Below, in pieces: positions 1 to 64,000 of a stretch of DNA of 64,000 nt. The stretch is from NCBI GenBank assembly GCA_027315365.1, contig DAHUYF010000062.1, positions 1 to 64,000 on the forward strand, in the 5' to 3' direction. This DNA comes from Rhodospirillales bacterium (GTDB lineage Bacteria > Pseudomonadota > Alphaproteobacteria > ATCC43930 > CGMCC-115725). How positions within the stretch are numbered: position 1 is the first letter of the stretch; each line of letters starts with the position of its first letter. The translations under genes were made by a program, and so were the position numbers. Below the pieces are notes generated by a model. It made no database searches. It was given only the letters and a program-made list of their open reading frames with translations, and was not told the DNA's origin.

Positions 1-280
1 GCCACACCGCGCCGGACGCGTCCTCGGCGACCAGGGCCTTCAACGGCAGATCGATGCCGATCGCCTGATCGAGCTGCATGAGCGGCGTGCCCGCCTTGGC
101 GCTGCCGAAGATCAGCAGCTCCGTCGGCCGCAGCGGCAGGCCGACGGCCGCAGCTCCGGCGCCGTGGTCGACGCGCGCGAACACGCCCATGCCCTTGGCC
201 CTGACCGCGGCTTCGAGGCGATCCATCGTCTCCTTCGCGCCAAAGCCGCTGCGCATGGTCGTCAACCCGTCTGCCGCCAT
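1..280 (-). CDS. DUF302 domain protein, C-terminus outside window
   Basis: Partial gene: about 93 N-terminal residues are visible and the reading frame runs off the left edge. The start is an ATG at 280 preceded by AAGGAG. The visible part has the DUF302 pattern: ETMDRLEAAVRAKGMGVFARVDH near residues 17-39, then LRPTELLIFGSAKAGTPLMQ and a closing IDLPLKALV segment. DUF302 proteins are small cytoplasmic or periplasmic proteins of unknown biochemical role. No signal peptide is seen, and nothing links it to the flagellar genes. The family call is firm; no function is proposed. Confidence 0.8.
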   Translation of the reverse strand, partial: MAADGLTTMRSGFGAKETMDRLEAAVRAKGMGVFARVDHGAGAAAVGLPLRPTELLIFGSAKAGTPLMQLDQAIGIDLPLKALVAEDASGAVW

Positions 281-455
281 CGCCTTCTCCTTGCCCGCCG
301 GCGCTGCGCAACGCTCGGTCCAGCCCGGCGCGGTCGCCGCCCTGCCGCCCGATTGTCGCCTGCCGGACAGAAGAGTCGAGTGCTTTTGGTCCCGTCGGCG
401 CACATCGTCTTGCCGCGGCGCAGGGGCGGATCGCCGCAGGAGCCGACGGCGTCAA

Positions 456-1325
456 TCACCGTCGCGATGCCGCGCCCTGGCGCGCGAGCGCGGCCCATCG
501 GCCCGGCGACATGCCATAGGCCCGCTTGAAATGCCGCGTCATGTGGCTTTGGTCGGCGAAGCCGCACGATGCCGCCGCATCGACCAGCGCGCTCCCCTGC
601 CGGATCAGGGAGCGTACCCGGTCGAGGCGACGCAGGACGAGATACCGGTAGGGGCTCGTGCCCAGGCAGGCGCGAAAATGCCGTGCCACGGCATAGCGGG
701 AAAGTCCCGCAACCGCTTCCAGCTCCGCCGAGGTGACGGCGGAATTGACGTTGGCATCGAGGAAGTCGCGCGCCCGGCCGACGGCGCGCCAGTGACGTGC
801 CGAGAGTTCGCGTCGAGCGACCGACGGGTCGGTCGCGGCGAGCGCGTCGGCGAGATCGAGAATGATCTGGTCGCCGAGCAGCTCCTCCGGCGGCCGGTCG
901 AAATCCTCGAGCGCCGGCAGGACGGCGGCGGCAAGGCGTCGGTTGGTCGAGACCGCGTCGCGCACGAAGGGCAGCGGACAGCGCCGGTCGCTCAACGCCT
1001 CGCGAACGACGCGGGGCTCGAGGTAGAGGATCCGGTAGCGAAAGCCGGCGGCGGTCCCGGCGTGACCATCATGGGTTTCGTCCGGGTGAAGCACGAATAC
1101 CTGGCCCGGCACGCTCCGCTCCGCCGCACCTCTGTATCTGAAGGATTGGACGCCATGAAGGGTGACGCCGATGGCGTAGGTATCGTGCCGATGCGGCTCG
1201 AACGCGTGATCCGCGAAGAAGGCCTCGACCCGCTCGAATCCGCGAGACAGGGGCGCGATCCGGATCCAATCGGTCGGCGCCGCGCCGCACGATCGTTCAA
1301 GACGCTTGGCCCCGCCAACCTTCAT
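456..1325 (-). CDS. AraC family transcriptional regulator
   Basis: Protein of 289 residues starting at the ATG at 1325, divergent from the LysE-type exporter 63 bp away. The N-terminal half is a cupin-like sensor domain with HRHD at residues 45-48 and PDETHDGHAG at 81-90. The C-terminal 100 residues hold the two helix-turn-helix motifs of AraC proteins (LSRYAVARHFRACLG, then GFADQSHMTRHFKRAYGMSPGRW). AraC regulators with this sensor type often control a neighbouring LysE exporter. That it controls the divergent gene is inference from position. The reading frame stays open upstream past 2000, but homology begins at this methionine. Confidence 0.85.
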   Translation of the reverse strand: MKVGGAKRLERSCGAAPTDWIRIAPLSRGFERVEAFFADHAFEPHRHDTYAIGVTLHGVQSFRYRGAAERSVPGQVFVLHPDETHDGHAGTAAGFRYRILYLEPRVVREALSDRRCPLPFVRDAVSTNRRLAAAVLPALEDFDRPPEELLGDQIILDLADALAATDPSVARRELSARHWRAVGRARDFLDANVNSAVTSAELEAVAGLSRYAVARHFRACLGTSPYRYLVLRRLDRVRSLIRQGSALVDAAASCGFADQSHMTRHFKRAYGMSPGRWAALARQGAASRR

Positions 1326-1388
1326 AACAGGTGCTATGCGCTTCTCTACCAGAAGCGCACGCCGCGCGCGACGGGGAGGATTGCCGAC

Positions 1389-1982
1389 ATGCAAGGACTG
1401 CTCGGCTTCGTCCTGGCCGGGTTGGCGCTGGCGGGCAGTCCCGGCCCGGCCACGCTCAGCCTTGCCGCTTCGGCTGCCGCGTTCGGCGTCCGTCGCAGTC
1501 TCGGCTACATGATCGGGATCGTCGCCGGCATGGTCGTGGTGATGGGGCTCGTCGCGGCCGGCGTCGTCGGCGTTCTTCTGGCGGTGCCGGGCGCGACGCC
1601 GGTCGTCGCCGCCTTGGCCGAGCTCTACTTTGCCTATCTCGCCCTGCGCATCGCCACCGCGCCGCCCTTGTCGGAGCAGGCCGTCCGTGATCGCCAGCCT
1701 TGCTTCGGCGGCGGCCTCTTCTTGTCGCTGGTCAATCCCAAGGGCTATGCCGCCATGGCGGCGCTGTTCTCGGGCTTCGTCCTGATGCGAGACCGTCTCG
1801 CCCTCGACGCCGCGGCGAAAGTGATCGTGCTGTCGGCGATCATCGCCGCGGTCGACATGGCATGGCTCGCCGCCGGGGCGGCGCTCACGCGATGCTTTGG
1901 AGACCCTCGCGCGAGCCGGGCGATAAACGTGACCTTTGCCGTGCTTCTCGTCGCGTCCGTCGCGTTCGCGCTGGCGCTCTGA
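1389..1982 (+). CDS. LysE family amino-acid/metabolite exporter
   Basis: Inner-membrane protein of 197 residues. It begins with a hydrophobic helix followed by the SPGPATLSL motif typical of the LysE/RhtB superfamily. About six membrane segments can be drawn, including GYMIGIVAGMVVVMGLVAAG, VPGATPVVAALAELYFAYLAL and the C-terminal VTFAVLLVASVAFALAL; VNPKGYAAMAALFSGF is the conserved loop and helix after the centre. The family exports amino acids or small metabolites by proton antiport; the substrate cannot be read from sequence. The ATG at 1389 is chosen because the membrane fold starts there. Divergent from the AraC regulator. Confidence 0.82.
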   Translation: MQGLLGFVLAGLALAGSPGPATLSLAASAAAFGVRRSLGYMIGIVAGMVVVMGLVAAGVVGVLLAVPGATPVVAALAELYFAYLALRIATAPPLSEQAVRDRQPCFGGGLFLSLVNPKGYAAMAALFSGFVLMRDRLALDAAAKVIVLSAIIAAVDMAWLAAGAALTRCFGDPRASRAINVTFAVLLVASVAFALAL

Positions 1983-2020
1983 GCCCTTGCCTCGGTTCGG
2001 GCCGGCCGTCGACCGCAGGC

Positions 2021-2476
2021 TCACGCGCCGGCCCGGCGCGCGCGCAGCAGGTGCAGGCAGAGCGCGGTCATGATGCGCTCGCCGCGCTGGTTGAAGGTGT
2101 CGTGGCGGAGCGTGACGACGCCGCGATCGGGCTTGCTCCGGGAGCGCTTGAGTTCGACCACGGACGCCACAGCGTGGATGCGGTCGCCGGGGCGGAGCGG
2201 CTTCGGCCATTGCACCTCGCGCATGCCCGGCGAGCCGAGGATCGCCTCCGGCCAGAGCCGGAGATCGAAGAACAGGCGGAAGCTGAGGCTGAGCGTGTGC
2301 AGGCCGGAGGCGACCAGCCCGCCGAAGGCGGAGGATGCGGCGGCGGCTTCGTCGAGGTGGAAGTCCTGGGGGTCGAAGCGCCTGGCGAAATCGACGATGT
2401 CGGCCGCGGTGACCTCGGTCGCGGCGGTGGCGAAGCTCCGGCCGACCGCCAGATCCTCGAAATAGAGTCCCGCCAT
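2021..2476 (-). CDS. MaoC family dehydratase
   Basis: Small hot-dog-fold protein of 151 residues. The hydratase motif is visible as FARRFDPQDFHLD, with Asp35 and His40 as the probable catalytic pair. It is followed by SAFGGLVASGLHTLSLSFRL, another family hallmark. MaoC proteins hydrate or dehydrate enoyl-CoA type substrates. It starts 4 nt after the stop of the FAD monooxygenase, so the two are surely co-transcribed. Together they suggest a small catabolic pathway for an aromatic or acyl compound; the actual substrate is unknown. Confidence 0.85.
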   Translation of the reverse strand: MAGLYFEDLAVGRSFATAATEVTAADIVDFARRFDPQDFHLDEAAAASSAFGGLVASGLHTLSLSFRLFFDLRLWPEAILGSPGMREVQWPKPLRPGDRIHAVASVVELKRSRSKPDRGVVTLRHDTFNQRGERIMTALCLHLLRARRAGA

Positions 2477-2480
2477 CCGC

Positions 2481-3656
2481 TCAGACCCGGTGACCGTAGA
2501 GCCAGTCGAGCATGGTGTAGTCGGCGGCCGAGCGCGTCGCCATCATCTCGTTGCGCAGCACGGCGCCGATGCCGTCGAGATGGAACAACGCGCCCATCGC
2601 CCGCGCGGTGATCTGGACGCGCGCGGTGCGCCGCGTGCGCGCCTGCTCGTAGGCGGCGAGCGCCGCCGGCAGGTCGTCGGGAGACGCCGCGACCAGCCTG
2701 GCCAGCGCCAGCGCGTCCTCGATCGCCTGGCAGGCGCCCTGGGCGATGTACTGGTACATCGGATGCGCGGCGTCGCCCATCAGCGCGATGCGGTTCTTCG
2801 TCCAGCGCGCAATCGGCTTGCGGTCGGCCATGGTCCAGCGCCGATCGCGCCACATCAGCGCGAGGCAGCCGCGGATGTAGTCGCAGGTCTGCGCGTAATG
2901 CGCATCGAGCTCGTCGGGCGTGCCCCAATCCTCGGAGAGCGGGCTGTAGCGCGGGCTGCGGAACACCGCGACCTGGTTGTAGAGTTCGCCGCGGCGCACC
3001 GGATATTGCACGAAATGCATGTCCGGGCCGACCCACATGACGACGTTGTCGAGCCCGGCATGGGTCGACAGCCGCTCGATCGGGATAGCGCCGCGATAGG
3101 CGACGTAGCCGTCGCGGATCGGCGCGTCGTCGGAGAACAGCCGCCGCGCCGTCGAATGGAGGCCGTCGGCGCCGATCAGGAGGTCGGCCTCGTAGGCCGT
3201 GCCGTCGGCGCAGCGCGCCCGCGCGCCGTCGCCGAGATCGTCGATCGCCGCGACTTCGCGCCGCGTCTCCAGCGTGATGCGCCGTTCCGCCCGGCAGGCG
3301 TCGAGCAGCACCGACAGGAGGTCGCTGCGATGCATGACGATATAGGGATGGCGGTAGCGCTCCTTGAACGCCGCGCCGAGATCCACCTCGGTGATGCGCG
3401 TCGCGGCGATCGCGTCCATCCACACCAGCCGGCTGGGATAGACCGCATGCTTGCCGATCTCGGGCAGTACGCCGAGATGATCGAGCACATGCATGGCGTT
3501 GGGCGCGAGCTGCAGCCCGGCGCCGATCTCGCCGAACTCGGCGGATTTTTCGATCACGTGCACCGGCCGGCCGGCGCGGGCCAGCGCCAGCGCCGTGGCC
3601 AGCCCGCCGATACCGCCGCCGACGACCAGCGTCGGCAGGCGCCCGGCCGCCGTCAT
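2481..3656 (-). CDS. FAD-dependent aromatic-ring monooxygenase (salicylate / 3-hydroxybenzoate hydroxylase type)
   Basis: Group A flavoprotein hydroxylase of 391 residues, a normal family length. The Rossmann GGGIGG lies at residues 13-18. The central DG motif reads GADGLHSTARRLF near residue 157, and the FAD-ribityl motif GDAAHPMYQYIAQGACQAIEDA begins near residue 286. Enzymes of this family use NAD(P)H and O2 to hydroxylate a phenolic or heteroaromatic acid in the cytoplasm. The nearest recognised types are 3-hydroxybenzoate 6-hydroxylase and related enzymes. It forms a two-gene unit with the downstream MaoC protein. The substrate is not determined. Confidence 0.83.
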   Translation of the reverse strand: MTAAGRLPTLVVGGGIGGLATALALARAGRPVHVIEKSAEFGEIGAGLQLAPNAMHVLDHLGVLPEIGKHAVYPSRLVWMDAIAATRITEVDLGAAFKERYRHPYIVMHRSDLLSVLLDACRAERRITLETRREVAAIDDLGDGARARCADGTAYEADLLIGADGLHSTARRLFSDDAPIRDGYVAYRGAIPIERLSTHAGLDNVVMWVGPDMHFVQYPVRRGELYNQVAVFRSPRYSPLSEDWGTPDELDAHYAQTCDYIRGCLALMWRDRRWTMADRKPIARWTKNRIALMGDAAHPMYQYIAQGACQAIEDALALARLVAASPDDLPAALAAYEQARTRRTARVQITARAMGALFHLDGIGAVLRNEMMATRSAADYTMLDWLYGHRV

Positions 3657-3757
3657 GTGCCGGCTCCGCGGATCGCTGGCATGCTGCTGCTCCTTCGCAG
3701 TGTCGAGGACGGCCGGGCGCTGTTATATGCGCCGCGCGAGGCGGCGGCAATCGCCGG

Positions 3758-5470
3758 CTAAGCCGTCACCCCGACATGGGGGCGCAGCGCGTCGAGCGGC
3801 GCCACCGCGAAGCGCGAGGCGGTGGTGAAGACGATGTCGCCGGCGAGGCCGCAGGCGGTGGTGGCATTGCGGAACACCGCGGCGATCTCCTGGCGCAGCT
3901 CGGCGGCGAAGGCGCGGTGGCTGCGCAGCACGAGATCGAAGCGCTGCTGCCGCACCAGCCCGTCGAGCTGCACCGCGCCCAGCCGGCTGGTGTCGACCTC
4001 GAGCAGAAAGCGCGTGCCTTGCTCCGCTACCGCCGCGGCCTTGCCCGAGTCGCGGCGCAGATAGAGTCGCACCGGCCGTATCGTGCCGCCCTCGAGCAGC
4101 GGCAGGAGGAAGACGCGCCAATCGCCCGAGGTGGGGTCGGCAAGCTGGCGCAACTCCGCGACATCGCCTTCGAGCCGCTGGCGCAGATCGCCGCGTCCGG
4201 CGCCGTCGAGCGCGGCGGCGAGCCTGGCGCCGGGCCAGGCGCCGGTGTTGAGTGCGCTCATCAGGAAGAGGAGGGTGCCGGCGAGCTGCGCGCCCGAGGC
4301 CGGGCTGAGGTCGCTGCGCAGCTGTGCGGCGAGGGCGGGCAGCGAGCGATCCAGCGCCGACAGCGCCTGTGCCAAGGCCGGCCAGGTCGCGCTCTGCGCC
4401 ACCGGCGCGTCGGCCGGCGCGTCGGGCGGCGTGGCCGCGAGCTGCTGCAGCGCCAGCAGCGTGCCGGGCGGCAGCGCCAGGCGCTGCTCCAGCGCCAGCA
4501 TGCCGAGCGGCGTCTCGACCATGGTCTCGCTGGCGGTGCCGGCCACCACCGTGCCGATGAGTTCGCCGGCGGGTGCCGGTACGGCGCTTGCCGGCGCGGC
4601 CTCGGCCGCCATGGCATCGCCGGCGGGCGGCGTCGGCAGCACGACGAGGCGCAGGGTGAGCTGAGTGCCGCCGGGCAGCGCCGCGGCGGCGCCGGGTGAC
4701 GGGCCAAGCACGCGCGCCTCCACCACGGCTCCCATGTCGACGGGCAATGCCGCGGGCGCCCCGGTCGAGAGCGGCGTTAGCACCACGCGGCTGCCCGGCG
4801 GCAGCGCCAGGCGCTGATCGAGCAGCAGCGTACCGAGCGGCGTCGCCAGCGCAGTCCGGCCGTTGCCGTCGGCGGCTGCCGGCAGCACGCTGCCGGCGAC
4901 GCTCACCGGCGTCGGACCGGCGGGCGCCGGCGGCGGTTCGTCGGGCGCGGGGAGGGCGATGCGCAGGACGAGGCGGGTGCCGACCTCCAGCGCGGGGAGG
5001 TTTTGCTCCGGCGGCAGCGCGACCAGGGTGGCCGCGATCTGGCTGCCGAGCTCGAGCTGCGCCGGCGGCGCTTCGGCCGCGGCGGCCGTCGCGGCGGCGA
5101 TGGCGATGCTGTCCGACAGGGCGGGCGGCGGCGGGGTGGGTTGCGGCGCGGCGGCGGGCGGCGTCGATGTCGCGGGGGGCGCGATGTCGAGCAGCAGCAC
5201 GGTGGCCGGCGGTCCCGGCAGGAGCCTGAGCTCGACGCGGCTGCCCGCGGTCAAGGCCATCGCGGTCTGCAGTGCCAGCGTGCCGTAATCGGTGCGCAGC
5301 AGCAGGGCGCCGTTGCCGCCGCGGCCGACGACGACGGCGCTGAGCGTCGCCGCCAGCAGCAGCGCGGCCGGCGGCTGCTGCGCCAGGGCGATGATTTGCG
5401 GCGCCGACGAGATCGCCGCGGCGAGCGGGGAGGCGCCGGGCGTGGGGATCGCGCCGATCGTGTCCGCCAT
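3758..5470 (-). CDS. FliK-like protein with tandem beta modules (second FliK-type gene)
   Basis: Protein of 570 residues, rich in Ala and Pro. The last ~80 residues resemble the FliK C-terminal (Flg_hook) fold: LGAVQLDGLVRQQRFDLVLRSH, then a helix AELRQEIAAVFRNATTACGL. The rest contains at least three similar modules, recognisable from TDYGTLALQTAMALTAGSRV, TPLGTLLLDQRLALPPGSRV and TPLGMLALEQRLALPPGTLL. These are joined by Pro/Ala linkers. It is the last gene of the fliF operon, 27 nt after fleN. A canonical fliK is present elsewhere (20546-22351), so this one may have a different or auxiliary length-control role. The call is based on fold resemblance, not strong identity. Confidence 0.5.
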   Translation of the reverse strand: MADTIGAIPTPGASPLAAAISSAPQIIALAQQPPAALLLAATLSAVVVGRGGNGALLLRTDYGTLALQTAMALTAGSRVELRLLPGPPATVLLLDIAPPATSTPPAAAPQPTPPPPALSDSIAIAAATAAAAEAPPAQLELGSQIAATLVALPPEQNLPALEVGTRLVLRIALPAPDEPPPAPAGPTPVSVAGSVLPAAADGNGRTALATPLGTLLLDQRLALPPGSRVVLTPLSTGAPAALPVDMGAVVEARVLGPSPGAAAALPGGTQLTLRLVVLPTPPAGDAMAAEAAPASAVPAPAGELIGTVVAGTASETMVETPLGMLALEQRLALPPGTLLALQQLAATPPDAPADAPVAQSATWPALAQALSALDRSLPALAAQLRSDLSPASGAQLAGTLLFLMSALNTGAWPGARLAAALDGAGRGDLRQRLEGDVAELRQLADPTSGDWRVFLLPLLEGGTIRPVRLYLRRDSGKAAAVAEQGTRFLLEVDTSRLGAVQLDGLVRQQRFDLVLRSHRAFAAELRQEIAAVFRNATTACGLAGDIVFTTASRFAVAPLDALRPHVGVTA

Positions 5471-5497
5471 CGCCGCCTCCCCCGCCGCCCTGGCGTC

Positions 5498-6298
5498 CTA
5501 GAGGCCGTGCTCGAGGCGCTGCAGGATCGTCTCGACGTCGCTCGCCGCCTCGCTGCCGGGATGGCGTGTCAGCAGCGAGACCTGGCGGCGGATGCTGTCC
5601 TTGACGTGGTCGTCGCGGCGGATGATGCCGGCCAGCGGCGGCTCGATCTTGAGGAATTCGCGGCAGGCGCGCAGCAGCGTGCCGTAGACGCGCTCGCCTT
5701 CGCGCTGGCTCGCCACCATGTTGACGACGATCTGGATACCGTCGGCGAGGTGCTCCATCGCCGTCACCTTGATATAGGCATAGGCGTCGGTGATCGAGGT
5801 CGGCTCGTCGGTGGTGATGACGAGGCAGGCGCGCGACTGGCCAGTGAGCAGCCGCACGGTGCGCTCGATGCCGGCGCCGAGGTCGAGCACGACCCAGTCG
5901 TAGTTCTGCGACAGGAGCTGGAGTTCGGTGCGCAGTGCCATCAGCCGGCTGGCCGGCAGGGTGGCGAGGCTGCCGGTGCCGGAGCGGCCGGCGATGATGT
6001 CGAAGCCGCCCTCGTAGGGGGTCGCCGCCTGCGCCAGCGTCGCTTCGCCGGCGATGACGCTGGCAAGGTCGCGATCGGGCGTGACGCCGAGCTGGACGTC
6101 GACATTGGCGAGGCCGAGATCGCCGTCGAACAGCAGCGCCCGCTTGCCCGCCTTGGCCATGGCGTGGGCGAGCGTGATCGAGAACCAGGTCTTGCCGACG
6201 CCGCCCTTACCGGAGGCGATGGCGATGATGTTGCGCTTGTGCGCCGCCGTTGCGGTCGTGGGCGTCGGGAACGCCTGCACGAGGGAGGCTGGCTTCAT
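5498..6298 (-). CDS. fleN: MinD-like ATPase FleN/FlhG, flagellar number regulator
   Basis: ParA/MinD family ATPase of 266 residues. The deviant Walker A motif SGKGGVGKT is at residues 29-37, followed by LLFDGDLGLANVDVQLGV; switch-like VVLDLGAGIE and TTDEPTSITDAYA segments follow. FleN/FlhG counterbalances FlhF to set flagellar number and placement and often inhibits the sigma-54 activator. Its ATG overlaps the flhF stop by 4 nt (6295-6298), so the two are translationally coupled. The N-terminal 20-residue extension rich in Thr/Pro is poorly conserved. Confidence 0.88.
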   Translation of the reverse strand: MKPASLVQAFPTPTTATAAHKRNIIAIASGKGGVGKTWFSITLAHAMAKAGKRALLFDGDLGLANVDVQLGVTPDRDLASVIAGEATLAQAATPYEGGFDIIAGRSGTGSLATLPASRLMALRTELQLLSQNYDWVVLDLGAGIERTVRLLTGQSRACLVITTDEPTSITDAYAYIKVTAMEHLADGIQIVVNMVASQREGERVYGTLLRACREFLKIEPPLAGIIRRDDHVKDSIRRQVSLLTRHPGSEAASDVETILQRLEHGL

Positions 6299-7251
6299 GG
6301 TGACCCTCTCATGGCATTGGCTTGCTGCTGCTGCGCGGGGTTCGGCAGGACGAGGCGGGCAAGCACGACGGGATTGAAAGCGGTGAGGCCCTTGGCGATA
6401 TCGGACGAGATGCCGGCCTCGGCAAAGCTCAGGCGCAGCGTGTCGGCGCAGGCGATGACGCTGCCCAGGCGCTGCACCATGTCGAGGCGGGTGACGATCA
6501 TGCGGCTGGTCCCGAGATCGCGGAAGATGCGCGCCAGCTCCACCGTATCGACGGCATCGCCGCCGGCGGGCAGTACCAGCACCGGCTCGGCGCCGCTGGC
6601 GGCGATGAGCTGGGAGAGCTCGCGCCGGTCGCCGGCGCTGTAGGGGTTGATGCCGGGGGAATCGATGAGCAGCAGCTCGCCGGGCGCGGCCTCGGCGGCG
6701 ATCGGCGCCAGGCGCTGGGCGTTCTCGGCGCGGTGGAGCGGCAGGTGCAGCAGGCGGGCGAACGCCTCGAGCTGCTCGATGCCGCCGGCACGCACCGTGT
6801 CGGCGGTGACCAGGCGGACGGGCTTCCCGGCGACCACGGCGCGGGTGGCAATCTTGGCGGCCGAGACCGTCTTGCCGGCGCCCGGCGGCCCCGCCAGCAG
6901 GATCGGCCGGCGCGGTTCCGCATCGAGCGGGGCGAAGGTGAAGAAGGTGCTGAACGCGCTCGCCAGCGCCAGCAGCGGATCGTCGGTTTCGAAGGGCAGC
7001 GCGGCGCACAGGATTTTTTCCACCAGCAGCGGCGCGAGGCCGTGGGCGGACAGCGCCTCGTTCAGGACGTCGATGGCGTCGGGCTCGATGCCCGGCGACG
7101 GGCGTTCGACCCGATCGACCGCCGCGGTGACGCGGGTGGCGCCGTCCTCGCCCTCGTCGGTGGCGACGATGATCGCATCGGGACCGAGGCGCGCGCGCAC
7201 CAGCGCCATCGCCTCGGTCATGGTCGTCGCGGTGAAGGTCCTGAGCTGCAT
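6295..7251 (-). CDS. flhF: SRP-type GTPase FlhF
   Basis: FlhF of 318 residues. The N-terminus MQLRTFTATTMTEAMALVRARLGPDA is the conserved FlhF start. The NG domain carries the P-loop GPPGAGKT at 121-128 and a TADTVRAGGIEQLEAFARLL G2 region. The G3 position reads DSPG at 197-200 rather than the usual DTAG, and G4 reads TRLD at 254-257. The protein is short for the family because the linker between B and NG domains is almost absent. FlhF places the flagellum at the pole and recruits early basal-body parts. It lies 3 nt after flhA and overlaps fleN by 4 nt. Confidence 0.87.
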   Translation of the reverse strand: MQLRTFTATTMTEAMALVRARLGPDAIIVATDEGEDGATRVTAAVDRVERPSPGIEPDAIDVLNEALSAHGLAPLLVEKILCAALPFETDDPLLALASAFSTFFTFAPLDAEPRRPILLAGPPGAGKTVSAAKIATRAVVAGKPVRLVTADTVRAGGIEQLEAFARLLHLPLHRAENAQRLAPIAAEAAPGELLLIDSPGINPYSAGDRRELSQLIAASGAEPVLVLPAGGDAVDTVELARIFRDLGTSRMIVTRLDMVQRLGSVIACADTLRLSFAEAGISSDIAKGLTAFNPVVLARLVLPNPAQQQQANAMRGSP

Positions 7252-7254
7252 GGC

Positions 7255-9375
7255 CTAGAGCGTTCCCACCGTCTTGATCTTGGCCTTGGGATGCACCTCG
7301 TTCTGCGACATCACCACGGTGATCGGCCGGAAGCGCTCGATGATGGAGCGCACATAGGGGCGGATCGCCGGGCTCACCAGCAGCACCGGGGTCTCGCCGC
7401 CCATGGCGTGGCGCTCGAAGGTGGTACGCACCGCGGCGATGAACTCCTGCAGCCGGCTCGGCGGCATGCTGAGATGGCGCTCGTCGCCCTGGCCGGTAAG
7501 CGCCTCGGCGAACGCCTGCTCCCAGGCCGGGGACAGGCCGACCAGCGGGATGAAGCCTGCCTCGTTGGTGTTCTGCTCGCTGATCTGGCGGGCGAGGCGG
7601 GCGCGGACATGCTCGGTGATGACGCTGACATTGCGGCTGTAGCCGCAGGCCTCGGAAATGCCTTCCAGCACGGTCGGCAAGTCGCGGACCGAGACGCGTT
7701 CGGCGAGCAGGTTCTGCAGCACGCGCTGGATGCCACCGATGGAAATCTGGCTCGGCACCATGTCGGCGATCAGCTTCTGATGGCTTTTGTCGAGCTCGTC
7801 GAGCAGCTTCTGCGTTTCGGCATAGGACAGCAGCTCCGCCATGTTGTCCTTGATCACTTCGGTCAGATGCGTGGTGATCACGGTCTGCGGCTCGACCGCG
7901 GTATAGCCGCGGAAGGTCGCCTCCTCGCGATGCCCCTCGGCCACCCATTGCGCCGGCAGGCCGAAGGTCGGCTCGACCGTAGGCTCGCCCGGGATGGTGA
8001 TGCTGCCGCCGCGGGGGTCCATCACCAGCAGCATGTTCGGCCTGAGCTCGCCGCGCCCGGCTTCGATCTCCTTGACGCGGATGACATAGGTGTTGGCGGG
8101 AAGCTGCAGATTGTCCTGGATGCGCACCGAGGGCATGACGAAGCCGATCTCGCCGGCGAGCTGTCGGCGCAGCGCGCGCACCTGGTCGGTGAGCCGCGTG
8201 CCGTGGTCGCTGTTGATCAGCGTGAGCAGTCCGTAGCCGAGCTCCAGGCGGAGCTGATCGATCTGCAGCGCGCTGGTGATCGGCTCGTCCTTGGCCGGCG
8301 CCGTCGCCTTGGCCTGCTGTGCCGCGGTCTCGGCGGCGACCGCCTTCTCTTGCCGCTCGGTGAGCTTCCACGCCGCGACGCCGGTGAGCGTCGCCAGTAC
8401 CAGGAAGGGCGGCGCCGGGATGCCGGGCAGCACCGCCAGCGACAGCAGCAGGAAGGAGGCGACGCCGAGCGCGGCGGGATATGCGGAAAGCTGGCCGAAC
8501 AGCGCCTTGTCGGTCGAGCCGGCGATGCCCGCCTTGGTGACCAGCATGCCGGCGGCGGTCGAAACGATGAGCGCCGGGATCTGCGATACCAGGCCATCGC
8601 CGACGGTCAGCAGGGTGTAGGTCTGCGTCGCCTCGCTGAAGGAGACGCCCTTTTGCACGATGCCGATGAGGATGCCGGCGACGATATTGATGGCGGTGAT
8701 GATGATGCCGGCCACGGCGTCGCCGCGCACGAACTTCGACGCGCCGTCCATGGCGCCGTAGAAATTGCTTTCGTCCTCCAGCTCGCTGCGCCGCTTGCGC
8801 GCGATGTCCTCGTTGATCAGCCCGGCCGAGAGGTCGGCGTCGATCGCCATCTGCTTGCCGGGCATGCTGTCCAGGCTGAAGCGCGCCGCCACCTCGGCGA
8901 TGCGGCCCGAGCCCTTGGTGATGACCACGAAGTTCACCACCACCAGGATGATGAAGACGATCACGCCGATGACGAAGTTGCCGCCCATGACGAAGTTGCC
9001 GAAGGCCTGGATGACGTGGCCGGCGGCGGCGGTGCCTTCGTGGCCCTGGCTGAGAATCAGCCGGGTCGAGGCGAGATTGAGCGCGAGCCGCAGCATCGTG
9101 GCGATGAGCAGCACGGTGGGGAATGTCGAGAATTCGAGCGGCCGCTGGATGAACAGCGCGACCATCAGGATCAGCACGGAGAAGGTGATCGACAGCGCCA
9201 GGCTCATGTCCAGGAGCCAGGTCGGCATCGGCAGGATGAGCACGACCAGGATCGCGACGACGCCCAGCGCCAGCGCGATCTCGCCGCGGCGCAGCACCCC
9301 CGAGATCCGGTCGAAAAGCGCCCTCGGGCTCGGGACCCGCGATGCCGTCGCGGTTATGGTGGCGGCCTCGGCCAT
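7255..9375 (-). CDS. flhA: Flagellar export gate protein FlhA
   Basis: Standard-length FlhA, 706 residues. The N-terminal half has eight predicted membrane helices with the conserved blocks PMPTWLLDMSLALSITFSVLI, LNLASTRLILSQGHEG and the FHIPEP-region equivalent LDSMPGKQMAIDADLSAGLI followed by RRSELEDESNFYGAMDGA. The C-terminal ~330 residues are the cytosolic platform that docks chaperone-substrate complexes (TFRGYTAVEPQTVITTHLTEV is visible). It acts in the inner membrane at the centre of the type III export gate with FlhB, FliP, FliQ and FliR, all encoded in this window. Confidence 0.96.
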   Translation of the reverse strand: MAEAATITATASRVPSPRALFDRISGVLRRGEIALALGVVAILVVLILPMPTWLLDMSLALSITFSVLILMVALFIQRPLEFSTFPTVLLIATMLRLALNLASTRLILSQGHEGTAAAGHVIQAFGNFVMGGNFVIGVIVFIILVVVNFVVITKGSGRIAEVAARFSLDSMPGKQMAIDADLSAGLINEDIARKRRSELEDESNFYGAMDGASKFVRGDAVAGIIITAINIVAGILIGIVQKGVSFSEATQTYTLLTVGDGLVSQIPALIVSTAAGMLVTKAGIAGSTDKALFGQLSAYPAALGVASFLLLSLAVLPGIPAPPFLVLATLTGVAAWKLTERQEKAVAAETAAQQAKATAPAKDEPITSALQIDQLRLELGYGLLTLINSDHGTRLTDQVRALRRQLAGEIGFVMPSVRIQDNLQLPANTYVIRVKEIEAGRGELRPNMLLVMDPRGGSITIPGEPTVEPTFGLPAQWVAEGHREEATFRGYTAVEPQTVITTHLTEVIKDNMAELLSYAETQKLLDELDKSHQKLIADMVPSQISIGGIQRVLQNLLAERVSVRDLPTVLEGISEACGYSRNVSVITEHVRARLARQISEQNTNEAGFIPLVGLSPAWEQAFAEALTGQGDERHLSMPPSRLQEFIAAVRTTFERHAMGGETPVLLVSPAIRPYVRSIIERFRPITVVMSQNEVHPKAKIKTVGTL

Positions 9376-9396
9376 CGGCGAACCGGCTATCCCGCC

Positions 9397-10743
9397 TTAC
9401 ACCGACACCCGTTCCGGCTCGCCCGCGGGCGGCACGCTCACCCCCTCGAGGCGGTATTGCTGCAGCTTGTTGCGCAATGTCCGGATCGAGATGCCCAGGA
9501 TGTTGGCGGCATGGGTGCGGTTGCCCAGGCAATGCTGCAGCGTCTCGAGGATCAGGTCGCGCTCGACATCGGCGACCGTGCGGCCGACCATTCCTTGCCG
9601 GGCGCCGATGACGACCGGCGCCGCCGCGGCCTCCCCGCCCGACCGGGCGGCGGTCAGCAGGATGGCCTCGGGACCGAGGTCGTCGCCGCGCGCCAGCAGC
9701 ACGGCGCGATGCAGCGTGTTCTCCAGCTCGCGCACGTTGCCGCGCCAGACGTGCTGGCGCAGCATCTCGCGCGCCGCCGGCGCCAGCGGGCGGACGGCGA
9801 CGCCGTTCACTTCGGCGAACTTCTTGGCGAAATGATCGGCAAGCAGCTCGATATCCTTGGGCCGCTCGCGCAGCGCCGGAATGCGCAGGCTGACGACGTT
9901 GAGACGAAAGAACAGGTCCTCGCGGAAATTGCCGTTGCGCACCTCTTCCTCGAGATCGCGGTTCGAGGTGGCGATGAGGCGGATGTCGACCTTGATCGGC
10001 TGATGGCCGCCGACACGGTCGATCTCGCGCTCCTGAATGGCGCGCAGCAGCTTCGCCTGGAGGCGGGGATGCATCTCGCTGATCTCGTCGAGCAGCAGCG
10101 TGCCGCCGTTCGCCTCCTCGAACTTGCCGATGCGCCGCGCGACGGCGCCGGTGAACGCGCCCTTCTCATGGCCGAAGAGCTCGGATTCCAGCAGGTTCTC
10201 GGGAATGGCGGCGCAGTTGACGCTGATGAAATTGTGCTTGGCGCGCCGGCTGCGGCGATGGATGTAGCGGGCCATCACCTCCTTGCCGGTGCCGCTCTCG
10301 CCGGTGATCAGCATGCTCGCCTCCGACGGCGCGACCTGGTCGGCGAGCCTCACCGCATCCGCCATGACCGGGTCGCGGAAGAGGAAGGCGTGGCTCTCCT
10401 GCGCCACGGCCTCGAGCACGGCGGCGATGAGCTCGGCGTCGGGCGGAAGCGGGATGTACTCCTTGGCGCCGGCCTTGATCGCGCGTACGGCGGCGTCGGC
10501 GTCGGCGCCGATGCCGCACGCCACGAGGGGGACGTTGATGCGCTCCTGCTTCAGGCTCTCGATCATCCGCCCGATGTCGAGCTTGACGTCCATCATCAGC
10601 AGGTCGGCGCCCTGGCCGGAGCGCAGCGCGGCGAGCCCGTGCTCGATATCGTCGGCATGGGCGACGGTCGCGCCGCGTGCCAGGGCGATCTTGCCGGCGG
10701 CGCTGATATGGCCCTCGAGCGGGCCGATAATGAGCAGACGCAT
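9397..10743 (-). CDS. flbD: Sigma-54-dependent flagellar regulator FlbD
   Basis: NtrC-type activator of 448 residues. Residues 1-120 form a receiver-like domain with Asp52 but weak conservation otherwise, as in Caulobacter FlbD. The AAA+ domain has Walker A GESGTGKE, the sigma-54 contact loop GAFTGA, Walker B GGTLLLDEIS and an arginine-rich RLNVVSLRIPALRERPKDI segment. A Fis-type helix-turn-helix closes the protein (THAANILGISIRTLRNKLQQY). In Caulobacter FlbD binds ftr sites, activates sigma-54 class III/IV promoters and represses fliF, with FliX as its partner. A fliX gene and palindromes of the expected type are present in this window. Confidence 0.93.
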   Translation of the reverse strand: MRLLIIGPLEGHISAAGKIALARGATVAHADDIEHGLAALRSGQGADLLMMDVKLDIGRMIESLKQERINVPLVACGIGADADAAVRAIKAGAKEYIPLPPDAELIAAVLEAVAQESHAFLFRDPVMADAVRLADQVAPSEASMLITGESGTGKEVMARYIHRRSRRAKHNFISVNCAAIPENLLESELFGHEKGAFTGAVARRIGKFEEANGGTLLLDEISEMHPRLQAKLLRAIQEREIDRVGGHQPIKVDIRLIATSNRDLEEEVRNGNFREDLFFRLNVVSLRIPALRERPKDIELLADHFAKKFAEVNGVAVRPLAPAAREMLRQHVWRGNVRELENTLHRAVLLARGDDLGPEAILLTAARSGGEAAAAPVVIGARQGMVGRTVADVERDLILETLQHCLGNRTHAANILGISIRTLRNKLQQYRLEGVSVPPAGEPERVSV

Positions 10744-10759
10744 CGTGGTGACCTCTTCT

Positions 10760-11083
10760 CTAGGCGCGATCAGCCTTGACGATTTCCGTCATGGTGACGC
10801 CGAGCCGCTCGTCGACGACGACGACCTCGCCGCGCGCCACGAGGCGGTTGTTGACATAGATGTCGATGGCCTCGCCGACCTTGCGGTCGAGCTCGACCAC
10901 GGCGCCGCGGCCGAGCTTCAGGAGCTGGCTCACCTGCATGGTGGCGCGGCCGAGGACGGCGGAGATCTGAACCGGAATGTCATAGACGGCCTCGAGTTCC
11001 TTGGCGTTTTGCGGCCGCGCCTCGGTGCCGCCGGTCTGGTCGCCGTCGAGCTCGTCGAGCTGCAGATTGTGCGGATCAGCCAT
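10760..11083 (-). CDS. fliN: Flagellar C-ring protein FliN
   Basis: Protein of 107 residues dominated by the SpoA domain: VYDIPVQISAVLGRATMQVSQLL, then GRGAVVELDRKVGEAIDIYVNNRLVARGEVVVVDERLGVTMTEIV. It forms the base of the cytoplasmic switch ring and docks the FliH export complex. The start ATG at 11083 overlaps the end of fliH by 8 nt. It lies between fliH and flbD in the same order as in Caulobacter. Confidence 0.95.
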   Translation of the reverse strand: MADPHNLQLDELDGDQTGGTEARPQNAKELEAVYDIPVQISAVLGRATMQVSQLLKLGRGAVVELDRKVGEAIDIYVNNRLVARGEVVVVDERLGVTMTEIVKADRA

Positions 11084-11750
11084 GGGTGGTCTCCTTCGGG
11101 GGGCTCGTACCCGGTGCGGGGATGGAGTCGAGAGCGCGAGCCAGCGCCCCGTCGATATCGTGGATCAGCCGCTGCGCGTTGCGCTCGGCGCCGCCTTCGG
11201 CCCATTCGACCCGCGCGTCGCCGGCCGCCAGGGTCTCGTCGGCCAGCAGCACGACCTTGCCGGCGAAGCCGGCGGTCTCGGTGAGCGCTGCGAGGCGGTC
11301 CTGCAGCGCCTCGAACATGCCGTCGGCGACGCGCAGGACGAGCCGCGGCTCGTCGAAGGCCTCGCGCAGGCATTGCGCGGCCATGGCCTCGATCTCGATG
11401 AGCGCCGCCTTGCGGCAGAGCGCCGGCACCGCCTTGGCGAGCACCGCGCGGAGCGCCTCGAGGGCGACGCGCTGCGCGTCCTCGGCGTAGCGCTGTCGCG
11501 CGGCCAGCATCGCCTCCAGGTCGCCCGCCAGGGCCGAGAGCGTGCCGGCCGTCCGTGCCTCGGTCGATTGCGCCGCCTCCGCGAGCGCCGCGCTGCGGCC
11601 GGCGGCGAACCCGGCCTCGCGCGCCGCCTCGATCTCGGCCGCGGAGAAGGTCGGCTCCGGCGGCGGCGGCGGCGGCTTGCGGACGCCCCTGCGGGCGGCC
11701 TCCGGCAGGTCGAAGGACTGGTCGAAAAGAAATTTGTGCGGCGCACTCAT
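11076..11750 (-). CDS. fliH: Flagellar export stator protein FliH (FlbE)
   Basis: FliH/FlbE-like protein of 224 residues. It begins MSAPHKFLFDQSFDLPE, the typical alphaproteobacterial start, then a Pro tract, a coiled-coil Ala/Glu-rich stretch (AEIEAAREAGFAAGR repeats) and a C-terminal FliH/YscL-like domain ending DARVEWAEGGAERNAQRLIHDI. FliH links the FliI ATPase to FliN and the gate; fliI itself is not in this window. The ATG at 11750, with GAGG upstream, is preferred to an in-frame codon 12 nt earlier that would overlap the end of fliG. Confidence 0.85.
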   Translation of the reverse strand: MSAPHKFLFDQSFDLPEAARRGVRKPPPPPPEPTFSAAEIEAAREAGFAAGRSAALAEAAQSTEARTAGTLSALAGDLEAMLAARQRYAEDAQRVALEALRAVLAKAVPALCRKAALIEIEAMAAQCLREAFDEPRLVLRVADGMFEALQDRLAALTETAGFAGKVVLLADETLAAGDARVEWAEGGAERNAQRLIHDIDGALARALDSIPAPGTSPPKETTHG

Positions 11751-11758
11751 GCCCGGCC

Positions 11759-12784
11759 TCAATACACCAGCTCGTCTTCGGCGCCGCCGTCGGCGATGAC
11801 GATCTCGCCGCGCGCGGCCAGATCCTTGGCAAGCGCCACGATGTAGGCCTGCGCCTCCTCGACGTCCTTGAGCCGCACCGGGCCCATCGAGGCGATCTCC
11901 TCGCGCAGAAGCTTGCCGGCGCGCTCGGATATGTTGGCGAAAAACAGATCGCGCAGCGCCTCGGATGCGCCCTTGAGCGCCAGCGGAATCTTCTCCTTGG
12001 CAGCGTTGCGCAGGATGCCCTGGATGGCCATGCCGTCGACCTTGCCGAGATCCTCGAAGGTGAACATGAGCGCCTTGATGCGCTCGGCGCTGTCGCGGTT
12101 GCGTTCCTCCAGCGCGGTGAGGAAGCGCGTCTCGGTGTTGCGGTCGAGGCTGTTGAATATCTCGGCGATGAGCTCGTGCGAGTCGCGCCGGTTGGTGCGC
12201 GCCAGGCTCGAGAAGAATTCGTTGCGCAGCGTGCGCTCGACGTCGTCCAGGACCTCCTTCTGCACCGCCTCCATGCGCAGCATGCGCATGATCACCTCCA
12301 TGGCGAAGCTCTCGGGAAGCTGGGTGAGAACGCGGCCGGCGTGGTCCGACTTGATCTTGGAGAGCACGACGGCGACGGTCTGCGGATACTCGTTCTTGAG
12401 ATAGTTGGCGAGCACCGTTTCATTGACGTTCCCGAGCTTGTCCCACATGGTGCGGCCGGCAGGTCCGCGGATCTCCTCCATGATGGTATTGACGCGATCC
12501 TGGCCGAGCACCTTGGCGAGCAGCCGCTCCGTGCTCTCGTAGCTGCCGACCAGCGAGCCGGTGGCCGAGATCTGCTCGGCGAACTCGACGAACAGCCGCT
12601 CGACGATGTTGGAGCTGACGGTGCCGAGATTGGCCATGGTCTGGGAGATCTCCTTGATCTCCTCGTCGTCCATCAGCGAGAACAGGCGTGCGGTGTGGTC
12701 TTCGCCGAGCGCCAGCATGAGGATGGCGGCCTTCTCCGGCCCGGTGAGGGTGCGGAGGTCTTCGCGGACGCGCATGTTGGCCAT
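11759..12784 (-). CDS. fliG: Flagellar motor switch protein FliG
   Basis: FliG of 341 residues with all three domains. The N-terminal domain binds FliF. The middle domain carries the EHPQ motif in the form EYPQ at 132-135. The C-terminal torque domain contains the charged helix [20 protein letters not shown]. FliG couples stator proton flow to rotor rotation and sits on the cytoplasmic face of the MS ring. It is translated 15 nt after fliF. Replacement of His by Tyr in EHPQ is conservative and occurs in other alphaproteobacteria. Confidence 0.96.
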
Positions 12785-12799
12785 GGACGGATCTCCCGC

Positions 12800-14470
12800 T
12801 CAGGCGCCCTGGTACATCCAGGAGCGGACGATGGCGACCGCTTCCTCCGGATGCTTCTCGACGATCTCGCCGACCTTGCGGATGCTCGAGGCGGCAACGC
12901 GCCCTTCGACCTGGCCGATATCGATCATCGTCTCGGGCGACCCGTCGCCGTCGCCGTGCGGTATCATGCCGCCGCCGGCGGCGGCGGCGAGCGCCGGCGA
13001 GAGGCCGGCCGGCGGCGGCAGCGCCGGCGCGCCTCCCACCTGCCCGGGCAGCAGATTGGCCCCCTCCGCCGCGGCCGCGGCGTTGTTCTCGAGCACGCGC
13101 ATCAGCAGCGGCCGGATGACGAGCAGGATGAAGAGCACGGCCACCACCGCGATCACCAGCATCTCGCCCATCTTGACGATGTCCGCGCGCTCGAAGCCCA
13201 GCAGGTTGGCGGGCAGCGGCGGGGCGACCTCGTCGCTGCCCGCAAAGCGCATGTTCACGAGATCGACGGTGTCGCCGCGCTTCTCGTCATAGCCGACGGC
13301 GGAGCGCACCAGCGCGGTAAGCTGCTTCAGCTCTTCCGGCGAGCGCGCCTGATAGGTCCGCTTGCCGTCGGCGGCGACGGTATAGACGCCGTCGACCAGG
13401 ACGGCGACGGAGAGCCGCCGAACCACGCCGGTTTCCCGCACCTGGCTGCGCGTCGTCTCGCCGATCTCGTAATTGGTCGTCTCTTCGTTGCGCGCGCTCT
13501 TGCTGCGGCTGCCATTGCCGCCGGCGCTGGGTGGCGGGTTCGGCAGGTTGGACTGCACCGTGACCGGCTGGTCGCTGGCGTCGCTGCTGTCGCTGGATTC
13601 GTTGACCGTCTGGGTGGAGCGCGCGACCTGCTGGTCCGGGTTGAAGCTCTTCGAGTTGGTGGTGATGCGATCGAAGTCCATGTCGGCATGGACGTCGACG
13701 CGCGCCTTGCCCGGGCCGACGGTGCGCTCGATCAGCTCCTCGACGCTGCGCGACAGACGGCTTTCGTAATTGATGCGCTGCTCCTCGGCGTTGCCGGCGA
13801 GGGCGGCCTCGCTGGTATCCCCGTCGCCGCGGGCAAGCAGATTGCCGGCGCCGTCGATGATCGACACCCGCGTCGGCTTCAGGCTCGGGACGGCGGACGC
13901 CACGAGGTATTGGATCGCCGCGACTTGCGACTTGGCCAGCCGCTCGGCGCCGCGCATCTTGACGACGATCGAGGCGCTCGGTTCCTGCGTCTCGCGGGAG
14001 AACAGCTCGCGGCGCGGCAGCACGAGATGGACCCGCGCTGACAGGACCGCATTGATCGACGAGATGGTGCGCGACAGCTCGCCCTCGAGCGCGCGAAGCT
14101 GGTTGATGTTCTGCACCAGGCTCGACGTGCCGAGCGCATCGGTCTTGTCGAAGATCTCGTAGCCGATCGACCCGCCATGCGGCAGGCCGGCCTCGGCCAT
14201 GGTCATGCGCAGCTTCGCCACCTGGTCGGCGGGCACCATGATTTGCGCGCCGTCACCCTTGATCTGGTAGGGTATGCCCATGGCGTCGAGCTTCTGCGCG
14301 ATCTGGCCGCTGTCGTGAAGCTCGAGGTCGCTGTAGAGCAGCGTCATCCCGGGCTGGGCGATGCGCGTCGTGATGAAGGCAAAGAAAGCGACCATTGCCA
14401 GCGTCACGCCGCCGATCATGGCAAGCCGCATCGGACCGAGACCGCGGAGAGTCTGTAGCAGGCCGTTCAC
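12800..14470 (-). CDS. fliF: Flagellar MS-ring protein FliF
   Basis: MS-ring protein of about 556 residues, with an N-terminal membrane helix (MRLAMIGGVTLAMVAFFAFI), the PMTLLYSDLELHDSGQIAQKLD ring-building region, the RxHLVLPRRELF block and a second membrane helix near the C-terminus (IVKMGEMLVIAVVAVLFILLVI). The C-terminal tail for FliG binding ends in EKHPEEAVAIVRSWMYQGA. I chose the GTG at 14470 because GAGGG lies 10 nt upstream; an in-frame TTG at 14497 would add nine poorly conserved residues. It is the first gene of the fliF-fliG-fliH-fliN-flbD-flhA-flhF-fleN operon. Confidence 0.93.
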   Translation of the reverse strand: MNGLLQTLRGLGPMRLAMIGGVTLAMVAFFAFITTRIAQPGMTLLYSDLELHDSGQIAQKLDAMGIPYQIKGDGAQIMVPADQVAKLRMTMAEAGLPHGGSIGYEIFDKTDALGTSSLVQNINQLRALEGELSRTISSINAVLSARVHLVLPRRELFSRETQEPSASIVVKMRGAERLAKSQVAAIQYLVASAVPSLKPTRVSIIDGAGNLLARGDGDTSEAALAGNAEEQRINYESRLSRSVEELIERTVGPGKARVDVHADMDFDRITTNSKSFNPDQQVARSTQTVNESSDSSDASDQPVTVQSNLPNPPPSAGGNGSRSKSARNEETTNYEIGETTRSQVRETGVVRRLSVAVLVDGVYTVAADGKRTYQARSPEELKQLTALVRSAVGYDEKRGDTVDLVNMRFAGSDEVAPPLPANLLGFERADIVKMGEMLVIAVVAVLFILLVIRPLLMRVLENNAAAAAEGANLLPGQVGGAPALPPPAGLSPALAAAAGGGMIPHGDGDGSPETMIDIGQVEGRVAASSIRKVGEIVEKHPEEAVAIVRSWMYQGA

Positions 14471-14537
14471 TGTCGCTCGCCCTCGCGCTTTTACCAAGCG
14501 GGCTCATCGCCCGCAGAGGACCCTAGCGGCGATTGGG

Positions 14538-14552
14538 TGAATAACCGGTAAA
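14538..14552 (-). promoter_or_regulatory. CtrA-like box upstream of fliF
   Basis: Read on the minus strand this is TTTA-N7-TTCA, one substitution per half from the CtrA consensus TTAA-N7-TTAA. The 13-mer TTTACCGGTTATT is shared exactly with the box upstream of flgB (60524-60538), in the same orientation relative to the gene. It lies about 70 bp upstream of the fliF start. Assignment to CtrA is inference by spacing and by analogy with Caulobacter fliF. Confidence 0.5.
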
Positions 14553-14556
14553 GAGG

Positions 14557-14593
14557 CGGCAGATTTTACCCAGGGAGGAGGCAGGTTTTGCCC
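14557..14593. promoter_or_regulatory. Two ftr-like palindromes upstream of fliF
   Basis: Two copies of a 6-3-6 palindrome: CGGCAG-ATT-TTACCC at 14557-14571 and AGGCAG-GTT-TTGCCC at 14579-14593. Their offset is exactly 22 bp, about two helical turns. They match the CGGCAA-N3-TTGCCG pattern found next to the sigma-54 promoters of this window. No sigma-54 promoter is seen at fliF, so the sites fit the known repression of fliF by FlbD in Caulobacter. Binding is inferred. Confidence 0.45.
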
Positions 14594-14599
14594 CGCGGC

Positions 14600-14786
14600 G
14601 AACGCCTCTTTGGCGTTCATCGCGGCGGCGCCGGCGATTGCGTCAGCAATCGCGGGAGCCGCGCGGAGCGGGGTGGCCGCGATGAGGAGGTTGGTAAAGG
14701 GCGCTGGTTCGCTCCGTGCGGCTTTCGCGGTTACTTTCGCAACCGCCGACGCCGCCGCGGACGAATTCCCTGCGGGAATTCGCCTA
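14600..14786 (-). repeat. Palindromic intergenic element, full copy A (starts at sciP stop codon)
   Basis: On the minus strand the element begins with the TAG stop of sciP and holds four hairpins. HP1: CGAATTCCC-GCA-GGGAATTCG (14762-14782). HP2: 14727-14746, loop GAAA on the minus strand. HP3: GCGATTGC-loop-GCAATCGC (14634-14653). HP4: 7-bp stem at 14600-14618. HP1 and HP2 are joined by TCCGCGGCGGCG, and a GAAAGCCGCAC segment follows HP2. The same order of hairpins and linkers recurs in copy B at 45998-46174. Together with the boxes above it fills the ~310-bp gap between sciP and fliF; no gene is supported there. Confidence 0.7.
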
Positions 14787-15074
14787 GGGCTCGCGATAGT
14801 CCTGGAGGCGGGTGACGCGCAGGCCGGGCAGGCCGTGGCTGTCGACCAGGCGTTGCCAGGAGAGGAACTCCTCGATCGACAGCGTGTAGCGGCGACAGGC
14901 CTCCTCGAGGCTGATGATGCCGGCGCGCACGGCCGCCACCACCTCCGCCTTGCGCCGTATGACCCAGCGCTTGGTGTCCGGCGGCGGCAGGCTGTCCAGC
15001 GATGCGATCGGCCCGACAACGTCGAGCCAATCGATCGATGCGGCGGCGAGCGAGGAAGGTGCGTCTGTCTTCAC
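14784..15074 (-). CDS. sciP: CtrA inhibitor SciP (DUF1153)
   Basis: Protein of 96 residues with the DUF1153 helix-turn-helix core: TKRWVIRRKAEVVAAVRAG, ISLEEACRRYTLSIEEFLSWQRL, then HGLPGLRVTRLQDYR. SciP binds CtrA and blocks its transcriptional activity in newborn swarmer cells of Caulobacter. There too the gene sits next to the fliF operon. The start is a GTG at 15074. A CtrA-like box about 50 bp upstream suggests that CtrA drives its own inhibitor, as known in Caulobacter. The stop TAG is the first triplet of palindromic element copy A. Confidence 0.9.
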   Translation of the reverse strand: MKTDAPSSLAAASIDWLDVVGPIASLDSLPPPDTKRWVIRRKAEVVAAVRAGIISLEEACRRYTLSIEEFLSWQRLVDSHGLPGLRVTRLQDYREP

Positions 15075-15105
15075 GGTTGTCGTGGTGTCTGTTTGTGTAA
15101 CCCTG

Positions 15106-15138
15106 AGTCTAGGGGCGCCCCACTTAACAAAGCCCTAA
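15106..15138 (-). promoter_or_regulatory. sciP: CtrA-like promoter of sciP
   Basis: On the minus strand a TTAG-N7-TTAA box (15124-15138, one mismatch from the CtrA consensus) is followed, after a GGGGCGCCCC palindrome (15112-15121), by a TAGACT -10-like hexamer at 15106-15111. This is the normal arrangement with CtrA overlapping the -35 region. The GTG of sciP is 32 bp further on. The rest of 15139-15349 shows no gene, only a short AT-rich GGATATAAAT before the plus-strand genes. Confidence 0.5.
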
Positions 15139-15349
15139 AAGCGTTGGTTAACGCGCTGACCGCTTTGCCTAAAATCCAAGCGATGCCGCGGTGTGCAGGC
15201 GGCGGCAAAGAGGTCGCCATATGAAGGAGATGCGCGGCGCTCCGGGCACGCCGACACCGGCGCTTCACCCGTCGTTAATCATGAACGGATATAAATCCCG
15301 CTGCCGGTCGCCGGGCGACGTGCCGCGGCCGTGTCGGAGGGAGTGAGCG

Positions 15350-15409
15350 ATGCGTACCCCGCCCGCGGCCGCGGCGGTCCGTTCCATCAACGTCGGGGCG
15401 TGGCGGTGA
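15350..15409 (+). CDS. Possible 19-residue leader ORF coupled to the glycosyltransferase
   Basis: A short ATG reading frame (19 codons plus stop) with a strong ribosome site, GGAGGGAG, 6 nt upstream. Its TGA overlaps the GTG at 15406 in the GTGA configuration used throughout this window for coupled genes. The peptide is Ala/Pro/Arg-rich with no recognisable domain. It may serve only to bring ribosomes to the GTG start of the next gene. Without expression data it could equally be chance. Confidence 0.3.
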   Translation: MRTPPAAAAVRSINVGAWR

Positions 15410-17067
15410 TCGCCGGCCGACGCCCGCCGGCGGTGATCGCCTTTACCGCGGCGGATTACGATATTTCCGGCGACGTCGCCGGGCGCAGATCCGCGTCGGC
15501 CGGATTTCTCGCCGCCTATCTGCGCCATGCCGGGCAGCACGACCTGACCTGCCTGATCCACGAGCCCGACGACGCGCCGGCGTTGCGCGACTTCGTCGAC
15601 TGCCGGGGAGGCGACGGCCGGCCGGTCGACTGTATAGCGCTCGGCCAATTGCCGCGGCTTGCCGAGATCGGCACGCTCTATACGCCGGGGCCGGAGCTTG
15701 GTCGCTACGCCTGGCTGCGCCGCGGCGTCGACCAGCGGTGCTTCTCGCTGGTGGGGGTCACGCACACCCTCTCGGAAAGCCACGCGATGGACGCCGTCGG
15801 TCGTCTGCTCACCGCGCCGGTTCAGGCCTGGGACGCGCTGGTCTGCACGACGACTGCCGCCAAGCGCGCCGTCGAACGAGCGCTCGACGAATATGGCGAG
15901 TACTTCCGCGGCTTGACCGGCGCCACGCCCGGCTGCCGCGCGCAGCTGCCGGTGATTCCGCTGGGGGTCGACAGCGACGCCTTCGTCGCCGGCGACGGCG
16001 AGCGCGAGGCGTTCCGCGCGCGCCATGGCATCCCGCGCGATGCCGCGATGCTGCTCTATATGGGCCGGCTCGACCATGCCGAAAAAGCCAATCCGGTGCC
16101 GTTCTACATCGCCGCGCAGCATGTCGCGGAACGCATCGGGCGGCCGCTCTATCTGGTCGAAGTCGGCTGGTTCCGCTCGGATTTCTTCGCGGAGGCTTTT
16201 ACCCAGGCGGCAACCGTGCTGGCACCCTCGGTCAAGCGGATCGTGCTGGACAGCCGGCAGGCGGCGAACCGCCGCGCCTGGTTCGCCGCGGACATCTTCG
16301 TTTCGCTTGCCGACAGCGTGCAGGAGACCTTCGGCCTGACGCCGATCGAGGCGATGGCCGCCGGCCTTCCGGTGGTGGTGAGCGACTGGGACGGCTATCG
16401 CGACACGGTGCGCGACGGCGTCGACGGCTTCCGCGTGCCGACGCTGACGCCGCCGGCGGGCGCCGGCGAGGCGATCGCCTTCGACTATGCCGCCGGCACG
16501 TTCAATCACACTATGTTTTCCGCCGCCGCGAGCCAGAGCAGCGCCGTCGACGTCAAGGCCTGCGCCGACATCCTCGCGCGGCTGATCGCCGAGCCCGAGC
16601 TGCGCCGGCGGTTGGGTGCGGCCGGTCGGCGGCGCGCCCGCGACACCTTCGACTGGCGCGTCGTCATCGCCGCCTATCAGGATCTCTGGCAGGAGCTCGC
16701 CGAGCGACGGCGCGCCTGCCCGGAGACCGCGCCGGTCGTTGCCGGCCGGCCGGCCCGGCCGCTGGAGATGGACCCGTTCGACCTCTTCCGCGACTGGTCG
16801 AGCGCCAGGCTCTCGCCGCAGACGGTCCTGAGCTTGCCTCCCGGCGCCGATGCGGCGCTTGCCGGCGCGATGCGGGAATTGCGCGCGGCGGCGCCGGTGC
16901 CGGAGATGCTGCTCGATGCCGCCGGCACGGCTCGGCTGGTCGACGCGCTGCACGGCGGACCGGCGCTCGCCGGCGATCTCATCGGCGGGCTGGAGCCCGC
17001 GCTCAGGCCGGCAGGCTGGCGCACGCTGGGCTGGCTGGCGAAGAGCGCGCTGTTGTCGTGGCGCTGA
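15406..17067 (+). CDS. GT4-type glycosyltransferase
   Basis: GT-B fold glycosyltransferase of about 553 residues from the GTG at 15406; an in-frame GTG at 15331 is possible but has no ribosome site. Family features: PVIPLGVD before the second domain, LLYMGRLDHAEKANP at its start, then the donor-binding block FVSLADSVQETFGLTPIEAMAAGLPVVVSDWDGYRDTV. The last ~130 residues form an extra Ala-rich helical region. It probably transfers a sugar from a nucleotide donor in the cytoplasm. It precedes a sulfotransferase-like gene by 10 nt and lies inside the flagellar locus, so a role in flagellar or surface glycan modification is plausible but unproven. Confidence 0.72.
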   Translation: MIAGRRPPAVIAFTAADYDISGDVAGRRSASAGFLAAYLRHAGQHDLTCLIHEPDDAPALRDFVDCRGGDGRPVDCIALGQLPRLAEIGTLYTPGPELGRYAWLRRGVDQRCFSLVGVTHTLSESHAMDAVGRLLTAPVQAWDALVCTTTAAKRAVERALDEYGEYFRGLTGATPGCRAQLPVIPLGVDSDAFVAGDGEREAFRARHGIPRDAAMLLYMGRLDHAEKANPVPFYIAAQHVAERIGRPLYLVEVGWFRSDFFAEAFTQAATVLAPSVKRIVLDSRQAANRRAWFAADIFVSLADSVQETFGLTPIEAMAAGLPVVVSDWDGYRDTVRDGVDGFRVPTLTPPAGAGEAIAFDYAAGTFNHTMFSAAASQSSAVDVKACADILARLIAEPELRRRLGAAGRRRARDTFDWRVVIAAYQDLWQELAERRRACPETAPVVAGRPARPLEMDPFDLFRDWSSARLSPQTVLSLPPGADAALAGAMRELRAAAPVPEMLLDAAGTARLVDALHGGPALAGDLIGGLEPALRPAGWRTLGWLAKSALLSWR

Positions 17068-17077
17068 GCTCGCGTCG

Positions 17078-18100
17078 ATGAGCCCGTCGCCGCGTCCGGC
17101 CAAGGCGATCTTCCTGCATAGCGGCTTCCGCTCCGGCAGCACCTGGTTCTGGCACCGCTTCCGCGAAGCCGGCGGCACGCACGCCTATTACGAGCCCTTC
17201 CACGAGCTGCTCGCGAGCCTGACGATCGCGGCGCTGCCGCGCTACGGCGCGCAGCAATGGGCCTCGGGACATCCCGGCCTCAACGCACCCTATTTCAGCG
17301 AGTATGGTGCGCTGCTCCGGCCGCAGGGCGGCGTGCCGCTCTATGACACGCGCTTCGCCGCCGAGGCCTATTACGAGACCGGGCCGGAAGAGGCGCAGGC
17401 ACGTTACATCCGCGCGCTCGCCGATCACGCGCGGCAGGCCGGCAAGGTGCCGGTCTTCGGCTTCTGCCGCTCGCTCGGCCGGGTGCCGTGGTTCCGCGCG
17501 CTGGGCGAAGGCGTCAACATCGTGACCTGGCGCAATCCGTGGGACCAATGGGTGTCGTGCCGCGACCAGGCGATGGTGCAGCAGAACTGGTATTTCCTGT
17601 TTCGCTTCGTGCTGTTCGCGAGCTTCGGCGCGCGCGATCCGCATCTGGCGCCCTTCTTCGCCGGGCTCGGCCTGCCGCCCGCGCCTGACGGCATCGCCAC
17701 GCCGCAACTCGCCGGCCTGCTCGCCTATTTCGACGCCGCCGGGCTCGAGACGCTGCTCGGCATCTTCCTGCGCGTCTACATGCTCGACATGCTGATCGCG
17801 CTTGACCGCGCCGACCATGTGGTCGATTTGGACGCGCTGAGCGCCGATCCCGAGCAGCGGCGTGCGGCTGCCGCGGGGCTGCGCGGCCTGACCGGGCTCG
17901 CCGATCTGTCGCTGGAGGATTGTGCGCTGCCGCGGCATGGCGGACCGCGGGAAGCGGCCGAGCTGGCGCGGCTCGACGCCGCGCTCTCTTTCCTGGCGGG
18001 AGCGGGCGCATCGGTGGCGGAGCAATACCCGCGCGCGCTGCCGCAGCTGGTGCAACGGCTGACGGACTGCCTGCGGCGCTCGCGCCTCGCCGGCGCCTGA
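17078..18100 (+). CDS. Sulfotransferase-like protein
   Basis: Protein of 340 residues with an N-terminal P-loop-like 5'-phosphosulfate motif, IFLHSGFRSGSTWFWHRFREAG, the position and pattern of the RSGTTW loop of PAPS-dependent sulfotransferases. A second family-like block reads VNIVTWRNPWDQWVSCRDQAM, resembling the 3'-phosphate-binding RNPxD region. No signal peptide or membrane helix is seen. With the glycosyltransferase just upstream it could sulfate a glycan. The substrate is unknown, and the family assignment rests on these two motifs. Confidence 0.6.
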   Translation: MSPSPRPAKAIFLHSGFRSGSTWFWHRFREAGGTHAYYEPFHELLASLTIAALPRYGAQQWASGHPGLNAPYFSEYGALLRPQGGVPLYDTRFAAEAYYETGPEEAQARYIRALADHARQAGKVPVFGFCRSLGRVPWFRALGEGVNIVTWRNPWDQWVSCRDQAMVQQNWYFLFRFVLFASFGARDPHLAPFFAGLGLPPAPDGIATPQLAGLLAYFDAAGLETLLGIFLRVYMLDMLIALDRADHVVDLDALSADPEQRRAAAAGLRGLTGLADLSLEDCALPRHGGPREAAELARLDAALSFLAGAGASVAEQYPRALPQLVQRLTDCLRRSRLAGA

Positions 18101-18117
18101 TCGGCGCGCCGCCGGCC

Positions 18118-19713
18118 TTACGGCGTCGCCTGCAGCAGCGTCTGGATCATCTGGTTGGTGGTCGAGATGACCTTGGTATTCGCCGCATAAGCCTGCTGCG
18201 TGATGATCAGGTTGCTGAACTCCTGGGCGATGTCGACGTTCGAGCTTTCCAGCTCGGAGGGCGCGATCTGACCCGCCGCGCCGCTGCCGGCCTGCTGCAG
18301 CAGGAAGCTGCCGGAAGAGTTGGTCTGGAGATAGCTGTTGCCGCTCTCCGCCGCGAGGCCGTTGGGATTGTTGAAGGTGGCGATCGGAACCAGATAGATC
18401 GGCTGCTTCATGCCGTTGTCGAAATTGGCGGTGACGATGCCGTGCGCGTCGATGGTGATGCCGGTGAAGGTGCCGAAATGCAGGCCGTTCTGGTTGACCT
18501 CGCTGGCGCTGAACTGGTTGCCCACCTGGGTGAGGCCGTTGAACTGGCCGGCCGTGCCGAGGTTGAAGGTGAGCGTCTGCGGCGAGGTGGGCACTGCCGG
18601 GCCGGTGGTCGGCCAAGTGATGGTGAGGCCGCCGAAGCCGGTATTGAACGAGCCGTCGCCGTTGAAGCTGACCTGATTGCCGCCGGTGAAGGCGACCGTT
18701 CCGCCGGCGATGCTGGCGGTGACGTTCCAGGTATTCGCCGGCGTCGTGACCGGCGCGTTGGCGGTGAAGGTCGGTGCGCCGCCACCGGAGGCGACCGTCA
18801 GCGAGTTGGCCGCGTTCACCTCGACGCTGCCGGAGGAGGTATCGGTGATCTGCACGGTGGTGCCGTTGGTCGCCGATGCGCTGGCGGTGGTGATGCCGGC
18901 CGCGGTCAGCGCCGTGTTGATGTCGTTGACGAGGTCGGTCGTGGTCGGCGTCGCCTGGGTCAGGGGGCCGACGGTGACGCTCTGCGTACCGCCCTTCAGC
19001 TTGAGGGTGAAGGTGTCGCCGGTGGTCAGCGTGCCGCTGGCGAGGGTGAAGGTCTGGATCGGCGCGACGCTGAATCCCATGGTGAGGTCGTGCTCGCTGC
19101 CCTGGCTGTCATAGACCGGCACGGTGATGGTGTTCGGCGTCGAGGTGACGGTGGCGTTCGCCGGCAGTTCGGCGGCGAGCGTCACCGTGCTGGTCGGCAC
19201 CGCCGAGCCGCTCAGCCCGTTGATGTTGACGGTGGCGAGCGAGTTGAGCGAGGTCGCAGTGAGCTGGTTGAGATTGCCGGCGGTGATCTGCGCCGCCTCG
19301 GCCGAGGTCAGCTTCTGGCCTTGCAGGAAGAAGCCGTCGCCGTTCACCAGGTTGCCGTTGGCGTCGACGGCGAACGAGCCGTCGCGGGTGAAGGAGAAGG
19401 CGCTACTGCCGCCGGCGGTGGCGGTGTTGCTGACCACGAAGAAGCCGCCGCCCGAGATGGCGAGGTCGGTGTTGGAGGCCGCCGCCTGGAGCAGCCCCTG
19501 CTGGTTGACGGTGGCCGAGGGATAGGCGACCACGCCGCCGGCGGTGTTGACGCCGGCCTGGGCGCTTTGCGTCACCAGGGTCGAGAAGCTCGCCTCCGTC
19601 GCCTTGTAGGCGGTGGTGTTCGAGTTCGCGATGTTGTCCGAGATCATGCTCAAGGCCTGGCTTTCGGCGGTGAGGCCGGAAACGCCGGAAAGCAGTGCGC
19701 CGAAGATGCTCAT
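18118..19713 (-). CDS. flgE: Flagellar hook protein FlgE
   Basis: Hook protein of 531 residues. The N-terminal rod/hook signature is intact (MSIFGALLSGVSGLTAESQALSMISDNIANSNTTAYKA). The C-terminal flagellar basal-body motif is SSNVDIAQEFSNLIITQQAYAANTKVISTTNQMIQTLLQ. The middle is a long Thr/Gly/Ala-rich variable domain with beta character. FlgE subunits are exported through the rod and built onto it under the FlgD scaffold. It is the last gene of the fliK-flgD-flgE operon and is convergent with the sulfotransferase-like gene 17 nt away. Confidence 0.96.
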   Translation of the reverse strand: MSIFGALLSGVSGLTAESQALSMISDNIANSNTTAYKATEASFSTLVTQSAQAGVNTAGGVVAYPSATVNQQGLLQAAASNTDLAISGGGFFVVSNTATAGGSSAFSFTRDGSFAVDANGNLVNGDGFFLQGQKLTSAEAAQITAGNLNQLTATSLNSLATVNINGLSGSAVPTSTVTLAAELPANATVTSTPNTITVPVYDSQGSEHDLTMGFSVAPIQTFTLASGTLTTGDTFTLKLKGGTQSVTVGPLTQATPTTTDLVNDINTALTAAGITTASASATNGTTVQITDTSSGSVEVNAANSLTVASGGGAPTFTANAPVTTPANTWNVTASIAGGTVAFTGGNQVSFNGDGSFNTGFGGLTITWPTTGPAVPTSPQTLTFNLGTAGQFNGLTQVGNQFSASEVNQNGLHFGTFTGITIDAHGIVTANFDNGMKQPIYLVPIATFNNPNGLAAESGNSYLQTNSSGSFLLQQAGSGAAGQIAPSELESSNVDIAQEFSNLIITQQAYAANTKVISTTNQMIQTLLQATP

Positions 19714-19756
19714 GGAAGACCTCTTGGTTTCAAGTCGCAGCGGAAGGCGATGGGAA

Positions 19757-19846
19757 CTAGGACGAGGGCGATGAAGACGAGGGTGACGAAGACGAGGGCG
19801 ACGAAGACGAAGACGACGAAGACGGAGACGAAGACGAGCCGATGAT
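19757..19846. repeat. Microsatellite-like repeat encoding the FlgD Ser/Pro tail
   Basis: The last ~90 nt of flgD consist of imperfect short repeats (GACGAGGGCGACGAA-type units on the plus strand). On the coding strand they give runs of Ser broken by Pro. The repetition is direct and tandem, the kind of DNA prone to replication slippage. The units are multiples of three, so length changes would lengthen or shorten the tail without shifting frame. Confidence 0.6.
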
Positions 19847-20533
19847 GTTGACGAGCTGGCTCATGGGCACTTCCACCCCCGACACGTTGAAGGTGGCGAC
19901 GTTGTTCTGGACGTTGACGCCGGTAACCGTGCCGACCGCGGTGGTCGTCGCCGTGATCGGGTTGCCGCTCGCGTCGCTCGACGTCACCTGGAGCGTGTAG
20001 ACGCCGCCATTCGCCTGCTGCTGGCCGGCGTTGTTCTGCCCGTTCCAGTTGAAGGCATAGGTGCCAGCGGCGGTCTTGCCGGTGGTCGAGTAGACGGTGT
20101 TGCCGCTGGAATCGAGGACGCTGAGGGTGGTCGTGCTGGCGGTGCTCGGCAGCGTGTAGGAGAAGGTGGCATTGCCGTTCTCCAGCGCGGCCTGGCTGCC
20201 GTTGTATTGGATGGTGTCTCCGACCATCGTCTGCGCCGAGATCGCCTCGCTGGCGGTCTGGTTGGTGATCATCGTCGACAGCTGGCTGTTGGTCTTGATC
20301 TGCTGCTCGACCTGGCTGAATTGGACCAGCTGATTGGTGAACTGGCTGCTGTCCATCGGATTCGTCGGATCCTGATGCTGCAGCTGGGTGGTCAGCAGCG
20401 TCAGGAAGGTGTTGAAGTTCTGCGTGAAATTGAGCACGCCATTGGCGCTTGCGCCGTTGGCCGAGGTGTTCGCGCCGGTCGACGAACTGGCCGCAGGCGT
20501 CGTCGGGCTGGTGCCGCTAATCGGGGTCGTCAT
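19757..20533 (-). CDS. flgD: Hook scaffold protein FlgD with Ser/Pro-rich tail
   Basis: FlgD of 258 residues. The conserved block NFNTFLTLLTTQLQHQDPTNPMDSSQFTNQLVQFSQVEQQIKTN identifies it. Then come the FlgD Ig-like/Tudor region (AGTYAFNWNGQNNAGQQ) and VEVPMSQLVNIIG, the usual end of the protein. About 25 residues of almost pure Ser with regularly spaced Pro follow, which is not normal for FlgD. FlgD caps the growing hook and falls off at completion. It is 12 nt downstream of fliK. Confidence 0.93.
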   Translation of the reverse strand: MTTPISGTSPTTPAASSSTGANTSANGASANGVLNFTQNFNTFLTLLTTQLQHQDPTNPMDSSQFTNQLVQFSQVEQQIKTNSQLSTMITNQTASEAISAQTMVGDTIQYNGSQAALENGNATFSYTLPSTASTTTLSVLDSSGNTVYSTTGKTAAGTYAFNWNGQNNAGQQQANGGVYTLQVTSSDASGNPITATTTAVGTVTGVNVQNNVATFNVSGVEVPMSQLVNIIGSSSSPSSSSSSSSPSSSSPSSSSPSS

Positions 20534-20545
20534 GGCTCGCCTTCC

Positions 20546-22351
20546 TCACACTTGAATGTCGAGTGAACCGGAGTGGCCGCGCAGCCGCGGCGCCGCCGAT
20601 GCCGCGGCGCCGACCTCGTCGACACCGCTCATCGCACCGCCGCCGGCCGGTCCGCGGGGGCCGGACGATTGCTGCTGGTTGGACTGGTAGCCGCCGCGCA
20701 GATTGAAGCTGAGGCTGCCGCTGTCGGCCTGAAGACCGGCGTCGCGCAGCGCCTGCGCCAGATTGCCGGAATCCTGCTGCAGCAGGTTGAGCGTGTCGCT
20801 GCGGTCGGCAGAGACGACCATCGAGACGCGGCCGTCATGAGTGAAGCTGAGCTTGACCTGGACGGCGCCGAGATCGGCCGGCTGAAGCTGGATGTGGATC
20901 TCGTCGTTGCCCTGCTTGACCGCCTGGCGCAACGAGACCGCGACCTGCTGGCTCACCGCCAGCGATGCGGCGGACAGGGTGGGCGCAGTCTGGGCCATCG
21001 CCGTTGCGGCTGCCGGGGCGGACATTGCCGGGGCGGCGGACGCCGCCGCCAGCTGCGACGCGGCGGTGCCGTTGCCGGCGGCGGACGGATCGCTCGGCGC
21101 CAGGGTGGCTGCGGCCGAGCCGGCATTGGCGGCGACTTGCACCATCGGCTGTGCGGCGCCAGCCGCGGCGGCCTTTGCCGCGGCCGCCACGGCTGCCGCT
21201 GCCTGATCGGAGCCGCCGGACGCGGGCGCGGCGGCAGCGGCAGGTGCGGCAGGATCGCCGCTTGTCGAGGCGGCGGCGTTTGTCGTGGCCGACACGTCGC
21301 CGGCCTTCGCCTGAGCCGACAAATCGGTCGGCGGGAAACTCGCCAGCGCGCTGCGCGGCTGCGACACGAAGGGCGTCGCATTCGTCGTCACCCGCGCGTT
21401 CATCGCGGCGGCCATCGCCGGCAGGCTCTGGGTGGGCCCAAGCGTCTGGGGCGTGGCCGTTGCGCCCGCCGCCGCGCCTGCGCTCGCATCCTGCGCCGGC
21501 TTCGGCGCCGCGGCAGTGTTGCCGGCCGGCGCGCTCGCTGCGGCGGCGGCGGCGGCGAGGCCCTGTACGGTCGCGGCTTGCGCCGCCCCGACAGCGTGGC
21601 CCGCGCCTTTGGCCGCAGGCGGTGGGGCGCCGGCGTTCTTGCCGGCATTCGACGTCGCCGCGGCGCCGGCCAGCGCCGCTGCGGCGGCGTCGGCCGCGGC
21701 GGTGCCGGCGGTCGTCGGATCGGCAGCGCCGCCGGCCTGCGTCGGTGCGCCGGCAGTCGAGGATTGCGGTGCGCCGGTCTTGCCGCCACTCGGAGTGATC
21801 GTTCGCGCCGGCTGCGTCAGCACGACCGGCAGCGGAATGAGGATCGCCGCGGTGGTGCCGTTGGCGGTGCTGTTCTGATCCTTGCCGCTGGCTTGCTTGT
21901 CACCGGCGGTTGACCCGCTTTTGCTGGCGGTGGGGGTCGCCGGCGTTGTCGGCGTCGGCGCCTGAGGCTGCGCCTGAGTTTGTGCCTGCTGCTGCGGCTG
22001 TGCCTGCTGCTGCTGCTGCTGTGCCTGCTGCTGCTGCGGCTGGGCCTGCTGTTGCGGCTGTGCCTGCGGCTGCTGCGGCTGGGCCTGCTGCGGCTGGGCC
22101 TGCTGCGGCTGCGCTTGTATCTGCTGGGCCTGTTCCTGCGGCTGCGCCGGCGCGGCGGCGGCTTGCATCGCGTCGGCGGCATTGCTCGACGCCGAAGCCG
22201 TGTTCGGGTTGTTGGCCGGCGGCGGCGCCTCCGTCTGCACCTGCTGGAACATGCTGAGAAAGTCCAGTCCGCCGGCCTCGCTGGCAAACGAGGGTGCCGG
22301 CGCCGACAGCGCGGGATCGATCGGCAGACTGGGGACGGCAAACGCGCTCAT
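20546..22351 (-). CDS. fliK: Flagellar hook-length control protein FliK
   Basis: Protein of 601 residues. The first ~480 are low-complexity: a Gln/Pro-rich tract (about residues 70-130) and a long Ala-rich region. The last ~110 residues form the canonical Flg_hook domain: VSLRQAVKQGNDEIHIQLQPADLGAVQVKLSF, then VSMVVSADRSDTLNLLQQDSGNLAQALRDAGLQ. FliK is the secreted molecular ruler that measures the hook and switches FlhB from hook to filament substrates. A perfect sigma-54 element lies 28-42 bp upstream of the ATG. It leads the fliK-flgD-flgE operon. Confidence 0.92.
   Translation of the reverse strand: MSAFAVPSLPIDPALSAPAPSFASEAGGLDFLSMFQQVQTEAPPPANNPNTASASSNAADAMQAAAAPAQPQEQAQQIQAQPQQAQPQQAQPQQPQAQPQQQAQPQQQQAQQQQQQAQPQQQAQTQAQPQAPTPTTPATPTASKSGSTAGDKQASGKDQNSTANGTTAAILIPLPVVLTQPARTITPSGGKTGAPQSSTAGAPTQAGGAADPTTAGTAAADAAAAALAGAAATSNAGKNAGAPPPAAKGAGHAVGAAQAATVQGLAAAAAAASAPAGNTAAAPKPAQDASAGAAAGATATPQTLGPTQSLPAMAAAMNARVTTNATPFVSQPRSALASFPPTDLSAQAKAGDVSATTNAAASTSGDPAAPAAAAAPASGGSDQAAAAVAAAAKAAAAGAAQPMVQVAANAGSAAATLAPSDPSAAGNGTAASQLAAASAAPAMSAPAAATAMAQTAPTLSAASLAVSQQVAVSLRQAVKQGNDEIHIQLQPADLGAVQVKLSFTHDGRVSMVVSADRSDTLNLLQQDSGNLAQALRDAGLQADSGSLSFNLRGGYQSNQQQSSGPRGPAGGGAMSGVDEVGAAASAAPRLRGHSGSLDIQV
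21967..22137. repeat. Glutamine-codon repeat tract inside fliK
   Basis: About 170 nt of CTG/TGC-type triplet repetition on the plus strand, reading CAG/CAA-rich on the coding strand and giving PQQAQPQQ-type repeats. Several near-identical units (GCCTGCTGCGGCTGG) occur in tandem. Like the flgD tail, it should be prone to in-frame slippage. It lies in the low-complexity ruler region of FliK. Confidence 0.6.
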
Positions 22352-22378
22352 GGCTGATCCTTTCGCGGAGACGGATCA

Positions 22379-22393
22379 GCAAGCGCCGTGCCA
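22379..22393 (-). promoter_or_regulatory. fliK: Sigma-54 promoter of fliK operon
   Basis: On the minus strand the sequence is TGGCAC-GGCGC-TTGC, a perfect match to the sigma-54 -24/-12 consensus. The predicted start of transcription, about 12 nt after the GC, falls near 22367, 16 nt before the fliK ATG. It is divergent from the equally good promoter at 22530-22544. Confidence 0.85.
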
Positions 22394-22440
22394 GTCGCAA
22401 ATCAGCTATAGTATGTTGATAAACAATGATAATTATGGAT

Positions 22441-22455
22441 CGGCGATTTTTGCCG
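22441..22455. promoter_or_regulatory. ftr-like palindrome, distal
   Basis: CGGCGA-TTT-TTGCCG, one mismatch from the CGGCAA-N3-TTGCCG pattern. It lies between two divergent sigma-54 promoters, about 50 bp behind the fliK -24 element. A FlbD dimer here could act on either promoter; this is inference. Confidence 0.5.
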
Positions 22456-22499
22456 GGCGGCTGAAAGGGGCGCGGCGGGCAAGCGATGCCGGCCGCGAA

Positions 22500-22516
22500 C
22501 CGGCAATCTTTGCCGG
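22500..22516. promoter_or_regulatory. ftr-like palindrome, perfect copy
   Basis: CCGGCAA-TCT-TTGCCGG: seven-base arms, perfectly complementary, with a 3-nt centre. It sits 13 bp before the -24 element of the flaG-like promoter, and its centre is 60 bp from the other palindrome in this region. The remainder of the ~300-bp fliK/flaG gap has no gene. Confidence 0.6.
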
Positions 22517-22529
22517 GGCACCGCCCACT

Positions 22530-22544
22530 TGGCACGGGGTTTGC
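22530..22544 (+). promoter_or_regulatory. Sigma-54 promoter of flaG-like gene
   Basis: TGGCAC-GGGGT-TTGC, a perfect -24/-12 element. The predicted transcript starts near 22556, about 95 nt before the GTG of the FlaG-like protein, leaving an unusually long leader. Confidence 0.85.
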
Positions 22545-22650
22545 CAGTTAAGCTTTGACGGCGCGATGTGCGGCCACATGGGTTTCGGGATCAGCCTTTC
22601 GCAGCCGTCCGAAACCCGGCATCGCCGCTCGCAAGCCCTGGAGAGTTAAC

Positions 22651-23001
22651 GTGGCGGTAACCGATACACCCTCGACAGCTCCGGTCCACTCGGCGCATGC
22701 CGGCGAGCGTCCGGCGCCGGGTATGGCCACGGCGTCGGGCACAACCCAATCGGGCCCAGGCCGAATTGCGGCGCCCGCCGCGCCGCCGGCCGCGCCGGTC
22801 GCGCCGCCAGCCGCGCCGCTGCCGATCGGCTTCGCGCTTTCCTATGACGCGGCGACGCAGCGGCTGGTGCTGGAAGCGCGCGAGCCCGGCTCCGGCTTCC
22901 TGATCTCGCAAGTCCCGCCGGGCTATGTCGTCAAGCAATTCACCGCCAGCATCGGCGGCATCGCCCCGCTTCGCGGCGCCGCGATAGACAGCGCCGTCTA
23001 G
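22651..23001 (+). CDS. FlaG-like flagellar protein
   Basis: Protein of 116 residues from a GTG at 22651 with GGAG 7 nt upstream. The first ~65 residues are a Pro/Ala-rich linker. The last ~50 look like a FlaG domain: IGFALSYDAATQRLVLEAREPGSGFLISQVPPGYVVKQF has the strand-strand-QIPP pattern of FlaG. FlaG proteins influence filament length or assembly in other bacteria. Its own sigma-54 promoter and its position just before flagellin support a late flagellar role. The similarity is modest. Confidence 0.55.
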   Translation: MAVTDTPSTAPVHSAHAGERPAPGMATASGTTQSGPGRIAAPAAPPAAPVAPPAAPLPIGFALSYDAATQRLVLEAREPGSGFLISQVPPGYVVKQFTASIGGIAPLRGAAIDSAV

Positions 23002-23100
23002 GCAATATCTGCCGGCCGAAGCAGAAAAATTTGCCGGCTCGGCAGCAATCGCCCAGCAAAATTTGCCGACCGGCGGCGCGCCAAGCAGCGAAATTTCTCG
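23000..23100. promoter_or_regulatory. Array of four ftr-like sites before flagellin
   Basis: Four sites of the CGGCAA-N3-TTGCCG type: AGGCAA-TAT-CTGCCG (23000-23014), CAGAAA-AAT-TTGCCG (23022-23036), CAGCAA-AAT-TTGCCG (23054-23068) and CAGCGA-AAT-TTCTCG (23086-23100). Right arms begin at 23009, 23031, 23063 and 23095, so spacings are 22, 32 and 32 bp, close to two, three and three helical turns. The last site is about 50 bp before the flagellin -24 element. The first overlaps the stop of the flaG-like gene. Confidence 0.5.
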
Positions 23101-23151
23101 AAAAACCCGGATTTCCGGGCGGTGAGGGCGGCCATCTTACGCCCCTGGCGA

Positions 23152-23166
23152 TGGCACGGGCATTGC
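23152..23166 (+). promoter_or_regulatory. Sigma-54 promoter of flagellin gene
   Basis: TGGCAC-GGGCA-TTGC, a perfect -24/-12 element. The predicted start near 23178 leaves a 45-nt leader before the flagellin ATG, with AGGATGA as ribosome site. Confidence 0.88.
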
Positions 23167-23222
23167 GAAGGACGGCACGGGTCGCAAAGCGGCCCTTCTC
23201 CACCCAGAAAGGATGATCTCCC

Positions 23223-24089
23223 ATGTCCAGTAACGTCGTTCTCTCGTCGGCGACCCGTCAGAACCTGCTGTCGCTGCAGACCATCAACCAGACGACATCC
23301 ATCACGCAGGAACACCTTGCCACCGGCCTGAAGGTGGCGAGCGCCGTCGACAACGCGGTGTTGTTCTTCCAGGCTCAGTCGCTCAACGACCGCGCCAGCA
23401 ACCTCGCGCAGTACAAGGCGAACATCGATCAGTCGATTTCGTCGCTGACGACCGCGACCCAGGCCAGCCAGAGCGTCGTGACGATCCTGCAGCAGATGCA
23501 GGGTCTCCTCGACTCGGCCAAGACCGAGACGACCAGCCAGCAGACTGCTACGCAGACGCAGTTCGATACCCTGGCGAAGCAGCTGAACAACCTGGTCAAC
23601 GACGCCTCCTACCAGGGCTTGAACCTGGTGAACTCCACGGCGTCGGTGCTGACGGTGCAGTTCAGCACCCTCTCGACCTCGACCTTGAAGATCAAGGGCA
23701 CCAACCAGCTGGTCAGCAAGCTGGTCACCGCGGCCTCCACCGTCGCGGCGTCGAAAATCGCCTCCAAGCTCGTCTCGGGCGGTTTCGCCAGCGTCAGCAG
23801 CAAGACCTCGCGGTTCGATGCTGCGTTCAACGACCTGCAGACCGCGATCGCCTCGGCCCAGGCCGATGCTCAGTCGCTGGGCGGCAACGTGACGTTCCTG
23901 AATACCCGGCTGGACTTCACCAGCCAGTACATGACCACCCTGCAGGGCGGCGCGGACAAGATGACCGTCGCCGACGTCAACGTGGAGAGCACCAACCTCG
24001 TCACGTTGCAGACGCAGCAGCAGCTCGCGATTCAGTCGCTGTCGATCGCGACTCAGTCGGAGCAGAACGTTCTGCGTCTCTTCCACTAA
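23223..24089 (+). CDS. Flagellin
   Basis: Filament protein of 288 residues without Cys or Trp. The N-terminal D0/D1 helices begin MSSNVVLSSATRQNLLSLQ and include LATGLKVASAVDNAVLFF and SLNDRASNLAQYKANIDQSI. The C-terminal helices end in VNVESTNLVTLQTQQQLAIQ and IATQSEQNVLRLFH. The variable centre is short and Ser/Thr-rich, offering many possible O-glycosylation sites. This is a standard short alphaproteobacterial flagellin whose translation is normally controlled by FlbT and FlaF, encoded just downstream. Only one flagellin gene is present in this window. Confidence 0.95.
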   Translation: MSSNVVLSSATRQNLLSLQTINQTTSITQEHLATGLKVASAVDNAVLFFQAQSLNDRASNLAQYKANIDQSISSLTTATQASQSVVTILQQMQGLLDSAKTETTSQQTATQTQFDTLAKQLNNLVNDASYQGLNLVNSTASVLTVQFSTLSTSTLKIKGTNQLVSKLVTAASTVAASKIASKLVSGGFASVSSKTSRFDAAFNDLQTAIASAQADAQSLGGNVTFLNTRLDFTSQYMTTLQGGADKMTVADVNVESTNLVTLQTQQQLAIQSLSIATQSEQNVLRLFH

Positions 24090-24115
24090 GCGACCTCTTC
24101 GGCATGATGACGGGT

Positions 24116-24146
24116 GGGCAGCCTTCGGGCTGCCCATTCGCATTTT
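24116..24146 (+). terminator. Rho-independent terminator after flagellin
   Basis: GGGCAGCC-TTCG-GGCTGCCC (24116-24135), a perfect 8-bp stem with a stable TTCG tetraloop, followed by ATTCGCATTTT. It is 27 nt after the flagellin stop and should isolate the highly expressed flagellin message from the genes beyond. Confidence 0.82.
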
Positions 24147-24249
24147 GCCACCCATCCGCATTTTGCGCGACGCGCCCGCGGCGGGTGCGCCGGCGGCGGA
24201 TTTACCAATTATTGACATTGACGCGGCAGGATGGGCGCGAGGAGACATC

Positions 24250-25035
24250 GTGTCCGTTCGCCCCAGCCTGATGGTAGCCACCCCTTGCTATGGCGGGCAG
24301 GTTACCACCGCCTACGCCAATTCCCTGTTGCGCCTGCAGACCGCCTGCCGCGCGCGGGCGATCGATTTCGAGTGGCTGATGCTCAATGGCGACGCGCTCA
24401 TCACCCGCGCGCGCGCCGATCTCGTCGCGCATTTCCTCGATCGTCCGCACACGACCCATCTGCTGTTCATCGACGCGGATATCGGATTCGAGCCGGAACA
24501 GGCGTTCCGGCTGCTTGATTTCGACGTCGACGTGGCCGCCGCGGCCTATCCGGCGAAGCGGATCGACTGGGAGAGAGTGCGCGAGGCCGTCGCCGCCGGC
24601 TTGCCGGAGCTGCAATCGACGGCATTGGAATATGTTTTCGAGGTCGAGGATCCGAGACGCATCGCAGCTCGCGGCGGCTTTGCAAAGGTGCGCTATGCCG
24701 GCACCGGCTTCCTGATGATCCGGCGCGCCGTCCTCGCCGCGCTCTGCGCCGCTCATCCGCAGCTGAGATATCGGCGCACCAGCAGCACGAGCGATCCGCT
24801 GGGCCAAAGTCCCAATCGATTCGCGCTGTTCGATTGCATGATCGACGCCGCCAGCGGCGTCTACCTGTCGGAGGATTACGCCTTTTGCCGGCGCTGGACC
24901 GATCTCGGCGGCGAGATCTGGGTCGATGTCGAGAGCAAGCTCACCCATGTCGGTCCGATGGCGTTCGTCGGCAGCTTCGCCACGCAGTTCCGGCCGGCCC
25001 CCGCCGCCGCGTCGCCGGAACCGTCCGTCGTTTGA
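24250..25035 (+). CDS. GT-A type glycosyltransferase-like protein
   Basis: Protein of about 261 residues. The GTG at 24250 is chosen for its AGGAG 5 nt upstream; the frame is open further back, but that part covers the terminator. It begins RPSLMVATPCYGGQVTTAYANSLLRL and has a DxD-like HLLFIDADIGFEPEQAFRLL, then GTGFLMIRRAVLAAL and YLSEDYAFCRRWTDLGG. The order matches small GT-A glycosyltransferases that act on protein or glycan acceptors. No membrane helix is seen. It is placed between flagellin and flbT, so a role in flagellin glycan synthesis is likely but inferred. Confidence 0.65.
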   Translation: MSVRPSLMVATPCYGGQVTTAYANSLLRLQTACRARAIDFEWLMLNGDALITRARADLVAHFLDRPHTTHLLFIDADIGFEPEQAFRLLDFDVDVAAAAYPAKRIDWERVREAVAAGLPELQSTALEYVFEVEDPRRIAARGGFAKVRYAGTGFLMIRRAVLAALCAAHPQLRYRRTSSTSDPLGQSPNRFALFDCMIDAASGVYLSEDYAFCRRWTDLGGEIWVDVESKLTHVGPMAFVGSFATQFRPAPAAASPEPSVV

Positions 25036-25098
25036 TCCGCCGCCGGCCGCGATAGTCATCGCGGGACATCCTCGCGGCGGCTTCCTGCGCGGAGCGCG

Positions 25099-25113
25099 TT
25101 ATCCGGATGTTAA
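25099..25113 (+). promoter_or_regulatory. flbT: CtrA-like box upstream of flbT
   Basis: TTAT-N7-TTAA, one mismatch from the CtrA consensus, centred about 58 bp before the flbT start. No sigma-54 element is visible here, so flbT-flaF and the transferase genes may follow the early rather than the late programme. Confidence 0.4.
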
Positions 25114-25163
25114 CCAACCCGCGCAACCATTGCGCTTCGCTGCGAGCGCGGAGGAGCCGTAGA

Positions 25164-25586
25164 ATGCCGCTCACCATCAACCTGAAACCCGGCGAAAAGC
25201 TCATCGTCAACGGCGTCGTGCTGCAGAATGCGCATCATGCCGCCAGGCTCGTCGTTCACAACGAGGCGGCGCTGCTGCGCGAGAAGGACATCATCACCGA
25301 AGAGGCGGCGACGACGCCGGCGCGTCGCATCTATTTCACCGTGCAGTGCCTCTACCTCTTCCCCGGCAAGAGCGCGCTCTATTTACCCATAATTCACCGC
25401 TTTTTAGGAGAATTCTCCGAAGCGGCGCCGAGCGCGCTGCCGCTTCTGCACAAGATCGAGCAGGAGCTGGCGGCGGATCAGCTCTACGCCGCTCTCAGGA
25501 CGGCAAAGCAGCTTATCGTCAAAGAGCAGGAGATATTGAATGGCGCCACCGGCACAGAAATACGCGAGGATGCCCGCGCCGGGTAA
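25164..25586 (+). CDS. flbT: Flagellin translation regulator FlbT
   Basis: Protein of 140 residues with the FlbT fold: MPLTINLKPGEKLIVNGVVLQN, then EEAATTPARRIYFTVQCLYLF and LLHKIEQELAADQLYAALRTAKQLI. FlbT binds flagellin mRNA and restrains its translation until the hook is complete. The ATG at 25164 has GGAGGAG 8 nt upstream. Its end overlaps flaF by 47 nt, an unusually long overlap that suggests tight translational coupling. Confidence 0.94.
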   Translation: MPLTINLKPGEKLIVNGVVLQNAHHAARLVVHNEAALLREKDIITEEAATTPARRIYFTVQCLYLFPGKSALYLPIIHRFLGEFSEAAPSALPLLHKIEQELAADQLYAALRTAKQLIVKEQEILNGATGTEIREDARAG

Positions 25587-25953
25587 TCCGGCCAAGACGG
25601 AGGCCTGGGCGTTGCTCGAATCGGCGAGGACGATGGAGGCGGAGAAGGCCGGCGACAAGGCGAAATTGCTGGAGGCGGTGCGGCGCAACTGGCGCCTGTG
25701 GACGATCTTCCAGGCGAGCCTGCTCGACGCCGAATGCACGCTGCCGAAGGAAGTCCGCGCCAATCTGCTGGGGCTGGCCAATTTCATCGACCGCCACACG
25801 GCCCAGATCCTGGGCGATCCCGAGCCGGCCAAGATCGACGTGCTGGTAACCATCAATCGTCGGATAGGCGAGGGACTGCTCGAAGGCCAGCGCAATGCCG
25901 CAGCCAGGGCGGCGACCGCGCCGGTTCCATCTCAGCTACGCGAGAGCGTCTGA
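25540..25953 (+). CDS. flaF: Flagellin assembly/translation factor FlaF
   Basis: Protein of 137 residues. The core reads KTEAWALLESARTMEAEK, LLEAVRRNWRLWTIFQASLLD and ANLLGLANFIDRHTAQIL, the FlaF family pattern. FlaF works with FlbT to couple flagellin synthesis and secretion. The ATG at 25540 has an AGGAG about 8 nt upstream, which supports the overlap with flbT; a second in-frame ATG at 25570 is less well placed. Confidence 0.92.
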   Translation: MAPPAQKYARMPAPGNPAKTEAWALLESARTMEAEKAGDKAKLLEAVRRNWRLWTIFQASLLDAECTLPKEVRANLLGLANFIDRHTAQILGDPEPAKIDVLVTINRRIGEGLLEGQRNAAARAATAPVPSQLRESV

Positions 25954-25971
25954 CCGCAGGAGAGCCACGCC

Positions 25972-27846
25972 GTGGAGCAACCCAGCCCTCCTCCTTCCGC
26001 TTCCGGGCATATCGCCGAAGCCGCACGTCATCTGGCCGCGGGCAAGATCGATGCCGTCCTCGCGACCCTGGGCGCCGCAGGCGCTCGCGACGCCACCGAT
26101 CCGCGCCTGCATTTTCTCATGGCGCTCGCGGCCTGGCAGCTCCGCGACATTGCGCGGGCGCTGACGCTGACGCAATCCTGCTTCGACCGCGACCCGAGCA
26201 ATGGCACCCTGGCGGAGGTGCTGGCGTCGCTCTACGCGCAATCCGGGGAATTGCTGGACAGTCTCTTTTACGGCAAGCTCGCCACGGCACTCGCGCCGGA
26301 TCCGGTCATGCACGGCTGGATTCCGCCGGGCTTCCCCTCCTTCGGGCAGGCGTTCCTGTCGATCCAGGACAAGCCGCTGCTTGCGCAGTCGCGATTGCTC
26401 CTCGCCGGCGGCAAGCGCACCCAGGCGCTGGAGAAGGCGCGTCAGCATGTTCAGGTGGCGCCGCGAGACGATGAGGGACGGCAGCTCTATGCCGAGCTGC
26501 TGCTGCATGCCGGCCGGGCGGCGCTCGCGGCCGAGACGCTTTGGCCGCTCACCCAAGGCGGGGTGCCGGGGCCGAGCGCGGCGAGCCTCATGGCGCGCAG
26601 CCTTGCCGTCATCGGCGAGGCCGAGGCGGCGGCGCGCTGGCACGAGAACGCCTGTGCCGCTGCGCCCGAACGGGCGGAGATCGGTGCCGCGCGCATCGCC
26701 GACGCGCCCTGGCTTGGCGTCGCGCAAAAGGAGCGCGACGGCTGGATCGAGACATGGCTCGGCCGCTTCACCCGCCCGTCCCAGGCAAAGCGCTTGCGCG
26801 CCGCCGGGTCGGCACTGGTCGTCGGCTATCTGGTGCCGCATCTCGTCGATCGTGGGGATGCCGTCGCGATTGCCGCCGTGGCGCGCGCGCTTCGGCAGCG
26901 CGGGGTTACCGTCGTGGGCTACGGGCTCGGCGCGCAGTCGTCGGCCGACAACACGCTGCTGCGCGGCGCCTTCGACAAATGGCGCGACATCACCGGCGTC
27001 GATCAGGCCACCCTAGCCAAGGTGCTCGCCGGCGACGGGTTGCACGTGGCGATCGACGCCTGCGGCTTCGCGGCGCCGGACGCGTTGCGGGCGCTGGCCC
27101 GGCTCAACACGGCGCTGCGCGTCGCCTGGATCGTCGATCCAAGCGGGCTCGAGGGTCGAATCTACGATGCCGCCATCGCGGCCGGCCCGGCCGCGTCCGG
27201 TGGAAGTATCGCATTCTGGCGCCCGCGCGGCGGCTTTTATCCGCTGTTGCGCGACTGGACGCGCCAGCGCGACCGTGTCGCCGACGGCGCCTGCCGGTTC
27301 GGTGCCGACGTCCATCCGGCGCAGATCGACGGGGCGACGGCGGCGCTATGGCGCCGGGTGCTTGCGGCGGCGCCGCAGGCGATGCTGCTGCTGCGCGCCG
27401 ACAGTCTCGACATCGACGCCAATCTGAGCCGGCTGATCGCGCGCTTCGGCGATGCCGCCGCGCGCATCGATATCGTCGCCGTTCCCGATGCCGACGAGTT
27501 CTATCGCCAGGTCGATGTCGCGCTGGCGCCGCTGCGCGGCACGTCGCCGCGCATGGCCGCCGAAGCGCTCGGCTGCGGGGTTCCGGTGCTGGCGCTCGAT
27601 GCCGGCGGCGAGTGGCAGCCCCCCTATGCGGCCCTGCTGCGCGAGCTCGGCCTCGCCGAACTGGTGGCGGCCACGCCGGAAGCCTATGCGGCCCTTGCCG
27701 CGGGTCTCGCGATTTCGGCCGAGAAGCGCAGCCGCGCCGCGGCGAGCGTCGCGCCGATCGCCGCGCGCGGCGAGGAGACGGCCGCGCTCATTGCGGCCAC
27801 CATCGAGGATGCGGCGCGGGCGGCGCTCGGTCGAGCCGCGGCATGA
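25972..27846 (+). CDS. TPR/GT41-like flagellin glycosyltransferase (FlmG type)
   Basis: Protein of 624 residues from a GTG with AGGAGAG upstream. About residues 10-240 are TPR-like helical pairs (LAAGKIDAVLATLG, ALTLTQSCFDRDPSNGTLAEVLASL, AQSRLLLAGGKRTQALEKARQHV). About residues 275-600 form a GT-B domain related to O-GlcNAc transferases: VVGYLVPHLVDRGDAVAI, then VDVALAPLRGTSPRMAAEALGCGVPVLALD near the donor site. Caulobacter FlmG has this architecture and attaches a nonulosonic acid to flagellin. It follows flaF by 18 nt and overlaps the Maf-type gene by 4 nt. Substrate and sugar are inferred from the neighbouring leg genes. Confidence 0.68.
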   Translation: MEQPSPPPSASGHIAEAARHLAAGKIDAVLATLGAAGARDATDPRLHFLMALAAWQLRDIARALTLTQSCFDRDPSNGTLAEVLASLYAQSGELLDSLFYGKLATALAPDPVMHGWIPPGFPSFGQAFLSIQDKPLLAQSRLLLAGGKRTQALEKARQHVQVAPRDDEGRQLYAELLLHAGRAALAAETLWPLTQGGVPGPSAASLMARSLAVIGEAEAAARWHENACAAAPERAEIGAARIADAPWLGVAQKERDGWIETWLGRFTRPSQAKRLRAAGSALVVGYLVPHLVDRGDAVAIAAVARALRQRGVTVVGYGLGAQSSADNTLLRGAFDKWRDITGVDQATLAKVLAGDGLHVAIDACGFAAPDALRALARLNTALRVAWIVDPSGLEGRIYDAAIAAGPAASGGSIAFWRPRGGFYPLLRDWTRQRDRVADGACRFGADVHPAQIDGATAALWRRVLAAAPQAMLLLRADSLDIDANLSRLIARFGDAAARIDIVAVPDADEFYRQVDVALAPLRGTSPRMAAEALGCGVPVLALDAGGEWQPPYAALLRELGLAELVAATPEAYAALAAGLAISAEKRSRAAASVAPIAARGEETAALIAATIEDAARAALGRAAA

Positions 27847-29792
27847 GCATTGAGGATCGGACCGAGCGCTCGCGCTCGGCGTTTGCCACGCGCTTTCCGG
27901 CGCTGGCGGAGGCGGTGTCGACCCCGCCGACGCATGCGTCGGCAGTGGTCGAGGACGGCGTTCCCGTCGACATCCTGATCGGCGATCGCCGTATCTATGG
28001 CCGCGACGCCCGCAGCCACGCCGGCGCGCAGGTCGAGGAATTCATGGCCAAGCCGCTGCGCCTGGTCATGGAGTCGCCAGGCGCCGCCGGGCTGGTCAGC
28101 CAGATTTGCATCGATCTCATGAATACCGTGGAGCACACGCTGCAGCAGGCCGGCGTGACCGAGCTGCCGCGCGCGCCCGTCTCGGCGCCGACCTTCCTCG
28201 TCGTTTTCGGCCTTGGATTGGGTTATCACATCGAAGACCTGCTGCGCCGCACCGGCGCGCGCTGGGTCATCGTCGTCGAGCCCTTCCTCGAATTCATCGG
28301 TCACTCGCTGCGGTCCGTCGACTGGGAGGCGATTTTCGAACGGCTCGACGCCGCCGGGGGAAGCATCGCCTTCGTCACCGACGTCGATCCCGGGCGCATC
28401 ATCGGCACCATCATGAGCGAGGTGGCATCCCACGGGATGCCTTATCTCGACGGCACCTGGATTTTCACCCACTACCCGCTCTGGGCCTTTGCCGAGGTCG
28501 GCAAGCGGCTGCACGGCGCGGCCGAGTTCGCCTACGTCAACCGCGGTTTCTTCGAAGACGAGATCGTGATGATGACGAACGCGGTGACGAATTTCGCGAG
28601 TCATTCCTTTTCGCTGCTCGACGGCAAGGCACGGCGCCAGAGACCGGAGACCGCGGTCATCGTCGGCGCCGGACCGTCGCTGGACGAGGGCATCGAGACG
28701 CTGCATCGCATTCGCGACCGGGTCGTGCTGTTCTCGGGCGGCACCGCGCTGCGGCCGCTGCTGCGGCATGGCCTGACGCCGGATTTCCACTGCGAGCTGG
28801 AGAACGGCCCGCAGGTCTACGAGGTGATCAGCGAGGCGCGCAATCACGGCGATCTCGCGCGGATACGCCTCATCGCCTCGGCCACCATCGATCCGCGCGT
28901 CGCCGCCATGTTCCGCGACGCGATCCTGTTCTTCCGCGACAGCGTCAGCTCCACCTGCATTCTCGCCGGCGAGCACATGCAGGTCAGCGGGGCCGCGCCG
29001 ACATGCGTCAACACCGCGATGGCGGCCGCCGTCGCCATGGGATTCACCGACTTCATCCTGATCGGCACCGATTGCGGCATGCGGCCGGGCATGGCCGACC
29101 ATGCCGAGGGCACGATCTACCGCGACGTCGAAAAGTGGCAAACCTATCTCGCCCAGCGGGCCCGCTACCCGCTGGAGGTAGAGGGAAATTTCGGCGGTAT
29201 CGCGGTCACCGACTGGGTCTACGACGCCAGCCGGCGCATGCTGTCGGAGCTGATCGGCGTCTACCGCCTCAATGTCGTGAATTGCAGCGACGGAGCGCTC
29301 ATTCCCGGCGCGACGCCGCGGGTGCCGGAGTCGCTCGAGTTCGACGACCCCGTGATCGACCATGAACGGATCTTTGCCGAGCTGAAGCGCAGCATGCGCC
29401 GGTTCCAGCCCGGTGAAATTCTGCGGGGGCGCCGGCTGGAGGAACTGCGTGCGCAGGCACGGGCGATGTATGCCGATCTAAGGGCGCTGCTTGGACGGTT
29501 CGATATCGAGACCGCCGATTTCGTCGGCGTCTATGAAGCGATGCACCGCTTCCCGAGCGATGCCGGAGACCGCTACGGTCAAGTGCAATCGATTCCCGAC
29601 GGCACGTTGAATGCGTTGCCGCGCATCGCGATGTTCTATGGCTGCCGCATGCGCGACGAGACGGTTCGCCGGCGCCTGTTTGCGACGTTCCGCGCGAGCG
29701 CCGAAAGTGCGTTCACGGCCATGGAGCGCGAAACCGATGCGCTGCTGGAGCGGCTGTCGCGAGTGGCTGCGGCGCCCGCTGCCGTCGGCTGA
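27843..29792 (+). CDS. Maf-type motility accessory factor (DUF115), flagellin nonulosonic acid transferase
   Basis: Protein of 649 residues. The N-terminal part (TFLVVFGLGLGYHIEDLLRR, VIVVEPFLEFIGHSLR) and the central block TAVIVGAGPSLDEGIETLHR, FSGGTALRPLLRHGLTPDFHCELE and DFILIGTDCGM are those of the Maf / MptE-like DUF115 family. Maf proteins transfer legionaminic or pseudaminic acid to flagellin in Campylobacter, Helicobacter and Aeromonas. The start ATG overlaps the stop of the FlmG-type gene by 4 nt, so two different flagellin glycosyltransferase families are translationally coupled here. It is cytoplasmic; no signal or membrane segment is visible. Confidence 0.85.
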   Translation: MSIEDRTERSRSAFATRFPALAEAVSTPPTHASAVVEDGVPVDILIGDRRIYGRDARSHAGAQVEEFMAKPLRLVMESPGAAGLVSQICIDLMNTVEHTLQQAGVTELPRAPVSAPTFLVVFGLGLGYHIEDLLRRTGARWVIVVEPFLEFIGHSLRSVDWEAIFERLDAAGGSIAFVTDVDPGRIIGTIMSEVASHGMPYLDGTWIFTHYPLWAFAEVGKRLHGAAEFAYVNRGFFEDEIVMMTNAVTNFASHSFSLLDGKARRQRPETAVIVGAGPSLDEGIETLHRIRDRVVLFSGGTALRPLLRHGLTPDFHCELENGPQVYEVISEARNHGDLARIRLIASATIDPRVAAMFRDAILFFRDSVSSTCILAGEHMQVSGAAPTCVNTAMAAAVAMGFTDFILIGTDCGMRPGMADHAEGTIYRDVEKWQTYLAQRARYPLEVEGNFGGIAVTDWVYDASRRMLSELIGVYRLNVVNCSDGALIPGATPRVPESLEFDDPVIDHERIFAELKRSMRRFQPGEILRGRRLEELRAQARAMYADLRALLGRFDIETADFVGVYEAMHRFPSDAGDRYGQVQSIPDGTLNALPRIAMFYGCRMRDETVRRRLFATFRASAESAFTAMERETDALLERLSRVAAAPAAVG

Positions 29793-29800
29793 CGGCCGGG

Positions 29801-30748
29801 TCAGGCGTTCGTCGAGAGCAGCGTGCCGATCCGCGGGTTGTAGGAACCGCTGGAGGACGGCGTGCTCGTCGTGAGATTGGCAGTGAACAGTGCGGGTTGG
29901 CCGGCGTTGCCGCCAAGCAGGCCCAGGGTGGTGCCCGGCTGCACCGCGGCGAGGCGCTGGTAGCCTTCGACGCTGGTGAGGAACGACGAGGCGTTGGTGG
30001 CGTTGCCCAGATTCATCTCGATGATGTGGTATTCCTCCTGCGCCTGCTGCTCGAGTGTGGTGGTCTGTTGCGCGATGGCGGTCTGCTGCGCGATCTGCAG
30101 ATTGTTGATCTGCGTGCCGATGCCGGAAATCTGCGTTTGCAGGGCAGTCTGAGCGCTGGCGGTGATCTGCTGGTTCAAGTTGTTCATCGTGCTTATCTGC
30201 TGGACCTGAGTCTCCGCCGCTTGTGCGGCGCTCAGCGCTTGCGCCTGGCCGGTCGGGGTGCTGAGATTGTAGGTGCTGGCGGACTGGATGTTGAGCCCCG
30301 CCCCCATCAGTGCGGCGGTTCCGTCCGGCAGCAGCCCGGGCGCGAAGGAGACCGTCTGCAGGTCGGCGACATCGAGCTGCGCCGCGGTCAATGTCTGGTC
30401 GAATGTCGTGGAGTTTCCCGATTGCGCCGCGGTCGCCATATTGGCGAGCTGCAACGACAAATCGGCCAGCACCGAGCCGTTGGCGGAAATCTGGCCCTCG
30501 GCGGTCTGGTAGCTCTGTAGCTGCGTGTTGAGGCCGGTCTGCTGCTGCTGCAATACCCCTACCGTGCTGGTCTGCACCTGATCCTGCAGCGCGGTGACCT
30601 TCTGGTTGAGCTGGTTGCTGATCATATTGTTGATGAGCGTCAGGGTGCTGCTGTTTTTCGATGACGCGCTGGCGGCGTTGACGGCGGTAAGCTTGGCCAT
30701 CAGCGCGCTGCTGGTGCTCAGGGCGGAGTTGATCGCCGAACTCGTCAT
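29801..30748 (-). CDS. Unrecognised exported-type protein, probable flagellar axial or accessory component
   Basis: Protein of 315 residues, no Cys and no Trp, rich in Ala, Ser, Thr, Gln and Asn, as in flagellin, hook and HAP proteins. The N-terminus MTSSAINSALSTSSALMAKL is amphipathic and is followed by long helical stretches (MISNQLNQKVTALQDQVQTS, LQTQISGIGTQINNLQIAQQ) that predict as coiled coil. The C-terminal 60 residues are Ser/Thr/Gly-rich. I do not recognise the family. The ATG at 30748 has AGAGG upstream. It is a single gene, convergent with the Maf gene (8-nt gap), with a CtrA-like box in its promoter. Since no fliD or fliS is visible, a cap or filament accessory role is one possibility. 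Confidence 0.6.
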   Translation of the reverse strand: MTSSAINSALSTSSALMAKLTAVNAASASSKNSSTLTLINNMISNQLNQKVTALQDQVQTSTVGVLQQQQTGLNTQLQSYQTAEGQISANGSVLADLSLQLANMATAAQSGNSTTFDQTLTAAQLDVADLQTVSFAPGLLPDGTAALMGAGLNIQSASTYNLSTPTGQAQALSAAQAAETQVQQISTMNNLNQQITASAQTALQTQISGIGTQINNLQIAQQTAIAQQTTTLEQQAQEEYHIIEMNLGNATNASSFLTSVEGYQRLAAVQPGTTLGLLGGNAGQPALFTANLTTSTPSSSGSYNPRIGTLLSTNA

Positions 30749-30827
30749 CGCCGTCACCTCTGAACGGCCGCGAAGCCTTTGTCGCTCCGCGGCTGATTTT
30801 GCACGCTCCAAGGCTAGTTGACCGGGG

Positions 30828-30842
30828 TGAAGGATCGGTAAA
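30828..30842 (-). promoter_or_regulatory. CtrA-like box upstream of the unknown protein gene
   Basis: On the minus strand TTTA-N7-TTCA, the same half-sites as the fliF box, about 80 bp before the ATG at 30748. The rest of 30749-30966 contains two further TTAA tetramers without correct spacing and no gene. Confidence 0.4.
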
Positions 30843-30966
30843 GAGCGGTACGGCGAAGGGCGGGGATTTTGGTTAACGCCTGCTCATGGCCGGCGCGCCC
30901 AGGCGCCGTTAAGGGATTATTTGCCAAACTCCTGTTAGCTCTTCGGACGGAATTGGCAGGGCGCGC

Positions 30967-31986
30967 ATGAGTTCGCTGAGCAACAGCCCGGTCCTGGTTA
31001 CCGGCGCCGATGGCTTCATCGGTTCGCATGTGGTGGAGGAACTGCTCGCGCAGGGAACGCCGGTGCGCGCCTTCGTCATGTACAACTCGTTCAACTCCTG
31101 GGGCTGGCTCGACCGCCTGCCGGAGGCGGCGAGGGCGGCGATCGAGGTGGTGGCGGGCGACATCCGCGACGGCGACTGCGTGCGCCGGGCGGTGAAGGGC
31201 TGCGGCGGGGTGCTGCACCTGGCGGCGCTGATCGCCATCCCCTTCTCCTACGAGGCGCCCGAGGCCTATGTCGATACCAACGTCAAGGGCACGCTCAACC
31301 TGCTGATGGCGGCGCGCGATCTCGGCGTCGGTCGCTTCGTCCAGACTTCGACCAGCGAGGTCTACGGTACGGCGCGGTCGGTGCCGATCGACGAGCGCCA
31401 TCCGCTCAACGCCCAATCGCCCTATGCCGCCTCCAAGATCGGCGCCGACCAGATGGCGTTGGCCTTCCACGACGCCTTCGACACGCCGGTGACGATCATC
31501 CGGCCGTTCAATACCTACGGTCCCCGCCAATCGGCGCGCGCGGTGATCCCGACGATCATCACCCAGCTCCTGGCCGGCGCCGCGTCGGTGCGGCTCGGCG
31601 CGCTCCATCCGACCCGCGACCTCTCCTTCGTGCGCGACACGGCGCGGGGACTCATCGCCGGACTCGCGGCGCCGGCCGAGCGCGTCCTGGGCGAGACCAT
31701 CAATCTCGGCAGCGGCTTCGAGATCTCGATCGGCGATCTCGCCCGCGAGATCGCCGGGATCGCCGGCCTGCCGCTGGCGATCGAGCAGGATCGCGCCCGG
31801 CTGCGCCCGGACAAGAGCGAGGTGGAGCGGCTGTGGTCGGACAACGCCAAGGCAGCGCAGCTTCTCGACTGGCGGCCGCGCTACGGCGGCCTCGAGGGCC
31901 TGCGGCGCGGTCTGGGCGAGACCATCGATTGGTTTCGCGATCCCGCCAATCTCGGCGCCTATAAAACCACGGCCTACAACCGCTGA
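30967..31986 (+). CDS. legB: NAD-dependent 4,6-dehydratase LegB
   Basis: Extended SDR epimerase/dehydratase of 339 residues. The NAD motif TGADGFIGSH is at residues 12-21, VVAGDIRDGDCVRRAV follows, and the catalytic STSEVYGT plus SPYAASKIGAD (Y-x3-K) are present. The substrate loop IIRPFNTYGPRQSARAVIPTIITQL is typical of LegB/FlaA1-like sugar dehydratases. LegB converts GDP- or UDP-GlcNAc to the 4-keto-6-deoxy sugar, the first committed step to legionaminic acid. First gene of a five-gene operon; its stop overlaps legC by 1 nt. Confidence 0.88.
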   Translation: MSSLSNSPVLVTGADGFIGSHVVEELLAQGTPVRAFVMYNSFNSWGWLDRLPEAARAAIEVVAGDIRDGDCVRRAVKGCGGVLHLAALIAIPFSYEAPEAYVDTNVKGTLNLLMAARDLGVGRFVQTSTSEVYGTARSVPIDERHPLNAQSPYAASKIGADQMALAFHDAFDTPVTIIRPFNTYGPRQSARAVIPTIITQLLAGAASVRLGALHPTRDLSFVRDTARGLIAGLAAPAERVLGETINLGSGFEISIGDLAREIAGIAGLPLAIEQDRARLRPDKSEVERLWSDNAKAAQLLDWRPRYGGLEGLRRGLGETIDWFRDPANLGAYKTTAYNR

Positions 31987-33185
31987 TGGCCCAGGCTCGA
32001 CTCAAGCCCGTCTTCGACATCGACCGCACGGTCGACGCGCTGCGCCGGGCGCTGCCCGCGGATGCGGCGCGCGCGCCGCTGCACGAGCCGCGCTTCGCCG
32101 GCCGCGAGTGGGACTATCTCAAGGAATGCCTGGCCAGCAGCTTCGTCTCTTCGGTCGGCGCCTTCGTCACCCGCTTCGAACAGCAGATGGCCGAGGCGGC
32201 AGGCACCGCCCGGGCGATCGCCGTGGTCAACGGCACGGCGGCGCTCCATGTCTGCCTGCTGCTCGCCGGGGTCCGGACCGAGGACGAGGTGCTGGCGCCG
32301 GCGCTCACCTTCGTCGCCACCGCCAACGCCATCCGCTATTGTGGCGCGCTGCCGCATTTCGTCGATGCCGACGCAGTTACCCTGGGCGTCGACCCCGAGC
32401 GCCTTGCCGACCATCTGCGCGCCGTCGGCGAGCGGCGCGGCGGCGAGACGATCAACCGCCGCACCGGCCGGCGCATCGCCGCGATCGTTCCGATGCACAC
32501 CTTCGGCCATCCCGTCGACATGGAGCCGCTGCTGGCGCTGGCCGAGGAATGGGGCCTGTTCGTCATCGAGGACGCGACCGAATCCCTTGGCAGCCGGTAC
32601 AAGGGGCGGCCGACCGGCGCGTGGTCCAGGCTTGCCGCCTTCAGCTTCAACGGCAACAAGATCATCACCACCGGCGGCGGCGGCGCCATCACCACCGATG
32701 ACGAGCGGCTGGCGCAGGCGGCAAAGCATTTGACCACCACGGCGAAGCTGCCGCACCCCTGGGCCTTCGTCCACGACCAGGTCGGCTTCAACTATCGCAT
32801 GCCCAACCTCAACGCGGCGCTGGGCTGCGCGCAGCTCGAGCAGCTGGCAGAATTTCTCGCCGCCAAGCGCGCGCTGGCGGAGCGCTACCGCGAGGCGCTC
32901 GCGGATTTGCCCGGCGTCAGCTTTGTTGCCGAGCCGCCCTTTGCGCGCAGCAACTACTGGCTCAACGCCCTGCTGCTCGACGAGCGGCATGCCGGCGAGC
33001 GCGAGGGTTTGCTGCAGCGTTGCAACGAGGCGGGTCTGGCGTGCCGTCCGGCCTGGACCTTGATGCACCGCCTGCCGATGTACCGCGACTGCCCGCGCAT
33101 GGATCTGCCGGTGGCGGAGAGCATCGAGCGGCGGCTGGTCAATCTGCCGAGCGGCGTCGGTCTCGCGCCGGCGGGCGGGGGCTGA
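31986..33185 (+). CDS. legC: PLP aminotransferase LegC
   Basis: DegT/DnrJ/EryC1 aminotransferase of 399 residues. VVNGTAALHVCLLLAGV and PALTFVATANAIRYCGA form the cofactor pocket, HTFGHPVDMEPLLALAEEWGLFVIEDATES carries the Asp, and AFSFNGNKIITTGGGGAI contains the PLP lysine (Lys225). LegC aminates C4 of the 4-keto sugar made by LegB. The ATG lies in a TGATG overlap with the legB stop. Confidence 0.9.
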   Translation: MAQARLKPVFDIDRTVDALRRALPADAARAPLHEPRFAGREWDYLKECLASSFVSSVGAFVTRFEQQMAEAAGTARAIAVVNGTAALHVCLLLAGVRTEDEVLAPALTFVATANAIRYCGALPHFVDADAVTLGVDPERLADHLRAVGERRGGETINRRTGRRIAAIVPMHTFGHPVDMEPLLALAEEWGLFVIEDATESLGSRYKGRPTGAWSRLAAFSFNGNKIITTGGGGAITTDDERLAQAAKHLTTTAKLPHPWAFVHDQVGFNYRMPNLNAALGCAQLEQLAEFLAAKRALAERYREALADLPGVSFVAEPPFARSNYWLNALLLDERHAGEREGLLQRCNEAGLACRPAWTLMHRLPMYRDCPRMDLPVAESIERRLVNLPSGVGLAPAGGG

Positions 33186-33189
33186 ACCG

Positions 33190-34353
33190 GTGGCGCGCCG
33201 CAAGATCTGCGTCGTGAGCGGTGGCCGCGCCGATTACGGGCTGCTCTACTGGCCGATGCGCGAGATCGCCGCATCGCCGCATTTCGAGCTGCGGCTCGCG
33301 GTCACCGGTGCGCATCTGGCGCCGGAGTTCGGCGACACGCTCGCGACGATCGAGCGCGACGGCTTCGGCATCGACGCCAAGGTGGAGATGCTGCTGTCGA
33401 GCGATACGCCGGTCGGCATCGCGAAATCCATCGGGCTCGGCGTCATCGGCTTCGCCGATGCGCTCGACCGGCTCCGGCCCGATCTGCTGCTGCTGCTCGG
33501 CGACCGCTTCGAGATCCTCGCCGCGGCGCAGGCGGCGCTGATCGCGCGCCTGCCGGTAGCGCATCTCTGCGGCGGCGACGTCACCGAGGGTGCGTTCGAC
33601 GAGGCGATCCGCCACGCGATCACCAAGATGGCGCATCTGCATTTCGCCACCAACGAGCCGGCCGCGCGGCGGCTGCGGCAGCTTGGCGAAGACCCGCGGC
33701 GCGTCTTTACCGTCGGCAGCCCCGGCATCGACTGTCTGTTGCGCGCGTCGCCGGCGAGCGCCGAGGAGCTGGCGCGCGAAACCGGTCTCGACCTTGATCG
33801 CCCGGTGCTGCTCGTCACCTTCCATCCGGCGACGCTGGGCGATGGCCCGGTGCTCGCCGAGCTGGAGGAGCTGCTGGCGGCGCTGGCGGCGCTCGGCGCC
33901 GATACCCAGCTCGCCTTCACCCGGCCCAACGCCGATACCGAGGGGCGGGCGCTGGCGCTGCGGATCGAGCGCTTCGTCGCGACCCATGCCAATGCGCGCC
34001 TGTTCGCCGCGCTGGGCCCGCGCCTCTATGCAGGCCTGCTGCGTCGCGCGGCGGCGGTGGTCGGCAATTCATCGAGCGGGCTCTACGAGGCGCCGTCGCT
34101 CGGCACCCCCACGGTCGATATCGGCGACCGCCAGCGCGGCCGGCTGAAGGCAGAATCGGTGATCTCCTGCGCGCCCGATCGGCAGGCCATCGCGGCCGCC
34201 ATCGCCGAGGCGCTGCGGCGCGGCCGGTGCGCCGTAGCGAATCCCTATGGCGTCGGCGACAGCGCGCGCCGCATCGTCGATATTCTGGCCTCGATCGGCG
34301 ACTTCCGGGCGCTGACCCGCAAGCGCTTCTTCGACCTTCCCGGGGCGGCTTGA
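33190..34353 (+). CDS. legG: Hydrolysing sugar-nucleotide 2-epimerase LegG (NeuC family)
   Basis: GT-B-like epimerase of 387 residues beginning at a GTG. VVSGGRADYGLLYWPMREI at the N-terminus is the NeuC/LegG signature. RPDLLLLLGDRFEILAAAQAALIARLPVAHLCGGDVTEGAFDEAIRHAITKMAHLHF and VVGNSSSGLYEAPSLGTPTVDIGDRQRGR are further conserved blocks. It epimerises C2 and releases the nucleotide, giving 2,4-diacetamido-2,4,6-trideoxymannose. It starts 4 nt after legC. Confidence 0.9.
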   Translation: MARRKICVVSGGRADYGLLYWPMREIAASPHFELRLAVTGAHLAPEFGDTLATIERDGFGIDAKVEMLLSSDTPVGIAKSIGLGVIGFADALDRLRPDLLLLLGDRFEILAAAQAALIARLPVAHLCGGDVTEGAFDEAIRHAITKMAHLHFATNEPAARRLRQLGEDPRRVFTVGSPGIDCLLRASPASAEELARETGLDLDRPVLLVTFHPATLGDGPVLAELEELLAALAALGADTQLAFTRPNADTEGRALALRIERFVATHANARLFAALGPRLYAGLLRRAAAVVGNSSSGLYEAPSLGTPTVDIGDRQRGRLKAESVISCAPDRQAIAAAIAEALRRGRCAVANPYGVGDSARRIVDILASIGDFRALTRKRFFDLPGAA

Positions 34354-34354
34354 G

Positions 34355-35437
34355 ATGGGCGGTCGCGTCCTCATCATCGCCGAGGCCGGCGTCAACCATG
34401 ACGGCTCGCTGGAGCGCGCGCGGGCGCTGGTGGATGCGGCGCTTGCCGCCGGCGCCGACGTCGTCAAGTTTCAGACCTTCCGCGCCGACCGCATCGCCAC
34501 CCGGACGGTCGGCAAGGCCGACTACCAGAGGCGGACGACGGCGGCCGCGGAGAGCCAGCATGCGATGTTGCAGCGGCTCGAGCTCGATGACGCGGCACAC
34601 GCCGATCTTGTCGCCTATTGCCGGACGCGCGGCATCGAATTCCTGTCGACGCCCTTCGATCGCCCGAGCGTGGCGCTGCTGACCGGGCGTCACGGGCTCG
34701 GTCGCCTCAAGATATCGTCGGGCGACCTCACCAACGGGCCGCTGCTGCTCGATGCCGCGCGCAGCGGCGCGTCGATCATCCTGTCCACCGGCATGAGCAC
34801 GCTGGGTGAGATCGAGTCGGCGCTCGGGGTGGTGGCCTTCGGCATGATTGCGCCGCCCCGGACGACCGCCGGCGAGGCGGCGTTCGCCGAGGCCTATCGC
34901 AGCGCTGCGGGCCAGCAGGCGCTGGGCGAGCGCGTCACGCTGCTTCACTGCACGAGCGAGTATCCGGCGCCGCCGGCCTCGGTCAACCTGCGCGCCATGG
35001 CGACGCTGCGCGCGGCGTTCGGCCTCCGGGTGGGCTATTCCGATCACACCCGCGGCACGGCCGTCGCCATTGCCGCCGCGGCGCGCGGCGCGGCGGTGAT
35101 CGAGAAGCATTTCACGCTCGACCGTTCGCTGCCCGGACCGGACCACGAGGCGTCGCTCGAGTCCGACGAACTCGCCGACATGGTGGCGGCGATCCGCACC
35201 GTCGAGGCGGCGCTCGGAAGCGCCCTCAAGGCGCCGGCGGAAGGCGAGGCGGCGACGCGGGCAGTGGCACGCAAGAGCCTGGTGGCGGCGCGCGACCTGC
35301 GCCGTGGCGAGCCTTTCACGGCGGCGACGATCGACTGCAAGCGGGCAGAAGGCGGGGTGAGTGCGATGCGCTACTGGGAAGCAATGGGACGGATCGCCGG
35401 CCGCGACTATGCGGCGGACGAGCCGATCGAGCTGTGA
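34355..35437 (+). CDS. legI: Legionaminic acid synthase LegI (NeuB family, SAF domain)
   Basis: Synthase of 360 residues. The TIM-barrel half has IIAEAGVNHDGSLERA, FLSTPFDRPSVALL, KISSGDLTNGPLL and LHCTSEYPAPPASVNLRAMATL, then VGYSDHTRGT and EKHFTLDRSLPGPDHEASL. The C-terminal ~60 residues form the antifreeze-like SAF domain (RKSLVAARDLRRGEPFT). It condenses phosphoenolpyruvate with the six-carbon sugar from LegG to give legionaminic (or a related nonulosonic) acid. The gap to legG is 1 nt, and its stop overlaps the next gene (GTGA). Confidence 0.92.
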   Translation: MGGRVLIIAEAGVNHDGSLERARALVDAALAAGADVVKFQTFRADRIATRTVGKADYQRRTTAAAESQHAMLQRLELDDAAHADLVAYCRTRGIEFLSTPFDRPSVALLTGRHGLGRLKISSGDLTNGPLLLDAARSGASIILSTGMSTLGEIESALGVVAFGMIAPPRTTAGEAAFAEAYRSAAGQQALGERVTLLHCTSEYPAPPASVNLRAMATLRAAFGLRVGYSDHTRGTAVAIAAAARGAAVIEKHFTLDRSLPGPDHEASLESDELADMVAAIRTVEAALGSALKAPAEGEAATRAVARKSLVAARDLRRGEPFTAATIDCKRAEGGVSAMRYWEAMGRIAGRDYAADEPIEL

Positions 35438-36075
35438 GCCCGCCGGTCCTGGTCATCGGCGGCGGCGGGCACGGCCGCGTGGTGATCGACGCGCTGCTCG
35501 CCGCCGGCGCCGAGGTGGCCGGCGTCATCGACCCTCATCCCGGCGTCGCGGCGACGCTGCCCGACGGCGTGCCCTGGCTCGGCGGCGATGAAACGCTGGT
35601 GCGATACCTGCCGGGGGACTACCAGCTGGCCAACGGCGTCGGCGGCATCGGCGAACCGCATCGGCGCGGCGTGTTTGAGCGCTTCAGCGCGGCGGGATAC
35701 GGCTTCGTCCGGGTGCGGCACCCGGCCGCCAGCGTCGCGCGGGCGGGGGTGGTGCTGGGCGAGGGCTGCCAGATCATGGCCGGCGCGGTGATCCAGCCGG
35801 GGGCGCGCATCGGCGCCGACGTCATCGTCAATACCCGCGCCGCGGTCGATCACGATTGCAACGTCGGCGACCACTGCCACATCGCGCCCGGCGCCGTGCT
35901 GTGCGGCGAGGTCACGGTCGGCGCCGGCACCCATATCGGCGCCGGCGCGGTGGTGATCCAGGGCGTGCGCGTCGGCAGCTTCGCCATCGTCGGCGCCGGC
36001 TCGATCATCCTGCGCGACGTGCCGGACGGCACCGTCGTCTATTCCAAGGACATTCGCCAGGAACGCCGGCGCTGA
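35434..36075 (+). CDS. legH: NeuD/PglD-type sugar acetyltransferase (LegH candidate)
   Basis: Left-handed beta-helix transferase of 213 residues from a GTG overlapping the legI stop. The N-terminal Rossmann-like subdomain is VLVIGGGGHGRVVIDALLAAG. The C-terminal half has hexapeptide repeats from VVLGEGCQIMAGAVIQPGARIG to AIVGAGSIILRDVPDG, with the catalytic His in DHDCNVGDHCHIAPGAVLCG. In this position it most likely N-acetylates the C4 amine made by LegC, with acetyl-CoA as donor. An O-acetyltransferase role (NeuD-like) on the finished acid cannot be excluded. Last gene of the operon. Confidence 0.8.
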   Translation: MSPPVLVIGGGGHGRVVIDALLAAGAEVAGVIDPHPGVAATLPDGVPWLGGDETLVRYLPGDYQLANGVGGIGEPHRRGVFERFSAAGYGFVRVRHPAASVARAGVVLGEGCQIMAGAVIQPGARIGADVIVNTRAAVDHDCNVGDHCHIAPGAVLCGEVTVGAGTHIGAGAVVIQGVRVGSFAIVGAGSIILRDVPDGTVVYSKDIRQERRR

Positions 36076-36099
36076 CGCGCCCCTGACGGAGGATCGCCG

Positions 36100-36177
36100 G
36101 CCCGGTGCGGGCTTTCGCGATTGCAAGAGCAACGGCTGGCGCCCGCCCCGCGACGACGCTTGCGCGTCGCGCGGCTA
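36100..36177 (-). repeat. Palindromic intergenic element, half copy D (starts at SDR stop codon)
   Basis: On the minus strand the element starts with the TAG stop of the SDR gene. HP1 region: ACGC-GCAA-GCGT at 36156-36167 inside a CGCG/CGCG frame. HP2: GCCGTTGC-TCTT-GCAATCGC (36117-36136, one mispair), then CGCGAAAGCCCGCACCGGGC. The HP2 loop and linker match copies A and B closely; HP3 and HP4 are missing. It fills the gap between the convergent legH and SDR genes. Confidence 0.6.
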
Positions 36178-36999
36178 CCAGGCGCTGAGGCCGCCGTCGA
36201 CCGCGATGTTCTGGCCGGTGACGTAGCGCGACGCGTCGGAGGCCAGGAACACGGCGGCGCCGACCATGTCGTCGGCCTCCGCCATGCGGCCGAGCGGGAT
36301 GCGGCCGGCGTAGCGCCGCTGGAACTCGCCATTCTGTCCGCTGGACACGCCGCCGGGGGTCAGCGTGTTGACGCGCACGCCGCGCGCCGCCCAATAGGTC
36401 GCGAGATGGCGGGTGAGCCCGATGACCCCGGCCTTCGATGCGGTGTAGACCGGCGGGGTGTTGATCGGCCGCCCGTTGTATTCGGACCCCTCGTAGATGC
36501 GCTGATCGGGCGCGAGCAGGCCATAGATCGAGGCGGTCTGGATGATGCTGCCGCCGCCGCGCTCGGCCATCCGCCCGCCGATCGCCTGCGCCACCAGGAA
36601 CATGCCGTCGAGATTGACCGCCATCACTGCGCGCCAGGTGGCGAGATCGAACTCCTCCAGCGGCGCGAAGAAGGCGTCGGCGTCGGAACCCTTGGTGGCT
36701 GCGTTGTTCATCAGGATGCGGGCGCCGCCGAAAGCGGCGTCGACGCGCTCGGCCATGTGCTTCACCGCGGCGGGGTCGGCGATGTCGCAGGCGATGCCGA
36801 CCGCCTTCACCCGGTGGCGCTGCGCCAGCTCGCCGGCGAGCGCGGCCGTCGCCGCCTCGTCGAGGTCCACCAGCGCCAGATCGGCGCCGAACTCGGCCAG
36901 ACCCGCCGCGAAGCGGCGACCCAGGATGCCGCAGGCGCCGGTGATCACCGCCGTCTTGCCGGCGAGATCGAAGAGCGCGCGATAGGAGGGTGCGGCCAT
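36175..36999 (-). CDS. SDR oxidoreductase of nonulosonic acid cluster (PtmA-like)
   Basis: Classical short-chain dehydrogenase of 274 residues. The cofactor motif TGACGILGRRFAAGLAEFGADLALVDLDE favours NAD by its acidic residue. MNNAATKG, then IIQTASIYGLLAP, and the catalytic PPVYTASKAGVIGLTRHLA (Y-x3-K) are intact; the end FLASDASRYVTGQNIAVDGGLSAW is typical. In Campylobacter the SDR PtmA belongs to the legionaminic acid gene set, with a role in supplying or modifying the sugar. It is the last gene of the ptmE-Gfo/Idh-legF-SDR operon; the reaction is not certain. Confidence 0.78.
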   Translation of the reverse strand: MAAPSYRALFDLAGKTAVITGACGILGRRFAAGLAEFGADLALVDLDEAATAALAGELAQRHRVKAVGIACDIADPAAVKHMAERVDAAFGGARILMNNAATKGSDADAFFAPLEEFDLATWRAVMAVNLDGMFLVAQAIGGRMAERGGGSIIQTASIYGLLAPDQRIYEGSEYNGRPINTPPVYTASKAGVIGLTRHLATYWAARGVRVNTLTPGGVSSGQNGEFQRRYAGRIPLGRMAEADDMVGAAVFLASDASRYVTGQNIAVDGGLSAW

Positions 37000-37005
37000 G
37001 CCGGC

Positions 37006-37722
37006 TCACTCCGCCGCCGCGGCGTCGGCCGCGCGGCTCTCGAGCAGGAACTCGACGAGGCGGAAGTCGAGCTCGGAATCGATGTCCAGCGAACGCTCCT
37101 CGGGCATCACGTAAAGCCGCGTGCGGGCGGCGAAGACCGCGGGCGCGGCGCGGAAATCCGCGGCCCACCAGGCATAGATCGAGGCGTTCATGTCGAAGCA
37201 TTGGGGTGCGTCCTGCCGGCGCGCGATCGCAGCCGCAGGCGGCTTGCTCAGTCCGACGGTGCCGTCGGCGCGGCGCTCGACCAGGTTGAAATAGGGCGAG
37301 CGGCGCGCCGGCGCGGCGGTGATGACGTTGGCGCCGGGCTCGCCCTCCAGCAGCTCGGCCACCGCCGCGATGTCCTCGGGCAGGCGTAGCGGCGAGGTGG
37401 CGTCGAGGTCGATCAGGACGTCGAAGCGCGCGCCGAGCTGACGCTCCGCCTCTTCGAGGCAATGGCGGATCGCCGGCAGCTTGGGCGCGGTATCGCCGGC
37501 CAGGTCGTCCGGCCGCCTGATCAGGCAGCCGGCGCCGTAGCTGCGCGCGATCGACAGGATGTGCTCGCTGTCGCTGCTGACGGCGATGGCGTCGAACAGG
37601 CCGGTGGCGCGCGCCTGATAGAGCGAGTGGGCGATGAGCGGCTTGCCCGCGATCAGCCGCACGTTCTTCGAACGCACTCCCTTCGAGCCGGCCCGCACGC
37701 AGATGGTGCAGATCCGCTTCAC
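37006..37722 (-). CDS. legF: CMP-legionaminic acid synthetase (LegF/PtmB)
   Basis: Cytidylyltransferase of 238 residues from a GTG overlapping the upstream stop (GTGA). The nucleotide signature ICVRAGSKGVRSKN is at residues 7-20, followed by GKPLIAHSLYQA and the DATSPLRLPEDIAAVAELL loop. CFDMNASIYAWW and EERSLDIDSELDFRLVEFLL close the family pattern. It activates the nonulosonic acid with CTP to give the CMP-sugar donor used by the flagellin transferases. Confidence 0.9.
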   Translation of the reverse strand: MKRICTICVRAGSKGVRSKNVRLIAGKPLIAHSLYQARATGLFDAIAVSSDSEHILSIARSYGAGCLIRRPDDLAGDTAPKLPAIRHCLEEAERQLGARFDVLIDLDATSPLRLPEDIAAVAELLEGEPGANVITAAPARRSPYFNLVERRADGTVGLSKPPAAAIARRQDAPQCFDMNASIYAWWAADFRAAPAVFAARTRLYVMPEERSLDIDSELDFRLVEFLLESRAADAAAAE

Positions 37723-38636
37723 GGCGCGGTCCACCGGCCGCCCGCGGCGGCGGCTTCGGCGGCCGCGATGAGCGCGACCACGGCGGCGCCCTCCGCGGCG
37801 GAGCAGAGCGTGTCGCGCCGGTTGCCCAGCGCCGAGCGGTGCTGGGCAAGATATGTCGTATCGCGCGCGGCCGGGAAAAACCGTTCGTCGCCGTCGATGC
37901 GCAGGCTGCCGCGCACGAGATCGGCGCGCAGCGTGCGGTGCGCGGTGTTGACGACGATCTCGCGCGCTCCGGTCCGGTCGAGATAGTTGAGCTGGACGGT
38001 CGCGATCGGGCAGCGCTCGAAAGCGAGCAGCAGCGCCGCCGTGTCCTCGCTCTCGATGTCGAGAGCGCCGGAGCGGCCGAGCAGCGCCGCGACCTGCCGG
38101 CACGGGCCGAACAGCCAGCCCAGATAATCGAGCTCGTGGCTGAGGTCGCGCAGCACGCCGCCGCCGGCCGTGCGCGTTGCGGACGCGGTCTTGCGATAAT
38201 CGCGTCCCGGCCGCCAGTCCGGCAGGTATTGGCCGACATAGACCTGCGCCGAAACCGCCGGCTCCGCCGCGAGCCGCCGCCGCAGCTCCGTCATCACCGG
38301 GTGGAAGCGCAAATTGTAGCCGACATAGAGCGCGGCGAAGCGGTTTTCGGGCATCGGTTGCGGCTGGTCGAACAGCGGCTTTTCGACCAGCACGGTGCCG
38401 GCGAACCCGGCCGCCGCCAGCGCCGCCAGGGTCGGCCGGTGCGCCGCGGTTTCGTTGGCGACGACGACATAGCCGGGATTTTCCCGCTCGAGCGCGGTGG
38501 CGAGGGAGCCATGGCAGCGCGGCGCGGCGTCACCCCGCCGGCTGACCGCCGCCACCTCGAGGCCGAGTTCGGCGAGCAGCCGGGCATGCCGTTTGCCGAT
38601 CGAGCCGAGGCCCACGACGAGAGCGGAGCCGGTCAT
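37719..38636 (-). CDS. Gfo/Idh/MocA family oxidoreductase
   Basis: Protein of 305 residues. The N-terminal Rossmann fold is SALVVGLGSIGKRHARLLAELGLEVAAVSRR. The EKP motif reads VLVEKPLFDQPQP, then YVGYNLRFHPVMTELRRRL and the RTAGGGVLRDLSHELDYLGWLFG substrate region. Such enzymes oxidise or reduce sugar hydroxyls with NAD(P). Its overlap with ptmE (4 nt) and legF (4 nt) places it inside the sugar pathway, perhaps making a variant of legionaminic acid. The step is unknown. Confidence 0.8.
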   Translation of the reverse strand: MTGSALVVGLGSIGKRHARLLAELGLEVAAVSRRGDAAPRCHGSLATALERENPGYVVVANETAAHRPTLAALAAAGFAGTVLVEKPLFDQPQPMPENRFAALYVGYNLRFHPVMTELRRRLAAEPAVSAQVYVGQYLPDWRPGRDYRKTASATRTAGGGVLRDLSHELDYLGWLFGPCRQVAALLGRSGALDIESEDTAALLLAFERCPIATVQLNYLDRTGAREIVVNTAHRTLRADLVRGSLRIDGDERFFPAARDTTYLAQHRSALGNRRDTLCSAAEGAAVVALIAAAEAAAAGGRWTAP

Positions 38637-39760
38637 CGGTCGAAGGTCGTGGCGTAGTCGGCGCTGGCGCGTTCGAGGTCCTCGAGCCGGCCGATATCGC
38701 GCCAGTATTCGCGGATCGGAAACGCCGCCACCTTGTCGTTCCGCTTCAGCACGTGGTCGAACAGCGCCGGCATGTCGAGCGCCTGGCCCGGCGCGATGAG
38801 GTCGAGCACGCTGGGCTCGACGACGTAGACGCCGGCATTGATGAACCAGGAATAGCGTGGCTTCTCGGTGACGCCCGCGAGATATTCGTCGGCGAGGTCG
38901 ATGACGCCGAACGGCACCTCGACGGTATGCTCGCGCACGGCCATGGTCGCCGTCGCCCGGTGTTCCGCGTGGAACTCCAGCATGCTGCCGAAATTGACCG
39001 AGGTGAGGAGATCGCCGTTCATCACCAGGAGCGGCCGCTTGGGCCGCTCCGGCAGCAGGCCCAGCGCGCCGGCGGTGCCGAGCTTGTCGCGCTCCTCGAG
39101 GTAATCGATGGCGACGCCCCAGCGCGCACCGTCGCCGAAATGCTGGCGCACCATTTCGGCCTTGTAGTTGACCGCGAGATAGAAGCGCTCGAAACCCTGG
39201 CGGATGAAGTTCTTGAGGATGATCTCGAGGATCGGCGTGCCGCCCACCGGCAGCATCGGCTTGGGGCAATCCTCGGTCAGCGGCCGCAGGCGCTGGCCGA
39301 GCCCGCCGGCCATCAGCACCACCCAGTTGTCGCGCGCGCCGTGCCGGACGACGCCGCCGATCAGTTCGAGGCCGACGACCCGGCCGGCCTCGTCGAGCAG
39401 CGGCACCTGCTTCACGTCGCTGCCGCGCATCACCGCCAGCGTCGCCTCGCGGCCAAGCGCCGCCGGACAGGAGATGGGATCGCGATTCATCACCTCGGCG
39501 GCCGGTGCGTCGAGGGCGACGCCGCGCAGCAGGCCGCGCCGCACGTCGCCGTCGGTGACGGTGCCGACCAGGCGCCGGTCGGCGTCGATGATGAGCGCGA
39601 TCTGCAGGGCGCTGTCGTCGATCGCCCGGATCGCCTCGCGGATGGTGGCGTCGTCGCGCACCAGGGTCGCGCGCCATTCCTTGGCGGCGCGGCCGGCGCG
39701 CGCGTCGCCCGGGCCGGTTCCGGCGGGATCTCGGAGGCGCTTGATGATGGCGGTCGACAT
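38633..39760 (-). CDS. ptmE: CBS-domain sugar-phosphate guanylyltransferase (PtmE-like)
   Basis: Protein of 375 residues. Residues ~25-140 hold two CBS domains (LVRDDATIREAIRAIDDSALQIALIID, VTDGDVRRGLLRG; then EATLAVMRGSDVKQVPLLDEAGRVVGL). The remainder is a nucleotidyltransferase with VVLMAGGLGQRLRPLTEDCPKPMLPVGGTP and VMNGDLLTSVNF. In Campylobacter PtmE makes the GDP-glucosamine precursor that commits hexosamine to the legionaminic route and keeps it apart from UDP-GlcNAc used for the wall. The gene leads the operon. A weak TTAA-N7-TTCT box lies 24 bp upstream. Confidence 0.85.
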   Translation of the reverse strand: MSTAIIKRLRDPAGTGPGDARAGRAAKEWRATLVRDDATIREAIRAIDDSALQIALIIDADRRLVGTVTDGDVRRGLLRGVALDAPAAEVMNRDPISCPAALGREATLAVMRGSDVKQVPLLDEAGRVVGLELIGGVVRHGARDNWVVLMAGGLGQRLRPLTEDCPKPMLPVGGTPILEIILKNFIRQGFERFYLAVNYKAEMVRQHFGDGARWGVAIDYLEERDKLGTAGALGLLPERPKRPLLVMNGDLLTSVNFGSMLEFHAEHRATATMAVREHTVEVPFGVIDLADEYLAGVTEKPRYSWFINAGVYVVEPSVLDLIAPGQALDMPALFDHVLKRNDKVAAFPIREYWRDIGRLEDLERASADYATTFDR

Positions 39761-39827
39761 AGGCCGATGATGCCTTGGCGAGGTTAATATCTGGTTCTCG
39801 GGCGTCGACGGGGTGCCTCCCGCCGCC

Positions 39828-40766
39828 TCAGCCCATGTAATTGACCAGGCTCAGCTTCTGGATCGCGCTGGTGGCCGAGTAGGAGGCCTGGATCTGCGTC
39901 TCCAGGCTCTGCAGCTGCGTGATCGCCGTCGCCTGGTTGACGCTGACGATGCTGCTGATGCTGTTCTTCGCGATGTCGATGGTATTCTGATGCAGCGTCG
40001 CCTCGCTGTTCATCTGCGACTGCTGCAGCGCGAGGTTGCCGCTCAATCCGGTCAGGCCCTGGGTCGCGGTGTCGAGCATCTGGCCGGCGAGGGTGACGTT
40101 GGCCTGGTCGGTGGGGTTGGTCGAGCTGAAGGGACCGTTTTGCACGATGAAGTTCAGCACGCGGATGATCTTCTCGAAGGAGGGATTGTCCGCGGTGATG
40201 CTGTAATTGACGCTGACCTGGCTGCCGATCTGGATCGGGGCGTTGGTGGCGCCGCCGGCGTAATAGCCGCCGCTGGAGGGCGGACCGCCGACCGAATTCG
40301 TCAGCGTGGCAGCCGCGCCGACGGGCAGGCTGGAGAGGTTGACCGGCGGCGTGTTGGTGTTGGTGCCGGCGAACAGATAGCTCGAGCCGTCCTGGACGTC
40401 GAGGTAGCCCGCGACCTGCTGCAACAGGCTCTGGGCCTGCGTCTCGATGGTCGGCTGCGCCGTGTTGTAGGCGCTGTTGGGCAGCAGCGCGCGGAAGGCC
40501 TGCACCTGGGACAGGATCTGCTGCAGCGAGAGCTGCATGGTCTGCATGCTCGTCGATGCCGTATTGATCGTGTTGATGTAGCCCTGCTGCTGCGACACCT
40601 GGGCACGGTAGTTCTCCAGCGGCGCCGCCTGCGACGCGATCTGGGAATAGGTCTGCGCGGTGTCGCCGGTCGAGATCTCGGCGTTGAGATTCTGCTCCGC
40701 CGTCTGATTGAGCTGCATGTAGTAGAGCGTGAGGCTGTTCTCGGAGGCGGTGGAGATGCGGTTCAT
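39828..40766 (-). CDS. flgL: Hook-filament junction protein FlgL (HAP3)
   Basis: Protein of 312 residues with flagellin-like ends: MNRISTASENSLTLYYMQLNQTAEQNLNAEISTGDTAQTYSQIASQ at the start and NSISSIVSVNQATAITQLQSLETQIQASYSATSAIQKLSLVNYMG at the end. GSSYLFAGTNTNTPPV is the conserved FlgL/FlgK block in the middle. FlgL joins the FlgK ring to the filament. Last gene of the flgI-flgJ-flgN-flgK-flgL operon. Confidence 0.93.
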   Translation of the reverse strand: MNRISTASENSLTLYYMQLNQTAEQNLNAEISTGDTAQTYSQIASQAAPLENYRAQVSQQQGYINTINTASTSMQTMQLSLQQILSQVQAFRALLPNSAYNTAQPTIETQAQSLLQQVAGYLDVQDGSSYLFAGTNTNTPPVNLSSLPVGAAATLTNSVGGPPSSGGYYAGGATNAPIQIGSQVSVNYSITADNPSFEKIIRVLNFIVQNGPFSSTNPTDQANVTLAGQMLDTATQGLTGLSGNLALQQSQMNSEATLHQNTIDIAKNSISSIVSVNQATAITQLQSLETQIQASYSATSAIQKLSLVNYMG

Positions 40767-40781
40767 GGCACGGGCCCCGTG

Positions 40782-42827
40782 TTACGGCAGGATCTGGAGC
40801 AGCGAGGTGAACATCGTGTTGACCGCCTGGACGACGCGCGCGGAGGCGCTATAGGCGTTCTGATAGACCGTCAGCTGAGACAGCTGCTCGTCCATGTTGA
40901 CGCCGCTGACCGCCTGCGCCTGCGTCGTGACCGACTGCAGCAGCCCCGATTGGAACTGCGCATTGTCCTGCGCGTTCGATGCGGCGCTCGAGGTCTGCCC
41001 GACGATCTGCGCCGAATACTGGCCGAGCGTCAACGTCAGCGGCGACGGGAAATTGCCGGCGGCCGCGAAAACCGGCGCGGACTGGGCGAAGCTGTTGGAC
41101 AGCGCCAGCGCAATCGACGGACTCGGCGTGCCGGAGGCGCCGTCGAGCAGGCCGGGATTGGCGACAAGGCTGGGGTCGACCGTGACCGTGCCGGCATTGT
41201 CGATGCCGGTCGCCACGTTCACGCCGGAGAAGAAGTGGTTGCTGGTGTTGGGCAGCGGATTGGACGCAGCGGCGGCGACGAAGGCCTCGGTCCCGGTGCC
41301 GCCGGTCACCATGGAGAGGCTGGAGGAGAGCGGATTGCCGGCCGTGTCGGTGATCTGGATGAGGTCCGGGGTCGGCGTGCCGCCGACCACCGGAGCGGTC
41401 ACCTTGATGCTCGACAGCGCGGCCGGCAGCGCCGCCTGGATCGCGGCGGCGATGGCGGCGGTGGAGGCGTTGGCGGCCAGCGCCGCGGTGGTGACGGTGA
41501 TGCCGTCGATGACCGCGCTGACCTTGTCGCCGGCGGCGGTGGCGCCGCTCATGGTATGGGTCTGCGTCGACATGACCGTGACGCTGGTCGACGGGTTGGC
41601 CGTGGCGCTCGGCGAGAAGACTTCGGTGCCGGTGCCGCCGCTCGCCATGGAAATGGTCGAGCTGACGGGATTGCCGGCGGCGTCGATGATTTGAAAGGTG
41701 TTGGTGCCGGTGGAGATCACGCTGATGTTGGGGAACGGGCCGGCCGGCGGCGTGATCGCCGTCTGGATCGCGGCGGCGATCGCGCCGGAGGAGGCGTTGG
41801 CGGCAAGCGCCCCGGTGGTGAAGCTGACGCCGTCGATCGTCCCGGTGAGCTGGTCGCCCGCGGCGGTGGCGCCGGTGAAGGTCTGGGTCTGTGCGGTCGC
41901 GACCTGGCCGGTATTGTAGAGCTGATTGGTGAACTGATTGAGCTCCGAGGTGAGCGCCGGGAGCTGCTGGTCGCGCATCTGCAGCAAGGCGCCGATGTTG
42001 CCGCCGGTGATGTCGCCGGTGATGTCGAGGCCGTTGATGCTGATCCCGGAGATCGTGCCGGCGGAGAGGGTGTTCGCCGCGGTCACCTTGCCGGTCGGGG
42101 TGAAGCTCAGCTGTTCGGCGATGCCGTCGACCAGCGTCTTGCCGGTGGTGGTCGTCACCACCATGCTGTCATCGGCGTTGGTATAGGTCTTGACGTTCAT
42201 CTGCTGCGCCAGCTGCTGCACCGCCTGGTCGCGCTGGTCCTCGAAGGTCGCCGTCGATTGGTTCAGCGCGCGGGCGCGGGCGATCTCGGCGTTGTAGGTG
42301 GCGATGTTGTCGAGCAGCGTGTTGGCCTGGGTCACCGCGGCGCCGATCGCAGTGTCGGCGTTGCCGCGCAGCGACTGAATGCCGGTCGACAGGCCGTTGA
42401 GCTGCGAGGCGAGCGTCTGGCCGGCGCTGACCGCGTTCTGCTGCGCCACGGTGTCCTGCGGCGTGGTGGCGAGCGTCTGCATGGCGCTGGTGAAGCTGGA
42501 ATAGGCGTCGCTCAGCGAGGTGGCGCTGCCGACGCTGCCGAGCAGGTTCTGGATGTCCTGGTAATAGGTGCTGAGGGTATTGGCCGCCGAGGTGGTGGTG
42601 TTCTGGGCGTTGAGATTGGCCACCAGGATCGGATCGGTGATGCGCTGCGCCACGCTGGTCGCCACGCCCTCGCCGCCGGCGCCGTTGTTGATCTGGGTCT
42701 CGATCAGGTTCTCTTGCGAATATCCCGGCGTATTCGCATTGGAGATGTTGGCGGCGATCACCGCCAGATTGTTCTGGGCGGCTTGCAGGCCGGTGAGCGC
42801 GTTGGCGAGCGAGAGGGTGAGGCCCAT
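40782..42827 (-). CDS. flgK: Hook-associated protein FlgK (HAP1)
   Basis: Protein of 681 residues. The N-terminal block LSLANALTGLQAAQNNLAVIAANISNANTPGYSQE and the C-terminal SGVNMDEQLSQLTVYQNAYSASARVVQAVNTMFTSLLQIL are the axial-protein helices. The central region contains two similar segments (TQTFTGATAAGDQLTGTIDGVSFTTGALAANASSGAIAAAIQTA and TQTHTMSGATAAGDKVSAVIDGITVTTAALAANASTAAIAAAIQAA), an internal duplication of about 90 residues. It is located between hook and FlgL in the mature flagellum. Confidence 0.95.
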   Translation of the reverse strand: MGLTLSLANALTGLQAAQNNLAVIAANISNANTPGYSQENLIETQINNGAGGEGVATSVAQRITDPILVANLNAQNTTTSAANTLSTYYQDIQNLLGSVGSATSLSDAYSSFTSAMQTLATTPQDTVAQQNAVSAGQTLASQLNGLSTGIQSLRGNADTAIGAAVTQANTLLDNIATYNAEIARARALNQSTATFEDQRDQAVQQLAQQMNVKTYTNADDSMVVTTTTGKTLVDGIAEQLSFTPTGKVTAANTLSAGTISGISINGLDITGDITGGNIGALLQMRDQQLPALTSELNQFTNQLYNTGQVATAQTQTFTGATAAGDQLTGTIDGVSFTTGALAANASSGAIAAAIQTAITPPAGPFPNISVISTGTNTFQIIDAAGNPVSSTISMASGGTGTEVFSPSATANPSTSVTVMSTQTHTMSGATAAGDKVSAVIDGITVTTAALAANASTAAIAAAIQAALPAALSSIKVTAPVVGGTPTPDLIQITDTAGNPLSSSLSMVTGGTGTEAFVAAAASNPLPNTSNHFFSGVNVATGIDNAGTVTVDPSLVANPGLLDGASGTPSPSIALALSNSFAQSAPVFAAAGNFPSPLTLTLGQYSAQIVGQTSSAASNAQDNAQFQSGLLQSVTTQAQAVSGVNMDEQLSQLTVYQNAYSASARVVQAVNTMFTSLLQILP

Positions 42828-42844
42828 GGCCGGGTGCTCCGCGC

Positions 42845-43306
42845 CTAGAGCCGCCGGTCGATGGCGACGGCGAACGCCGGCGCATAGCCCGTCGCCTTCC
42901 GCCGCGCGTCGTAGCGGGTCAGCGGCTTGAACTGCGACCTCACGGAATCGACCAGCATGTCGAGCAGCTTTCGCGTCGCCGCGCGGCCGACGCGCAGCGT
43001 GCGCTCGTTCTGCGCCGCGACGTCGGCGAGGCGGCTGCTGGCGGCGACGACCTGCGCCCTGAGCGGCGCCGGCAGCGCGACGATCTTGACCCCGCCGGCG
43101 TCGAGCCGCCTGATCGCATCCTGATAGAGCAGCGACAGCCGCAGCTTCTCGCGCTGGAGCGCGCCGATGTCGCGCACGTGTCCGGCGCGCACCAGCTCGG
43201 TCTCGTGCGCCAGCAGGTCGGCGAGGCGCATCATCAGGTCGAGCATGTCGGTCGCCTGCGAGGTCACCTGCGCCGGCACGGCAGGGGGCGGCATCGGCGG
43301 CGTCAT
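42845..43306 (-). CDS. flgN: FlgN-like export chaperone
   Basis: Helical protein of 153 residues: LDLMMRLADLLAHETELVRAGHVRDIGALQREKLRLSLLYQDAIRRL, then VAAQNERTLRVGRAATRKLLDMLVDSVRSQ. The pattern and the position directly upstream of flgK fit the FlgN-type chaperone that delivers FlgK and FlgL to the export gate. FlgN sequences diverge widely, so the call leans on position. The start overlaps the flgJ stop by 4 nt. Confidence 0.72.
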   Translation of the reverse strand: MTPPMPPPAVPAQVTSQATDMLDLMMRLADLLAHETELVRAGHVRDIGALQREKLRLSLLYQDAIRRLDAGGVKIVALPAPLRAQVVAASSRLADVAAQNERTLRVGRAATRKLLDMLVDSVRSQFKPLTRYDARRKATGYAPAFAVAIDRRL

Positions 43307-43623
43307 TTCGCCTCCTGCGCCTGCAGGATCTCGCGCTGCACCGCGTCGGCGATGCCGATGCTGCCCGAGCTTGACGCGACCTTGCTGTATTCCTGCAGCA
43401 GCAGCGAGCGATAGATCGTCTCGCCGTTGCCGCCGCCGAACATGGTATCGGCGCCGAGGCCGGAAAACATCGTGTCGAACACCTGCGAGAGGAAGAAGCC
43501 CTCGAAGTCCTGGGCGGTCTTGCGCGCGGCGGTTGCGTCGGCCGTCGGCGCCGTCGTCGGCGGCATGCCGGCGCCGATGCCCGATGCGGCGACCGAAAGG
43601 GGTATGGCGGCGGCGGTGGCCAT
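43303..43623 (-). CDS. flgJ: Rod-binding protein FlgJ (N-terminal domain only)
   Basis: Protein of 106 residues corresponding to the rod-binding half of enterobacterial FlgJ: KTAQDFEGFFLSQVFDTMFSGL, then GGNGETIYRSLLLQEYSKVASSSG. The muramidase domain is absent, as is usual in alphaproteobacteria, where a separate lytic enzyme opens the wall. It caps the growing rod in the periplasm. The start lies in a TGATG overlap with the flgI stop. Confidence 0.9.
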   Translation of the reverse strand: MATAAAIPLSVAASGIGAGMPPTTAPTADATAARKTAQDFEGFFLSQVFDTMFSGLGADTMFGGGNGETIYRSLLLQEYSKVASSSGSIGIADAVQREILQAQEAK

Positions 43624-44852
43624 CACATCAGCTCGATCTCGGCCTGCAGCGCGCCTGCCGCCTTGATCGCCTGCAGGATGGTGATCATGTCGCGCGGACC
43701 GACGCCGAGCGCGTTCAGGCTGCTGACCAGTTCCTGCAGGCTCACGCCCGCCGGGAGTACGGCCATGCGGCGGTCCGACTGCTCGTCGACCTGGACGTTG
43801 GTGCGCGGCACGACCACGGTGGCGCCGCCGCCGCCCGGCGCGAACTGGACGCCGCCGAAGCCGCCGCCGCCCGCTCCGGCGGTGCCCGGCGGTGCGAAGG
43901 GGTTGGGCTGCGACACCTGCGGCGTCTCGGTGATGCGCACGGTGAGATTGCCCTGCGCCACCGCCACGGTGCTGATGCGCACGCTTTCGCCCATGACGAT
44001 GACGCCGTTGGCCTCGTCGATGACGACGCGCGCCACCTGGTCGGGCTCGACGCGCAACTGCTCGATATCGGTGAGCAGCCCGACGACATCGCCCTTGAAG
44101 CCCGGCGGCATGCTGACCATCACCGTCGAGGGGTCGAGCGGTTTTGCCGCCGGCGCCTTGAGATAGCCGTCGATGACCTCGGCGACGCGGCTCGCCGTGG
44201 TGAAATCGGGATTGCGCAGCGTCAGGTTCACCGTCTTGAGCTTGGCGAGGTCGAAGCCTACCTCGCGCTCGACGATGGCGCCCGCCGCCACCCGGCCGGA
44301 GGTCGGGACGCCCTTGGTGAAGCTGCTGGCCTGGCCGCGGGCCTGGATGCCGCCGGTGGCGACGTTGCCCTGGGCGACGGCATAGACCTCGCCGTCGGCG
44401 CCGAGCATCGGGGTCACCAGCAGCATGCCGCCGAGCAGGCTCTTGGCGTCGCCCAGGGCAGAGACCTGGACGTCGATGCGGCCGCCCTGGCGGGCAAAGG
44501 GCGGCAGCGTGGCGGTGACCATGACGGCGGCGACGTTGTTGGTGCGCAGCGCATTGTCGCGGGCGTTGACGCCGAGCCGCTCGAGCATGCCGATCAGGCT
44601 CTCGCGGGTGAAAATCGCGTTGGCGAGGCTGTCGCCGGTGCCGTTGAGGCCGACGACCAGGCCGTAGCCCACCAGCAGGTTGTCGCGCACCCCCTCGAAA
44701 TCGGCGATGTCCTTGATGCGCGACAGCGCGGCGGCCGGCGGCGCGGCCGCCGGCAGCAGCAGCAGCAGCGCGGCAAGCGCGCCCAGCGCCACGCGGCGCA
44801 ACCGGGCGGGAACGGAGGCGGCGAGGGACGGGCTGCGGGTGATCGCGGTCAT
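43623..44852 (-). CDS. flgI: Flagellar P-ring protein FlgI
   Basis: P-ring protein of 409 residues with an N-terminal signal peptide (VALGALAALLLLLPAAAPPAAALS). SRIKDIADFEGVRDNLLVGYGLVVGLNGTGDSLANAIFTRESLIGMLERLGV and VNARDNALRTNNVAAVMVTATLPPFARQGGRIDVQVSALGDAKSLLGG are highly conserved FlgI blocks. It forms the bushing around the rod in the peptidoglycan layer. The sigma-54 element at 44867-44881 predicts transcription from about 44856, so the message would have almost no leader before the ATG at 44852. Confidence 0.95.
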   Translation of the reverse strand: MTAITRSPSLAASVPARLRRVALGALAALLLLLPAAAPPAAALSRIKDIADFEGVRDNLLVGYGLVVGLNGTGDSLANAIFTRESLIGMLERLGVNARDNALRTNNVAAVMVTATLPPFARQGGRIDVQVSALGDAKSLLGGMLLVTPMLGADGEVYAVAQGNVATGGIQARGQASSFTKGVPTSGRVAAGAIVEREVGFDLAKLKTVNLTLRNPDFTTASRVAEVIDGYLKAPAAKPLDPSTVMVSMPPGFKGDVVGLLTDIEQLRVEPDQVARVVIDEANGVIVMGESVRISTVAVAQGNLTVRITETPQVSQPNPFAPPGTAGAGGGGFGGVQFAPGGGGATVVVPRTNVQVDEQSDRRMAVLPAGVSLQELVSSLNALGVGPRDMITILQAIKAAGALQAEIELM

Positions 44853-44866
44853 GACGCTGGTCCGTT

Positions 44867-44881
44867 GCCAAACTCGTGCCA
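44867..44881 (-). promoter_or_regulatory. flgI: Sigma-54 promoter of flgI operon
   Basis: On the minus strand TGGCAC-GAGTT-TGGC: the GG and GC dinucleotides are exactly 10 nt apart and the -24 half is perfect; the -12 half has one mismatch. It lies immediately before flgI. Two ftr-like palindromes are 53-100 bp upstream. Confidence 0.75.
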
Positions 44882-44934
44882 GAGCGGAAGCCGCGCCACG
44901 CCTGGGATTTCCGCGCCCTGGCCGGCGCCGGGCG

Positions 44935-44967
44935 CGGCAAAGCGTGCCGCCCCGGCAAGTTTTGCCG
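44935..44967. promoter_or_regulatory. Two ftr-like palindromes between flgI and fliX
   Basis: CGGCAA-AGC-GTGCCG (44935-44949) and CGGCAA-GTT-TTGCCG (44953-44967), the second a perfect match to the 6-3-6 pattern. Their offset is 18 bp. They sit between the sigma-54 promoter of flgI and the CtrA box facing fliX, so FlbD could activate one side and repress the other, as described for Caulobacter. Confidence 0.6.
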
Positions 44968-44981
44968 CGCCGTCCGCTGCG

Positions 44982-44996
44982 TTAAGCAGACCTTAA
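44982..44996. promoter_or_regulatory. Perfect CtrA box between flgI and fliX
   Basis: TTAA-GCAGACC-TTAA, exact match to the CtrA consensus TTAA-N7-TTAA. The divergent flgI/fliX arrangement is the same as in Caulobacter, where CtrA drives fliX. It is 57 bp upstream of the fliX ATG. Confidence 0.75.
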
Positions 44997-45052
44997 CCGT
45001 GGCCGGGCATGCTGCCTGTGGTTGCGAGAGCCGTGAAAGGCGCCCCAAGGCG

Positions 45053-45466
45053 ATGAGAATTGAGTGGAACCCGGCGCTTCGGCGCACCTCGTCCAAGCGG
45101 GACGAGAAGACGGACGCCACCTCGGGGGAGAAATTCGCCGCGGCGCTCGCCGGCGAGCAGCCGGCCGCCCCGGCCGGCTCGACGCCGGCGCTCAACCTGG
45201 TCGACGTGCTGCTGACCGCGCAGGAGCTTCCCGACCCGCTCACCGGCCGGCGCCGGGCGGTGCAGCGCGGCAACACTCTGCTCGACCGGCTCGACGAGCT
45301 GCGTCACGGGCTGCTTGCCGGGGTGCTGCCGCGCGATCGGCTGGACGAACTGGCGCGGATGGCGAAGAGCGCCCGGGAGACCGTCGACGATCCGCGGCTG
45401 GTCGAGATCCTCGACGACATCGATCTCCGGGTCGCCGTCGAACTGGCCAAGCTCGGCGTTGTCTAA
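45053..45466 (+). CDS. fliX: Flagellar assembly regulator FliX
   Basis: Protein of 137 residues. The N-terminus MRIEWNPALRRTSSKR is close to the conserved FliX start, and the core is VDVLLTAQELPDPLTGRRRAVQRGNTLLDRLDELRHGLLAG, ending LVEILDDIDLRVAVELAKLG. FliX senses completion of the early basal body and regulates FlbD, which is encoded at 9397-10743. The ATG at 45053 fits the homology start. Confidence 0.9.
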   Translation: MRIEWNPALRRTSSKRDEKTDATSGEKFAAALAGEQPAAPAGSTPALNLVDVLLTAQELPDPLTGRRRAVQRGNTLLDRLDELRHGLLAGVLPRDRLDELARMAKSARETVDDPRLVEILDDIDLRVAVELAKLGVV

Positions 45467-45516
45467 GCGGCGCGAAACCGCCAATAATTTCAATGAACTG
45501 TCATCTTTCGAGCCGC

Positions 45517-45545
45517 TTGCTCCGCGGGCATCGGATTCATATACT
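45517..45545 (+). promoter_or_regulatory. dksA: Sigma-70-type promoter of dksA
   Basis: TTGCTC (45517-45522), 17-nt spacer, TATACT (45540-45545). The predicted start near 45552 leaves about 30 nt before the ATG at 45584, with GGAG at 45574. It stands out from the flagellar promoters, as expected for a housekeeping gene. Confidence 0.6.
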
Positions 45546-45583
45546 CTCGCACGTTTTCGCTCGCGAGGCTTACGGAGTAGGTG

Positions 45584-46000
45584 ATGCGGCCGACGCTTCC
45601 GCCAGACTACAGGCCTTCTGACGCCGAAGAGTTCATGAATCCGCTGCAGCTCGAATATTTTCGCCAGAAGCTCCTGCGATGGCGTGCGGAGCTGCTGGCG
45701 GAGTCGACGGAGACGCTGCTGCATCTGAAGGAAGAGAGCCTCGCCGAACCCGACATCACCGACCGCGCATCGCTCGAGACCGAACGCGCCATCGAGCTGC
45801 GCACGCGCGACCGCGAGCGCAAGCTCATCTCGAAGATCGACGCGGCGCTGATGCGCATCGAGGACGGCAGCTACGGGTTTTGCGAAGAGACCGACGAGCC
45901 GATCAGCCTGCGGCGGCTCGAGGCGCGTCCGATCGCGACGCTGAGCCTCGAGGCGCAGGAGCGCCACGAGCGCATGGAACGCACCCACCGCGACGACTAG
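45584..46000 (+). CDS. dksA: RNA polymerase-binding transcription factor DksA
   Basis: DksA of 138 residues. The N-terminal part has FMNPLQLEYFRQKLLRWRAELL, then a coiled coil with the DxxDRA-type tip DITDRASLETERAIELRTRDRERKLI. The C-terminal globule reads ALMRIEDGSYGFCEETDEPISLRRLEARPIATLSLEAQERHER. Only one Cys remains of the four that bind zinc in the E. coli protein, as in Rhodobacter-type DksA. It modulates promoter opening together with ppGpp. A GTG at 45581 is an alternative start. Its TAG stop begins palindromic element copy B. Confidence 0.93.
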   Translation: MRPTLPPDYRPSDAEEFMNPLQLEYFRQKLLRWRAELLAESTETLLHLKEESLAEPDITDRASLETERAIELRTRDRERKLISKIDAALMRIEDGSYGFCEETDEPISLRRLEARPIATLSLEAQERHERMERTHRDD

Positions 46001-46174
46001 GCGAAAGCGCGCAGCGCTTTCGTCCGCGGCGGCGGCAGCGGTTGCTCTTGCAACCGCGTGAGCCGCACAGGGCACGCGCGAGCTCCGAGAGCCGTTGCCA
46101 ACCCGCACCGCGCGGCTTCCGCGGTTGCTCCGCAATCGCTGTCGCCGCTGCGGATGAACGCGCTGCGCGCGTTC
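45998..46174 (+). repeat. Palindromic intergenic element, full copy B (starts at dksA stop codon)
   Basis: Begins with the TAG of dksA. Four hairpins: HP1 CGAAAGCGC-GCA-GCGCTTTCG (46002-46022); HP2 GCGGTTGC-TCTT-GCAACCGC (46038-46057); HP3 GCGGTTGC-TCC-GCAATCGC (46121-46139); HP4 GAACGCGC-TGC-GCGCGTTC (46156-46174). TCCGCGGCGGCG joins HP1 and HP2, and a GAGCCGCAC segment follows HP2. It aligns along its whole length with the reverse complement of copy A. The flgH stop codon is 5 nt after HP4, so the element exactly fills the convergent dksA/flgH gap. No gene is seen in it. Confidence 0.7.
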
Positions 46175-46178
46175 AGGG

Positions 46179-46931
46179 CTAAAACGGCGCCGCGATGTCG
46201 ATGAGCTGCTCGCCGTAGCGCGGCTGCTGCATGTTGTCGATCCAGCCGCGGCCGCCATAGGAGACGCGCGCCTCCGCCAGCTTGTCGAGACTCACCGTGT
46301 TGACCGCGCTGATGTCCAGCGGCCGCACCACGCCGGTGACCTGCAGGTCGCGGATGTCGTGATTGACCCGCATTTCCTGGTGGCCGACGATGACCAGATC
46401 GCCATTGGGCAGCACTTGCGTCACCATCGCGGCGACATTGAACGTGACCTGCTCCTGGCGCTGGATCTGGGCGATCGTCTGGTTGTTGGTGACGCCGTTG
46501 ATGTTGAAGAGGTTGTTGGTGGCGGTCGCACCCCCGGCCGCGCCCAGCCCGAAGAGCCACTTCAGACCGAAGATGTCGGCGCCGTCCTGCTCCTGCGTGT
46601 AGCGCTGACCCTGGGTATTGTTGTTGAACTGGGCCTGGTCGTTGAAGGAGACGACAATGGTGAGGATGTCGCCGGGCTGGTTGGCGCGCTGATCCTTGAA
46701 GAAGGCGCGGCTGCCGGTCTGCCACAGCGAACTCGGCCGTCGCTCGTTGACCGTGGGGGCGGGCATCGGCAGCGAGACCGGCTTGTAGCCCGGCTGCTGG
46801 CGCGGGTCCTGGATGGTGGTGAGCGGCGGCGACTCGCCGAGCTGCGACAGTCGCGACCAGGCGTTGCAGCCGGAGAGCAGCGCCGCGGCGAGCAGCGGGG
46901 CGAGGCAGCGGGCGAGGCGGGGGGAGTTCAT
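46179..46931 (-). CDS. flgH: Flagellar L-ring lipoprotein FlgH
   Basis: Lipoprotein of 250 residues. The signal peptide ends in the lipobox LLSGC near residue 22. Conserved FlgH blocks follow: SLWQTGSRAFFKDQRANQPGDILTIVVSFNDQAQFNN, then VLPNGDLVIVGHQEMRVNHDIRDLQVTGVVRPLDISAVNTVSLDKLAEARVSYGGRG. It builds the outer-membrane ring of the basal body. Last gene of the flgF-flgG-flgA-flgH operon. Confidence 0.95.
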   Translation of the reverse strand: MNSPRLARCLAPLLAAALLSGCNAWSRLSQLGESPPLTTIQDPRQQPGYKPVSLPMPAPTVNERRPSSLWQTGSRAFFKDQRANQPGDILTIVVSFNDQAQFNNNTQGQRYTQEQDGADIFGLKWLFGLGAAGGATATNNLFNINGVTNNQTIAQIQRQEQVTFNVAAMVTQVLPNGDLVIVGHQEMRVNHDIRDLQVTGVVRPLDISAVNTVSLDKLAEARVSYGGRGWIDNMQQPRYGEQLIDIAAPF

Positions 46932-46941
46932 CCTGTGTCTC

Positions 46942-47907
46942 CTAGCGAGCGGCCAGTGCCGCGGGCGCGGCGACCGTGACGAGGTTGTGGCCGGTCACCG
47001 TGGCGTCGATGACGCGGTTCGACTTGGTGTTGGCGACGCGGATCGTGGCTCCCATGGCGCCGTCATCGAGCGCCTTGCCCTGGGTGCTGAGCTGCAGGCT
47101 CGGCGTCCGCAGCACGATGGTGACGAGGTCGTCCCTGTGCACGACCAACGGCGTCTCGACGTCGCTGGCACGCAGCGGCTGGTGCGCCTGAAGCGGCCGG
47201 CGCGGGGTCTTGCCGATGAGTGCCCGCGAATCGGCGACGATGTCGCCGGCGACGCGTTCGGCGCGCAGCTCTATGGTCTCGATGTCGCCCTGGCCGATGG
47301 TCTCGCCCGGCGCTACGGCGCGGCTGAGCGCCGGCAGCCGGGTCAAGCGCACCAGGCTGCCGGTAACGCGCTGGCCGGCCGCCGCGGGGTCATCGGCCGG
47401 CGCCGAGACCATGGCGCTGAAGCGCCCGCTGCGGGCATCGAAGATCAAGTCCGAGATCGCGATGGTATCCGGCGCATTCTTGGCCACGAGCAGTTGGAAG
47501 GCAGTGTTGTCGAGTTGGATCTGCGCGCCGTCGAGGGATTGGGTGCGTGCGAACTCCTGGCGCAGCCGCGCCATGACCGCGTCGCCGCTGACGGCGCGCG
47601 TGGCGCGCGTGACGGTGGTGCGGTCGAAGCTGGAGCCGGGCTGCCAGTCGATGTCATGCTCGTGCGCCGCATCGGCCAACCAGTTGGCGTCGAAGATGGT
47701 GCTGGCGCCGGGCGGCGGCGCCGGCGCCACCACATCGCCGGCATGCGCGCCGGCGTCGGTGAAGAAATCGCCGAGGCGGATGACCGCGGCGTCGACCGTC
47801 ACGGCCGGGCGCAGCGTCGGGGCGGCCCGCGCCGGCAAGGCGGCGAGCGCAGCCGCCGCGACAACGGCGAGCGCGGCCAAAAAACGGGTCATGGCGCCGG
47901 TCCTCAT
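46942..47907 (-). CDS. flgA: P-ring chaperone FlgA
   Basis: Periplasmic protein of 321 residues with a signal peptide (FLAALAVVAAAALAALPARA). The C-terminal SAF-like FlgA domain is clear: VAPGETIGQGDIETIELRAERVAGDIVADSRALIGKTPRRPLQAHQPLRASDVE, then VVHRDDLVTIVLRTPSLQLSTQGKALDDGAMGATIRVAN. It helps FlgI assemble into the P ring. The N-terminal ~150 residues are an extension typical of alphaproteobacteria. A methionine at residue 6 (47892) is an alternative start. Confidence 0.93.
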   Translation of the reverse strand: MRTGAMTRFLAALAVVAAAALAALPARAAPTLRPAVTVDAAVIRLGDFFTDAGAHAGDVVAPAPPPGASTIFDANWLADAAHEHDIDWQPGSSFDRTTVTRATRAVSGDAVMARLRQEFARTQSLDGAQIQLDNTAFQLLVAKNAPDTIAISDLIFDARSGRFSAMVSAPADDPAAAGQRVTGSLVRLTRLPALSRAVAPGETIGQGDIETIELRAERVAGDIVADSRALIGKTPRRPLQAHQPLRASDVETPLVVHRDDLVTIVLRTPSLQLSTQGKALDDGAMGATIRVANTKSNRVIDATVTGHNLVTVAAPAALAAR

Positions 47908-47917
47908 GCCGCCTCCG

Positions 47918-48709
47918 TCACTGGATCTGGTTCAAGGTCGACAGCATCTGATCGGAGGTCGAGATGACCTTCGAGTTCATCTCGTAAGCGCGTTGCGCGG
48001 TGATCATGTTGGTGATCTCGGTGACGATGTCGACGTTGGACGTCTCAAGGAAGCCCTGCTGCAGCGTGCCGAAATCGGTCGTTCCGGGATTGCCGATGGT
48101 CGGCTGTCCCGAAGCCGCGGTCTGCTGGTAGAGGTTCTGGCCGAGCAGCGCGAGGCCCGCCTGGTTGGGAAATGTGGCGAGCTGGAGTTGGCCGATGGTC
48201 TGCGGGTTGGTCTGTCCGGCGATCTGCGCCTGTACCTGGCCGTTGATGTTGATCGTGACCGCGATGGTATTCTGCGGCACGGTGATGCCGGGCTGGACGA
48301 TATAGCCGTCGGCGGTGACGATCTCGCCGGTCGGGCTCAGCTGGAACGAGCCGTCGCGGGTGTAGGCGATGGTGCCGTTGGGCGGCTGCAGGATCTGGAA
48401 GAAGCCCAGGCCCTGGATGGCGATGTCGAGCGGGTTGCCGGTCTGGGCCAGATTGCCCTGCGTGGTGATCTGGTAGACCGCCGCGGTCATGACGCCGGTG
48501 CCGATCTGCACGCCCACCGGCACGATCGTGTTGCTCTGCGACGAGAAGGCGCCCTCGCGCCGGTCGGTCTGATAGAGCAGGTCCTGGAACTCGGCGCGCT
48601 GGCGCCGGAAGGCGGTGGTGTTGAGATTGGCGATGTTGTTGGCGATGACCTCGACGTTGGTCTGCTGGGCCATCATGCCCGTCGCCGCAATGTTCATGGC
48701 GTTGTTCAT
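47918..48709 (-). CDS. flgG: Flagellar distal rod protein FlgG
   Basis: Rod protein of 263 residues, normal length. The N-terminal MNIAATGMMAQQTNVEVIANNIANLNTTAFRRQRAEFQDLLY and C-terminal LETSNVDIVTEITNMITAQRAYEMNSKVISTSDQMLSTLNQIQ are typical FlgG helices. It forms the distal rod through the periplasm. The start lies 17 nt after flgF. Confidence 0.96.
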   Translation of the reverse strand: MNNAMNIAATGMMAQQTNVEVIANNIANLNTTAFRRQRAEFQDLLYQTDRREGAFSSQSNTIVPVGVQIGTGVMTAAVYQITTQGNLAQTGNPLDIAIQGLGFFQILQPPNGTIAYTRDGSFQLSPTGEIVTADGYIVQPGITVPQNTIAVTININGQVQAQIAGQTNPQTIGQLQLATFPNQAGLALLGQNLYQQTAASGQPTIGNPGTTDFGTLQQGFLETSNVDIVTEITNMITAQRAYEMNSKVISTSDQMLSTLNQIQ

Positions 48710-48726
48710 GGGTCAGGAGCCTCTTC

Positions 48727-49464
48727 TCAAATCGCCTTGCCGAGCTTGTCGAAGGCGCCGGTGCGTCGCTGATCTTCTTCGTCAAGGAAATTCTTGTAGC
48801 TGCCGGTGGCGCGCGCGACCGAGAGCATGCGGGTGAGTTCGACCACCGGCTGGACGTTGGACTGCTCGACCATGCCCTGTTGCACCGTGGCGGTGGTGGA
48901 GGGCTGCGGCGCCTGATCGGTCACCCAGAGCCCGTTTGCCGCGGGAGTGACCGCTTGCGGCGAGGCAAAATCGACGATTTGGAGCTGACCGAGGACCGGC
49001 TGTTGCGACGTGCCGGCCTGGCTCACCGAGACCGTGCCGTCCGGCGCGACGGTGATGCCGAGGGAATTGGGCGGCAGCACGATCGGCTGACCGGCAGCGG
49101 ATAGCACGAGGTCGCCCTGGCTGGTGACGAGTTCGCCCTGGTTGTCGAGCTGGAGATGGCCGTTGCGGGTGTAGCGCTGGCCGAGCGGCGTCTGGACGGT
49201 GAAATAGCCGGAGCCCTGGATTGCGAAGTCGAGCGGGTTGCCGGTGCTGGACAAGGAGCCCTGGCGCAGGTCGCGCACGGTGCCGGCGTCCTCGACAAAA
49301 GCCAGCGATGTGCCGCCGGGCACCTTCACCAGATGCTCGGCGAACAGCATCTCCTCGCCCTTGAACGCCGGGGTCGACAGGTTCGCGAGGTTGTTCGCGA
49401 TCATGTCCATCTGGCGCGAAATCGCCATTTGTCCCGACACGGCGATATAACTTGCGTTCTGCAT
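48727..49464 (-). CDS. flgF: Flagellar proximal rod protein FlgF
   Basis: Rod protein of 245 residues. MQNASYIAVSGQMAISRQMDMIANNLANLSTPAFKGEEMLFAEHL is the FlgF start, and VEQSNVQPVVELTRMLSVARATGSYKNFLDEEDQRR closes the protein. The ATG at 49464 gives the correct N-terminal helix; the frame is open upstream but without homology. First gene of the flgF-flgG-flgA-flgH operon, behind a sigma-54 promoter. Confidence 0.95.
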   Translation of the reverse strand: MQNASYIAVSGQMAISRQMDMIANNLANLSTPAFKGEEMLFAEHLVKVPGGTSLAFVEDAGTVRDLRQGSLSSTGNPLDFAIQGSGYFTVQTPLGQRYTRNGHLQLDNQGELVTSQGDLVLSAAGQPIVLPPNSLGITVAPDGTVSVSQAGTSQQPVLGQLQIVDFASPQAVTPAANGLWVTDQAPQPSTTATVQQGMVEQSNVQPVVELTRMLSVARATGSYKNFLDEEDQRRTGAFDKLGKAI

Positions 49465-49507
49465 CGCTGGCTTCTCGAACCGCGGTTGATCCCGTGGCGC
49501 CATGAAT

Positions 49508-49522
49508 GCACGCTGCGTGCCA
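49508..49522 (-). promoter_or_regulatory. flgF: Sigma-54 promoter of flgF operon
   Basis: On the minus strand TGGCAC-GCAGC-GTGC: GG and GC are 10 nt apart and the -24 half is perfect; the -12 half has one mismatch. The predicted start near 49496 leaves about 32 nt of leader before the ATG at 49464. Confidence 0.72.
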
Positions 49523-49572
49523 GCGCGAAAAGCGCGGAATGCCGCCGATTCCCCTGGCGGGGCGGCCGCAAA

Positions 49573-49587
49573 AGGCAGGCTTTGCCG
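49573..49587. promoter_or_regulatory. ftr-like palindrome between flgF and fliL
   Basis: AGGCAG-GCT-TTGCCG, two mismatches from the pattern, about 50 bp behind the flgF -24 element and 55 bp before the CtrA-like box facing fliL. The arrangement repeats that of the flgI/fliX region with a single site. Confidence 0.42.
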
Positions 49588-49641
49588 GGTAGTTCCTGCC
49601 CGCGGCGCGCGGGTTGGCGCGGCGGTGCCGCAACCCTGCAT

Positions 49642-49656
49642 TTCACCAGTTATTAA
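49642..49656 (+). promoter_or_regulatory. fliL: CtrA-like box upstream of fliL
   Basis: TTCA-CCAGTTA-TTAA. The right half is perfect, and the spacer and left half resemble the fliF and flgB boxes (TTTA-CCGGTTA-TTMA). It is about 58 bp before the fliL ATG. Region 49465-49706 otherwise contains only the flgF promoter and one ftr-like site. Confidence 0.5.
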
Positions 49657-49706
49657 GCTTGCGCCGCCTATGCTCCGACTCGTCAGCAAGAGCCCCGAGC
49701 CCGCCC

Positions 49707-50222
49707 ATGTCCGACCGGACCGCCGATGAAGCCCTGGAAGTGTCTGCCGATGCGTCCGGCAGGCCCAACCGCAAGAAGCTGCTGCTGCTCCTCATCGGTG
49801 TGGTGCTGCTGCTGCTGATCACCGGCAGCGTGCTGTATTTCACCGGCGTGGTGGGCAAGGTCCTCGGTCGGCAGGAGGCGGAAAAGCCCGCGGCCACGGC
49901 GGCGGCGGCGCCCCCGCCGGCGGTCTTCTACGACCTGCCCGATCTGCTGGTGAACCTCAACACCAGCGGCCGCAAGGCGAGCTTCCTCAAGCTGTCGGTC
50001 AGCCTGGAGCTCGAGCATGCCGAGGATCTGCCGCGGCTGCAGGCGGTGATGCCGCGCATCGTCGACAACTTTCAGGTGTATCTGCGCGAGCTCAGGGTCG
50101 AGGATCTGCGCGGCTCCGGCGGCATCTACCGGCTGCGCGAAGAGCTGCTCTCGCGCGTCAACAGCGCCGCGGCCCCGGTCAAGGTGGTCGACGTTCTCTT
50201 CAAAGAAATGCTGGTACAATAA
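49707..50222 (+). CDS. fliL: Flagellar basal-body protein FliL
   Basis: Protein of 171 residues with one membrane helix (LLLLLIGVVLLLLITGSVLYF, about residues 24-45). A periplasmic FliL domain follows: VFYDLPDLLVNLNTSGRKASFLKLSVSLELEH, then MPRIVDNFQVYLRELRVEDLRGSGGIYRLREELLSRV. FliL surrounds the stator and stabilises torque generation. First gene of the fliL-fliM-DUF6468-motE-cheZ-TPR unit. Confidence 0.95.
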   Translation: MSDRTADEALEVSADASGRPNRKKLLLLLIGVVLLLLITGSVLYFTGVVGKVLGRQEAEKPAATAAAAPPPAVFYDLPDLLVNLNTSGRKASFLKLSVSLELEHAEDLPRLQAVMPRIVDNFQVYLRELRVEDLRGSGGIYRLREELLSRVNSAAAPVKVVDVLFKEMLVQ

Positions 50223-50247
50223 GGGCTTGCAGGCGGGAACTGACGGA

Positions 50248-51375
50248 ATGGCCGAAGAGCAGACCCAGACCGAAGAGGAAAAGCTTGCCGCCGAATGGGC
50301 GGCGATGGCGGACAGCACTCCCGCCGCCGAAGGCGCGCCCGCCGAAGGCGCCGCCGCGGAAGGCGGCGAGGCCGGCGCCGAGGGCGAAGAAGGCGGGGTC
50401 GGCACCGCCCGCGTCCTCAATCAGAACGAGATCGACAGCCTGCTGGGATTCGGCGACGACGCCGGCGGCGGCAAGGATAATTCGGGCATCCGCGCGATCA
50501 TCGATAGCGCGCTCGTCTCCTACGAGCGCCTGCCGATGCTGGAGGTGGTGTTCGACCGCCTCGTGCGCATGATGTCGACCAGCCTGCGCAATTTCACCTC
50601 GGACAATGTCGAGGTGTCGATCGACAACATCACCTCGATCCGCTTCGGCGACTATCTCAATTCGATCCCGCTGCCGGCGATGCTGAGCGTGTTCAAGGCG
50701 GAAGAGTGGGACAATTACGGCCTGCTCACCGTCGACAGCGCGCTCATCTATTCGATCGTCGACGTGCTGCTCGGCGGCCGGCGCGGCACGGCGGCGATGC
50801 GCATCGAGGGGCGGCCCTATACCACGATCGAGCGCAATCTGGTCGAGCGACTGGTCTCGGTGGTGCTGTCCGATCTCTCAGGCGCCTTCGATCCGCTGAG
50901 CCCGGTCACCTTCCGCTTTGAGCGGCTGGAGACCAATCCGCGCTTTGCCACCATCGGCCGGCCCGCCAACGCCGCCGTGCTGGCGCGGCTGCGCGTCGAC
51001 ATGGAAGATCGCGGCGGCCGGCTCGAGGTGCTGCTGCCCTACGCCACGCTGGAGCCGGTGCGCGAGATCCTGCTGCAAGGCTTTCTCGGCGAGAAATTCG
51101 GCCGGGATTCGATCTGGGAGGCGCATCTCGCCGGCGAGCTCTGGTACACCAGCGTGCCGATCGAGGCGGTGCTCGACACGGTGGAGATGCCGCTGCGCGA
51201 CGTGCTCGACCTCAAGGTCGGCTCGCGCGTGCTGCTCAACGTCAATTCGAGCTCCGACGTGCACCTCGTCTGCGGCGACTTCCCGATGTTCACCGGCAAG
51301 ATGGGCCGCAAAGGCGGCCACATCGCCATCCGCATCAGCGAAAAGATGGAAAAGGATCGAGGACACACGCCATGA
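50248..51375 (+). CDS. fliM: Flagellar motor switch protein FliM
   Basis: Switch protein of 375 residues. An acidic Ala/Glu-rich leader is followed by VLNQNEIDSLLGFG, the CheY-P-binding motif. The middle CheC-like domain and C-terminal SpoA domain follow (MPLRDVLDLKVGSRVLLNVNSSSDVHLVCGDFPMFTGKMGRKGGHIAIRIS). It binds FliG and FliN in the C ring. The ATG at 50248 is chosen over an upstream TTG at 50227, which lacks a ribosome site. Confidence 0.96.
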   Translation: MAEEQTQTEEEKLAAEWAAMADSTPAAEGAPAEGAAAEGGEAGAEGEEGGVGTARVLNQNEIDSLLGFGDDAGGGKDNSGIRAIIDSALVSYERLPMLEVVFDRLVRMMSTSLRNFTSDNVEVSIDNITSIRFGDYLNSIPLPAMLSVFKAEEWDNYGLLTVDSALIYSIVDVLLGGRRGTAAMRIEGRPYTTIERNLVERLVSVVLSDLSGAFDPLSPVTFRFERLETNPRFATIGRPANAAVLARLRVDMEDRGGRLEVLLPYATLEPVREILLQGFLGEKFGRDSIWEAHLAGELWYTSVPIEAVLDTVEMPLRDVLDLKVGSRVLLNVNSSSDVHLVCGDFPMFTGKMGRKGGHIAIRISEKMEKDRGHTP

Positions 51376-51911
51376 CCCTCACCCTGGCGGCCGATTTCGT
51401 TGTCGCAATTCTTCTCATGTTTACAATATATTATGCAGCCAAGCTAAGTAGGAAGCTGAGCGCGCTGCGGGCCGACAAGTCGGCGCTCCACACGCTGGTG
51501 CAGAACCTGATGCAGGCGTCGTCGAGCGCCGAGGCCGGGGTCAAGGGGCTCAAGGCCGCCGCCGAGGAGATGAACCGCGAGCTGCAGCGCCGGCTGCAGG
51601 AGGGGCAATCGCTGCGCGACGACCTTGCCTACATGATCGACCGCGGCGGCAGCCTCGCCGACCGCATGGAAGTCTCGCTGCGTCCGCGCCACGACGCGTC
51701 GCGGCCCGAGCCGGCGACGGCGCCGGCGCGGCTGCGGGCGCAGGAGGCGTCGCGCGCGGCGGCCGAGGCGCCGCGCCGCGAGCCCAGGCTGAGCGCCGGC
51801 AATTTCATCCAGGAGATGGCGGCGCGGCTGGCGCCCAGCCCCGGCGGGGCGGCCGACACGCCGTCGCGCGCCGAGCGCGACCTGCTGCGTGCCTTGGCCG
51901 GCCGCCGCTAG
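51372..51911 (+). CDS. DUF6468 flagellar-cluster protein
   Basis: Protein of 179 residues. A single N-terminal membrane helix (LAADFVVAILLMFTIYYAAKL) is followed by a coiled-coil segment LSALRADKSALHTLVQNLMQASSSAEAGVKGLKAAAEEMNRELQRRL and a Pro/Ala/Arg-rich tail. It belongs to the DUF6468 family, found next to fliM and motE in alphaproteobacteria. No biochemical role is known to me. The start overlaps the fliM stop by 4 nt, which ties its expression to the switch complex. Confidence 0.75.
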   Translation: MTLTLAADFVVAILLMFTIYYAAKLSRKLSALRADKSALHTLVQNLMQASSSAEAGVKGLKAAAEEMNRELQRRLQEGQSLRDDLAYMIDRGGSLADRMEVSLRPRHDASRPEPATAPARLRAQEASRAAAEAPRREPRLSAGNFIQEMAARLAPSPGGAADTPSRAERDLLRALAGRR

Positions 51912-51920
51912 GAGCGCGCG

Positions 51921-52646
51921 ATGGAGTTCCGCTTGCGTCTGGTGCCGGTGGCGCTGGTTGCCACGGTCGGGCTGCTCGGCATCAAGCTCGCCGATGCCTG
52001 GCTGACGCTGGACGCGCCGGTCACGCCCGCGTATGCGCAGTCGGCGCCGGAAGCGCCGGCGACGCCTGCCGCGCCGGTGCCGGCAAAGCCGACAGCGCCG
52101 GCGGCGGCGAAGCCGGGAACCAAGCCTGCTGCGCCGACTGCGGCGGCGCCGGCCGATGCGGACAAGCCGCACGCGCTCGACCCCACCGCGATGAGCCCGT
52201 CGGAGCTGGAACTGCTGCAGAAGCTCGCCGACCGCCGCGCCGACCTCGACAAGCGCACGGCCGAGCTCAGCCAGCGCGAGGTGCTGCTGCAGGCCGCCGA
52301 GAAGCGCATCGACGACAAGATCGCCAAGCTCACCTCGCTGGAGAAGGACATCGGCGGCATCGTCGACAAGCACGGCGAAGAGGACGATGCGCGGATCAAG
52401 AGCCTGGTCAAGATCTACGAGACGATGAAGCCGGTCGATGCCGCGCGCATCTTCAGCCAGCTCGACATGCCGGTGCTGCTGGGCGTTCTGGAGCACATGA
52501 AGGAGCGCAACGCCGCGCCGATCCTCGCCGCCATGGATCCGGGCAAGGCCAAGGCGGTGACGCTGGCGCTCGCCGAGCGGCGTGACCAGCGCGGCCCGGC
52601 CGATGCGCCGGCCGACCATCCGCCGGCGCCCGCCGCGAAGCCGTGA
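51921..52646 (+). CDS. motE: MotE family protein
   Basis: Protein of 241 residues. A signal-anchor helix (VALVATVGLLGIKLADAWLTL) and a long Ala/Pro linker precede a coiled coil (ELELLQKLADRRADLDKRTAELSQREVLLQAAEKRIDDKIAKL). An MgtE-N-like helical domain follows (IYETMKPVDAARIFSQLDMPVLLGVLEHMKERNAAPILAAMDPGKAKAVTLALAERR). In rhizobia MotE is a periplasmic chaperone for MotC. Here it lies with fliM and cheZ, away from any motA/motB. Confidence 0.85.
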   Translation: MEFRLRLVPVALVATVGLLGIKLADAWLTLDAPVTPAYAQSAPEAPATPAAPVPAKPTAPAAAKPGTKPAAPTAAAPADADKPHALDPTAMSPSELELLQKLADRRADLDKRTAELSQREVLLQAAEKRIDDKIAKLTSLEKDIGGIVDKHGEEDDARIKSLVKIYETMKPVDAARIFSQLDMPVLLGVLEHMKERNAAPILAAMDPGKAKAVTLALAERRDQRGPADAPADHPPAPAAKP

Positions 52647-52662
52647 GCGAGGGGGAGCAGCC

Positions 52663-53334
52663 ATGCAAGGGCGGTCTATCATGAAGCGCGCCGAGGACGC
52701 CGATCTCATGCAGAAGATCCAGGCGATCGGGCCCGAGGTCGGCCGCGGCGTCGATACCGATGCCATCGCCGCGGTGGTCGAGGCGGTGGTGGCGAGCCTG
52801 TCGGGCGACCTGTCGGTCGCCGATCTCAAGCTCTATCACGAGCTGGAGCAGCTCTCGCGCTATATCGAGATGGCCAAGCACGAGATCGCCGCGCTGCAGC
52901 CGCGGGACATCACCGAGCGCATCCCCGACGCCACCGACGAGCTCGACGCCGTGGTGCAGCACACCGCCGAGGCCACCGGCACCATTCTCGACGCCGCCGA
53001 GGGGCTGGAGAAGCTGTCGCCGAGCCTGCCGCCGGAGGCGCGCGGCGTCGTCGGCGACGCGGTCACCCGCATCTACGAGGCGTGCAACTTCCAGGACATC
53101 ACCGGCCAGCGCATCACCAAGGTGGTGAAGACGCTGAAATTCATCGAGCAGAAGATCGATGCCCTGCTCGGCGCCTTCGGCGACGGCCTCGGCGACCGGC
53201 ACGCGCCGCCGCCGCCGGAACCCGAGACCGCGGCGGATGCGGATGCGCGGCTGATGCATGGGCCGCAGCTCCCCCAGGAGGCCAACAAGCAGGCGGAGAT
53301 CGACGCGCTGCTGGCGGAGTTCGACCGGAAATGA
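52663..53334 (+). CDS. cheZ: Chemotaxis protein phosphatase CheZ
   Basis: Protein of 223 residues. ELEQLSRYIEMAKHEIAALQP is the long hairpin helix, and IYEACNFQDITGQRITKVVKTLKFIEQKIDALL contains the catalytic QDITGQR-type segment with its Asp and Gln. The C-terminal EIDALLAEFDRK is the CheY-binding tail. It dephosphorylates CheY-P. The ATG at 52663 has GGGGGAG upstream; an ATG at 52681 is possible. The stop overlaps the next start (ATGA). Confidence 0.9.
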   Translation: MQGRSIMKRAEDADLMQKIQAIGPEVGRGVDTDAIAAVVEAVVASLSGDLSVADLKLYHELEQLSRYIEMAKHEIAALQPRDITERIPDATDELDAVVQHTAEATGTILDAAEGLEKLSPSLPPEARGVVGDAVTRIYEACNFQDITGQRITKVVKTLKFIEQKIDALLGAFGDGLGDRHAPPPPEPETAADADARLMHGPQLPQEANKQAEIDALLAEFDRK

Positions 53335-56300
53335 GCCTGCGCCGCGGCATCCTCGGTCTGCTGCTCGCCCTCGCGCTGGCGCTGCCGGCGCACGCCGCCG
53401 ACGAGGTTCGCGTGCGCGCGGCGGAGCACGATGCCGAGGGTTTCGGCCGCATCGCCTTCGACTGGCCGGCGCCGGTGACCTTCGACGCCAGGATCGAGGG
53501 CAAGACGCTGACCGTGCATTTCGCCCGGCCGCTGGACGCCAGGCTCGACGCGGTGGCGAGCCATCTCGACGCCTATGTCGCGTCGATCAGGATCGGCGCC
53601 GACCACGCCAGCGTCGTGGCCCAGCTCAAGCGGCCGGCGCGGCTGCACAGCTTCACCGACGGGAATACCATCGCCCTCGACATCATCGCCGCGGCCGCGC
53701 AGCCGCACCCGGCCGCCAAGACGGCGGCCAAGACTTTGGCCAAGACGGCCGCCAAGACGGTGACGAAGCCGAGCCGGGCCCCGGTCGCAGCGGTCGCCGC
53801 CGCGCCGGCCGCCGCCCCGCGGGGCGAGGCGGAGGCGGTGGGGCTGCGCTTCGGCGAGCATCCGGGCTATCGCCGCGTCGTTTTCGATTGGCAGCGGGCG
53901 GTGGGCTACGGCTTCAGCGAGAAGGACGGCACGGCGCGGCTGCGCTTCGAGCGTCCGGCAAAGCTCGATCTGGCGCGGCTGAAGGCGGCGCTGCCCGATC
54001 TGGCGCCGGCGTTCAGCACGGCGGACGGCGCCGGCGTGTTGACGCTGACGGTGCCGGCCGGCGCGAGCTTCCGCCATTTCCGCAGCGGCAACGGTATCGT
54101 GCTCGACGTGCTCGGGCACGCGCCGGCCGCCGCCGCCGCGCACAGTGCCCGCGGCATCGTGCCGCCGCCGGAGCTGATCGAGCCGGCGGCGGGAACGCCG
54201 GCGCAGGAGAAGGGGCCGCCGCTCGGCGCGCCGCGGCCGCTGACGCGACCACAAAGCCAGGCCATGCCGCCTGGCGCCGCCCTGCCGGTCCGCTACGCGC
54301 TCGCGCCTCAAGGCGCGAGTTTGCGTTTCGACTGGCCGACGCCGACGGCCGCGGCCGTCTTCCGCCGCGGGCCGGCGCTGTGGCTGGTCTTCGCCGAGGC
54401 CAGGCGCCTCGACCTCGCCGAGCTGCGCCGTGCCGGGGGCGACGTCATCCTCCGCGCCGACCAGCTGCCGGAAGCGAAGGCGACGGTGCTGCGCCTCGTC
54501 GCCCGCCCGGGGCTCAATCCCAGCGTGCGCCGCGCCGACAACGCCTGGATCGTCGAGCTGAAGCCGCAGGACCTGCGCGCCGACGCGCCGATCCCCGTCG
54601 AGGTGCGCGCCGACGCCGCGACCCCCGATCTGCGCTTCGATCTGCGCGGCGCCGGCGAGCCGCTGTGGCTGGTCGATCCCGAACTCGGCGACAAGCTGGC
54701 GGTGATACCGGCGGCGGAGGCCGGAAGCGGCGTCGGCGAGGAGCAGGATTTCGTCGACCTGCAGGCGCTGGCCACGGTGCAGGGCATCGCGCTGCGGCCG
54801 ATCAGCGACGATCTGCGCGTCACCCGCGGCGATGACGCGGTCGAGGTGACTCGTCCCGGCGGGCTGCTGCTGTCGCCCGCCGCCGACCGCCAGCTCGCGC
54901 GCCAGCCGGGCGGGCTCGGCCGGCTGTTCGATTTCGCCAGCTGGCGCGGCCCCGCCGATCAGCCCTTCCTGCGGAAGCGCTCGCGCCTGGAACTGGCGGT
55001 GGCGTCGGCGCCGGCGGCCTACCGCTCCAAGCCGCGACTGGCGCTGGCGCGCTTCTACTTCGCCAATCTCTACGCGCCCGAGGCGCTGGGCGTGCTCCAG
55101 GCGATCCAGCGCGACGATCCGACGCTGGCCGCCGATCCCTCGGTGCGGCTGATGCTGGGCGCGGCGAATCTGATGGACGGCGACCAGTCGGATGCGGCGC
55201 AGGAGCTGGGACAGCAGAGCCTCGCCAACGAGCCGGAGGCGCTGCTGTGGCGGGCCTCGCTCTCGGCCGAACTCGGCGACTGGTCGGTGGCGGCGCATGG
55301 CTTTGCGCTGTCGGCCAATCTGCTGCCCCGCTACCCCAGGGAACTGCGCGACCATTTCGCATTGCAGGCGGCGGAGGCTTTCCTCGAGACCAACCAGCCG
55401 TCCGAGGCGCAGGCGATGACGCAGCTCGTGCTCAAGAGCACGCCGTCGCCGGCGGAACGGGCGATGGCGCTCTATCTCGACGGCAGGCGCCAGCTTGGCC
55501 AGGGCGAGTACAACAAGGCGATCGAGCTCTGGACCCAGGCAGCGGCGATCGACGACCGGCCGAGCCGGGCGCGGGCGCTCTATGCGCGCACGCTGGCCGA
55601 ACTCGGCGCCAACAAGATCGACCGCGCCCAGGCGATCAAGCAGCTCGACCGGCTGCGCTTCGCCTGGCGCGGCGACATGTTCGAGTTCTCGCTGCTGCGC
55701 AAGCTCGGCGAGCTCAAGCTTGCCGACGGCGATCAGCAGGGCGCCTTCGACGCGCTGCGCGACGCCGCCACCGACTTCCCGGACTATCCGCAGTCGAAGG
55801 AGCTGATGAAGCAGCTGAGCGAGGCGCTCGCCGACGTCTTCCTCGGCAAGGGCGCGGAAGACGTGCCGCCGCTCAAGGCGCTGACCCTCTATGACGAGTT
55901 CAAGGACTACGCGCCGGTGGGCGAGCGCGGCGATGCGATCGTGCGCCGGCTGGTCGACCGCCTGGTCTCGGTCGATCTGCTCGACCGCGCCGCGGCGCTG
56001 CTCGAGGACGAGGTGACGCACCGGCTCACCGGCCGCGACAAGGCGCGCGTCGCCGCCCAGCTCGCGCTCATCCGGCTGCTCGACAACAATCCCGCCGGCG
56101 CGATCAAGGCGCTCGACATCGATGTCGGCAAGGACGTGCCGTCCGAGCTGGTCCGCCAGCGCCAGCAGCTCCGCGCCCGCGCGCTCGCCCAGCTCGGCCG
56201 CAACGACGAGGCGCTGGCGATCCTGGCGAACGACACCAGCCGCGATGCCGACCGGCTGCGCGCCGATATCTATTGGCGGGCGAAGAACTGGCCGGAGGCG

Positions 56301-56630
56301 GCAAAGGTCTTCGCGCGGCTGGTGCCGCCGCCCGCCGCCGACGGCTCGCTCGACACGGCATCGAGCCAGCTGGTGCTGAACTGGGCCTCGGCGCTGACCC
56401 TGGCCGGCGATCAGGCGGGGCTGGAGAAGCTGCGCCAGACCTACGGCAAGGCGATGGCGGCCTCGCGCTACGCCGATGCGTTCGAGGTGGTCGCCGGCGA
56501 CGGGCAGCCGGTGGCCGGCGGCGATCCCCGCGCCATCGCCAACCGCGTCGCCCAGGTCAGCGAGCTGCAGAGCTTCATGGCGAACTATCGCGAGCGCCTC
56601 GCCAAGGACAAGCTCAGCGCGATCAACTGA
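53331..56630 (+). CDS. Large periplasmic protein with three AMIN-like modules and TPR repeats
   Basis: Protein of 1099 residues with an N-terminal signal peptide (ILGLLLALALALPAHAAD). The first ~430 residues contain three similar beta modules, each with an FDW motif and a closing LDI/LDV/VEL strand: GRIAFDWPAPVTFDARIEG, YRRVVFDWQRAVGYGFSEK and ASLRFDWPTPTAAAVFRRG. They resemble AMIN domains, which bind cell-wall polymers. From about residue 560 on there are many TPR-like helical pairs. It is coupled to cheZ (4-nt overlap) and ends the operon. A role as a periplasmic motor-associated scaffold is inferred from signal, modules and position. Confidence 0.65.
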   Translation: MSLRRGILGLLLALALALPAHAADEVRVRAAEHDAEGFGRIAFDWPAPVTFDARIEGKTLTVHFARPLDARLDAVASHLDAYVASIRIGADHASVVAQLKRPARLHSFTDGNTIALDIIAAAAQPHPAAKTAAKTLAKTAAKTVTKPSRAPVAAVAAAPAAAPRGEAEAVGLRFGEHPGYRRVVFDWQRAVGYGFSEKDGTARLRFERPAKLDLARLKAALPDLAPAFSTADGAGVLTLTVPAGASFRHFRSGNGIVLDVLGHAPAAAAAHSARGIVPPPELIEPAAGTPAQEKGPPLGAPRPLTRPQSQAMPPGAALPVRYALAPQGASLRFDWPTPTAAAVFRRGPALWLVFAEARRLDLAELRRAGGDVILRADQLPEAKATVLRLVARPGLNPSVRRADNAWIVELKPQDLRADAPIPVEVRADAATPDLRFDLRGAGEPLWLVDPELGDKLAVIPAAEAGSGVGEEQDFVDLQALATVQGIALRPISDDLRVTRGDDAVEVTRPGGLLLSPAADRQLARQPGGLGRLFDFASWRGPADQPFLRKRSRLELAVASAPAAYRSKPRLALARFYFANLYAPEALGVLQAIQRDDPTLAADPSVRLMLGAANLMDGDQSDAAQELGQQSLANEPEALLWRASLSAELGDWSVAAHGFALSANLLPRYPRELRDHFALQAAEAFLETNQPSEAQAMTQLVLKSTPSPAERAMALYLDGRRQLGQGEYNKAIELWTQAAAIDDRPSRARALYARTLAELGANKIDRAQAIKQLDRLRFAWRGDMFEFSLLRKLGELKLADGDQQGAFDALRDAATDFPDYPQSKELMKQLSEALADVFLGKGAEDVPPLKALTLYDEFKDYAPVGERGDAIVRRLVDRLVSVDLLDRAAALLEDEVTHRLTGRDKARVAAQLALIRLLDNNPAGAIKALDIDVGKDVPSELVRQRQQLRARALAQLGRNDEALAILANDTSRDADRLRADIYWRAKNWPEAAKVFARLVPPPAADGSLDTASSQLVLNWASALTLAGDQAGLEKLRQTYGKAMAASRYADAFEVVAGDGQPVAGGDPRAIANRVAQVSELQSFMANYRERLAKDKLSAIN

Positions 56631-56638
56631 CGGGCCGA

Positions 56639-56661
56639 GGCGAGCGCAAAGCGCTCGCCTA
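56639..56661 (-). repeat. Palindromic element, hairpin-only copy C (starts at peptidase stop codon)
   Basis: On the minus strand TAGGCGAGCGC-TTT-GCGCTCGCC: a 9-bp perfect stem whose TAG is the stop codon of the S10 peptidase gene. The TAGGCGA start is the same as in copies A and B, but the loop is TTT instead of GCA and nothing beyond HP1 is present. It sits in the 28-bp convergent gap after the TPR protein gene and may simply act as a bidirectional terminator. Confidence 0.5.
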
Positions 56662-58173
56662 GCCGGCGTAGAATGCCGCCGCGTCCTCGCGCAGGCGCTG
56701 GCGCGAGCCGGGGCGCAAATACATCATGTGGCCGCCCGGGTAGAGCTTGAGCGTCACGCGCTCGGCGGTGACGTTGGCCGGCAGGTGCGCGATGATATAG
56801 CGGCTCATCATGTAGGGCGTCGTCAGGTCGGTCAGCCCGTGCGCGATCAGCAGCTTGAGCGTCGGCTGCAGCGACAGCGCGCGGGCGAGCGCATCGGCGG
56901 CGCCGAGGCTCCGGCGGTCGTCGGAATTGCCCTCGTGCCATTGCCAATCGTGGCTTACCGCGTCGTTGAGCAGCGCGTAGGCGAGGTCGGTATCGAAGCC
57001 GAGCTCGTCGCGGGCATAGGCGGTGAAGGCGCGGGTGAAGGGCGCGATGGTGCCCTGGAGGATGGGATCGTCCTCGCCATAGGAGCTCGACGGATCGGGA
57101 TCGGGCGCGCCGACCGTGCCGTCATAGCGGCTGAGGATCTGGCCGTGGTCGCGGCCCATCGCCTTGACATAGGCGCCGGCCGGCACGCGGCCGCTCCAGC
57201 GCGCGACAAGGGCGTCGTCGAGCCCGGTGAGGGCGGCGATGCGGTGATAGAAATCCTCCGGCCGCCCGGCCGCGGCGGCGGCGAGGCCGACCAGGTAGTC
57301 GCCCAGCGCGAAGCGCTCGGCCTCGCCCAGCGCGTCCGGGGTCAGCGCATGCCTGTCCTCGAGCGCGACCGCGGCATAGGAGGGCAGCTTCAGCGCCCAG
57401 GGCAGCAGGTCGAAGCGGTCGCCGCTCATCAGCCGGAACTCGATCACCGGCGAGACCAGCAGCACCCCGGCGGCGGCGACGCCTTCGCGCTGGGCCAGCA
57501 GCTGCGACAGGCGCGCCGCGCGGAACCCGCCATAGCTCTCGCCGACCAGGTAGACCGGCGAGGTCAGCCGGTTGGAGCGCGCGAGATGCAGCCGGATGAT
57601 CTGCGCCAGCGCATCGAGGTCGGGGTCGACGCTCCACAGCTTCTTGGCGACATCGTCGCTCGTCGCGCGGCTGTAGCCGGTGCCGACCGGGTCGATGAAC
57701 ACGAGGTCGGTGAAGGGCAGCCAGGTGTCGGGATTGTCGGCGACGCGGTTGCTCGCCGGCTGCGGCAGGCCGCCGCCGGGACCGAAGTCGAGCGCCCGCG
57801 GCCCGAGCGCGCCGATGTCGAGATAGGCGGAGGCGGCGCCCGGCCCGCCGTTGAAGGCGTAGGTCACCGGCCGCTGCGACGCGTCGGCGACGCCGTCGAG
57901 GGTGAAGGCGACGTAGAAGATGTCGGCCTGCTTCTCGCCCTTGTCGTTGCGCAGCGGCAGCGTGCCGGCGGTGGCGGTGTAGCCGAACTCCTTGCCGGCG
58001 AGCTTGAGCTTGTGGCGCGTGACGGAATCCGCCGGCAGCAGCGGCAGCGTGGCCGAAGCGCCGGCCGCGGCGGGCTTTGCCGCGGGCGGGTGGCGCGGCG
58101 CCTCCTGGCCGAGCGCCGGCGTGGCGAGCAGCAGCAAGGCGGCGAGGGAGAGAACGGAGCGGCGGCGGCGCAT
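56659..58173 (-). CDS. S10 family serine carboxypeptidase-like protein
   Basis: Secreted hydrolase of 504 residues with a signal peptide (SVLSLAALLLLATPALGQ). It has the S10 core: FNGGPGAASAYLDIGALGPR, LVFIDPVGTGYSRA, and the nucleophile elbow VYLVGESYGGFRAARLSQLL with the catalytic Ser in GESYGG. LLIAHGLTDLTTPYMMSRYII carries the Asp region, and LYPGGHMMYLRPGSR the His. It would act in the periplasm on peptides. Nothing ties it to the flagellum, yet it interrupts the cluster between the cheZ operon and fliP, with element copy C at its end. Confidence 0.87.
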   Translation of the reverse strand: MRRRRSVLSLAALLLLATPALGQEAPRHPPAAKPAAAGASATLPLLPADSVTRHKLKLAGKEFGYTATAGTLPLRNDKGEKQADIFYVAFTLDGVADASQRPVTYAFNGGPGAASAYLDIGALGPRALDFGPGGGLPQPASNRVADNPDTWLPFTDLVFIDPVGTGYSRATSDDVAKKLWSVDPDLDALAQIIRLHLARSNRLTSPVYLVGESYGGFRAARLSQLLAQREGVAAAGVLLVSPVIEFRLMSGDRFDLLPWALKLPSYAAVALEDRHALTPDALGEAERFALGDYLVGLAAAAAGRPEDFYHRIAALTGLDDALVARWSGRVPAGAYVKAMGRDHGQILSRYDGTVGAPDPDPSSSYGEDDPILQGTIAPFTRAFTAYARDELGFDTDLAYALLNDAVSHDWQWHEGNSDDRRSLGAADALARALSLQPTLKLLIAHGLTDLTTPYMMSRYIIAHLPANVTAERVTLKLYPGGHMMYLRPGSRQRLREDAAAFYAG

Positions 58174-58275
58174 GGCGGTCTCGTCTCGCGCGAGGACGGG
58201 AGCGCCAGCTTAGCGCGGGGGGCGCCCGCGCGCCTAGGAGTGCTGAGCGACAGGAGTGCTGAGCGGTTCCTCGCC

Positions 58276-59022
58276 TCAGCTCGGGCCGAAGCTTTGCACC
58301 AGCGAGCCCGCGACCAGATACCAGCCGTCGACCAGCACGAAGAAAATGAGCTTGAACGGCAGCGAGATGGTGGCCGGCGGCAGCATCATCATGCCCATCG
58401 ACATCAGGATCGAGGCGATGACGAGGTCGATGACCAGGAAGGGCAGGAAGAGCAGGAAGCCGATCTCGAAGGCGCGGCGCAGCTCGCTGATCATGAAGGA
58501 CGGCACCAGCACGCGGAAGGGCACGTCCTTGGGCTGGGCCACGCTCTGGAGCTTGGCCATGCCGGCGAAGAGCTGCAGGTCCTGGCTGCGCACATGCGCG
58601 ATCATGAAGTCGTGCAGCGGCGCCCCGGCGCGCGCCAGCGCCTCCTGCTCCGGCAGCTGCTCGGCGATGAGCGGCGCGATGCCCTCGTCGTAGGATTTCT
58701 CCAGCGTCGGCGCCATGACGAAGCCGGTGAGGAACAGCGCGAGGCTGATCAGCACGATGTTGGGCGGCGTCGACTGCAGGCCGAGCGCGTTGCGCAGGAA
58801 GGACAGCACGACGATGATGCGCGTGAAGGAGGTGATGGTGACCAGGATCGCCGGTGCCAGGCTCAGCACCGTCAGCAGCGCCACGAGCTGAATGATGCGG
58901 CCGGTGGAGGTGCCGCCCTCGCCGCCGAGATCGAGCGTCACCGCCTGCGCCAGCGCCGGCGCGGCGGAGAGGGTCGCGAGCAGCGCGGCGAGCGCCGCGA
59001 GCCGCGCCAAGCGGCGGCTCAC
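58276..59022 (-). CDS. fliP: Flagellar export gate protein FliP
   Basis: Protein of 248 residues. A cleavable signal (ARLAALAALLATLSAAPALAQA) precedes the conserved LLTVLSLAPAILVTITSFTRIIVVLSFLRNALGLQSTPPNIVLISLALFLTGFVM, and then LVPSFMISELRRAFEIGFLLFLPFLVIDLVIASILMSMGMMMLPPATISLPFKLIFFVLVDGW. Five FliP subunits form the core of the export gate with FliQ and FliR. The GTG start at 59022 overlaps the fliO stop (GTGA). A 13-bp direct repeat, GGAGTGCTGAGCG, occurs twice just after the gene (58237-58249, 58253-58265). Confidence 0.95.
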   Translation of the reverse strand: MSRRLARLAALAALLATLSAAPALAQAVTLDLGGEGGTSTGRIIQLVALLTVLSLAPAILVTITSFTRIIVVLSFLRNALGLQSTPPNIVLISLALFLTGFVMAPTLEKSYDEGIAPLIAEQLPEQEALARAGAPLHDFMIAHVRSQDLQLFAGMAKLQSVAQPKDVPFRVLVPSFMISELRRAFEIGFLLFLPFLVIDLVIASILMSMGMMMLPPATISLPFKLIFFVLVDGWYLVAGSLVQSFGPS

Positions 59023-59312
59023 GGCGCCCCCCTCTCGACCATGCCGGCGAATTCGCCGGCACTCCCGCGTTCGATGACGAGATCGCTGTTGATGCCGAGC
59101 AGCAGCAGATGCTCGACGCCGTCGCGCTTCAGCAGCACCAGCCGGCGCTTGCCGTCGAGCGGCAGCACTTCGAGAATCGCCAGCCGCCGCCCGCCGGAGG
59201 TCGCCAGCCGTCCGCCGAGGCCGAGGCGGCGCGCGACATAGGCGCAGGCCAGGATGAGCAGGACGACGAAGGCGAGCGCCAGCACAAAGCGCCAATAGGT
59301 ATCGAATCCCAT
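59019..59312 (-). CDS. fliO: FliP-stabilising protein FliO
   Basis: Protein of 97 residues: one membrane helix (FVLALAFVVLLILACAYVARRLG) and a small cytosolic domain RLAILEVLPLDGKRRLVLLKRDGVEHLLLLG, the FliO/FliZ pattern. FliO helps FliP oligomerise. AGGATCG precedes the ATG. It lies between the 94-residue small protein and fliP. Confidence 0.88.
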   Translation of the reverse strand: MGFDTYWRFVLALAFVVLLILACAYVARRLGLGGRLATSGGRRLAILEVLPLDGKRRLVLLKRDGVEHLLLLGINSDLVIERGSAGEFAGMVERGAP

Positions 59313-59315
59313 CTG

Positions 59316-59600
59316 TCAGCGCGATCCTTCCGGGCCGTAGGCGTCGTTGGCGCGCCGGCGCTGCGACGCGTCGCCCTGGCGGACCAGCTCGACGGCGAGC
59401 TGATCGAGCGCCGCGGCGAGCGCGGCGAGACCGCCGGCGAAATCCCGCCGCTCGGCCGCGGGCAGGCCGGGCGCCGCCTCGCACAGCTCGGTCACCGCGG
59501 CGTCGAGGCCGGCGATGTCGACGAGCGCGCCCTCGGCCAGCGCGCGGCGGGCCTCGGCGACTGCGGTGGTGATCTCGGCGAGCCGATCCTGCGGGTTCAT
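59316..59600 (-). CDS. Small helical protein of the fliO-fliP unit, function unknown
   Basis: Protein of 94 residues, Ala- and Leu-rich, with two predicted long helices (DRLAEITTAVAEARRALAEG and FAGGLAALAAALDQLAVELVRQG). I do not recognise the family. Its ATG overlaps the stop of the FlhB-C-like gene by 4 nt, and it ends 3 nt before fliO, so it is translated with export-apparatus genes. Size and helical content would suit a chaperone or gate-associated factor, but nothing more can be said. Confidence 0.65.
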   Translation of the reverse strand: MNPQDRLAEITTAVAEARRALAEGALVDIAGLDAAVTELCEAAPGLPAAERRDFAGGLAALAAALDQLAVELVRQGDASQRRRANDAYGPEGSR

Positions 59601-59932
59601 GGCGCGCCGGCCGCGGCGGCCTGCCGCTCGTTGGCGCGATAGAGATAGAACAGGATCTCGGCGACGGCGACGAAGGCGGCCAGCGGAATCTGCTGTCCGA
59701 TCTCGACCGCGGCCAGGATTTCGGCGAGGTCGGCATCCTCGCGCACCTTGACGCCGTGGGCGAAGGCGAGGTCGAGGATGCGCTCGGCCAGCGCGCCGCG
59801 GCCGGAGGCGACGACCCGCGGCACCTTGTCCTCCTGCCGGTCGTGCTGCAGCGCCACGGCAACGGGCGTGCGGGCGGGCGAGGGGCGGGGAGGCGACACG
59901 GCAATCCTTCCGGCAGGGGAGCCGGAAGGCAT
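59597..59932 (-). CDS. FlhB C-terminal-domain-like protein (FhlB / YlqH type)
   Basis: Protein of 111 residues resembling the FlhB cytosolic domain after the cleavage site: VAVALQHDRQEDKVPRVVASGRGALAERILDLAFAHGVKVREDADLAEILAAVEIGQQIPLAAFVAVAEILFYLYRANER. The NPTH motif is replaced, so no autocleavage is expected. Such FlhB-like small proteins can substitute for the FlhB C-terminal domain in the export switch. A full flhB with intact NPTH is present at 62805-63866. The N-terminal ~20 residues are Ser/Pro-rich. Confidence 0.8.
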   Translation of the reverse strand: MPSGSPAGRIAVSPPRPSPARTPVAVALQHDRQEDKVPRVVASGRGALAERILDLAFAHGVKVREDADLAEILAAVEIGQQIPLAAFVAVAEILFYLYRANERQAAAAGAP

Positions 59933-60007
59933 CTTGCACGGATATGCTTAATTAATGGTTGCCGCGCTTTGCCGCGATGCGCCTAACGCGATGATCTCAT
60001 GGGACGC

Positions 60008-60454
60008 TTAGCCGCCCTGCGCGGCGGCGAGCTGCGACGTGCAGGCGGGGCAGCGGGTCGCCGCGAGCGGCACCGCCGTCAGGCAGTAGGGACAGGGCCG
60101 CGTCGCCGGCGCCGGCGGCGGTGCGGCGTGGTGCAGCCGGTTGATGCCGCGCACCAGGAGAAAGACGGCAAAGGCGACGATGACGAAATCGAGCACGTTG
60201 TTGATGAAGACGCCGTAATTGAGCGTCGGCGCGCCGGCCGCCTTGGCCTCGGCCAGCGAGGCGTAGGATTTGCCGGAGAGGCTGATGAACAGGTTGGAGA
60301 AATCGACCCGGCCCAGGATCAGGCCGAGCGGCGGCATGATGATGTCGTTGACCAGCGAGGTCACGATCTTGCCGAAGGCGGCGCCGATGATGACGCCGAC
60401 GGCGAGATCGACGACGTTGCCGCGCATGGCGAATTCGCGGAATTCCTTGAACAT
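60008..60454 (-). CDS. mscL: Large-conductance mechanosensitive channel MscL with C-terminal zinc ribbon
   Basis: Channel of 148 residues. [47 protein letters not shown] is the first helix and loop; [29 protein letters not shown] is the second helix. The C-terminal ~30 residues have CPYC and CPAC pairs, a small zinc ribbon seen in other alphaproteobacterial MscL. It releases solutes on osmotic downshock. It is not a flagellar gene; it precedes the FlhB-C-like gene by 75 bp in the same direction. Confidence 0.94.
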
Positions 60455-60523
60455 TGGCGCTCCTCGGCCGGGATTCGGCAGCCTCGCGTTAACTCTCTGA
60501 GCAGCCGGCAGGATATCCGGGAT

Positions 60524-60538
60524 TTTACCGGTTATTAA
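60524..60538 (+). promoter_or_regulatory. flgB: CtrA-like box upstream of flgB
   Basis: TTTA-CCGGTTA-TTAA. The right half is perfect and the left has one change. The first 13 nt equal the fliF box. It is 50 bp before the flgB ATG. No sigma-54 element fits here, which agrees with flgB being an early gene. Confidence 0.52.
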
Positions 60539-60587
60539 TCAGAATCCGCCAGGATCATGGCTCTGCGGCAATCGCGAAGGGAAGGCC

Positions 60588-60998
60588 ATGGACCTCAGCA
60601 AGATTCCGCTGCTCGAAGCGATGACGACGCGCATGAGCTGGCTGGGCGAGCGCCAGTCGGTGCTGGCGCAGAACGTCGCCAATGCCGACACCCCCGGCTA
60701 CACCGCCAAGGACGTCAGCCCGCCGAGCTTCGCCGAGCTGGTCTCGGGTGCGGCTCCGCGCCTGCCGATGACGGCGACCAGTCCCGGCGACATCATGCCG
60801 GTGAGCGATGCCGGCGGCTTCAAGATCACCCCCGACAAAGCCAAGGAGCGCGCGCCCAACGGCAACTCCGTGCAGCTCGAGGACCAGATGATGAAGGTCT
60901 CCGACACCTCCAACGATTACGCGCTGACCACCAGCCTCTACCGCCAGCAGATCGGGCTGATCAAGCTCGCGCTCGGCCACGGCAGCAGCAGCGGCTGA
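60588..60998 (+). CDS. flgB: Flagellar proximal rod protein FlgB
   Basis: Rod protein of 136 residues. LSKIPLLEAMTTRMSWLGERQSVLAQNVANADTPGYTAKDVSPPSF is the FlgB start; the end reads SDTSNDYALTTSLYRQQIGLIKLALGHGSS. GGGAAGG precedes the ATG. First gene of flgB-flgC-fliE-fliQ-fliR-flhB, an early unit that builds rod and export gate together. Confidence 0.95.
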   Translation: MDLSKIPLLEAMTTRMSWLGERQSVLAQNVANADTPGYTAKDVSPPSFAELVSGAAPRLPMTATSPGDIMPVSDAGGFKITPDKAKERAPNGNSVQLEDQMMKVSDTSNDYALTTSLYRQQIGLIKLALGHGSSSG

Positions 60999-61007
60999 TA
61001 GCGCGCC

Positions 61008-61418
61008 ATGGACCTCAACACCTCCCTCCAGCTGTCTTTCGCCGGCATGAGCGCGCAAAGCACGCGGCTGCGCGTCGTCGCCGAAAACCTCGCCAACGCC
61101 GATTCGACGGCGCAGACGCCGGGCGGCTCGCCCTATCGGCGCCAGGTCGTCACCTTCCAGAGCATCTTCGACAAGTCGCTCGGCGCGACCAGCGTCAAGA
61201 TCGGACACATCCTGCCGGGCGGCGGCCAGTTCAACCGCAGCTACGATCCCGGCAATCCCGGCGCGGATGCCCAGGGCTATGTCCTCAAGCCCAATGTCAA
61301 TCCGCTGATGGAGCTGATGGACATGCACGAGGCGCAGCAAAGCTACCAGGCCAATCTCGACGCCATCGACGCGGCCAAGACGATGATCAGCCGCACCATC
61401 AGCCTGCTGAACGCCTGA
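61008..61418 (+). CDS. flgC: Flagellar proximal rod protein FlgC
   Basis: Rod protein of 136 residues: LNTSLQLSFAGMSAQSTRLRVVAENLANADSTAQTPGGSPYRRQVVTF, then VLKPNVNPLMELMDMHEAQQSYQANLDAIDAAKTMISRTISLLNA. It starts 9 nt after flgB. Confidence 0.96.
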   Translation: MDLNTSLQLSFAGMSAQSTRLRVVAENLANADSTAQTPGGSPYRRQVVTFQSIFDKSLGATSVKIGHILPGGGQFNRSYDPGNPGADAQGYVLKPNVNPLMELMDMHEAQQSYQANLDAIDAAKTMISRTISLLNA

Positions 61419-61449
61419 GCGCGTCCGGGCCTTTCAGGAAGGATTCCCC

Positions 61450-61761
61450 GTGGTCGCAAGCCTTTCCGCCGCCGCCAGCGCCTATGCCAATGCCGGCCGG
61501 ATGATGACCGGCGCCGGCACCGCCCCCGCCGCGGGCGGCGGCGGCGGCGGCTTCTCCGATCTGCTGCAGCAGGCCAGCGAGGATGCGGTCGGCGCGCTCA
61601 AGGCGGGCGAGGCGCAGAGCCTGCAGGCGGTGACCGGCAAGGCCGATCTCACCGCCGTCACCCAGGCGGTGAACAATGCCGAGATCGCCCTCCAGACGGT
61701 GCTCGCGGTGCGCGACAAGGTGATCGCCGCCTATCAAGACATCTCCAAGCTGGCGATCTGA
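61450..61761 (+). CDS. fliE: Hook-basal body connector FliE
   Basis: Protein of 103 residues from a GTG. FSDLLQQASEDAVGALKAGEAQSLQAVTGKADLTAVTQAVNNAEIALQTVLAVRDKVIAAYQDISKLAI is the FliE domain. It links the export gate and MS ring to the rod. Its stop overlaps fliQ by 1 nt (TGATG). Confidence 0.95.
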   Translation: MVASLSAAASAYANAGRMMTGAGTAPAAGGGGGGFSDLLQQASEDAVGALKAGEAQSLQAVTGKADLTAVTQAVNNAEIALQTVLAVRDKVIAAYQDISKLAI

Positions 61762-62024
61762 TGAACGCCGCCGACGCCATCGACCTCGCCCACGAGACGG
61801 TCGTCGTCGCGCTGAAGCTCGGCGGCCCGGTGATGCTGCTGGCGCTGGTCGTCGGTCTCGCCGTGTCGTTCCTGCAGGCGCTGACCCAGATCCAGGAGAT
61901 GACCCTCACCTTCGTGCCGAAGATGGTGGTCATCCTGCTCGCGGTGCTGGCGCTGCTGCCGTTCATGATGACGACGCTCACCACCTTCACCCACTCGCTC
62001 GTCGACCGCATCATTTCGGGCTAG
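61761..62024 (+). CDS. fliQ: Flagellar export gate protein FliQ
   Basis: Protein of 87 residues with two membrane helices: LKLGGPVMLLALVVGLAVSFLQALTQIQEMTLTFVPKMVVILLAVLALLPFMMTTL. FliQ surrounds FliP in the export gate. Starts in a TGATG overlap with the fliE stop. Confidence 0.96.
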   Translation: MNAADAIDLAHETVVVALKLGGPVMLLALVVGLAVSFLQALTQIQEMTLTFVPKMVVILLAVLALLPFMMTTLTTFTHSLVDRIISG

Positions 62025-62039
62025 GGGCCGGTCCGGGAC

Positions 62040-62801
62040 ATGCTCGCGCAGCTGCTGCCGGCCAATGTCTTCGCGGCGGTGCTGATCTTCGTCCGGGTCG
62101 GCGGGGCGATGATGCTGCTCCCGGGATTCGGCGAGTTCTACGTGATGCAGCGCTTCCGGCTGCTGCTGGCGGTGCTGATCTCGGCGCTGCTGACGCCGGT
62201 GCTCGGGCCGCATCTGCCGCCGCTGCCGGGAAGCGTCGGAACGCTTGCGGCCATGGTGGGCAGCGAGGCGATGATCGGCCTGTTTCTCGGCTCGGTGACC
62301 CGCATCCTGCTCGCCGCCCTCGACGTCGCCGGCACCGTGGTTTCCCTCCAGCTCGGCCTCTCCGCGGCGCAGATCTTCAATCCGTCGGCGACCGCGTCGG
62401 GCACGCTGGTGAGCTCGCTCTACGGCGTCATGGGGGTGACGATGATCTTCGTCACCGATCTGCACCATCTGCTGCTGCGCGCGCTGGTCGACAGCTACGA
62501 CGTCTTCGCGCCGGGGGTGATGCCGCCGCTCGAGGATCTCTCCAACCTGATCGCGCGCAGCGTCGCCGCCGCCGTCCTCATCGGCATCGAGATGGCGGCG
62601 CCCTTCATCGTGCTCGGCCTGCTGTTCTTCGCCGTCCTCGGCATCATCGGCCGGCTGGTGCCGCAGCTTCAGATCCTGTTCGTGACCCAGCCGCTGCAGA
62701 TCGTCGGCGGGCTCCTCGCCATGGTGTTCCTGCTCTCGGCCAGCATGCGCCTCTTCCTCGACGCCTTCGTCGGGCAGTTCACCGCGTTGACCGGCGGCTG
62801 A
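62040..62801 (+). CDS. fliR: Flagellar export gate protein FliR
   Basis: Membrane protein of 253 residues. FAAVLIFVRVGGAMMLLPGFGEFYVMQRFRLLLAVLISALLTPVLG and MVGSEAMIGLFLGSVTRILLAALDVAGTVVSLQLGLSAAQIFNPS are the family blocks. It completes the FliP-FliQ-FliR channel. 15 nt after fliQ. Confidence 0.95.
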   Translation: MLAQLLPANVFAAVLIFVRVGGAMMLLPGFGEFYVMQRFRLLLAVLISALLTPVLGPHLPPLPGSVGTLAAMVGSEAMIGLFLGSVTRILLAALDVAGTVVSLQLGLSAAQIFNPSATASGTLVSSLYGVMGVTMIFVTDLHHLLLRALVDSYDVFAPGVMPPLEDLSNLIARSVAAAVLIGIEMAAPFIVLGLLFFAVLGIIGRLVPQLQILFVTQPLQIVGGLLAMVFLLSASMRLFLDAFVGQFTALTGG

Positions 62802-62804
62802 GGC

Positions 62805-63866
62805 ATGGCCGACGACAGCAAAACCGAACAGCCATCGCAACGCAAGCTCTCGCGCGCGCGCAGCGAGGGCCAGGTGGTGCAGTCGCGCGAGATCAACAGC
62901 CTGTTCATGCTGACGGCGGGCGCGGCGGTGGTGCTGCTGCTGGCGCCGTCGCTGGCGCGGCGCATGAGCGTGACGTTCACGCACTTCCTCGACCCCGCGA
63001 CGCTGCTCGACGGCGGCGGTATCGTGTGGGGGGCGGTCATCAATCTGCTGAGCGGAATCGCCGGCGCGCTGATCCTGCCGCTCCTCGTCTTCATCGTCGC
63101 GGCGATCGCGAGCTCGGCGCTGCAGACCGGATTCCTCCTCACCTTCGAGAAGGTGGGGTTCGACTGGTCGCGGCTGTCGCTGCTCTCCGGCGTCAACCGG
63201 CTGTTCTCGCTGAGCTCGGCGGTCGAGTTCCTCAAGGGGCTGGCGAAGGTCGCCGCCATCGCCGCGATCGCCGGCGGGCTGCTGCTGCCGGAGGGCGCGC
63301 GGCTGCCGCTGCTGCTCGGCCTCGATCCCGCCGATCTGGTGGCGGAGGTCCATCGCCTGCTGCTGCGGCTGGTGCTGGGCGTGCTGCTGCTGTCGGCGAC
63401 GCTGGCGCTGCTCGATTACGTCTATCAGCGCTTCAGCTTCATGCGCTCGATGCGCATGTCGAAGCAGGAGGTCAAGGAGGAGCACCGCCAGTCGGAAGGC
63501 GACCCCATGGTCAAGGGGCGGCTGCGCCAGATCCGGGTGGAGCGCGCCAGGCGGCGCATGATGGCGGCGGTGCCGACCGCGTCGGTGGTGGTGACCAACC
63601 CGACCCACTACGCCGTGGCGCTCGCCTACGAGATGGGCGCCAAGGGCGCGCCGCGGGTGGTCGCCAAGGGCGCCGATCTCATCGCCCAGAAGATCCGCGA
63701 GATCGCCGAGGCGAACGACGTGCCGCTGGTCGAGAACCCGCCGCTGGCGCGGGCGCTCTATGCCAATGTCGAGCTCGACCACGAGATCCCGCAGGAGCAT
63801 TACCGCGCGGTGGCCGAGATCATCAGCTATGTCTTCCGCCTCAAGGGCAAGCTGCAGCCGCGATAG
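62805..63866 (+). CDS. flhB: Export switch protein FlhB
   Basis: Protein of 353 residues. It begins MADDSKTEQPSQRKLSRARSEGQVVQSREI, has four membrane helices, then MSKQEVKEEHRQSEGDPMVKGRLRQIRVERARRRMM. The autocleavage site NPTH is intact, near residue 264 (VVTNPTHYAVALAYE). Cleavage changes export specificity from hook to filament proteins when FliK signals. It is 3 nt after fliR. Confidence 0.96.
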   Translation: MADDSKTEQPSQRKLSRARSEGQVVQSREINSLFMLTAGAAVVLLLAPSLARRMSVTFTHFLDPATLLDGGGIVWGAVINLLSGIAGALILPLLVFIVAAIASSALQTGFLLTFEKVGFDWSRLSLLSGVNRLFSLSSAVEFLKGLAKVAAIAAIAGGLLLPEGARLPLLLGLDPADLVAEVHRLLLRLVLGVLLLSATLALLDYVYQRFSFMRSMRMSKQEVKEEHRQSEGDPMVKGRLRQIRVERARRRMMAAVPTASVVVTNPTHYAVALAYEMGAKGAPRVVAKGADLIAQKIREIAEANDVPLVENPPLARALYANVELDHEIPQEHYRAVAEIISYVFRLKGKLQPR

Positions 63867-63886
63867 GCGGGACGGGATGTGCTAGG

Positions 63887-64000
63887 ATGACGCCGATGGA
63901 TGGCCAGCCTCAGCAGGCAATTCCCCTGGCGCCGCCGCGCGCCGCGCCGCCGCCGGCGGCAGCCGCCGGCACGCCCCGCTGGATGCGCGGGCTGGGCACG
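63887..64000 (+). CDS. Start of an unidentified gene, truncated by the window edge
   Basis: An ATG 21 nt after the flhB stop begins a frame open to the end of the window, 38 codons. The visible part is Pro/Ala-rich (IPLAPPRAAPPPAAAAG), then TPRWMRGLGT. This looks like the disordered start of a longer protein, perhaps before a membrane segment. It is too short to assign. Confidence 0.5.
   Translation, partial: MTPMDGQPQQAIPLAPPRAAPPPAAAAGTPRWMRGLGT

Follow-up and report, generated by a model that had tools for sequence, protein, structure and literature searches.

A genus-restricted family of REP-like two-hairpin repeats associated with TAG stop codons in Alphaproteobacteria

Di Nocera et al. 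(2013; PMC3733652) reported on two kinds of REPs, termed GTAG and CGTC. Both form dimers and lie near the 3΄ ends of genes, between convergent as well as same-direction genes; the termini of GTAG REPs 'often provide' the TAG stop codon, and no transposase accompanies CGTC REPs. Cleavage by REP transposases takes place at CT or CA flanking a hairpin, and the tag is required (PMC8266576). Here we compare with these systems a family of palindromic repeats that we analyzed in a 64,000-nucleotide (64-kb) stretch of alphaproteobacterial DNA (the window) and across the genus from which it comes. The genome is GC-rich, and many short inverted repeats occur. A degenerate CTG-rich tandem repeat (window 21949-22138) lies in a called gene (20546-22351, minus strand) and encodes a Gln/Ala-rich stretch.

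Genes were called by a self-trained codon model, and repeats were detected with a covariance model (R1) built from 13 type-1 units. This model found five units in the window, the hairpins of which are termed HP1 and HP2. The features are as follows:

14594..14677, plus strand: unit A2, inverted partner of A1, in the sciP-fliF spacer (R1 77.4 bits, E = 3.3e-10)
14703..14787, minus strand: unit A1, whose CTAG end contains the sciP stop codon (R1 96.1 bits, E = 4.6e-13)
14784..14786, minus strand: TAG stop codon of sciP (DUF1153) (gene calls)
36092..36174, minus strand: single unit with a type 2 HP1 (outer stem GCGGGC/GCCCGC; R1 42.8 bits, E = 6.2e-5)
45997..46081, plus strand: unit B1 (R1 92.8 bits, E = 1.4e-12; fold)
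45997-46000, about 46000-46025 and about 46029-46066, plus strand: CTAG end, HP1 and HP2 of B1 (fold)
45998..46000, plus strand: TAG stop codon of dksA, inside the CTAG end of B1 (gene calls)
46097..46178, minus strand: unit B2, inverted partner of B1, adjoining the flgH stop codon (R1 78.9 bits, E = 2e-10)
46179..46181, minus strand: TAG stop codon of flgH (gene calls)
56639..56662, minus strand: HP1-like hairpin with a CTAG end that supplies the TAG stop codon of the S10 peptidase gene (R1 17 bits, E = 0.55, not significant)

Copy B is located between the convergent genes dksA and flgH, and copy A on the minus strand in the sciP/fliF spacer, where A2 is not located at a stop codon. Both copies folded more stably than shuffled sequences (z = -9.4 for A and -8.2 for B; 0 of 200 shuffles as good). 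A first-pass annotation had aligned A with B end to end with the same hairpin order, had noted three compensated pairs in HP1 (CGAATTCCC/GGGAATTCG becoming CGAAAGCGC/GCGCTTTCG), and had noted that the TAG at four sites terminates sciP (A), dksA (B), one gene for an SDR and one for an S10 peptidase; all of these observations were reproduced, the alignment with the reverse complement of 14594-14787 for A and with 45997-46178 for B. It had also read each copy as a single element of four hairpins. The hairpins are present, but they belong to two inverted units per copy, and all four units were detected separately at E ≤ 3.3e-10. When the whole genome was searched with B by BLASTN, many of the 59 matches were confined to one half of it, and B also aligned with itself in reverse complement; the elementary unit is therefore about 85 nt long, and A and B are each two inverted units arranged tail to tail. 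Similarly, what had been taken for a half copy at 36.1 kb turned out to be one complete unit (36092-36174), directly 3΄ of the TAG stop codon of the SDR gene (36175-36177). The hairpin at 56639-56661 was not a significant member of the family, having in common with the units only CTAG and an HP1-like design; in the three congeners, the S10 peptidase gene ends with TGA one codon later and has no such hairpin. At the counterparts of window positions 56631-56661 (L174, L175 at about 895-955, and L176), an AT-richer repeat (GTCGTCAGTTATCAGTCATCAG..., with inverted copies) takes the place of the HP1-like hairpin.

Each unit consists, in order, of the CTAG end, HP1, the linker GCGGCGGCGNCA, HP2 and CACCGTGCGGACTAGC, with a second CTAG-like end. 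HP1 has a variable stem with an extruded (bulged) base on its 3΄ side and occurs in two types, TAGGCGAA...TTCGTCCGCGG and CTAGCGCGACGC...GCGTCGTCGCTGG. HP2 (GCGGTTGC...GCAACCGC) has a near-constant stem with an internal loop, and its outer closing stem, across this 4 x 4 internal loop, is GCGGC/GCCGC or GCGGGC/GCCCGC. The commonest tetranucleotide in 59 strong units was CTAG at both the left end (25/59) and the right end (18/59); CAAG was found at 8 of the 59 left ends, GTAG was not among the left ends listed, and the left and right tetranucleotides of one unit were often unlike. Units occur singly, in inverted tail-to-tail pairs such as A and B, and in tandem or nested groups; single units lack terminal inverted repeats, and inverted pairs give long ones. 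Tandem same-direction units (L131, L134, L149, L163 and L168) have a common junction, GAGAGC|CCTAGG, with a period of ~71 nt, and among nested or truncated units we observed apparent insertions into another unit at HP2 (L129) or just past its left end (L074).

A search of the 4.97-Mb genome with R1 yielded 79 units (E ≤ 0.1), a number that is a floor, as the best candidates alone were scored, and in which the weakest matches may be due to chance. Units were present in all four genomes of the genus (this one and three congeners). The covariance model detected the unit in 4 of 43 genomes of the order, the 39 outside the genus being without it, and in 4 of 41 relatives, a set that overlaps the former and has 37 members outside the genus; the positives were the genus in both cases. 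Among 84,980 GTDB species, an exact core pattern matched three alphaproteobacterial MAGs (JOPF181, JOPF156 and JOPF114) and, once, a gammaproteobacterial MAG (L151); the latter is isolated and receives no support from the covariance model, and was rejected. Copies within the genome are divergent (median identity 69%; about 91% for the best non-tandem pair), and thus no recent transposition is seen.

We then compared base pairing among 97 distinct units, and found that 98.1% of the cells were paired. Changes on both sides were observed in 16 of 24 pairs, including all 11 pairs of HP1, and affected 181 cells, compared with a mean of 35 in shuffled alignments. None of 500 shuffles reached any of five covariation measures, and sliding the partners abolished the signal. 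Fitting of the alignment to the model introduces some bias toward structure, but the contrasts within HP1 (e.g. GC:54/CG:35) are independent of that fit. In a GC-rich genome, where short inverted repeats are plentiful, palindromes might resemble each other by accident; the occurrence of 79 model matches in one genus only and the covariation described above already refute this explanation, the probability of which is negligible.

Twelve comparisons of orthologous units, not all independent, showed 40 compensated, 8 one-sided and 14 broken pairs. However, orthologous units were 70% identical and hence no more alike than random pairs (74-75%), so that replacement of one copy by another can mimic compensation. 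This may reflect either saturation under selection for pairing or such replacement. One orthologous pair (L099/L133) favors saturation, because the two units have odd linker features in common, their flanks are 91% identical and the changes in HP1 are compensated.

Units lie downstream of stop codons in the sense direction, and 64 of 141 (about 45%) begin within 8 nt of the stop codon of a same-strand upstream gene. The stop codons at these 64 units were TAG in 53 cases, TAA in 10 and TGA in 1, a significant enrichment of TAG compared with other genes (P = 7e-11); the genes of the window use TGA 32, TAG 15 and TAA 7 times. A start exactly at TAG, proposed in the first-pass annotation, is not supported as a rule, since 45% of the units lie at a stop codon and for 53 of those 64 it is TAG. 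Its broader proposal of a genuine, dispersed, pairing-constrained and REP-like family with a tight stop-codon association was supported. The check that it had suggested, a covariance-model search of the genome and relatives, returned further copies, covariation and the association with stop codons.

A manual count over 15 loci gave 28 orthologous gene ends without a unit, and in every one the stop lies at the same codon position (10 TAG, 10 TAA and 8 TGA). TAR was enriched at these ends compared with the genes of the window (P = 0.011), and TAG was rarer than at filled sites (P = 2e-5). In 19 of 22 comparisons between species, TGA stop codons of the window were conserved, so it is probable that the TAG of some loci arrived with the element. 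CTAG itself is avoided nearly four-fold in the window (18 observed versus 68 expected), and 10 of the 18 sites are stop codons of genes; units away from stop codons likewise have CTAG most often at their left end (9 of 29 strong units). A repeat that carries a CTAG tag or targets CTAG therefore lands at stop codons, and the placement is explained without special recognition of stop codons. An insertion machinery aimed at any translation stop codon (TAG, TAA and TGA alike) might be proposed because at the 15 loci units sit on the codon at which the unit-free orthologues, with all three stop codons among them, end; we consider it quite improbable. At one gene end that carries a unit in this genome (G000), the orthologue in G001 (counterpart of the L050 gene end) has a different palindrome, TAGCCCGGATTTCTCAC...GTGAGAAATCCGGGCTAG (L200, about 1681-1747), located precisely at the TAG stop codon, that is, another repeat family at the same site.

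Taken together, we think it fairly probable that the element is a non-autonomous, REP-like mobile repeat. An enzyme recognizing a folded single strand together with a (C)TAG-like tetranucleotide would have copied units to new sites. CTAG is strongly avoided in this GC-rich genome and would remain mostly as stop codons, and insertions inside genes would be harmful, so that insertions might accumulate exactly at TAG stop codons, at which the element's own TAG would be able to act as the stop codon. Because the transcribed HP1 has its start on the stop codon itself, it may hinder translation termination or shield the 3΄ end of the mRNA, and this would favor the retention of its pairing. The presence or absence of units at the same gene ends differs between species, and many orthologous gene ends have no unit. 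For example, at the end of dksA, the inverted pair is present in G000 and G001, G002 has a simple hairpin of HP1 only (TAAAGGCGAACGCGC-TCC-GCGCGTTCGCCTTTAG), and both are missing from G003. There, the sequence 3΄ of dksA (L171) is unrelated to those of the other species and gives the impression of an IS insertion. No Y1/RAYT transposase was detected in the four genomes with the PF01797 and NF047646 HMMs, which matched the controls, and no candidate mobilizer was found; a resident RAYT/Y1 mobilizer was thus rejected as a candidate, with the reservation that the three congener genomes are drafts of 78-82% completeness and that each of the four is fragmented, so that this absence is not proof. 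We likewise rejected a transposon reading of two pairs of same-strand units about 1 kb apart (C75 and C170), the intervening ORFs of which did not look transposase-like by eye. No clean target-site duplication was found at the units. Pairing persists at orthologous sites, which counts against a mobile repeat in that a dead insertion would lose its pairing.

Alternatively, the units could act in cis as RNA elements at the 3΄ ends of mRNAs, as stabilizers, in blocking Rho or in termination of translation, and be kept by selection for pairing at each site, with mobility incidental or ancient. The compensated changes at orthologous units, particularly in L099/L133, and the position of units 3΄ of stop codons in the sense direction are consistent with such a role, and E. 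coli REPs at most 15 nt from a stop codon are reported in PMC12306157 to stall ribosomes. However, about half of the units are located away from stop codons, the unit-free gene ends are numerous, and copy replacement may account for the apparent compensation. In addition, an intrinsic-terminator function, suggested by the first-pass annotation, was not supported, as no T tract follows the hairpins of B and the hits at A were limited to two weak ones of five pairs each, on the strand opposite that of sciP. We regard the explanation by cis-acting elements as rather unlikely. It is nevertheless plausible that translation termination or mRNA decay is affected, and because HP1 starts on the stop codon, we infer that ribosome stalling as in E. 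coli may be the best functional lead. The pairs could also be MITEs moved by a DDE transposase of the IS630- or IS5-like type, the target preferences of which are TA, CTAG or YTAR, so that the CTAG-like ends would be target duplications. The CTAG-like tetranucleotides at both ends and the preference for TAR at stop codons agree with this explanation, but the two tetranucleotides of one unit often differ and terminal inverted repeats are absent from single units; we consider it improbable.

Returning to the non-autonomous REP-like repeat, the units resemble GTAG REPs (BIMEs, REPINs and the RAYT system) in being dispersed palindromic units, forming inverted pairs or dimers, and lying in intergenic regions near gene 3΄ ends, and in having a TAG-containing tetranucleotide beside an irregular-stem hairpin, with termini that supply TAG stop codons to ORFs. 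The unit ends CT(AG) and CA(AG) may be compatible with REP transposase chemistry, which offers a lead. However, the unit is ~85 nt long with two hairpins in most copies, whereas GTAG REPs are 20-40 nt long with one palindrome; its tag is CTAG or CAAG with the G paired, whereas GTAG is unpaired in GTAG REPs; and the GTAG REP system has a RAYT (Y1), of which none was found in the genus of the unit. The units are akin to CGTC REPs in occurring as palindromic repeats in Alphaproteobacteria, in forming dimers and in lacking a dedicated transposase. In CGTC REPs, the stem measures 8-9 bp and opens with A-T pairs, and it has an unpaired CGTC on one side and a CCA tail at the other end, whereas the unit has CGTC only on the 3΄ side of HP1, with its CG paired; membership was rejected, since in the unit alignments neither the position nor the pairing of the motif fits. 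The Br-REP1 and Br-REP2 repeats of Bradyrhizobium are also multi-palindrome repeats in 3΄ UTRs and between convergent genes (PMC5082802), but their consensus sequences (CCGGAATCTCGAGATTCCGG; CGAGATTCCGGGTTCGGCTCTT...) are unrelated to that of the unit.

The family had been called undescribed. This is correct for the sequence family, which is restricted to one genus and, in the window, has no match in Rfam, but not for its behavior, because stop-codon use, pairing and downstream position were already known for REPs (PMC3733652). The avoidance of CTAG, whose principal remaining sites are stop codons, gives a simple account of stop-codon placement, and the presence or absence of units at identical stop codons across the genus means that species comparison can test the effect of a hairpin beginning on the stop codon. 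The unit is set apart from both REP superfamilies because it has neither the defining tag nor the size of either; it is of the REP kind, a compound, genus-restricted two-hairpin CTAG family and not a GTAG REP. It adds a two-hairpin REP-type family from one uncharacterized alphaproteobacterial genus to this class of repeats.
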